Below are positions 1 through 28,650 of a stretch of 28,650 nt of DNA, piece after piece. The notes under the pieces were generated by a model. It saw nothing but the letters and a program-made list of their open reading frames with translations. It had not been told where the DNA came from and did no database searches. Numbering within the stretch: the stretch's first letter is position 1; each line of letters starts with the position of its first letter. This DNA is from a virus. Both the position numbers and the translations under genes were made by a program. The DNA is taken from IMG/VR virus record IMGVR_UViG_3300042479_000866, positions 1 to 28,650 of that record; one strand, written 5' to 3'.

Positions 1-1609
1 AAATGATTCTTTAAGTCCATCAGCTAGAGCAACAGCTCTTGGATACTCTGGATACTTAGCATATGAAGTAAATGAAGAAGTTGTATATGAAGAATTATTA
101 GACGTAAGTTTAATTTATGATTACTTAAAGAAACATTACTTAAAAATGTATTTAGATAATACAAATATATTAGAAGTGGCATTTATGGATGAAGGATTCA
201 CAGCAACTGAAGCAGTTGATACACTAGCTGACAACACATTCTTTATACAATCTGCTAAGTCTAACTTCAAACAAACTATTGAAATTGAAGTTCCGATAGG
301 ATATGTTCAAGTACCTAATAAGATTCTTATTAAAGGATCGAGATATACTGAAGTTAAAGTTGGTGATTTCTTATCAGCATACTATGATGAAACATTGTTA
401 AATGTTGGTGAGGTTCCAAGAAAACTTACAACAATTTTAACTAAGAAACAATACTCAGGAGATGCTACATTAGTAGAAATAACTTGTGACTCTAGAATCG
501 AAACTAAAAACTTTAGTGGTGATTTACAAACTACAAGATATTCTTCAATTGATAACTACGCAACTACTTACAAAGCTATCTCTCTTAAAGGATTTAGAAT
601 CAGACAAGCTTCTTTACCTGATGGTACTGAAACTAGACAAAATGCTATTCTTAACTTAGTTGCTAAAGGAACACCATTGTTCAAAGCGGTAACTAACAAA
701 GAAGCAATTGACTTCAGATATTTAATTGATTCATTTGGTCTTGGTTTAACTGAAAGATCTAAACAACAATTAGTTGATATCTGTGGAGAAAGATTAGATG
801 CTCTTGGAATATTGAATATGCCTTCAATGAAGTCATTCAAGAATTCATCATCTCCCTCTTTCGTAAATACTGAAGGTGTTTTACAACTTGAGTATGTTTC
901 TAAAGGTGGTGACCCAGAAAGCTCTCCAGCATTCCTTTACTCATTCGGTGATGGAGCAGGAACAACAGCAGTAGGTTACTTTATGCCTTATGTGACAGTG
1001 AATGATAATGGTAGACCAGTAGATGTTCCACCATCATCTTATGTAGCTTCAACTTATATGAGAAAACAAACTTCTAATGTAAGTGGAACAACTCCTTGGA
1101 CAATCGCAGCGGGTGTTACTAATGGTAGAATTACTAATATAACAGCAACTGAGATGGACTTTACATCAACTGACATCGAATGGATTAATCAAGCTCAAAT
1201 GAATCCTATCGTATTCAAGAGAAATAGAGGAAATGTAATCGAGACTGAAAATACAGCTCAAACACTTTACAAATCAGCTCTTTCTTACTTACACGTTAGA
1301 GAAGTTCTTATTGAACTTGAAAGAGAATTATCAAGAATGTTATTAGACTTCCAATGGAAATTTAATACACCTGATATTAGAGCAGAAATTAAACTTAGAG
1401 CAGACGTTATCTGTGAAACTTATGTAAGTAAGAATGGTTTATACAACTACTTTAATAAAATGGATGAAGAAAACAACACTAATGAAATCATTGATAACCA
1501 AATTGGTGTTCTTGATACTTATGTTGAACCAATCAAAGGTATGGGTATCATTGTAAACAATGTAACTATATTAAGAACTGGAGCAATCGACGCAGGTGGA
1601 TTCCAATAA
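1..1609 (+). CDS. Contractile tail sheath protein, gp18-like (5' end outside window)
   Basis: This is the outer tail sheath subunit that polymerises around the tail tube and contracts during injection. The reading frame is open from base 2 with no stop, so the ATG at 146 is an internal methionine and the gene begins before the window; 535 residues are visible. The last ~140 residues look like the conserved sheath C-terminal domain: a helix rich in REVLIELERELSRML, then a beta segment (DIRAEIKLRADVICETYV), then the closing strands GMGIIVNNVTILRTGAID. The middle part has the loop MNPIVFKRNRG, where contractile sheaths carry a conserved turn before this domain. The gene ends at a strong hairpin terminator. 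The tail tube gene, normally next door and co-directional in T4-like phages, lies about 1.4 kb away on the other strand. The family call is from recalled sheath architecture, not from an alignment. Confidence 0.85.
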   Translation, partial: NDSLSPSARATALGYSGYLAYEVNEEVVYEELLDVSLIYDYLKKHYLKMYLDNTNILEVAFMDEGFTATEAVDTLADNTFFIQSAKSNFKQTIEIEVPIGYVQVPNKILIKGSRYTEVKVGDFLSAYYDETLLNVGEVPRKLTTILTKKQYSGDATLVEITCDSRIETKNFSGDLQTTRYSSIDNYATTYKAISLKGFRIRQASLPDGTETRQNAILNLVAKGTPLFKAVTNKEAIDFRYLIDSFGLGLTERSKQQLVDICGERLDALGILNMPSMKSFKNSSSPSFVNTEGVLQLEYVSKGGDPESSPAFLYSFGDGAGTTAVGYFMPYVTVNDNGRPVDVPPSSYVASTYMRKQTSNVSGTTPWTIAAGVTNGRITNITATEMDFTSTDIEWINQAQMNPIVFKRNRGNVIETENTAQTLYKSALSYLHVREVLIELERELSRMLLDFQWKFNTPDIRAEIKLRADVICETYVSKNGLYNYFNKMDEENNTNEIIDNQIGVLDTYVEPIKGMGIIVNNVTILRTGAIDAGGFQ

Positions 1610-1630
1610 TAAATACTTTAATTAATATTA

Positions 1631-1662
1631 AAAAAACCTCTAAGAAATTAGAGGTTTTTTTT
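1631..1662 (+). terminator. Intrinsic terminator after the tail sheath gene
   Basis: A 7-bp stem (CCTCTAA at 1637-1643 with TTAGAGG at 1648-1654) closes a GAAA tetraloop. It is flanked by six A upstream and eight T downstream, so it can work on either strand. It lies about 25 bases after the sheath stop codon. Confidence 0.9.
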
Positions 1663-1758
1663 ATTTAATAAACTTTCTAACTTTTTATTATATAAACATA
1701 GTATATTCATAGGGAAACTAAACTGATGAATATATAATAAAAAATAATAAAATTAAAT

Positions 1759-2697
1759 ATGTCTAAAGATAAAGAAATGAGTGAAGAAGATTATCTTAAA
1801 AAACACCTTGGTGATTTGGATAATCCTAAAAATGTTATGAATAATGATATTCCTTTTGTAGCTCAACCTAAAATCGACAACACAAGAACTACTGATCTTC
1901 AGTTTTTCAACTTTGACATTAAAGAGTTACCTTGTGGTGATTTTTATCCAAGTGGTACTGTTTTCATGGTAAGACCAGCACAAGTAAGAGAAATTCAAGC
2001 TTACTCAATGGTAGATGATAATAATTTCTACGATATTGTTGAGAAGATGAATGATATTTTACAATCTTGTGTAAGAGTTAAATATCCTGATGGTAAAGTA
2101 GGATCTTATATTGAGGTTAAAGACCAAGATAGATTATTCTTAGTTTTCTTAATCAGAGAATTAACTTTCCAACAAGGAAATTCATTAACAGTGAACTCAA
2201 AATGTTCATGTGGTGAAGATGTTCAAATGGAATTAAAAAGAGATCATTTCTCATTCCATGAAGTTGATGAAAAACTTGAAAGATATTTTAGTGCGTCAAC
2301 TAGAACATATCACTTCAGTACAATAAACGGTAGAGAATTTGAATTAACCCCACCAAACATTGGACTTCAAAAATCATTTACAGATTACATTCTAAAAGAA
2401 AGTAATGAAAAAAGAACACCTAATTTATCGTTCTTAAAAATCATTCCTTTTATGTTAGCAGGAAGAACTTCTATAACTTATGAAGGAATTAAAGCTAAAT
2501 TAAAAGAATTTGAAGAAATAGATGATATTTCATTTCAGTTCTTAAACGCAGCAGTTGGTAAAATGACCTTTGGTATCAAAGAATTGAAGAAGAAATGTGC
2601 GTGTGGTGAGGAGGTCCACACAGACATGCAATTTCCCAACGGAGCGTCAAGTATTTTCGTTATTCACGATGCCTTTGAAGCATATATTAAAGAATAA
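1759..2697 (+). CDS. Baseplate hub / tail assembly protein, T4 gp26 family
   Basis: This 312-residue protein resembles the T4_baseplate (gp26) family, which acts in baseplate hub or tail assembly. Two short metal knuckles, CSCG (C149, C151) and CACG (C280, C282), stand 130 residues apart and could jointly bind one zinc ion. Between them is a mainly helical region with a basic/aromatic core. The N-terminal 45 residues are charged and probably disordered, then LPCGDFYPSG begins the fold. The leader is A-rich with no Shine-Dalgarno sequence. A small gene starts four bases after the stop and is probably translationally coupled. The position directly after the sheath gene and the following small acidic partner recall the two-part tail assembly chaperones of other tailed phages. 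The family call is from recalled motifs and length; the exact assembly step is unknown. Confidence 0.7.
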   Translation: MSKDKEMSEEDYLKKHLGDLDNPKNVMNNDIPFVAQPKIDNTRTTDLQFFNFDIKELPCGDFYPSGTVFMVRPAQVREIQAYSMVDDNNFYDIVEKMNDILQSCVRVKYPDGKVGSYIEVKDQDRLFLVFLIRELTFQQGNSLTVNSKCSCGEDVQMELKRDHFSFHEVDEKLERYFSASTRTYHFSTINGREFELTPPNIGLQKSFTDYILKESNEKRTPNLSFLKIIPFMLAGRTSITYEGIKAKLKEFEEIDDISFQFLNAAVGKMTFGIKELKKKCACGEEVHTDMQFPNGASSIFVIHDAFEAYIKE

Positions 2698-2701
2698 ATT
2701 A

Positions 2702-2920
2702 ATGCTTCAAAAACACTTTCACACACAGGAAGCGGCTATGGATGAATGGCCTTTCTGGATGTTTGAAGAAAACATCAAACTTGTAAATGAAATTGTTGAA
2801 GAGGAAGATAATAACAGGAAAAAAGACGAGGAAGGACAGCAAAAGAATATGCCAAACTTTGATGCAAACTCAATGATGAGAAACGCATCTAACATGACTA
2901 ATAACATGCCAAAATTCTAA
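2702..2920 (+). CDS. Small acidic tail-assembly partner coupled to the gp26-like gene
   Basis: A 72-residue protein starts at ATG 2702, four bases after the preceding stop. An internal ATG at 2738 has an AGGA seven bases upstream and would give a 60-residue form beginning MDEWPFWMFEEN. The aromatic helix WPFWMFEENIKLVNEIVEEE is followed by a charged, Asn/Met-rich tail that is probably disordered. I recall similar short proteins with a WPFWMFEEN core next to gp26-family genes in T4-like phages; function is not known to me. The frame stays open upstream to at least 2597, in the +1 frame of the gp26-like gene, so ribosomal frameshifting is formally possible, but stop-start coupling explains the arrangement more simply. 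A terminator follows immediately. Confidence 0.65.
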   Translation: MLQKHFHTQEAAMDEWPFWMFEENIKLVNEIVEEEDNNRKKDEEGQQKNMPNFDANSMMRNASNMTNNMPKF

Positions 2921-2924
2921 TAAA

Positions 2925-2956
2925 AAGAAACCCACTAAATTTAGTGGGTTTTTTGT
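2925..2956 (+). terminator. Palindromic terminator after the gp26-like operon
   Basis: A perfect 24-base palindrome (2928-2951; half-site AAACCCACTAAA) is followed by a T run. It terminates the + strand transcript and is one of two back-to-back hairpins between convergent genes. Confidence 0.9.
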
Positions 2957-2970
2957 TTACTATAATACAT

Positions 2971-3007
2971 AAAAAAACCCATCAGATATCTGATGGGTTT
3001 TTATTTT
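2971..3007 (-). terminator. Palindromic terminator after the tail tube gene
   Basis: A perfect 26-base palindrome (2975-3000; half-site AAACCCATCAGAT) has seven A on the left and T-rich sequence on the right. It lies just beyond the stop of the minus-strand tail tube gene and can also act on the + strand. Confidence 0.88.
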
Positions 3008-3023
3008 AATATTATTATACTTA

Positions 3024-3644
3024 TTAGTATCCAGAAATAAGTGGTGGATTAATAGTAAAGTTGTTATCAATATACTCATCAATGAAGTAATCATAGATAA
3101 AGTCAGCTTGAAGATTCTCCATAATGTTTGCAGATGCCCAATCAAGTGCGTAACCTGCTAATTTGTTAATTTGAACGTTTTGGAAAGTAACACGTCTTAA
3201 TACAACACCTTTTTTATCATGTTGGTTAACGATAACTGTACCAATGATATCACTCTTATAGTGAAGTGAACCATTTTGTGAGTTAAATACTAAGTCATAC
3301 CAAGCTTTCAACGCATTCCAAGTTTCCATCGAACCCTGTTGGTTTACGTTAACGTTAAAAGTAATGTTAAACGCTCCAGCAGTTTTAGTTGGACTTGTTA
3401 AGAACTGACGAGTTGAATACTTGAACCTTTGTTCTTTAATAGCAACGTCAAATTCAGTTAAGTTCATATCAATTTTTAAAGCATTTTGCAAAAGCAAAAT
3501 AGGATTTCTTCCTTGTGCCTGTAATATAACAGGTAATACAAAGGTAATCTCAAACAAGTTAAGGTATACTACCTCATCAGGTAATGTACCTGGACCACCA
3601 GGTGAACCTGTATTAATTAATTGGGTAAAATGTGGTAATGGCAT
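3024..3644 (-). CDS. Tail tube protein, gp19-like
   Basis: A 206-residue protein with the size and layout of a myovirus tail tube subunit, the inner hexameric tube through which DNA passes. Features that fit: an N-terminal strand-loop (FEITFVLPVILQAQ), a loop followed by a beta strand (LTEFDVAIKEQRFKYSTRQF), the central TAGAFNITFNVNVNQ strand, the helix METWNALKAWYDLVFN, and the late strand VVLRRVTFQNVQINKLAG before a segment that mirrors tube C-termini. The N-terminus contains a Gly/Pro turn (TGSPGGPGTLP). The start is the ATG at 3644 after an A-rich leader; no Shine-Dalgarno sequence is seen. It sits alone between a terminator and a divergent intergenic region and points away from the sheath gene, which is unusual. 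The family call is by fold pattern and context. Confidence 0.72.
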   Translation of the reverse strand: MPLPHFTQLINTGSPGGPGTLPDEVVYLNLFEITFVLPVILQAQGRNPILLLQNALKIDMNLTEFDVAIKEQRFKYSTRQFLTSPTKTAGAFNITFNVNVNQQGSMETWNALKAWYDLVFNSQNGSLHYKSDIIGTVIVNQHDKKGVVLRRVTFQNVQINKLAGYALDWASANIMENLQADFIYDYFIDEYIDNNFTINPPLISGY

Positions 3645-3758
3645 ATTTTTTTTAATTATTTTTTATAAAGTATATATTTTAGTTCTTTCTTCCTTTAGCT
3701 CTATTTTAAAAATTATGTTGTGAAAAATGCCATTTCCACTTTTTAATAAATACAATAT

Positions 3759-4106
3759 ATGGACTGTAATTATAGATACTGTAATAAAGAAATTGTTTGG
3801 GGTAGACCAGATAGAAAATTTTGTAATAAAAATTGCAAGTCAAAAGAAAATGCTATATCAAAAGAATTAAAGTCACTTAATAGAAGAAATAAAAGAAATA
3901 AGAATTTTGTTGAAAAATCAAATATTAAACATAACTATAAATATAACTACGACTTAACAGTCTATGAAAACTGTAGAACCAAAGTTAAAATAATATGTCC
4001 AACACACGGAGAGTTTGAACAAACACCAAATGCTCATTTATACTCAGGAAGTGGTTGTGAAAAATGTGCTAGAGAAGCTAGAAGAAAAGAAACAATATCA
4101 CAATAA
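3759..4106 (+). CDS. Small double zinc-knuckle protein with DUF723-like C-terminal motif
   Basis: A 115-residue protein has two cysteine sites. The N-terminal one (C3, C8, C22, C26; RKFCNKNCKSKE) resembles short phage zinc ribbons. The C-terminal one (C80, H83, C100, C103) sits in the segment VKIICPTHGEFEQTPNAHL, which matches my memory of the DUF723-type repeat common in phage and homing-endonuclease-associated proteins. The centre is very basic (Arg/Lys/Asn rich), which fits nucleic-acid binding. No nuclease catalytic motif (HNH, GIY-YIG) is visible. It lies upstream of gp47 with a 27-base gap and may be a stand-alone accessory gene. Function is unknown; zinc binding and DNA binding are inferences. 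Confidence 0.6.
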   Translation: MDCNYRYCNKEIVWGRPDRKFCNKNCKSKENAISKELKSLNRRNKRNKNFVEKSNIKHNYKYNYDLTVYENCRTKVKIICPTHGEFEQTPNAHLYSGSGCEKCAREARRKETISQ

Positions 4107-4133
4107 TTTCATATAAAAAGAAAAGATTTTTTA

Positions 4134-5258
4134 ATGAAGGTTTTTATAACAACAGATTGGCATTTTGGAGTATATCTTAATAACTTAGATAAGTGGTTAG
4201 ATATGATGGAAGATTACTTCTATAACTCTTTTATTCCTTACATCAAAGAAAACGCTAAACCAGGTGACATTCTTATTCACTGTGGTGACTTATACGACAA
4301 CAGAACATCTATTCCTATCATTGCTTCATATAAGGCAGAGAAGATACTCCTAGAGCTTTCTCAGATACTTCCTTTACATATTATCGTAGGTAACCATGAC
4401 TTATGGAACAAAGGGTCAAATGATATTAACTCAGTTAGATTATTCAATCACGTTAAAAATGTGAGTGTTTATACAAACACAACAATAATAGAAGCCAATG
4501 GTCAAAAATTAGTTCTTATGCCTTGGATTGAGAAAAGGTTAAATATGATTAAAGACATTAATGAAAATCCAGGTGATTATCTTTTCTGTCACTCTGACTT
4601 AAATGGTTGTAAAATGCACTTAAACTCAGTAGCACATAGAAACGCTGACAAGATTGATGTAGATGACTTTGGTAAATATAAACACGTCTTTTCTGGACAT
4701 ATTCATATTCGTCAAACAAACAAGAATTTTTCGTTTATAGGGTCGCCTTATCAAATGGATAGAAATGATATGGGAGACCAAAAAGGCATCACCATACTCG
4801 ACTTAAACACTAATGAAATCGATTTTGTACCTAACACATACTCTCCAGTTTTTAGAAAATTTAGAGTTACTAATGAAGATGATATTGATAAATTAGATGA
4901 GTTAAGAGGAACTAAAGATTATATTGATTTAGCTATATCAAATAACCTTTTAATCAATAATAGGAAGCTTCGTAGAAAGTTAGAAGTAATGTTAGAGAAA
5001 GGTAATTTTTCTTCTGTAGAATATATTGATGATATTACTAAAGAGTTGGTAGATGGTGAAGAGGTAAATGAATCTAATGAAATTGAATTTGATGAAAATG
5101 GAATGGAAATATCTGTTCAATTAGAATATGAGGATTATATTAAAGAGTATATCCTAAAACAATCTTATGATAATGATAAATTCAAATCAGGCATTGTAAA
5201 TGAATTTGATGAAGTCATTAGAATATACAATGAAAACTATAAAGTCAAATCTGACTAA
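4134..5258 (+). CDS. 47: Recombination endonuclease subunit gp47 (SbcD/Mre11-like phosphoesterase)
   Basis: A 374-residue calcineurin-type metallophosphoesterase. In T4, gp47 pairs with the gp46 ATPase (Rad50/SbcC-like) to resect DNA ends for recombination-dependent replication and to degrade host DNA. All active-site motifs are present: D8 and H10 (TTDWH), D52 (HCGDLYDNR), N87-H88-D89 (VGNHD), H153 (CHSDL), and H189 and H191 (SGHIHIR). The nuclease domain covers about residues 1-235, followed by a capping region and an acidic C-terminal part that would contact the ATPase partner. Length is close to T4 gp47. The leader is short and A/T-rich. No gp46-like ATPase is encoded in the window, so the partner must lie elsewhere in the genome. 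The gene ends in a bidirectional terminator. Confidence 0.88.
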   Translation: MKVFITTDWHFGVYLNNLDKWLDMMEDYFYNSFIPYIKENAKPGDILIHCGDLYDNRTSIPIIASYKAEKILLELSQILPLHIIVGNHDLWNKGSNDINSVRLFNHVKNVSVYTNTTIIEANGQKLVLMPWIEKRLNMIKDINENPGDYLFCHSDLNGCKMHLNSVAHRNADKIDVDDFGKYKHVFSGHIHIRQTNKNFSFIGSPYQMDRNDMGDQKGITILDLNTNEIDFVPNTYSPVFRKFRVTNEDDIDKLDELRGTKDYIDLAISNNLLINNRKLRRKLEVMLEKGNFSSVEYIDDITKELVDGEEVNESNEIEFDENGMEISVQLEYEDYIKEYILKQSYDNDKFKSGIVNEFDEVIRIYNENYKVKSD

Positions 5259-5261
5259 AAC

Positions 5262-5290
5262 AAAAACCCATCTTTAAGATGGGTTTTTTA
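5262..5290 (+). terminator. Shared bidirectional terminator between gp47 and the 89-residue cupin-like gene
   Basis: The stem CCCATCT (5267-5273) pairs with AGATGGG (5277-5283), flanked by five A and six T. The three-base loop (5274-5276) is the TAA stop codon of the minus-strand gene, so the hairpin overlaps coding sequence on that strand. Confidence 0.87.
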
Positions 5291-5543
5291 TTAATTTTAT
5301 TTTCAAATCATTTGTACCTTTTATTAATCGATGATAAACACCCATTGGTATAAATACCTTCTCATTTATTTCTTTAGGTAATTCATTATCTATTTGAATC
5401 ATCCAATCGGTCTCGACAATAGATTCAACTATTCTATCTTCTCTATCACGATGCCACATATATTCACCAGAATCTGTATCTTGACTGAATACTCTGATAA
5501 ATTCATTATCACTTAATTTAGTTTCTTGGAATGGTAGTGTCAT
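5274..5543 (-). CDS. Small cupin-like protein
   Basis: An 89-residue protein, last in a four-gene minus-strand operon; its ATG overlaps the stop of the gene before it (ATGA). The pattern EYMWHRDREDR (H31) followed 40 residues later by VFIPMGVYHRLIKG (H71) is that of a minimal cupin: a metal-binding HxD-type strand and a PxGxxH strand. I recall similar short phage and bacterial proteins with a DWxxQxDNELP core, of unproven function. It could bind a metal or a small ligand. No enzyme activity can be assigned. The stop codon lies inside the terminator loop. Confidence 0.5.
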   Translation of the reverse strand: MTLPFQETKLSDNEFIRVFSQDTDSGEYMWHRDREDRIVESIVETDWMIQIDNELPKEINEKVFIPMGVYHRLIKGTNDLKIKLIKNPS

Positions 5544-6076
5544 ACACCTAATTTTCTTTTTAAATTTTCTAAATTTTGAGCAAATTTAATCTTAGTATCA
5601 GGTCTTTCATTCTCAACCGGTGTTAAATCTTTATTGATAAAATCTATATGTGTACCAGTCGGTGAAACTTTTGGTATAGAACTATCATTTCTAATATCAC
5701 CTATTTTACTATCAAGTGATTGAGAAATTTGTTTTAATAAATCTACCCCATAATAATTATTAATATCACTAGAGGATGACTTATTTAACCATCTATCTGG
5801 TCCATATATTCCAAAAAATGGATACCATTTTCCACTAGTTACATCTTTTTTATCACCATGTCCAGATGATAAATAAAATGGAACATGAATTCCATTAACA
5901 TTAAAGACAACTATTTTTCTATCAGCATAATCAATAATCTTAGACTTTCCAAAAATTTTATTTTTAGGATCTAATAAACCGGTTTTAGGATCTTTCGCAT
6001 ATGTTTCATAGGGAATCTCTAATCTAGTGGCAGTTATAGCAGATTCAAATAATTGATATGTTTTTAAATGTTTCAT
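5540..6076 (-). CDS. Unknown phage protein with T4-like capsid-targeting N-terminus
   Basis: A 178-residue protein of no family known to me. Its N-terminus, MKHLKTYQLFES, closely resembles the capsid-targeting peptide of T4 internal proteins (MKTYQEFIAEA), and LFE followed by Ser matches the known T4 gp21 cleavage rule (L/I-x-E). The body holds beta-rich segments (KIVVFNVNGIHVPFYLSSG, GKWYPFFGIYGPDRW) and a polar C-terminal third. No catalytic motif stands out. It starts two bases after the preceding gene's stop and overlaps the next gene by four bases, so it belongs to a tight operon. A virion-internal protein is an inference from the N-terminus only. Confidence 0.6.
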   Translation of the reverse strand: MKHLKTYQLFESAITATRLEIPYETYAKDPKTGLLDPKNKIFGKSKIIDYADRKIVVFNVNGIHVPFYLSSGHGDKKDVTSGKWYPFFGIYGPDRWLNKSSSSDINNYYGVDLLKQISQSLDSKIGDIRNDSSIPKVSPTGTHIDFINKDLTPVENERPDTKIKFAQNLENLKRKLGV

Positions 6077-6078
6077 AA

Positions 6079-6840
6079 TTACCAGTAACCAGGATAAGTT
6101 TTACCACCCCAAAGGTGACCATATTTGTTTATTCTACAAGCCCAATATCCTGCTTTAGTTTTATCTTTCTTCATATCACAGTTATGTCTTGCTGCAAATG
6201 ACTTTCTAGCTTTAGGATTACTAACTTTAGCTGTTAATCCACCATGAACATCACCAAATGCTATCTTTTTAACCTTACCAGTTTTAGGATTCTTAACATA
6301 AACTTGATACTTCTTAGAACCACCACGCATTGGATAGTTTAACTTAACTTCTTTATTGTGATATTTAGCCTCAAATACATAAGCATCTTGACCGTCGTCA
6401 TATTTACACTTACAAGGTTGACCATCAAATTCTCCTTCAAAAGAAGTACAAGCCGCTTCTCCGTTTTTAACCCAAGATAAGGGTTTAATATTTGTAACCA
6501 TTTTACCCATAACATCATATTTAAAATCAGGTGTTACATCGTGTATAGAAAATGCTGGTTGGTTTGTCTCAACAACAAATTCCATTGGTAAATCTAAAGG
6601 AACTAGTTCACCGTTGAACATTCCAAACTTACCAATATCAGTTGATTCATATAATTCTTTATCTACATCACATAGATCAACTCTACCTAAATCAAATAGT
6701 TCTCTAGCTTCTTTGATTACTTCATAGAAAGCTTCAGAACCTGGTCTGAATATATTTTCAGTAATAGGTTTATTATTCTCTAAATGATATTTAAGAGATT
6801 CTGATACATTAACAGATTCTGTGAATTTAATAATTTTCAT
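6079..6840 (-). CDS. Conserved phage protein with basic Cys-containing C-terminal domain
   Basis: A 253-residue protein. The N-terminus (MKIIKFTESVNVSES) belongs to the recurring capsid-targeting-like group in this window; PITE at 26-29 is another possible gp21-type site. Residues ~135-170 form a small module with CKC (C143, C145). Residues ~176-236 contain KKYQVYVKNPKTGKVKKIAF, then RKSFAARHNCD and GYWACR; I recall this basic C-terminal pattern on many proteins of T4-like marine and environmental phages. The domain's role is unknown to me. The three-residue tail PGYW and the aromatic GHLWGGKTY are distinctive. It is preceded by a 16-base gap after the 147-residue gene and is two bases from the next gene. 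No function is assigned. Confidence 0.62.
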   Translation of the reverse strand: MKIIKFTESVNVSESLKYHLENNKPITENIFRPGSEAFYEVIKEARELFDLGRVDLCDVDKELYESTDIGKFGMFNGELVPLDLPMEFVVETNQPAFSIHDVTPDFKYDVMGKMVTNIKPLSWVKNGEAACTSFEGEFDGQPCKCKYDDGQDAYVFEAKYHNKEVKLNYPMRGGSKKYQVYVKNPKTGKVKKIAFGDVHGGLTAKVSNPKARKSFAARHNCDMKKDKTKAGYWACRINKYGHLWGGKTYPGYW

Positions 6841-6856
6841 AAAATTATATTTTTAT

Positions 6857-7300
6857 TTATTGATTAGTAATTGAGTTTATAAAGTCTGCAATATTCATAA
6901 CCTTAGGTTCACCCATAGGTTGTTCTTCCATAGATTGACCACAAGAGCAATCTGAGCAACATTCACAATCTTCTTGACCATTACAATCTGAGCAACATCC
7001 ACATCCAACTTCTTGAACTTCCTCTTCAGACTCTTCATGACCTTCAGTATCATATTCATTTTCTATTTCAACCTCATCGATATTATCGATATGAATATCA
7101 ACATCAATAAAAGCTTCGAACTTTTTAACTTTTCTAAGTTTATCAAATTCTTTTTTAACTTTTTCTTGGTCTTCTTGTTCACCAGTTTTAAATGATGGTT
7201 TCTCATCTTTATCTACTAAAACTTCAGCATTAAAAAGAACTTCTTGGTCTTTGACTTTCTCATCCTTTTTTGTTTCATTAAATTTTTTAATATGTTTCAT
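6857..7300 (-). CDS. Acidic protein with duplicated CxCCSDC cysteine cluster
   Basis: A 147-residue, strongly acidic protein, first in the minus-strand operon. It begins with MKHIKKFNET, one of the capsid-targeting-like N-termini of this window. Residues 100-120 contain nine cysteines in two near-copies of CxCCSDC (C100, C102, C103, C106 and C112, C114, C115, C118, plus C120), a metallothionein-like density. The middle part (residues ~60-98) is rich in Glu/Asp and beta-prone (VDIHIDNIDEVEIE). The C-terminus has a short hydrophobic helix (MNIADFINSITN). Metal binding through the cysteine pair is the obvious inference; a role in metal or redox handling inside the head or the infected cell is speculative. 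No homologous family is known to me. Confidence 0.6.
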   Translation of the reverse strand: MKHIKKFNETKKDEKVKDQEVLFNAEVLVDKDEKPSFKTGEQEDQEKVKKEFDKLRKVKKFEAFIDVDIHIDNIDEVEIENEYDTEGHEESEEEVQEVGCGCCSDCNGQEDCECCSDCSCGQSMEEQPMGEPKVMNIADFINSITNQ

Positions 7301-7390
7301 AGTTTATATATTATTTTGATATTCATATATATTAAATTCACTTACTAAGAAAAGATAAATTAATATATATGTAAAAGTTTATAACAGTAG

Positions 7391-10300
7391 ATGTCAAACC
7401 ATAAAAACTTAATATTTTTCAACAAAGAAGGAGATTACTTAAATTTTAATTATAATAACACAAGCGATAGATTTGAGGGCGATATTCTATTCCATGAAAA
7501 CTCATCAGATACATATAAAACTGTAGGTCTTTATATGTTGGAAAAAGTTCCATCATTTGAATTTGAATTAGAAGGAGAATTATCATTAAACAAATTCCAA
7601 TTATTCAACGAATATGGGTTTGATTTCTATTCGGCTAAATATGCTACACAATCGGTAACAAAAATAGAACCTATAAATAACGACCCTAACTTTTATTCTA
7701 AATGGATATATGGTATTGACTTTGAATCTAAATTTCCAATAGGAACTATAATTAAATTTAATAATCAATTTACTGAATTTGTTGATTTAAACCAAACTTA
7801 TACTGTTGTATCAACAAAAAAAGGAGCTATAATGATAATAAGCTCTGTTGATAATGCTACTTTTGAATCTACTTACTACTCTTCTTACACTAGTACAACC
7901 TCATATATAAATTTAACTATATCAGGTGTAAACGCTATAGGTATCTATAATTATATAGATTCAAACTATGTAGATAACCTATCAAATTGGAACGAGTCTA
8001 CTTTCTATGATAAATTATATAATAACAAAAAGTTAAATATAGTAAACACATCTCTAAATGACGGAGTTGTTACTGTATTAAATGATAATATATCAGACAC
8101 AGTTCACTTCGAATACTATACATCAATATCAGATTTACAGACTAATCAAAATTTAATAATTGAGGTTTCAACAAAAACTGATTTACCTAAAATATACGAG
8201 GGTAGTATAAACGCAACATCTAGTAAACTAGAGTTTGGATTTGGCATACCTGAAATTTTGAAACCAGGTAGAGAATTTAAAATAGTAGGATCCACATTAA
8301 ATCAGAACTTTTTGTCTGTTTCTAACATTCCATCATTTACAGGAAATACACAACAAACATTTTATGCTACACAATCACAAGTTATGTGGAATAATAAAAT
8401 ATATGAGTGCATTCAAGCTTATACTCAAAGTTTTTCAGGAACTACTCAATTTTTAAATCCGGACAATGTATTATACTGGACAAGTAACATAACACACATA
8501 ACAGTTGACCAAACAATATCTGCTGAATTTTTATCAACTTGTCAAGTTTATTTAACAGTTGATAAAGTTTACTTTGATTATGGATGGACACAAAGTAATT
8601 CTGTAACATTATCGTCAGCTGCTGAAAAATATAAAGATGATTTAAAGTCATTTAATATAGACCTTTATTATAATAGTAATAAGTTAAAAGCTGATTTAAT
8701 ATATCCTAGTAAATATGTTGAGGTAAATTTTTATCATACACAAATTGGAACTACTCATTCAATTGGACACGTTTTACAAACAAGTGAAAGAATGATTGGA
8801 GTTAAAGAACAACTAAATAATGAATTAAACTATGATATATCTTCTAATTTCTTATACAATATAGTTTTTACTGACTTAGATGAGTATGGATTAAAAATCA
8901 CTATTAATAAACAGGTTTATGAAGAAGAAATAAATTGGGTATACAGTGGTACTGCTCCTGACATGGAAAGAACTATTGATAGAACTTTGAGGTCATGGAT
9001 TTCTAGAAACTATTTAAGATTGTTATCACTTGGTATAATAGCTGAGTTACAATATACCGGATCATTTACATCAGTATTTTATAATTCAATAAAAATAACT
9101 ACACAATATCCAAATATACCAATTATATTAAATAGTGTAAATGTTGGTATAACTGCAGACTATCACATAGAACATTCTAAAGTTTTATTCTCAGATTTGG
9201 GACCATATATTTCAATTAATATAAATGGAGATTTATATGATCAATCAACAATATACTTAACTGGATCATATTCTCAATATCCAGATATTCCGGCTACTTT
9301 ACAAGCTTGGGTGACTGAACACTATGAAGATTTAATAGAATATGGAACAATAGTATCAAGTATTAATAATTTACTTAAATTTGATGTAAAAAGAGTTGAT
9401 AGAAGATTAGACTACACTATAAAAACTGGTAAATTATCAATACCTGGTTTATTAGATTACATACTAACTAATAAATTAAAAGGAAGTCCTGGATGTTTAA
9501 TAACATCAAATGAAGCTACTTTACCAAAAGGTTCTAGTTTTTCTTTTGAGGAAGAAGGATTTTCTACCGGCATGGCTATCTCAATAAATAACACTTTTTA
9601 CCCTTATAATAACCAAGAGTATAATGTGCAATTTTTAGATCCTACTGCTATTAATCTAAGTTACCAAGGTCCTTTTTGGGGATTAAATGATAATATTTGT
9701 AACACATCAGCATTTGTCACATTGGCTTTCAATGGGGGATTTGGACAAACAGCTTGTGATCCAATAATTGGACCAACAGGAATAGGTCTAACAGGAGGAG
9801 GTCCATTTAATACACTTCAATTTAGCTCAGCATTTAGTTTACAATACAATCCAAACAATTATTTTACAACTACTTATAATTTATCATCTTATCCGGGATC
9901 TAATGGATTAGTAGATATAATTTATATACAATTATCAAACTCTATTTATTCATTTGGAGATAACTTGACAGTAATGGACTCTACACTAGGACATTACTTA
10001 GCAACAGTTACGCTTCCAGGAAACACACAAAGTTTACAAATGGAGTTTAATCCGGTAAATAACTATTTATATTGTTTATCAAAAAATAAAATATTTGTTG
10101 TAGATCCACAACTAAACACATTAGTAACATCTATGACATTCTCTAATACGGCTTACGACTTAGAGATAAATACCAATAATGGCGATGTTTATGTGACTTA
10201 TGAAAATAGTCCAAATATATCTATATACAACTATAGTAATACTTTAGCAACAACTCTTGGAACATACTCAACCAACTTCCCACCATCAACAACATCTTGT

Positions 10301-13219
10301 GGAAAAATGGTATTTAACTCATTTGAAGGTGATATGTATATCACAACAGATGCGAGTCAAGTGCTAAGAGTTAATGGAAGTACTCCACCACTAGGTAACC
10401 CTAATAGAACAATACAAACAACATACGCAATACCCGGAGCAACGAATTCAATATTCTACGAACCGGTAAATGAGGCTGTTTATGTATATGGATCAGCATC
10501 TCTTTGGAAAATTGATAATGGAGTAACATATAGTTTGGCGATAACAACTAATTCTTTTGATGATATGATATTTAACAATCTAACCGGTGAAATGAACTTA
10601 TCAGATTCATCAACATCTTTCAGGTCTATTGACTTAAACACAGGTAACATTTCTGTGAACTCAGGAGTTTCTAATTATGGTTATTTAGCTTTGAATCAAT
10701 TTGATGGTGATGTTTATTTATCATCACTATCAATGAATAACGTAGTAGTAATTAGAGCTGCTAGTGGAGCTGTTGTTCACACAGAACCAATGATATCACA
10801 AACAACAAAAATAATATACAACCCAGATAGAAAATCTGTATTTGCTATACAACCATCATTAAATTCTGTTATTGAAATAGGAGTTAATATAAATGCTACT
10901 ATTAATATAAACACAAATAACAATAGTGAGATTGGTGAAAATTTATATGGAACATTAGATCCTAATTATGTTCCACACCCAGGTCTTTGGTTAAAAGCAA
11001 AAGAGTATGTTAGAAAACCAAGAGAAAACTTTGAAGGCGAGACACAGGTTAGTTATTATTGGAGATGGTTTGAAGATACAAATCCCGAATTCTTTATATA
11101 TGATTTTTCAGGAACACAGCTTACTACAAGTGGATCATATTCATATCTTGGTGAAAAACCACTAAGTACAATTGTTCTTAATAAGAAACCTAATAAAGAT
11201 CTTAATAAAATTTATTCACCTGAATACCAACAAACGGTATTTGATAGAGTTGAATATCCTCTTAATTATATAGATGATTCAAATGATATAACAATTGAGG
11301 CTGAGTCTTTAGAATTATTTTTAGGATATAAATCAACAGAGGAAGGATCATCTAAATCAACTTTACAACTTTATAAAAAGGAAGATGTTTCTGTAATATA
11401 TGAATCTACTCCAATAAATGATACTATTTTATCTTTTGAAACTTTAGACGCTAATGGACCAGATAAAAGAGGTCAGATAAAAATAAACTCATCATCAAGT
11501 GAGACATTTTTAGGAAAAGGATTCAAAGAAGGTCAACGATTAGTAATATATGTAAAAGACGTAACTAATATAAAATCTCAATATATATCATATAATAATG
11601 GAGTTTTTGTAAAAATAAGAAGTGTTTTCTTTAAAACTATTATTGTCGATTTCTATGAACCAACCGTAGATTTCTTAGAAACCGAATTAACTGTTATATC
11701 AAACTACCCAACCACAGGATTAACAACATATTGTAAAACAACTTTAACTGTTTTAGATAGAGAAATAGGAAGATTCTTAACATATGGACAAACAGAAATT
11801 GAAGATATTAGATTCAAAACTGAACTTGGTAACTTAGGTAAACTTATTACAGAAAATGAGGTATTCATATTCAAAGATTATGATATATTAGAAGGAGGTG
11901 TAGACTGGCCATACTTAAATATGAAAAGAAAAGAGATGTTAATGATGAAACATCTTATATATCCTTATATAGGGTCTTATAAATCTATAATAAATGCTAT
12001 AAATTTCTTTGGATATAATGACTTACAATTAAATGAGTATTATAAAGATATTAATCCATCTTCTGAAAAGTTCTTAAAGCTATTTAAAGTAGAAATACCT
12101 GATATATTTGATAATACAGTAGAAGGATGGACAGAAAGTGAATTCATAATGAATAACTTCCCTAATGATAACTACGAAGAAACTAATATGTTTAATCTAA
12201 CATATAAAATAACCGACACAGAAGGAAACAAGGTAATAAACTACTCAATAGATGAGATTGTAATTAAATTACAAGGTCTAAAATATTGGTTAAAGAAAAA
12301 TATTATTCCACTAACACATAAAATACTAGATATAACCGGAAGATCATATTTCAAAGCTCAAAATGAAATATCTCACACATCTTATGATGTTAGATTTATA
12401 AATAATAGTCAGAATATGACTCCAATAACATTAAAATTGAATGAGGCTTACTTAATGCCTATCAATAGCGGATCTACTGTTTATAATTGTGTTGTTGACT
12501 TTTATACTATATTAGATGGAGTTGGAGCTGATAAAAATCCAACTGGATTAACACGACCACCAAAACCATTTAATGGAGTTTTGATTGAGTTACCAGACTA
12601 TTTTAACATTTTAGTTAGAACATATAAGACATATAAAGAATGGGTTCCTTTTACCACATATAGTATAGGTGATAAAATTACTTATTACGGAAAGTTATAT
12701 GAATCAGTGACAGATAATAATAAGATAAACAATCCTAGAAAATATGAAAATGTAAATCTTTGGTTATCAGGATCAACATACTTAGTAACTAATCTTGTTG
12801 AATATGACAGAGATGTATTTGTTTATAGTGGTATATCTTCTGGAACAGTTTCTGCAACATCATCAATACCTCCTGTTTTAGATCCAGGAAATTGGTTAAA
12901 AACAAATGATTGGAGAGAAATAGATTATGAACCTGTTCAAACTATAAATGAATTTAGAAGTGTTCCTAAAGCTCAATCATTTTCTAATATCATAGGAGTT
13001 CAAAATTTAACACAGACAAATCCAATATTACCATTTAACTTTACAATAGATTCAAATATTGATCCTTTTGTGGTAATTGAAGTCACATCGGATAATGGAT
13101 ATGGACTAATCTATAGAGATAGGAAAAACTATGAAATAAGAGGTCTAAAAGATTTAAGAGACACATATACTTATATAGATCCTATTGGACCATTCCAACC
13201 AATAACACCAATTTATTAA
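7391..13219 (+). CDS. Giant tail/baseplate structural protein with seven-bladed beta-propeller
   Basis: A 1942-residue protein, the largest gene here. I recall similar very large structural proteins in Bacteroidota myoviruses, but do not know their exact position in the virion. Residues ~490-560 and ~595-660 are two copies of one module (FTDLDEYGLKITINKQVY... against LFSDLGPYISININGDLYD..., both ending in a W-x-x-x-Y-x-x-L-x-x-x-G helix). Residues ~850-1165 hold seven blades of a YncE/NHL-type propeller (FNPVNNYLYCLSKNKIFVVD and six like it). Residues ~1470-1660 form a helical block (KRKEMLMMKHLIYPYIGSYK, INFFGYNDLQLNEYY) typical of tail wedge or connector proteins. At ~1745-1780, WVPFTTYSIGDKITYYGKLY resembles carbohydrate-binding modules of the CBM5/12 type; a weaker copy (MWNNKIYECIQAY) is at ~332-345. 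The gene is alone between a divergent promoter region and a terminator. Confidence 0.7.
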   Translation: MSNHKNLIFFNKEGDYLNFNYNNTSDRFEGDILFHENSSDTYKTVGLYMLEKVPSFEFELEGELSLNKFQLFNEYGFDFYSAKYATQSVTKIEPINNDPNFYSKWIYGIDFESKFPIGTIIKFNNQFTEFVDLNQTYTVVSTKKGAIMIISSVDNATFESTYYSSYTSTTSYINLTISGVNAIGIYNYIDSNYVDNLSNWNESTFYDKLYNNKKLNIVNTSLNDGVVTVLNDNISDTVHFEYYTSISDLQTNQNLIIEVSTKTDLPKIYEGSINATSSKLEFGFGIPEILKPGREFKIVGSTLNQNFLSVSNIPSFTGNTQQTFYATQSQVMWNNKIYECIQAYTQSFSGTTQFLNPDNVLYWTSNITHITVDQTISAEFLSTCQVYLTVDKVYFDYGWTQSNSVTLSSAAEKYKDDLKSFNIDLYYNSNKLKADLIYPSKYVEVNFYHTQIGTTHSIGHVLQTSERMIGVKEQLNNELNYDISSNFLYNIVFTDLDEYGLKITINKQVYEEEINWVYSGTAPDMERTIDRTLRSWISRNYLRLLSLGIIAELQYTGSFTSVFYNSIKITTQYPNIPIILNSVNVGITADYHIEHSKVLFSDLGPYISININGDLYDQSTIYLTGSYSQYPDIPATLQAWVTEHYEDLIEYGTIVSSINNLLKFDVKRVDRRLDYTIKTGKLSIPGLLDYILTNKLKGSPGCLITSNEATLPKGSSFSFEEEGFSTGMAISINNTFYPYNNQEYNVQFLDPTAINLSYQGPFWGLNDNICNTSAFVTLAFNGGFGQTACDPIIGPTGIGLTGGGPFNTLQFSSAFSLQYNPNNYFTTTYNLSSYPGSNGLVDIIYIQLSNSIYSFGDNLTVMDSTLGHYLATVTLPGNTQSLQMEFNPVNNYLYCLSKNKIFVVDPQLNTLVTSMTFSNTAYDLEINTNNGDVYVTYENSPNISIYNYSNTLATTLGTYSTNFPPSTTSCGKMVFNSFEGDMYITTDASQVLRVNGSTPPLGNPNRTIQTTYAIPGATNSIFYEPVNEAVYVYGSASLWKIDNGVTYSLAITTNSFDDMIFNNLTGEMNLSDSSTSFRSIDLNTGNISVNSGVSNYGYLALNQFDGDVYLSSLSMNNVVVIRAASGAVVHTEPMISQTTKIIYNPDRKSVFAIQPSLNSVIEIGVNINATININTNNNSEIGENLYGTLDPNYVPHPGLWLKAKEYVRKPRENFEGETQVSYYWRWFEDTNPEFFIYDFSGTQLTTSGSYSYLGEKPLSTIVLNKKPNKDLNKIYSPEYQQTVFDRVEYPLNYIDDSNDITIEAESLELFLGYKSTEEGSSKSTLQLYKKEDVSVIYESTPINDTILSFETLDANGPDKRGQIKINSSSSETFLGKGFKEGQRLVIYVKDVTNIKSQYISYNNGVFVKIRSVFFKTIIVDFYEPTVDFLETELTVISNYPTTGLTTYCKTTLTVLDREIGRFLTYGQTEIEDIRFKTELGNLGKLITENEVFIFKDYDILEGGVDWPYLNMKRKEMLMMKHLIYPYIGSYKSIINAINFFGYNDLQLNEYYKDINPSSEKFLKLFKVEIPDIFDNTVEGWTESEFIMNNFPNDNYEETNMFNLTYKITDTEGNKVINYSIDEIVIKLQGLKYWLKKNIIPLTHKILDITGRSYFKAQNEISHTSYDVRFINNSQNMTPITLKLNEAYLMPINSGSTVYNCVVDFYTILDGVGADKNPTGLTRPPKPFNGVLIELPDYFNILVRTYKTYKEWVPFTTYSIGDKITYYGKLYESVTDNNKINNPRKYENVNLWLSGSTYLVTNLVEYDRDVFVYSGISSGTVSATSSIPPVLDPGNWLKTNDWREIDYEPVQTINEFRSVPKAQSFSNIIGVQNLTQTNPILPFNFTIDSNIDPFVVIEVTSDNGYGLIYRDRKNYEIRGLKDLRDTYTYIDPIGPFQPITPIY

Positions 13220-13221
13220 AC

Positions 13222-13260
13222 AAAAAAACCTCTGTGAAATTCACAGAGGTTTTATTTTTT
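13222..13260 (+). terminator. Bidirectional terminator after the giant tail protein, partly duplicated
   Basis: The stem CCTCTGTG (13229-13236) pairs with CACAGAGG (13242-13249) around an AAATT loop, with seven A before and T-rich sequence after. The right arm and tail (CAGAGGTTTTATT, 13244-13256) are repeated exactly at 13261-13273, overlapping the end of the minus-strand gene. Confidence 0.88.
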
Positions 13261-13273
13261 CAGAGGTTTTATT
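13244..13273. repeat. 13-base direct repeat made from the terminator's right arm
   Basis: CAGAGGTTTTATT occurs at 13244-13256 and again at 13261-13273, four bases apart. The second copy reaches into the TAA stop codon (TTA on +) of the minus-strand gene. This looks like a replication-slippage duplication; it adds a second T-rich tail but no second stem. Confidence 0.8.
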
Positions 13274-13943
13274 AAGCTTTTTCAGTTTCTGGTTCAATAA
13301 CACTAGCCGAAATAGTTTCATCAAACTTATCAGAACTAATATTTTCATCAAATGTCAAAACCCAATCTTGAATATCTTGAGATAGATTTTTACTAGCTGC
13401 TTCATAGTAATTAAATATTTTACTAACACCACCAATTCTCAAAAGTATCTTAGAAAAAGTATATGAGTCTTTTGTAAGACCTTTAACTTTATGTTTAGAT
13501 ATTAAGTGATAGATATAAGTAATCTCAGTAGCATTTACTGGGATAGCAACTAAGTCAGTATCATTTGTGAATTTAATTTCTTTCATGCCACCTAACATAT
13601 CTGTTAATTCAATAGCAAAAAACACTGTATTAACGTCATACTCTAATTTTGTTAAAAGTAAATCAGTTAAAAACTTATGTTGAGGTCTATTTAGTTGAAA
13701 GTTATATTTAGCATCTTTAAGAGCATTTACATATGAATGCCACAATCCTTGTGATGATGTATATAAAACATCTTTTTCTTGTTCTGTTTTACCTTTACCT
13801 GAGTTATTTTTAATATAATTCTCAATATCTTTAATTTTAGAATCTAGTGTAGATTCTTCTTGAGGTGTTATAATTAAATTAATCTCGTCATTTTCAAAAA
13901 ATGATACTGCTGGTTTAACAACTTTTGTTTCTATTTTTTCCAT
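13272..13943 (-). CDS. Unknown protein, last gene of the tape-measure operon
   Basis: A 223-residue protein that I cannot assign to a family. Residues ~30-60 are charged (Lys/Glu) and could form a coiled coil; residues ~75-120 are helical (GLWHSYVNALKDAKYNF, HKFLTDLLLTKLEYDVNTVFFAIELTDML); residues ~140-175 (TEITYIYHLISKHKVKGLT) are another helical block. The last 20 residues are acidic. There is no signal peptide or transmembrane segment. It lies 17 bases after the pseudo-metallopeptidase gene, in the same direction as the tape measure. That context suggests a tail assembly or chaperone role, but nothing in the sequence shows this directly. Its stop codon overlaps the copied terminator arm. 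Confidence 0.6.
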   Translation of the reverse strand: MEKIETKVVKPAVSFFENDEINLIITPQEESTLDSKIKDIENYIKNNSGKGKTEQEKDVLYTSSQGLWHSYVNALKDAKYNFQLNRPQHKFLTDLLLTKLEYDVNTVFFAIELTDMLGGMKEIKFTNDTDLVAIPVNATEITYIYHLISKHKVKGLTKDSYTFSKILLRIGGVSKIFNYYEAASKNLSQDIQDWVLTFDENISSDKFDETISASVIEPETEKA

Positions 13944-13960
13944 TTTATAATTTTATTTTT

Positions 13961-14392
13961 TTATGCTATAAATTCTTCGTCAGTTTTTGCATCTTTCTTT
14001 TGCTCTTGATACAATTCTTCAACTTTGTTAGCTCTAGCTACTTTTTCAACACCATATTTATTAACAATTGATGAGAATGTGTTTAAATCAGTTTTAACTA
14101 ATTTAATTTTACCTGTTTCAATGTTGATGTTAATTTTATCAATTTCTTGTTCCATTAAGATTGTTATTGATTCTTCATCAAATACACTCATTAGGTCATC
14201 ATTGATAGAAACTAAGATTTCTTTTTTAACAAGAAAAGCGTATGGGTCAGCAATTTTTGTAACCTTAATTAGTTCTTTTTGTTTTTCATTTCCAATAAAT
14301 TGGAAACCTATACTAACAGGGAAAGATTTTTTATTAAAAATCTCAAAAAAAGTCTTGATTGTATCCTCAGATACTTCGTAGAAATTATCCAT
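13961..14392 (-). CDS. Probable catalytically dead phage metallopeptidase-like protein
   Basis: A 143-residue protein. The segment ILVSINDDLMSVFDEESI, then LMEQEIDKI, then ETGKIKLVKTDLNTFSSIV and NKYG follows the order of putative phage metallopeptidase (PhageMetallopep) proteins, where a strand, a HELxH helix, a GKL strand and an HDVEEF segment make the zinc site. Here the helix reads Q82-E83-I84-D85-K86 where HELxH is expected, and the third ligand His is Thr at 101. Both first-shell histidines are replaced while the glutamate remains. So the fold may be kept while zinc chemistry is lost. The C-terminal 25 residues are charged (Glu/Lys). It is in the tape-measure operon. The resemblance is from memory and could be coincidental. 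Confidence 0.5.
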   Translation of the reverse strand: MDNFYEVSEDTIKTFFEIFNKKSFPVSIGFQFIGNEKQKELIKVTKIADPYAFLVKKEILVSINDDLMSVFDEESITILMEQEIDKININIETGKIKLVKTDLNTFSSIVNKYGVEKVARANKVEELYQEQKKDAKTDEEFIA

Positions 14393-14440
14393 TTATATAT
14401 TTTGTTTGTTTTCTTTTATAGAAAAGAACCAAATAAAAGT

Positions 14441-14878
14441 TTATAAAAGAAGTAAAATAAGTGATACTATAATTGATGTTAAAACAACAACGGGAATTAC
14501 TCTAAATCTAATTTTATCATAATATTCATTACTTTTAAATAATGAAAATCCAAATACTAATAAGTAAGAATATTTATCAACTTTTTGAACTTCATAAAAG
14601 TCATATAATTCTTTTAGACCTTTAGCATCTAGAAAAATACCTAACTCACTGGAAAATCCTTTAATAGAAGACTCGGCTATTTTATCAATATCTGATCTTT
14701 TTAGATTATAAGGCTCACCAACATCCTCAATTGGTATATTGATAACACTATACATTCTCCAGGCTTTATCAATTCTAACACCAAAAGAACTTTCTAATTC
14801 ATCCTTTATAGACTTAATAATCTTTTTATATTCTTTGAATATTTTTATCTTTTTTAATAGGGAAATATTTTTATTCAT
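14441..14878 (-). CDS. C-tail-anchored membrane protein of the tail operon
   Basis: A 145-residue protein with one hydrophobic segment at the very C-terminus (residues ~127-145, VIPVVVLTSIIVSLILLLL), preceded by basic residues (DKIRFR). This is the topology of a tail-anchored membrane protein with its main part in the cytoplasm. The N-terminus is basic and helical (KKIKIFKEYKKIIKSIKDEL). The core carries AWRMYSVINIPIED and YNLKRSDIDKIAE. No catalytic motif is seen. The gene sits 30 bases after the tape measure. A role at the inner membrane during assembly or DNA entry is possible; the family is unknown to me. Confidence 0.6.
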   Translation of the reverse strand: MNKNISLLKKIKIFKEYKKIIKSIKDELESSFGVRIDKAWRMYSVINIPIEDVGEPYNLKRSDIDKIAESSIKGFSSELGIFLDAKGLKELYDFYEVQKVDKYSYLLVFGFSLFKSNEYYDKIRFRVIPVVVLTSIIVSLILLLL

Positions 14879-14908
14879 AACTATTATATCTAATTATTTA
14901 GCAATTGT

Positions 14909-17900
14909 TTATTTTTCTTTATCTTTTCCAATAGTATCGGATCCGGTTTCGGTCTGTTTAGATTTTAAGTAGTTATCAAGTGTTTTTTCAAAACCACTAA
15001 CACTTTCCATACTAGATAACAAGGCTATTACTTTATCCAATTTCTGAAGTTGTGTTTCTCCTTTAGAATCTCTTGCTGGTCCATCATTACCACCAATTTT
15101 ATTAGTTTGTATAGCACCACCGCCACCTGGTGCCTTAACTCCTTTTTTACCAATACCCTCGGCCTTAGCTTGATCCTTTAGTAGATTAGCAAATACACCA
15201 GATCTACTTTCCAAGACTTTTAACATGTTACTAAACATGTTAGAATCCATAGCTGATAATAAAGCTAAGTTACCTGTTAAAGACCTAAACATATTAACTT
15301 TACCACCATCTAAACTATTTAGAGCTCCTGAGAATCCTTTTATAGCTGAAGCTAATCTATCATAAGCAGAAGCGATTTTAACCATACCTTTAGCAGCTTT
15401 AGATATTGGATCATTTCCAAAAAAGTCATCTATGATACTACTATCTTTATCAACAAGTGCTAAGTTCTTAGCCAATAAAGCATAGTCCATAACATTTGAC
15501 GCAACACTCTTCATATAATCCGGATTTATATTGAAAGAAAACAATTTTTTGTTGTGATATAAAATACCAGCACTTAAAACCATTTGGCTAAGAATTTTAT
15601 TAACCGTAGAAACGTCTTTCATTTGTCTTTTGGTTGTAGTTGTAGTAGTTGTAGACAAAAATCCAGAAGAAATTGTTTTTTTAACATCCTGTCCTAATAG
15701 TTTATCAAGTTGGTTTACTAACACAGCATATCCAATAACACTACCCATTAGATTTTTAACCCAACCACTATCTAATTTGAATCCAAAAAACTTTTTATTA
15801 TTAAATAGAAGTCTAGCAGCATCAACAATCTGACTAATAATTCTAGTAACAATAGAAACATCTTTCATTTTTCTAACAGTTGTAGTTGTAGTTGAAGAAC
15901 CAAATCCTAAAAAACCACCAGATTTAATTGAAAGTTTCTCATCATATCCTAAAATTTTATCAAGTTCTTTCGCCAAAGTAGCAAAAGGCATTACATTAGA
16001 ACTTAAACTTTTAACCCATCCACTATCTAATTTAAATCCAAAATATTTTTTAGAGTTAAACAATATTCTAGCGGCTCCAGCAATCTGACCAATGACCATA
16101 CTAACTTTTAAGCTATCAAGAACTGAAAGATTTTCGACTAATTTAACAATACTCATAAATGACCTAACAGATGCGTTAACTCCCGCGGCCCAAGTAGTTG
16201 TAGGATAAGCACCCCAAGCATCTGGTTTAAGACCGGCGAAAGCTTTAGCTGAATTGACTATGGCTCTAGAAATATGAGAAACTGCTCTAACCATTCCGTC
16301 AACAACATCATCACCACTTGTAAACCAACCACTATCTTCACTCATAGATTTGAAAACAGGAGCGAAAGCATTTAATGCGGCACCAACACCTTCACCCCAT
16401 TTCTTAGATGGATAATTTCCTTCTGTGTTAAATAATTTAGATATTTCAGGATCTGCGAAGAATTTAGCGGCATCAACTATACCACTTGATATAGTCATAA
16501 TTGCTTTTGACATATCTTCAACAGTAGGACCTCCACTAGAAAATAAACCAGGAGCACTATCTTGTAAAACTTTGAAAACAGGAGCAAACGCACCAATAGC
16601 AGTACCTATACCCTCTGCCCAAGCCTTACTAGGACCAGCCACAAACGCAGATGTATTATTAGCAAAGAATCCAGCAGCGGTCACGATACCTTCGGAAACA
16701 GTTACTATAGCAGCTGCAAAATCAGCAGGACTAACACCACCACCTCCAAAAAGTTTCATTATACCACTTTTCATCATCATACCATAGATAGGAGAGAAAG
16801 CCCCTAATGATATAGCAATACCCTCAGCCCAATCTTTAGTAGGACCACCAGTATATTTACCACCTTGAAGTATTATAGAAGCATCAACAATAGATTGTGC
16901 AACTAAACTAACCGCAGCTGCTCCTGCTTTTAATGCTATCCAACCAAATCCTAATGTACCAACTATAAATGAACCAAGAGTTAAAACGGCTAGTCCAAAT
17001 CCTGTCATAACAAGACCGGTACTTAATGTCCACCATAAAGGAGGACCACCAGTATATTTACCACCTGATAATATCTCAGAGGTTTTTACAATAGTTTTAG
17101 CAATTGATAGAATAGCCACAAGACCAGCCACAATAGCAATAGCACCAATACCCGTAATAGATATCATACCTAAAGCAAGAGCAGCCAGACCAAATGGTAA
17201 CATAACAGCTGTCGCTCCAAGTGCCCACAAAACAGGAGGAAACTTGTCATATTTACCTGTATTTAATATATGAGATGTTGCAGTAACGGTTGCGGCAACA
17301 GCTAAAATCATACCACATCCAGCAAGAATGGCTAAAGCACCAAATCCAGACATAGCAATAGTTCCTAAAACAACAGCAGCTAGACCAAAAGCAACTAAAG
17401 ACATACCTACACCAAGTGACCACTTCCAATCTGGGTATTTCTTATAATCACCATAATTTAATATCTTAGATGCGGCGATTACAGTAGCTGCTATTATAAG
17501 AATGGATATACCACCTTTTATGTAATCCATCACAGTACCAAGTAAATTAACAATCTTCATTGCGATGGCAAAAACTACTATAGAGATTGCAGCAAGAATA
17601 CTAAATATGAGTAATTTCAACATAGTCATAAATGTTATACCATTGATATAGGCAGATGCTTTAAATATTATAAATGCAGTCGCTGCAATTGCTAGAGCAA
17701 GTAGTGTAAACAAAGCCGGAACTTTAATAACATCACCCCATTGAAGTTTACCCATCATCTTCATAGCAAAGGCAACAATAACAAGTACTATACCCATAGT
17801 AACACCCAATATAATAACCTTTAACATCATCATAAATGATATCTCACCAAAGTAAGGAGCGGCTTTTGCAAATATAAATGCCGATGCGGCGATAGCTCCA

Positions 17901-18994
17901 GCAAGTAAAGTAAAGAATACCGGTAATTTAGCAACATCCTTCCACTGCATTCTACCAAGAGCCTTAACTATTTTTTCTATACCAAATGATAAAACAACAA
18001 ATAAAGCGGCTATTAAAATAGCCGTTATTGCTTGAGCAAATCCAATTGGTTTAACTAATTGTAAAACATAAGAAGAAGCGGCGATAGCGGCAGCCATAAC
18101 AGGTAACATAAGAGGTATTAGTAAAGCCATCTTTACTGGATTCTTAATCTTATCAAGAGCCTTAACTATTTTTGGTAAACCAAATGCTAACACACTGAAC
18201 ATACCGGCTATTAATATACCAGTAACAGCCTGACCTAATCCAATTGGTTTTATCAAAGACAAGGCCCAAGACGCCATTGCTATACCTAAAGCTAAAGCAG
18301 GTAACATAACAACTGCCAAAAAGGCCATTTTCACAGGATTCTTAACCTTCTCCAAGGCCTTAACTATCTTTGGTAAACCAAATGCCAACACAGTAAATAA
18401 ACCTGCTATTAATATACCAGTTATTGCTTGTGTAATTCCTATTGGTCTAATCATTCCCAAAGCCCAAGATGATAACATCACAGCAATAGACATCATAACC
18501 ATAGCCAATGAGGCAATAGCGGCTTGTTTGAGAGTCATATTAATTTTAGCAACCTTCTCAAACGCAACCGCAATAATAACAATAGCAAGTCCTAACCCAA
18601 CAACTGATAAAAAGTCTATTTTACCAACTAGTTTGAAAGCCATACCAATCGCTAAAACGGCAACGGCTATTAAGATAATTGTACCAACACCCTTTTTTAT
18701 ACTACTCTCTTTTTTCTTATCAGTACCCGCTTCTTCCATTGGTGTTTTTTTATCAACCGCTTTCTTCTTAGAAAGCTCTAGAATAGCATTTTGACTTTTA
18801 AGTATTTTTTCAGTATCTGCCTTAATAGACTTTATACCAACACTTATTTGCTTTATATCTTTAGAAAAATCACCACTTTCTAAGGCAGCACCAGTCGCAC
18901 TCTTAGTTTGTTTCTTTTTAAGAATGTCTGCAATACTCTCAAGAGCAACTGATAAATTATTCAGTGAATCTAATAGACGCTTATCCATATCCAT
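14909..18994 (-). CDS. Tape measure-like tail protein built of hydrophobic tandem repeats
   Basis: A 1361-residue protein, probably the tail tape measure that sets tail length and helps DNA cross the inner membrane. Residues 1-80 are helical and charged, with coiled-coil character. Residues ~103-720 are a long series of hydrophobic helices: three 66-residue repeats (prolines at 184, 250 and 316 in [IV][RK]PIG), then further helix pairs. Residues ~520-960 hold at least seven looser repeats with a GKYTGGP...W..G motif. Residues ~960-1185 hold three ~84-residue repeats (GFKLDSGWVK...LDKILG...TTTTT...MKDVS). The C-terminus is charged. At about 0.15 nm per residue, a helical ruler of this length would give a tail near 200 nm. 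T4 gp29 is less than half as long. ATGs at 18994 and 18988 are both possible starts. Confidence 0.72.
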   Translation of the reverse strand: MDMDKRLLDSLNNLSVALESIADILKKKQTKSATGAALESGDFSKDIKQISVGIKSIKADTEKILKSQNAILELSKKKAVDKKTPMEEAGTDKKKESSIKKGVGTIILIAVAVLAIGMAFKLVGKIDFLSVVGLGLAIVIIAVAFEKVAKINMTLKQAAIASLAMVMMSIAVMLSSWALGMIRPIGITQAITGILIAGLFTVLAFGLPKIVKALEKVKNPVKMAFLAVVMLPALALGIAMASWALSLIKPIGLGQAVTGILIAGMFSVLAFGLPKIVKALDKIKNPVKMALLIPLMLPVMAAAIAASSYVLQLVKPIGFAQAITAILIAALFVVLSFGIEKIVKALGRMQWKDVAKLPVFFTLLAGAIAASAFIFAKAAPYFGEISFMMMLKVIILGVTMGIVLVIVAFAMKMMGKLQWGDVIKVPALFTLLALAIAATAFIIFKASAYINGITFMTMLKLLIFSILAAISIVVFAIAMKIVNLLGTVMDYIKGGISILIIAATVIAASKILNYGDYKKYPDWKWSLGVGMSLVAFGLAAVVLGTIAMSGFGALAILAGCGMILAVAATVTATSHILNTGKYDKFPPVLWALGATAVMLPFGLAALALGMISITGIGAIAIVAGLVAILSIAKTIVKTSEILSGGKYTGGPPLWWTLSTGLVMTGFGLAVLTLGSFIVGTLGFGWIALKAGAAAVSLVAQSIVDASIILQGGKYTGGPTKDWAEGIAISLGAFSPIYGMMMKSGIMKLFGGGGVSPADFAAAIVTVSEGIVTAAGFFANNTSAFVAGPSKAWAEGIGTAIGAFAPVFKVLQDSAPGLFSSGGPTVEDMSKAIMTISSGIVDAAKFFADPEISKLFNTEGNYPSKKWGEGVGAALNAFAPVFKSMSEDSGWFTSGDDVVDGMVRAVSHISRAIVNSAKAFAGLKPDAWGAYPTTTWAAGVNASVRSFMSIVKLVENLSVLDSLKVSMVIGQIAGAARILFNSKKYFGFKLDSGWVKSLSSNVMPFATLAKELDKILGYDEKLSIKSGGFLGFGSSTTTTTVRKMKDVSIVTRIISQIVDAARLLFNNKKFFGFKLDSGWVKNLMGSVIGYAVLVNQLDKLLGQDVKKTISSGFLSTTTTTTTKRQMKDVSTVNKILSQMVLSAGILYHNKKLFSFNINPDYMKSVASNVMDYALLAKNLALVDKDSSIIDDFFGNDPISKAAKGMVKIASAYDRLASAIKGFSGALNSLDGGKVNMFRSLTGNLALLSAMDSNMFSNMLKVLESRSGVFANLLKDQAKAEGIGKKGVKAPGGGGAIQTNKIGGNDGPARDSKGETQLQKLDKVIALLSSMESVSGFEKTLDNYLKSKQTETGSDTIGKDKEK
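15450..16110 (-). repeat. Three ~84-residue tandem repeats in the tape measure C-terminal part
   Basis: The units begin near GFKLDSGW (about residue 983), GFKLDSGW (1069) and SFNINPDY (1151). The first two have poly-threonine runs (SSTTTTTV and STTTTTTTK) before MKDVS. The third is more diverged. Confidence 0.75.
17948..18541 (-). repeat. Three 66-residue (198-base) hydrophobic repeats in the tape measure
   Basis: The motif [IV][RK]PIG...QA[IV]T.ILIA..F recurs with prolines at residues 184, 250 and 316, exactly 66 residues apart. Each unit ends in FGLPKIVKAL or a close variant. The exact spacing suggests tandem duplication without later indels. Confidence 0.85.
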
Positions 18995-18997
18995 ATA

Positions 18998-19084
18998 TTA
19001 CTTTCTCTCTTTTTTAGATATATCCTTATGGAAAAAAATTATATCTTTTTCCAATTTACATTTTTTACATAACTTCTTATCCAT
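18998..19084 (-). CDS. 28-codon micro-ORF with a CxxC zinc knuckle
   Basis: ATG at 19084 opens MDKKLCKKCKLEKDIIFF followed by ten more residues and a TAA at 19000-18998, three bases before the tape measure start. The pattern LCKKCKLEKD..FF is the first half of a phage zinc-binding module that normally reads CxxC...K...F......C..C and is often seen at HNH-type and stand-alone zinc proteins. Here the second CxxC is absent because the stop comes first. It has an A-rich leader (TTTTAA before ATG). It could be a real micro-protein that needs a partner for zinc binding, a translational coupler for the tape measure, or the relic of a larger gene. Confidence 0.35.
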   Translation of the reverse strand: MDKKLCKKCKLEKDIIFFHKDISKKERK

Positions 19085-19167
19085 TTAAAAATATAAAATT
19101 TTACAATGTATATATAAAAATATGATTATCACTCTTAATATATAAAAGTGTAAGGGAACTAATAAAT

Positions 19168-19626
19168 ATGAAAATAAAAAGAATAATTAAGTATTACCTA
19201 TTTAATGAGTCAGTAAAAGAGATGGAACTAAATAAAATTTTAGACAAGGTTTCCAATAGGAAATCCCTAACTGTTAGAGAAAGAAATTTCTTAGAGTTAT
19301 ATAAAACAACTAGAGAAGAGGATATGAAAGACTTTTTGTATATTTCTAAAAACTCAGCTTTTAAGAAAATTAGCGAACTATTGGAAATAGGTAAGAAGGT
19401 TATATGCGATTTACACGACAGAAATGGTAAAATAGGTCTTGAAATAACTGGAATAGAAAATAACTTTGAAGAAGATACTTGTACCATTACTATGAAAGGT
19501 GAAGAAAAACACCAATTACATGATAAGTTCCTTTATAATTTAATATATAGTATTAAGAAAGATGAATATTCTCTACAAGAACAAGATGAGTATTTTGAAA
19601 AAATAGAATCTAAAAATGAAGATTAA
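19168..19626 (+). CDS. Unknown charged protein with capsid-targeting-like N-terminus
   Basis: A 152-residue, highly charged protein. The N-terminus MKIKRIIKYYLFNES fits the recurrent pattern of basic-hydrophobic residues ending in x-E-S. The rest is helix-rich (Lys/Glu) with a beta segment near residues 75-110 (KKVICDLHDRNGKIGLEITGIEN, EEDTCTITMKGEE) that could form a small Tudor- or SH3-like barrel; this is inference. It starts after an A-rich leader with AAGGGAA about 11 bases upstream of ATG, one of the few leaders with a purine box. It overlaps the next gene by 11 bases, so the pair is likely co-translated. No family is known to me. Confidence 0.6.
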   Translation: MKIKRIIKYYLFNESVKEMELNKILDKVSNRKSLTVRERNFLELYKTTREEDMKDFLYISKNSAFKKISELLEIGKKVICDLHDRNGKIGLEITGIENNFEEDTCTITMKGEEKHQLHDKFLYNLIYSIKKDEYSLQEQDEYFEKIESKNED

Positions 19627-19891
19627 GAAATTTAATCAATTTATTAGTGAAGAAATATCTGGTACTGAATTAGTTGGACCGGTTGGGCCTGCTTATGGTG
19701 AAACTAGATTACAAAATAAAACGGTAACATTTCACGATACTAATGTAATTTTATCTGAGATAGATAATGGATTCTATACAATTGATGAGTATAATAATAT
19801 TTATAGTGAGTATTTAAAAGGTGGTGGTATTCCTTTACCAGACGGTTTTAATAGAGAGAACTTAGATAAAGTTCTTACTTTTTTAAATTAA
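19616..19891 (+). CDS. Small protein with capsid-targeting-like N-terminus and VGPVGPAYGETRLQNK motif
   Basis: A 91-residue protein. MKIKKFNQFISEE is the clearest match in this window to T4's internal-protein peptide MKTYQEFIAEA; ISE at residues 10-12 fits the gp21 rule L/I-x-E. It is followed by SGTELVGPVGPAYGETRLQN, a low-complexity proline/glycine segment that I recall as conserved in phages of this type. The C-terminal half has a short helix-turn (TIDEYNNIYSEYLKGG). No enzyme motif is seen. It overlaps the upstream gene by 11 bases and its 3' end overlaps the convergent minus-strand gene by 17 bases. A head-internal or structural role is only inferred. Confidence 0.62.
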   Translation: MKIKKFNQFISEEISGTELVGPVGPAYGETRLQNKTVTFHDTNVILSEIDNGFYTIDEYNNIYSEYLKGGGIPLPDGFNRENLDKVLTFLN

Positions 19892-20534
19892 TTGTAACAA
19901 CAGCTGATTTACCACCAAATCTATCTTCAGTAATTTCCTTTTCAACATTAAATTTAGAAAAATCTATACCTCTGAAAAGACCATTCCACTTTCTATCTGT
20001 ATAATCAGAGGATCCAAAACCACCGCTACATCTAACAGTAATTTTTAAATTTTCTTTATCTAAACTCTTAGTCATATTATTTGTAAAATCACTCTTTGAG
20101 GCGTTGGTTCTTAGAGACATATCATTATACAACTTTTGGATTGTAAATATATCACCCTCAACTTTAGCTTTTTGTATAAAAGTAACAACTATATAATTCT
20201 TCCAGTTTGAATTGATAGAAACTCTAGCACTTTCTAAACGATTTTTAAGAGCTATTAATTCATCTAAGAAATCCCAAAATTTATCATCAATAATTTGTTC
20301 AGTATATCCACCAGATGGTCCTAATTGAAAAGAGTTTCTAAATTGAATATTCATTGATTTATATCCAGAAAACTCACCATCTGTAATAACTCTAGGAGCG
20401 GTAAAAGAATATTCAACACCTAAGTCACTAATAGGAATAAGTAACTCATCTAACTCTTCTTTAGTTAAATCGGTTATATCTTCAGTAGATTCATTTAGAT
20501 AATTAACAAAATTTTCAAAGTATTTTAATCTCAT
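19875..20534 (-). CDS. Unknown protein, third gene of the nucleotidyltransferase operon
   Basis: A 219-residue protein with the N-terminus MRLKYFENFVNYLNES, again ending in L-x-E-S as in the targeting-like group. An acidic stretch (residues 18-30, EDITDLTKEELDELL) follows. The body alternates beta strands and helices (VEYSFTAPRVITDG, KFWDFLDELIALKNRLE, WKNYIVVTFIQKAK), with a Gly/Ser loop (CSGGFGSSDY) near residue 170. No known domain is recognised. The start codon overlaps the stop of the 234-residue gene (TAATG), so translation is coupled. The 3' end overlaps the convergent gene by 17 bases and there is no room for a terminator between them. Confidence 0.6.
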   Translation of the reverse strand: MRLKYFENFVNYLNESTEDITDLTKEELDELLIPISDLGVEYSFTAPRVITDGEFSGYKSMNIQFRNSFQLGPSGGYTEQIIDDKFWDFLDELIALKNRLESARVSINSNWKNYIVVTFIQKAKVEGDIFTIQKLYNDMSLRTNASKSDFTNNMTKSLDKENLKITVRCSGGFGSSDYTDRKWNGLFRGIDFSKFNVEKEITEDRFGGKSAVVTINLKK

Positions 20535-21238
20535 TACTTATTCTTTAATTTTCTGTCTAAGATTTTAGCAATGTGGTCTCCAATAAAGAAGTGAACGTTT
20601 TTAATTGTATCTGACTCAAATGTTTCAATTTCATCCATAAATTTAAATTGGAATTTATAAATATCAACATTATCCTCTTTATCATCACTCGGTCTGTCTA
20701 TTTTATGAATAGATAATTCCATATGATAGTTGTTATTAATATTAATTTTAAAATCAAAGGTAACTTTATCACAAGGTGTTGTTTTGAATTTAGGCTCATA
20801 CTCAACATCAAAGATTGAATAGTCTGTAATCTTATCTCTTCTCATATAATAGTTTAAGAACATTGCAGGAGCTTCAATAAAGTCAGAAAGAATTTGTAAA
20901 TCTTCTCCAAAACTTTTTGATTCAATTATATCTTCAATCTTTTTCTTCATATCAATAATATTTGTAAACTCCATCTTGTGATAGACACAATTGATATCAT
21001 ATAAATAAATGAATGAATTATCAATAATATTTCTTTTATCTAAATCTGTTTTAAATATAAACTTAGTATGTATGATAGAAGTATCTTGTGTTGATAATCC
21101 ATGAATTGATATTACTAATTTATAAAACTTTTCATCTAAAGACATCTCATATATAGACTCAACAGTATTAACAACACCTCCTTCTTCTTCAAATATATCT
21201 TTGAATGCTTGTTCTATTTCTGATATTTTAATTTCCAT
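20534..21238 (-). CDS. Unknown acidic protein, second gene of the nucleotidyltransferase operon
   Basis: A 234-residue acidic protein with no recognised family. It has alternating amphipathic beta strands (KFYKLVISIHGLS, IIHTKFIFKTDL, KVTFDFKININNNYHMELSIHKID, YKFQFKFMDEIETFE) and one longer helix region (residues ~95-135). It resembles a two-sheet beta protein with a duplicated arrangement. Unlike its operon partners it lacks the MKxIKxF-type N-terminus (it begins MEIKISEIEQAF). It overlaps the next gene at TAATG and lies one base after the stop of the nucleotidyltransferase. No function is proposed. Confidence 0.58.
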   Translation of the reverse strand: MEIKISEIEQAFKDIFEEEGGVVNTVESIYEMSLDEKFYKLVISIHGLSTQDTSIIHTKFIFKTDLDKRNIIDNSFIYLYDINCVYHKMEFTNIIDMKKKIEDIIESKSFGEDLQILSDFIEAPAMFLNYYMRRDKITDYSIFDVEYEPKFKTTPCDKVTFDFKININNNYHMELSIHKIDRPSDDKEDNVDIYKFQFKFMDEIETFESDTIKNVHFFIGDHIAKILDRKLKNK

Positions 21239-21239
21239 A

Positions 21240-21986
21240 TTATTTAAATTGTTTATCGTATGATTTTTTCTTTAGTTTCATTATCTTTTCAATGTATCCA
21301 TTTCTTCTTAGAAATTTAAATACTAAATTACCAAGTGATAACTCACCACCTTCAGATTCTAAACCACTCTTTCTATAATTCTTAACTTTATCCCATACTT
21401 TTTGAAGTTTCTCAACGAAAGATTCATATTTATCCTCATCAACTTCTTCTTCTAAGTCATCAACTAACATCATTACTGACTTACCTTTCTCTTCAATCAT
21501 ATTTTCATCTGGTTCAAACTCTACTCTTTCCGGTTTAACCTTCCATTTGTTATTTAATAAAGAAAATACACCTGTTGATGTATGTGGTTCTGAAACATCT
21601 TGAATATAAACTTCAACTTCATATCCTTTAATTTTAATATCGTGTGCATCATTCCATATCTTTTTAACACTATCAGCATATTTCTTAACCAATTCAACAG
21701 ATTCATTAACTTTAGAAAAATCAATTAATATATGTAAGTCATAATCTGAGTATTTCTCAGACCAGTTATAGTTAGATAACGAACCTGTTAAAATTATATC
21801 ATCAACATCAGCTTGTAAATCAGTAGATCCATAAAAGTCTTGAGCGATTTTTAATAAATCTTCTCTAACTTCAGAGTTAATCTCAAAGTCTGTCCATATC
21901 TTAGGGTTTAATTCATCCTTAATACGGAAAGACTTTACTGCGTCTAGATCTCCTTGGTTGAATTCAAAATATTTTATAAGCTTCAT
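21240..21986 (-). CDS. Nucleotidyltransferase-fold protein
   Basis: A 248-residue protein with a pol-beta-like nucleotidyltransferase motif: ILTGSLSNYNWSEKYSDYDLHILI gives the G68-S69 turn and catalytic-type carboxylates D81 and D83, with E125 in YEVEVYIQD as the likely third carboxylate. This family includes MNT-type toxins/antitoxins, tRNA-modifying enzymes and antibiotic-adenylating enzymes; proteins of this kind occur in T4-like phages with unproven substrates. The N-terminus (MKLIKYFEFNQ) belongs loosely to the targeting-like group. The C-terminal third is helical and charged (EEEVDEDKYESFVEKLQKVW). It is first in a minus-strand three-gene operon. Adenylylation of a protein or RNA is possible; no substrate can be named. 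Confidence 0.68.
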   Translation of the reverse strand: MKLIKYFEFNQGDLDAVKSFRIKDELNPKIWTDFEINSEVREDLLKIAQDFYGSTDLQADVDDIILTGSLSNYNWSEKYSDYDLHILIDFSKVNESVELVKKYADSVKKIWNDAHDIKIKGYEVEVYIQDVSEPHTSTGVFSLLNNKWKVKPERVEFEPDENMIEEKGKSVMMLVDDLEEEVDEDKYESFVEKLQKVWDKVKNYRKSGLESEGGELSLGNLVFKFLRRNGYIEKIMKLKKKSYDKQFK

Positions 21987-22084
21987 ATCTTATATATTAA
22001 ATTCTATCAACACTTTTTAATTAGTTACTACTAACTTTATTAAATTATTTAATATAATTCATAAGTAAAAATATAAATATAACT

Positions 22085-24268
22085 ATGCAAAGTAAATTAA
22101 AGATATTATTCCTCGCTCCACATTTATCAACAGGAGGAATGCCAGCTTTTCTTCTAAAAAGAATTGAAAATATAATAAAACACGAAGAATTAGAACTGTT
22201 TGTAGTAGAATATACAAACTTCAGTGATGAATATGTAGTTCAGAAAAACAAAATTAAAGAACTAATCAAACCTGAGAACTTTTTTACTTTAGGTGAAGAT
22301 AAGTATAGTTTAATGGAGATTATTAAAAGTAATAACATTGATATAGTTCACTCTGATGAGATTTTAGAAGGATTTGGTCAAGTAGTACCAGATTCACTAT
22401 TAAATGATTTATATAGTAATAGTAGAACTTGGAAGATAGTTGAAACTTGTCATAATGTTTGGTTTAATCCAAATACATCTAAGAGATTCAATCCAGATGG
22501 TTATGCTTTTTGTACACCTTGGCACAAAATGTCTACTTTCTCTCAAATGCCTTCATATGGTGAAGTGATAGAACATCCTATTGAAAATAAAGTACCTAGT
22601 TTAGAAGAGAAATCACAGGCTAAAGAAATTCTAGGGCTTGATTCAAACAAAAAACACATTATAAATGTAGGATTGTGGACATCTGGTAAAAACCAAAAAG
22701 AAGGTGTTGAATTAGCAAAACAATTAGAACAATCTAATCCAGAAATTCAGTTTCACTTTATAGGAAATCAAGCAATGAATTTTGAAGAATATTGGGGTCC
22801 TATAATGAGTGATATACCATCAAATGTTACTGTTTGGGGTGAAAGACATGATACAGATTTATTTATGAGAGCTGCTGATGTGTTTATGTTTAATTCAACT
22901 TGGGAATGCAATCCATTAGTTGTAAGAGAAGCTATATCACACGGTCTTAAAATAATATCAAGAAACTTACCACAATATATGGATATGTTTACTCCATATA
23001 TCACACAAATTAATGATGATATAGTTACTACTAAAAATAAACTTCTTTCACTATTAGACTCAGAGTCAACATATCAAGTTATGGATGGTTCTTCTGAGTT
23101 TGAAAATAAATATGTTAACTTTTACAAAAGCGTTAAAAGTCTTCCTATTACAAGTCAAACTAAATTTATACCAAAACCAGAGATAATACAATATTTTGTT
23201 AATAATCCATTTTTAGAAATAAAAGGAGAAAGTAATAGTAAGTTCAAAGTTGAATTTTATGATGAATTGGGCAAATGCCACTACTCTGAAGAATTATCTT
23301 CAAATCATTGGATAAGATTAAATAGACAATACTTTACTAAGTGGAATACAAAAATATGGGAAAGTGGAAAGCTTATATATGATAACACTTTAGATTTAAA
23401 AGGTAAAAAAGTATACATATCTTTAGAAAGTAGTTCATTAGGTGATACTTTAGCTTGGGTTCCTTATATCAGAGAGTTCAAAGATAAACACAAGTGTCAT
23501 TTAGTTGTTTCTACATTTATGAATAATTTATTTAGAGATACTTATCCTGATATTGAATTTGTAGAACCAGGAACAGCAGTATCTGGGTTATATGCAATGT
23601 ATAAATTAGGTTGGTTTTACAAAGATGGTGAATTTGATTTAGCTAGAAATCCAAATGATTTCAGAGTAACACCTTTGCAAAAAACGGCTTCTGATATTTT
23701 AGGACTTGAGTATAAAGAAACAAGAGCTTTACTTAAATTTCCAAATGGTAAAAGAGAAAAAAAGGTTGGTATTGGAATACATTCAACTGCTCAAGCAAAA
23801 TATTGGAACAACCCAACTGGTTGGCAAGAAGTTGTTGATTATCTAAAATCAAAAGGATATGATGTTGTTTTATATTCAAGAGAAAATGATGGATATATGG
23901 GTAATAATCATCCAATAGGAATAAGAAAGTTTGAAAGTGATGGTACAATAGAATCTGTTATAAACGATATGGCTACTTGTGAGTTCTTTGTTGGTTTAGG
24001 ATCAGGTTTAAGTTGGTTATCGTGGTCAATTGGATTACCAACAGTTTTAATATCTGGATTTAGTCAAGAGTATAGTGAAACAGTAACAGATACTTATAGA
24101 GTTATAAATAAAAGTGTTTGTCACGGATGTTTTAACTCACATAGATTAGACAGTGGTGATTGGAATTGGTGTCCAATATATAAAAATACTGAAAGACAAT
24201 TTGAATGTACTAAAGAAATAACTTCTCAAATGGTTATTGAAAAAATAAATGAATTTATAAATGGATAA
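22085..24268 (+). CDS. GT4 glycosyltransferase fused to TibC/Aah-type O-heptosyltransferase
   Basis: A 727-residue two-domain enzyme. Residues ~5-330 are a GT-B, GT4-type domain: GG turn at 17-18, nucleotide-sugar region GLWTSGKNQKEG (~196-207) and the E-x7-E motif at E274/E282 in TWECNPLVVREAISHG. Residues ~440-727 match the bacterial autotransporter heptosyltransferase (BAHT) family: ESSSLGDTLAWVPY (~448-461), IGIHSTAQAKYWNNPTGW (~563-580), GSGLSWLSWSIGLPTVLISG (~639-658) and the hallmark four-cysteine iron site C679, C682, C696 and C708 (HGCF..., GDWNWCP..., RQFEC). TibC-type enzymes attach ADP-activated heptose to serines of repeat-rich autotransporters. The GT4 half would extend the sugar or use a second donor. 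It overlaps the cupin gene by eight bases and is first in a three-gene operon. Heptose as the donor here is inferred. Confidence 0.82.
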   Translation: MQSKLKILFLAPHLSTGGMPAFLLKRIENIIKHEELELFVVEYTNFSDEYVVQKNKIKELIKPENFFTLGEDKYSLMEIIKSNNIDIVHSDEILEGFGQVVPDSLLNDLYSNSRTWKIVETCHNVWFNPNTSKRFNPDGYAFCTPWHKMSTFSQMPSYGEVIEHPIENKVPSLEEKSQAKEILGLDSNKKHIINVGLWTSGKNQKEGVELAKQLEQSNPEIQFHFIGNQAMNFEEYWGPIMSDIPSNVTVWGERHDTDLFMRAADVFMFNSTWECNPLVVREAISHGLKIISRNLPQYMDMFTPYITQINDDIVTTKNKLLSLLDSESTYQVMDGSSEFENKYVNFYKSVKSLPITSQTKFIPKPEIIQYFVNNPFLEIKGESNSKFKVEFYDELGKCHYSEELSSNHWIRLNRQYFTKWNTKIWESGKLIYDNTLDLKGKKVYISLESSSLGDTLAWVPYIREFKDKHKCHLVVSTFMNNLFRDTYPDIEFVEPGTAVSGLYAMYKLGWFYKDGEFDLARNPNDFRVTPLQKTASDILGLEYKETRALLKFPNGKREKKVGIGIHSTAQAKYWNNPTGWQEVVDYLKSKGYDVVLYSRENDGYMGNNHPIGIRKFESDGTIESVINDMATCEFFVGLGSGLSWLSWSIGLPTVLISGFSQEYSETVTDTYRVINKSVCHGCFNSHRLDSGDWNWCPIYKNTERQFECTKEITSQMVIEKINEFING

Positions 24269-24647
24269 ACCTATTGTTATAAACGCTCTTCACACAGAAG
24301 GATGTTGTGTCCCAAAAGGATGGGGTAAAGAAATTATTATTGAAAATAATGAACTTTATTGTGGTAAATTACTTTGCTTTGATAAAGGTGCTAAATTTTC
24401 AATGCACTATCATATGATTAAAGATGAAACTTGGTATGTTGATAAAGGTGAATTCTTATATCGTTGGATAGATACTGAAACAGCAGATGTTATAGAACAA
24501 AAATTAATTGAAGGTGATACTGTAAGACAAAGACCTGGTCAACCACATCAATTAGAAGCTTTAACAGATGGTGTTATCTTTGAAGTATCAACTACTCACT
24601 CAGATTCTGACTCATATAGAGTTTGGAAAGGTGATTCTCAAAAATAA
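24261..24647 (+). CDS. Cupin protein linked to the heptose operon
   Basis: A 128-residue single-domain cupin. The metal site is complete: H49 and H51 (SMHYHMIKDET) with E56, and H96 (RPGQPHQLEA). The opening PKGWGKEIIIENN and the closing EVSTTHSDSDSYRVWKGD are typical of sugar-cluster cupins that resemble mannose-6-phosphate isomerase C-terminal domains. I recall such cupins next to heptose kinase or sugar nucleotidyltransferase genes in bacterial polysaccharide loci. Its reaction is unknown; isomerisation or epimerisation of a sugar phosphate, or a regulatory role, are possible. It overlaps the glycosyltransferase by eight bases and is followed eight bases later by the kinase, so the three genes are one translational unit. 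Confidence 0.75.
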   Translation: MDKPIVINALHTEGCCVPKGWGKEIIIENNELYCGKLLCFDKGAKFSMHYHMIKDETWYVDKGEFLYRWIDTETADVIEQKLIEGDTVRQRPGQPHQLEALTDGVIFEVSTTHSDSDSYRVWKGDSQK

Positions 24648-24655
24648 AAGTAAAT

Positions 24656-25396
24656 ATGTTTAAGATTTTAGTAATAGGAGAAAAGTGTATAGATAGATTT
24701 ATGTATTGTGATGTTTCTAGATTTAGTCCAGAAGCACCGGTACCTGTTTTAAATCCAATCGAAATTGTTGAAAATGATGGAATGGCTGGTAATGTTGTTA
24801 GAAATATTATTGCTATGAAAAGTGATAGTTTAGTAACTCATTGGTATCAAGATGAGATTATAACTAAAACTAGATTTGTTGAAAAGAAAAGTAATCATAT
24901 GTTTCTTAGATTAGATGAAGGTGAATCAAATATATCTAAAGTAGAATTAATTGAAGAAAGAGTGGAAGAATTAGGTAATTTTAATATTGTTATTGTAAGT
25001 GATTATGATAAAGGATTTATGACTAATGATGACTTATTAACAATAGGTAGAAACTCAAAGATGTCTATATTAGATTCTAAGAGGAAATTAAGTAAGGAAA
25101 TTGTAAGTAGTTTTACTTTTGTAAAATTGAATGAAAAAGAGTCTTTACAGAATTCTGATTTATTAGGGTGTAAAAATATATTAGTTACTTTAGGAAGTAA
25201 GGGAACTAAATTTAATGATGAGGTTTATCCTAGTCCAAATCCACAAGAAACTATAGATGTTAGTGGAGCTGGTGATACATTTACATCAGGATTTATTCTA
25301 AAGTATTTAGAAACTGGTGATATTAAAACTTCTATTATTTATGCTAATGAAATGGCTTCAATAGTTGTTTCAAAAAGAGGAGTGGCGGTGCCTTAA
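24656..25396 (+). CDS. HldE (RfaE)-like heptose 7-phosphate kinase, shortened
   Basis: A 246-residue PfkB/ribokinase-family enzyme most like the kinase domain of HldE, which phosphorylates D-glycero-beta-D-manno-heptose 7-phosphate at C1. Diagnostic features are DVSRFSPEAPVPVL (residues 19-32), the GMAGNVVRN segment (42-50), IVSDYDKG (113-120), VKLNEKES (156-163), and the anion hole with the catalytic Asp D207 (DVSGAGDTF). It is shorter than the usual ~320-residue domain: about 25 residues are missing after the first helix (SDSLVTHWYQDEIITKTRF), where HldE has part of the substrate lid. The C-terminal adenylyltransferase domain of full HldE is absent, so a host or separate phage enzyme must make the nucleotide sugar. 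The active-site Asp is intact, so the enzyme may still work. Confidence 0.78.
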   Translation: MFKILVIGEKCIDRFMYCDVSRFSPEAPVPVLNPIEIVENDGMAGNVVRNIIAMKSDSLVTHWYQDEIITKTRFVEKKSNHMFLRLDEGESNISKVELIEERVEELGNFNIVIVSDYDKGFMTNDDLLTIGRNSKMSILDSKRKLSKEIVSSFTFVKLNEKESLQNSDLLGCKNILVTLGSKGTKFNDEVYPSPNPQETIDVSGAGDTFTSGFILKYLETGDIKTSIIYANEMASIVVSKRGVAVP

Positions 25397-25430
25397 TTCC
25401 AATTAACACAATGTTAATTATAAGACAAAT

Positions 25431-26174
25431 TTAAGTCATTATGACTTCGATCCCCAAACATCTCCAATAATCGACCGTAATGGTATTCTCTACAAAAGAA
25501 GGAAACCCGGAATTTAAACCTCCTATGTCAACGCTATTTTGATATATCAAATCACCAGTGTGAAAATCAGTAATCTGAATTTGAGCTCTAAAGCTCCCAC
25601 GAAGATTGTTAGAAGGATCATACTCAACAGTCCAAGTAAGATCCCAATTCGTATTAATTTGAGGCGTTGAATACTCGGAAGGAACGCCTCCGGCACCTGC
25701 TATATTACCTTGTAAATTTTGATACACACCAAGTGAATAAAAATAACCTTGAGATACACCACTCAAATTACAAATTATACCAAAATTTGGAATTGTTAAT
25801 TTAAAACTATAAAATTGAGTTGGAAAAGTACCGTTTACAACATTTAATTTAAGTCTTTGGTCTTTTGTCCAATGTGCATAATCATGAAAATAATCTATAT
25901 TAAACTGACCAGTGGTTAGCCAGTTATTAAAAAAAATCTCACCAGCAGGATCATTTCTATTAATAACATATTCATTCGCATAAGGACCATTAGCAACTCC
26001 ATAATATGGCTCAGGTGATGAAATTGCAACAAATTGATCAGGTGACATAACATCCGGCACCGCACCAGGAACATTAGTAAAAACTGATAGTAGTGACTTT
26101 GTGACGTTACTAACAATTGTTCCATTTCCATACACAATCTGACCGGTTGATTGAATAGATAATCCTACCGCCAT
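25431..26174 (-). CDS. Tail-fibre-associated protein of unknown fold
   Basis: A 247-residue protein encoded directly after the S74 fibre gene; its ATG overlaps the fibre stop (TAATG), so translation is coupled. It is beta-rich with many aromatics (FKLTIPNFGIICNLSG, WDLTWTVEYDPSN, FRAQIQITDFHTGDLIYQ). The N-terminus (MAVGLSIQSTGQIVYGNGTIV) resembles the start of phage fibre and head-decoration proteins. No signal peptide or transmembrane helix is seen. Likely a fibre tip, adhesin or fibre chaperone, inferred from context; alternatively a decoration protein. Its 3' end lies 34 bases from the convergent sugar operon, with only a weak A/T hairpin (25401-25419) between them. Confidence 0.55.
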   Translation of the reverse strand: MAVGLSIQSTGQIVYGNGTIVSNVTKSLLSVFTNVPGAVPDVMSPDQFVAISSPEPYYGVANGPYANEYVINRNDPAGEIFFNNWLTTGQFNIDYFHDYAHWTKDQRLKLNVVNGTFPTQFYSFKLTIPNFGIICNLSGVSQGYFYSLGVYQNLQGNIAGAGGVPSEYSTPQINTNWDLTWTVEYDPSNNLRGSFRAQIQITDFHTGDLIYQNSVDIGGLNSGFPSFVENTITVDYWRCLGIEVIMT

Positions 26175-28650
26175 TATAGATTATTATTTTTTATTTGTCT
26201 TTTCAACTCATCTATTTGAACTTGTTGTTCTTTAATAGCTTCAATTAACACAGATACAATGTTTGGATAAGCTACTGCTTTTGTACCATCTGTATTTTCA
26301 AATACAACCTCTGGGAAAGCTTGTTGCATTTCTTGTGCAATAACACCAGCATAAACTCTTTCTTTGTCTTCTTCATCATTTCTAGTAAATGTAACACCTC
26401 TCATATTATTAACTTTATCAAGGGCATTTTCAATTGTTTTAACATTATCCTTTACAGATTCATCAGAAAAGGCTATAATATTACCAGTTGCGTATATATC
26501 ACCTGTTACTTCTAAAGTATAAGGACCTAGAGCACCAGGAACACCACCTATAGCAACACGACCACCTAAACCAGCAAGGTCATCTTGAATAGCACCTGTA
26601 GTTATTGTTGTAGATGAGTCCCAAACTGCAACATAGTTAATAGTACCACCAGTTAAACCACCACCAGCTGGAGACGTACCGGATGTACCAGCAGATCCAC
26701 TTGTGCCTGAAGATCCTGAAGATCCTGAAGAACCACTTGATCCTGAAAGACCGGATGTACCGGATGCTCCACTAACACCACTTGTACCCGATGATCCTGA
26801 TGATCCTGAACCAGATACACCTGAGGATCCACTTGATCCTGAAGAGCCACTTGATCCTGAAGAGCCACTTGATCCTGAAGAGCCACTTGATCCTGACTTA
26901 CCTGATGTACCACTTGTACCCGATGTTCCGGAAGATCCTGATTTACCATCAGCAACCCAAGATATAGTATAAGTACGACTTGATGATATAGAACCGTTTT
27001 GAGCTATATAATTTCCAAGATCATAAATATAGTAGGTACTAACAGATGTTGCTGTTGATATTGGCCATATACCAAGAATACTTGTATTACCAACTTCGTG
27101 TAATTGTAGATAAACTGCTCTACCAGAATTAATAATGGTAGTAACAGCCGCGTGCCAAGCACCATAAGCAACGGATGTACTTGATGTATTATCTATCCAA
27201 AGTTTAGTTATACTACTTATAAGACTATTATCAGACGAGAACTGACCACTACCACCACCTGGAGGTGTTCCAACAGTACTCATACATGTCCATCTACCAC
27301 TATTAGAAGAGTCAGTACCAGAAGCTCCACTTGACCCAGAAGATCCTGATGATCCACTTGATCCTGATGATCCACTTGAACCGGAAGATCCAGAAGATCC
27401 ACTTGAACCGGAAGATCCTGACTTACCTGATGTGCCACTTGTTCCTGATGTACCACTTGACCCTGAAGATCCAGAAGATCCACTTGATCCTGATGATCCA
27501 GAAGATCCTGATAAACCGCTTGTTCCTGAAGATCCTGATGATCCACTTGACCCTGATGATCCAGAAGATCCACTTGATCCTGATGACCCAGAAGATCCTG
27601 ATAAACCACTTGTTCCTGAAGATCCTGATGACCCACTTGTTCCTGAAGATCCTGATGATCCACTTGACCCTGATGATCCAGAAGATCCACTTGATCCAGA
27701 TGACCCAGAAGATCCTGACTTACCCGATGTACCACTTGTGCCACTAGATCCTGATGATCCACTAGATCCTGATGATCCACTAGATCCTGATGATCCTGAT
27801 AAACCACTTGTGCCTGACGATCCAGAAGATCCACTTGATCCTGATGATCCTGAACTTCCACTAGATCCACTTGATCCTGATGATCCTGATAAACCACTTG
27901 TGCCTGATGATCCTGATGATCCACTTGACCCACTTGACCCAGAAGATCCACTTGACCCTGAAGATCCACTCGATCCTGACTTACCTGATGTACCACTTGT
28001 ACCACTTGTACCACTTGTGCCTGATGATCCTGAACTTCCACTAGATCCACTTGAACCGGAAGATCCACTTGATCCTGATGATCCAGAAGATCCCGATAAA
28101 CCACTTGTACCTGAAGATCCACTTGATCCAGAAGACCCACTTGATCCTGATAAACCACTTGATCCAGATGATCCAGAAGAACCACTTGATCCTGATAATC
28201 CAGAAGATCCACTTGATCCAGAAGATCCTGATGATCCAGAAGAACCACTCGATCCAGAAGATCCTGATAAACCACTTGTACCTGAAGATCCAGAAGATCC
28301 ACTCGATCCAGAAGATCCTGATAAACCACTTGTACCACTCGATCCTGATGATCCACTCGATCCAGAAGAGCCACTCGATCCAGAAGAGCCACTAGATCCA
28401 CTTGACCCAGAAGATCCTGAAGATCCACTTGATCCTGACTTACCTGATGTACCACTTGTACCTGATGTACCACTTGTTCCTGATGATCCACTCGATCCAG
28501 AAGAACCACTTGATCCTGATGATCCTGAAGATCCACTTGAGCCTGATAAACCACTTGTTCCTGATGATCCTGATGATCCACTTGATCCAGAAGAGCCACT
28601 TGAACCACTTGATCCAGAAGATCCTGAACTTCCACTCGATCCCGAGGAAC
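26174..28650 (-). CDS. Long Gly-X-Ser tail fibre with peptidase S74 chaperone end (5' end outside window)
   Basis: The frame of the S74 fibre is open from base 28650 to the stop at 26174 without interruption, so at least 824 residues are encoded; the ATG at 27283 is internal. Order, from the N-terminal side in the window: about 148 consecutive Gly-X-Ser triplets (X = Ser, Thr, Leu, Lys), a ~110-residue globular domain (MSTVGTPPGG...YTISWVADG), a second Gly-X-Ser block of ~92 residues, a short beta region (TINYVAVWDSSTTI), and a C-terminal intramolecular chaperone (peptidase S74). The chaperone has the Ser-Lys pair five residues apart in FSDESVKDN, as in endosialidase-type self-cleaving domains, then GVIAQEMQQAFPEVV and a C-terminal coiled coil. 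It folds as a trimer and the last ~97 residues are probably released. Gly every third residue without Pro resembles non-hydroxylated collagen-like stalks. Confidence 0.85.
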   Translation of the reverse strand, partial: SSGSSGSSGSSGSSGSSGSSGSSGSSGSSGTSGLSGSSGSSGSSGSSGSSGSSGSSGTSGTSGTSGTSGKSGSSGSSGSSGSSGSSGSSGSSGSSGSSGSSGSSGTSGLSGSSGSSGSSGSSGTSGLSGSSGSSGSSGSSGSSGSSGSSGLSGSSGSSGSSGSSGLSGSSGSSGSSGSSGTSGLSGSSGSSGSSGSSGSSGSSGSSGSSGTSGTSGTSGTSGKSGSSGSSGSSGSSGSSGSSGSSGSSGTSGLSGSSGSSGSSGSSGSSGSSGSSGSSGTSGLSGSSGSSGSSGSSGSSGSSGTSGTSGKSGSSGSSGSSGSSGSSGSSGSSGSSGTSGSSGSSGTSGLSGSSGSSGSSGSSGSSGSSGSSGSSGTSGLSGSSGSSGSSGSSGSSGSSGTSGTSGTSGKSGSSGSSGSSGSSGSSGSSGSSGSSGSSGSSGASGTDSSNSGRWTCMSTVGTPPGGGSGQFSSDNSLISSITKLWIDNTSSTSVAYGAWHAAVTTIINSGRAVYLQLHEVGNTSILGIWPISTATSVSTYYIYDLGNYIAQNGSISSSRTYTISWVADGKSGSSGTSGTSGTSGKSGSSGSSGSSGSSGSSGSSGSSGSSGVSGSGSSGSSGTSGVSGASGTSGLSGSSGSSGSSGSSGTSGSAGTSGTSPAGGGLTGGTINYVAVWDSSTTITTGAIQDDLAGLGGRVAIGGVPGALGPYTLEVTGDIYATGNIIAFSDESVKDNVKTIENALDKVNNMRGVTFTRNDEEDKERVYAGVIAQEMQQAFPEVVFENTDGTKAVAYPNIVSVLIEAIKEQQVQIDELKRQIKNNNL
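26672..26947 (-). repeat. Second Gly-X-Ser block in the fibre
   Basis: About 92 residues of GSS/GTS/GKS/GVS/GAS triplets, with one two-residue slip (SGSGSS). Codons GGA/GGT and TCA/TCT/AGT are mixed, so the DNA repeat is imperfect. Confidence 0.9.
27317..28650 (-). repeat. Long uninterrupted Gly-X-Ser block running off the window
   Basis: About 148 triplets, every third residue Gly and every Y position Ser; X is mostly Ser, with Thr, Leu and Lys in recurring higher-order groups (GLSGTSG, GKSGTSGTSG). GGA-TCN junctions create a GATC at four to five positions per 60 bases, roughly a hundred in all. Confidence 0.92.

Follow-up and report, generated by a model that had tools for sequence, protein, structure and literature searches.

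The known substrates of TibC-type glycosyltransferases are beta-helical autotransporters, not collagen-like stalks. TibC and Aah belong to the BAHT family (TIGR04414), and the functional residues of TibC (PDB 4RAP and 4RB4) comprise the catalytic Asp110, the phosphate- and sugar-contacting Thr226, Lys230 and Trp305, the adenine-contacting Arg286 and the cysteines of an iron finger (PMC4358343). For the sugar kinase considered below, the closest described system is HldE (RfaE), whose domains I and II serve ADP-heptose synthesis.

Collagen triple helices are normally stabilised by proline. Collagen-like tail fibres have been described for E. coli prophages (the EPclPs), with Pro-rich stalks that are unglycosylated as recombinant proteins (PMC3368898). 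For the cuticle collagen of the vent worm Riftia, sugars on threonine are reported to stabilise a proline-poor triple helix (Mann et al. 1996, as cited in PMC6953826), and in the model work titled 'Sweet is stable' a sugar stabilises the triple helix (Bann et al. 2000, as cited in PMC3368898).

We analysed a 28,650-base IMG/VR fragment of a large myovirus, referred to here as the window. In many large environmental phages, a TibC-like enzyme is paired with an adjoining fibre whose Gly-Ser/Thr stalk is nearly free of proline. Comparison of phages with bacteria suggests that the enzyme puts a sugar on this stalk. We consider it likely that the TibC-like operon of the window is an O-glycosylation system acting on the phage's own tail fibre, and it is probably a widespread one in which a known enzyme family has a new substrate class. 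A preliminary description of this DNA knew of no phage fibre heptosylation; the open-access literature, to which our search extended, likewise gave no description of it or of a phage TibC-like enzyme.

Organisation of the locus

The features of the locus are collected in Table 1. The tail sheath of the window is 78-80% identical to those of the metagenomic phages LR745206 (635 kb) and LR756502 (642 kb). The same phage is represented by a second contig, IMGVR_UViG_3300042892_003210, which is 99.9% identical across the shared part. The preliminary description had named a TibC-like enzyme, a cupin, a kinase and a repeat fibre on the opposite strand, and all are present where it placed them. It had put the fibre directly beside the operon; the two are neighbours, but a 247-aa ORF sits between the kinase and fibre genes. 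This ORF gave no family match in profile searches, and its homologues stand directly after a Gly-X-Ser fibre in loci L077-L081. Two very long ORFs, at 7391-13219 (1,942 aa) and 14909-18994 (1,361 aa), have no PHROG match, and the second ranges from about 1,000 to 1,360 aa across relatives.

Table 1. Features of the locus, with positions in the window.
Feature	Position	Strand	Basis
GT4 + TibC-like (BAHT) bifunctional glycosyltransferase, 727 aa	22085..24268	+	TIGR04414, PF00534, TibC match, model
GT4 domain, residues 1-365; presumed to extend the glycan or to act as a second glycosyltransferase	22085..23179	+	PF00534, phrog_2170
TibC-like O-glycosyltransferase domain, residues 385-723	23237..24253	+	TIGR04414, kept catalytic residues
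Putative iron-finger segment, C679/C682/C696/C708	24119..24208	+	aligned to TibC Cys339/342/358/370
Cupin, 128 aa; possible sugar-phosphate isomerase	24261..24647	+	PF07883 28.8 bits, phrog_7851
Shortened HldE-N-like heptose-7-phosphate kinase, 246 aa	24656..25396	+	TIGR02198, phrog_8133
247-aa ORF 3' of fibre, probable fibre partner or tip	25431..26174	-	homologues follow Gly-X-Ser fibres
Collagen-like tail fibre, C-terminal 824 aa	26174..28650	-	open frame off window end; PF13884, PF01391, tail-fibre PHROGs
S74 intramolecular chaperone of fibre	26303..26467	-	PF13884
Second, shorter Gly-X-Ser array (limits approximate)	26699..26947	-	repeat runs
Gly-X-Ser array, proposed acceptor (limits approximate; continues past window)	27320..28650	-	repeat runs, complete fibre

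A fusion of GT4 and TibC-like domains

The enzyme matches TIGR04414 with 302.8 bits (cut-off 200) across residues 385-723 and PF00534 with 53.6 bits across residues 178-308. Among solved structures, TibC is its sole match in a phmmer search (4rap/4rb4, E 1.6e-62). An AlphaFold2 model of the monomer has a mean pLDDT of 79, and a Foldseek search of the PDB with this model places TibC first (E 3e-28, TMt 0.80), followed by the GT4 enzymes MshA and BshA. The predicted structure has the GT-B fold and N-terminal beta-barrel of TibC; residues 680-695 of the iron finger are modelled at low confidence (pLDDT below 50). The preliminary description was thus right about the TibC/Aah-type part and its four-cysteine site, which aligns with that of TibC, and had left the GT4 domain unmentioned. 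In several relatives, GT4 is a separate neighbouring gene.

The functional residues of TibC are kept, with one exception. D454 corresponds to Asp110, T568 and K572 to Thr226 and Lys230, and W644 to Trp305, and all of these are present in 58/58 phage domains. The four cysteines are invariant among 14 aligned relatives and kept in 58/58 phage domains, which is a statement of sequence conservation, the iron site being putative. The exception is Arg286. Its place is taken by V625 in the window enzyme and by V, L, T or I in every one of the 58 sampled IMG/VR phage domains, against Arg in 70/79 bacterial domains. Residue 300, the stereoselectivity site, is mostly Gly in phage domains, and the tip of the beta-hairpin reads Y-M rather than F-V. 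Loss of Arg286 does not strictly mark the acceptor, a reading that we considered and rejected: the enzyme of phage LR756501 (735 kb, with more than 1,200 repeat matches) keeps the Arg and is accompanied by a Ser/Thr stalk, and that of LR756504 (636 kb) has neither the Arg nor a stalk.

The phage enzymes share with TibC and Aah a family score above cut-off, a predicted fold, the catalytic Asp, the Thr, Lys and Trp contacts and the four-cysteine finger. They differ in being phage-encoded, in their fusion to GT4 (and often to an FkbM methyltransferase) and in the lost Arg286. The partners also differ: no autotransporter strand-loop-strand substrate lies near the enzyme, and its neighbour is a collagen-like Gly-X-Ser/Thr stalk in place of an autotransporter beta-helix. 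By sequence and fold the window enzyme is a member of TIGR04414, but the family label 'autotransporter heptosyltransferase' should not transfer to it. Triple fusions of GT4, TibC-like and FkbM methyltransferase domains, 950-1,200 aa long, occur at L014, L019, L042 and other enzyme loci; these suggest a methylated glycan in other phages. A role in DNA glycosylation was set aside because the enzyme family modifies proteins.

The fibre and its Gly-X-Ser stalk

The fibre gene runs off the end of the window. Its C-terminus matches the S74 chaperone family PF13884 (58.5-62.6 bits), and its Gly-X-Y periodicity gives 40.8 bits against PF01391 (cut-off 27.2). The portion inside the window holds 176 Gly-x-Ser triplets, a count that replaces the earlier figure of about 148. 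The complete ORF, of 2,941 aa, is found on the second contig (L223:11519-20344) and ends in the S74 chaperone. It has 1,499 Ser, 193 Thr and 15 Pro, with 818 Gly-x-Ser/Thr triplets in runs, a number that assembly may have affected. The repeat is far beyond chance, since none of 80 loci anchored on the tail sheath of related phages holds a run of at least five triplets; such runs occur at 36 of the best 80 of 233 enzyme loci and at none of 71 ordinary bacterial TIGR04414 loci.

With the EPclPs the fibre shares a Gly-X-Y stalk and, presumably, the trimeric form of a phage fibre. The EPclP stalks are rich in proline, whereas stalks of the window's type are nearly free of it, and Ser and Thr fill 50-97% of their X and Y positions. 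The strand opposite the Ser repeat (26703-26972 and 27432-28649, +) is also open, and its Asp-Pro-rich translation (PEDPLDPDD...) is likely to mislead annotation.

The cupin and kinase genes

The cupin and the HldE-like kinase that had been described in the operon are both present, the kinase in shortened form, and each gene overlaps or closely follows the one upstream. The metal ligands of the cupin (H49, H51, E56 and H96) are intact and invariant. It matches sugar isomerase cupins weakly, and a sequence search of solved structures gave nothing useful on its function. The kinase scores 126.4 bits on TIGR02198 (HldE domain I), below the cut-off of 345. It keeps the HldE motifs RxSPEAPVPV, TKTR and GAGD, but a stretch of the domain after the first of them is missing. 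Its cyanophage homologues, 32-42% identical, belong to the same short kinase family. Phage HldE-like kinases (phrog_8133) have a common deletion relative to cellular HldE and form a minimal sugar kinase family that is frequent in cyanophages.

Neither the window nor the matching 42-kb contig contains a match to HldE-C (TIGR02199). In close relatives (L164, L166 and L191-L193) a gene of 131-135 aa lies between cupin and kinase, and the copy in L224 is HldE-C-like (TIGR02199, 90.3 bits, below the cut-off of 181.5). Marine cyanophages carry the same set of cupin, kinase and nucleotidyltransferase together with a phosphoheptose isomerase; we therefore take it for a sugar module in its own right, which the window's lineage has placed beside the glycosyltransferase. 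That the kinase and cupin are indispensable to the system is ruled out, as they also occur without a TibC-like enzyme, in cyanophages and on other contigs, and are absent near most phage TibC-like genes. Operon copies that do pair the enzyme with cupin and kinase are all accompanied by a Ser-rich stalk, wherever the contig extends as far as the fibre gene.

Enzyme and stalk occur together in phages

We examined the association of enzyme and stalk in three samples. The first was drawn from the best 80 of 233 loci, which hold 51 distinct TibC-like genes of phages. For 37 of these genes, a Gly-X-Y stalk rich in Ser/Thr and free of proline lies within 10 kb (median distance 1.5 kb), mostly on the opposite strand, and for 31/51 the nearest such ORF is within 3 kb. 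In these stalks, Ser and Thr together account for 0.50-0.96 of X and Y positions, and proline is close to 0. Many of the other loci in this sample are cut short by the edge of the contig.

The second sample consisted of 49 contigs, selected through the conserved neighbouring gene orf248 and scanned with a repeat pattern in which WSN stood for Ser/Thr, so that AGY serine codons were counted. Of the contigs with the enzyme, 20/26 have Gly-X-Ser/Thr arrays; of those lacking it, 4/23 do (p=4e-5). For contigs of at least 100 kb the figures are 12/15 and 0/8 (p=0.0003), and after removal of near-copies they are 10/13 and 3/15 (p=0.007); these statistics correct only in part for relatedness, and the records are largely fragments. 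For the third sample, two separate scans of IMG/VR looked for the patterns G-[ST]-[ST] x6 and Gly-Pro-X x6. Among the matches listed on contigs of at least 40 kb, a few of which are not true stalks, TIGR04414 is present on 16/33 contigs with the G[ST][ST] repeat and on 0/22 with the Pro-rich repeat (p=4.5e-5). About half of the repeat-bearing contigs among the matches listed have no detected enzyme, and many of them are fragments.

Named phages extend this picture. In the cultured Microcystis phage Mel-JY01 (PP395634.1, 190 kb), the enzyme, annotated only as an FkbM methyltransferase, lies 1.7 kb from an ORF with a Gly-Ser/Thr repeat. That ORF (L331:1-3049, +) is found where the record has a minus-strand hypothetical protein, WWT39287.1, the strand apparently being mis-annotated. 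Both enzyme and repeat are missing from the complete huge phages LR745206, LR756502 and LR756500. Enzymes without a Ser-repeat, which the preliminary description had counted against its own proposal, do exist but are rare. Two apparent cases, G058 and G082, carry interrupted GTSGTSG-type or Ser/Thr-rich collagen-like stalks that fall outside the strict pattern. G011/G013 (one phage, on a 175-kb contig) is a true exception, and a search of the whole 175 kb found no other Ser/Thr repeat; LR756504 is another.

A bacterial parallel

A scan of bacterial genomes found chromosomal relatives of the phage enzymes in Methylobacter, Methylomicrobium, other Methylococcaceae and a Polaromonas MAG (L251-L257). 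Like the phage enzymes, they lack Arg286. In 6/7 of these loci the enzyme adjoins a GTSGTSG-type repeat protein, small and mostly secreted, a neighbour found for 0/71 ordinary bacterial members of the family; in L256 the pair lies at 9785-11044 and 11154-11855. In a maximum-likelihood tree, for which a redundant, near-identical second Methylobacter copy was dropped, all sequences without Arg286 form one clade (98/87), with the methanotroph group (100/100) nested inside the phage radiation. Of the named phages, the enzyme of Mel-JY01 was placed in a second tree. Taken together, these data suggest that the enzyme-repeat pair has moved between phages and bacteria, in either direction. The same clade thus accompanies the same type of repeat in a quite different kind of genome, and phage host-recognition islands therefore hardly explain the pairing. 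The loci L251-L257 may represent a bacterial system for a glycosylated repeat protein.

Discussion

The family and fold of the enzyme, its catalytic residues, the repeat and the association of the two are supported by sequence. The preliminary description had guessed, as its central point, that the Ser-repeat stalk of the phage itself is the enzyme's substrate, and this is favoured by the independent co-occurrence tests and by the bacterial sister group. The acceptor, the sugar, the order of addition and the physical role of the glycosylation are inferred. During infection and before virion assembly, the TibC-like domain would transfer a sugar in the cytoplasm to Ser and Thr of the Gly-X-Ser/Thr stalk. 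The donor would most likely be ADP-heptose, with heptose transferred, or a close relative of it. The fused GT4 domain would probably add a second sugar, and in the window's lineage the cupin and HldE-like kinase may raise the supply of donor.

The identity of the sugar is less certain than the stalk as substrate, and the earlier proposal of heptosylation stands only in part. In close relatives, the enzyme has homologues of HldE-N and HldE-C, both ADP-heptose genes, next to it. The donor is possibly not ADP-heptose, however, because Arg286, which TibC needs, has been lost; heptose genes are absent from the vicinity of most other phage enzymes, and kinase and cupin are found in enzyme-free phages, cyanophages included. 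We regard it as rather unlikely, though possible, that the stalk is the substrate and the sugar is something other than heptose, the loss of Arg286 and the fusions to GT4 and FkbM reflecting another nucleotide-sugar donor. Such a donor would agree with the replacement of R286 in 58/58 sampled IMG/VR phage domains, the Gly usual at residue 300, the FkbM domains of other phage enzymes and the rarity of heptose genes near the enzyme. It accords less well with the HldE-N and HldE-C homologues that directly adjoin the enzyme in the window's lineage and with the retained T226, K230 and W305, which contact the sugar and phosphate. It shares its acceptor with our preferred explanation, and the confidence in the two overlaps.

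A different acceptor, the host surface, seems improbable to us. The enzyme would then glycosylate LPS, O-chain or a surface protein, blocking superinfection or changing a receptor, and its proximity to the fibre would reflect a hypervariable host-recognition region. Such regions, in which enzyme and fibre both lie, gather glycosyltransferases anyway, and those of T4-like phages are usually read as changing LPS (PMC7029224). Heptose is itself an LPS sugar, and in G013 and LR756504 the enzyme occurs with no repeat. Against this stand, among the matches listed, the tight link to one type of repeat and the lack of any link to Pro-rich stalks, and further the bacterial sister enzymes that adjoin GTSG proteins of their own, and a family that modifies proteins, whose residues for protein transfer and ring assembly in TibC (catalytic Asp and iron finger) are kept. 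It is very improbable that the enzyme modifies another structural protein of the phage (the 247-aa partner, capsid or tail tube) and that the stalk is incidental: glycosyltransferase genes of phages have led to the suggestion of glycosylated capsids (PMC11256854) and the enzyme adjoins the sheath gene in L069-L075, but the repeat is the only feature that phage and methanotroph partners have in common. We give equally little credence to the association as a by-product of lineage and of two features common in large freshwater phages, for although dereplication weakens the test (p=0.007) and many records are fragments, the pattern-based IMG/VR sampling (among the matches listed), the bacterial parallel and the three complete huge phages lacking both features speak against it.

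Returning to glycosylation of the stalk, the sugars may stabilise, stiffen and protect a proline-poor stalk, as glycosylated threonine does in the vent-worm cuticle collagen. They may take this stabilising role because the stalk has almost no proline, a view that applies sugar stabilisation of the triple helix to the phage stalk by analogy. In the Riftia and 'Sweet is stable' work, as presented in the papers that cite it, sugars on Gly-X-Y repeats are likewise proposed to replace proline or hydroxyproline. The Riftia collagen, as described there, is made in an animal secretory pathway, whereas here a phage fibre would be modified by a cytoplasmic TibC-like enzyme, both known from sequence. Protection from proteases and tuning of adsorption are candidate roles that are equally conjectural. 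More tentatively, and with somewhat more doubt than belief, we propose a distinct and widespread TibC-like clade dedicated to proline-free collagen-like repeats, in which the giant stalks of many large phages would be 'glyco-collagens' with sugars in place of proline and hydroxyproline, and methanotrophs would use the same pair for a secreted protein.

If fibre glycosylation of this kind is correct, phages would carry their own protein O-glycosylation machinery for their adsorption organelles. Glycosyltransferases in phage host-recognition regions, now usually read as modifying LPS or DNA, would be open to reinterpretation, and the stability of proline-free collagen-like stalks thousands of residues long would be explained. 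The TibC family would gain a new class of substrate, in phages and in methanotrophs.
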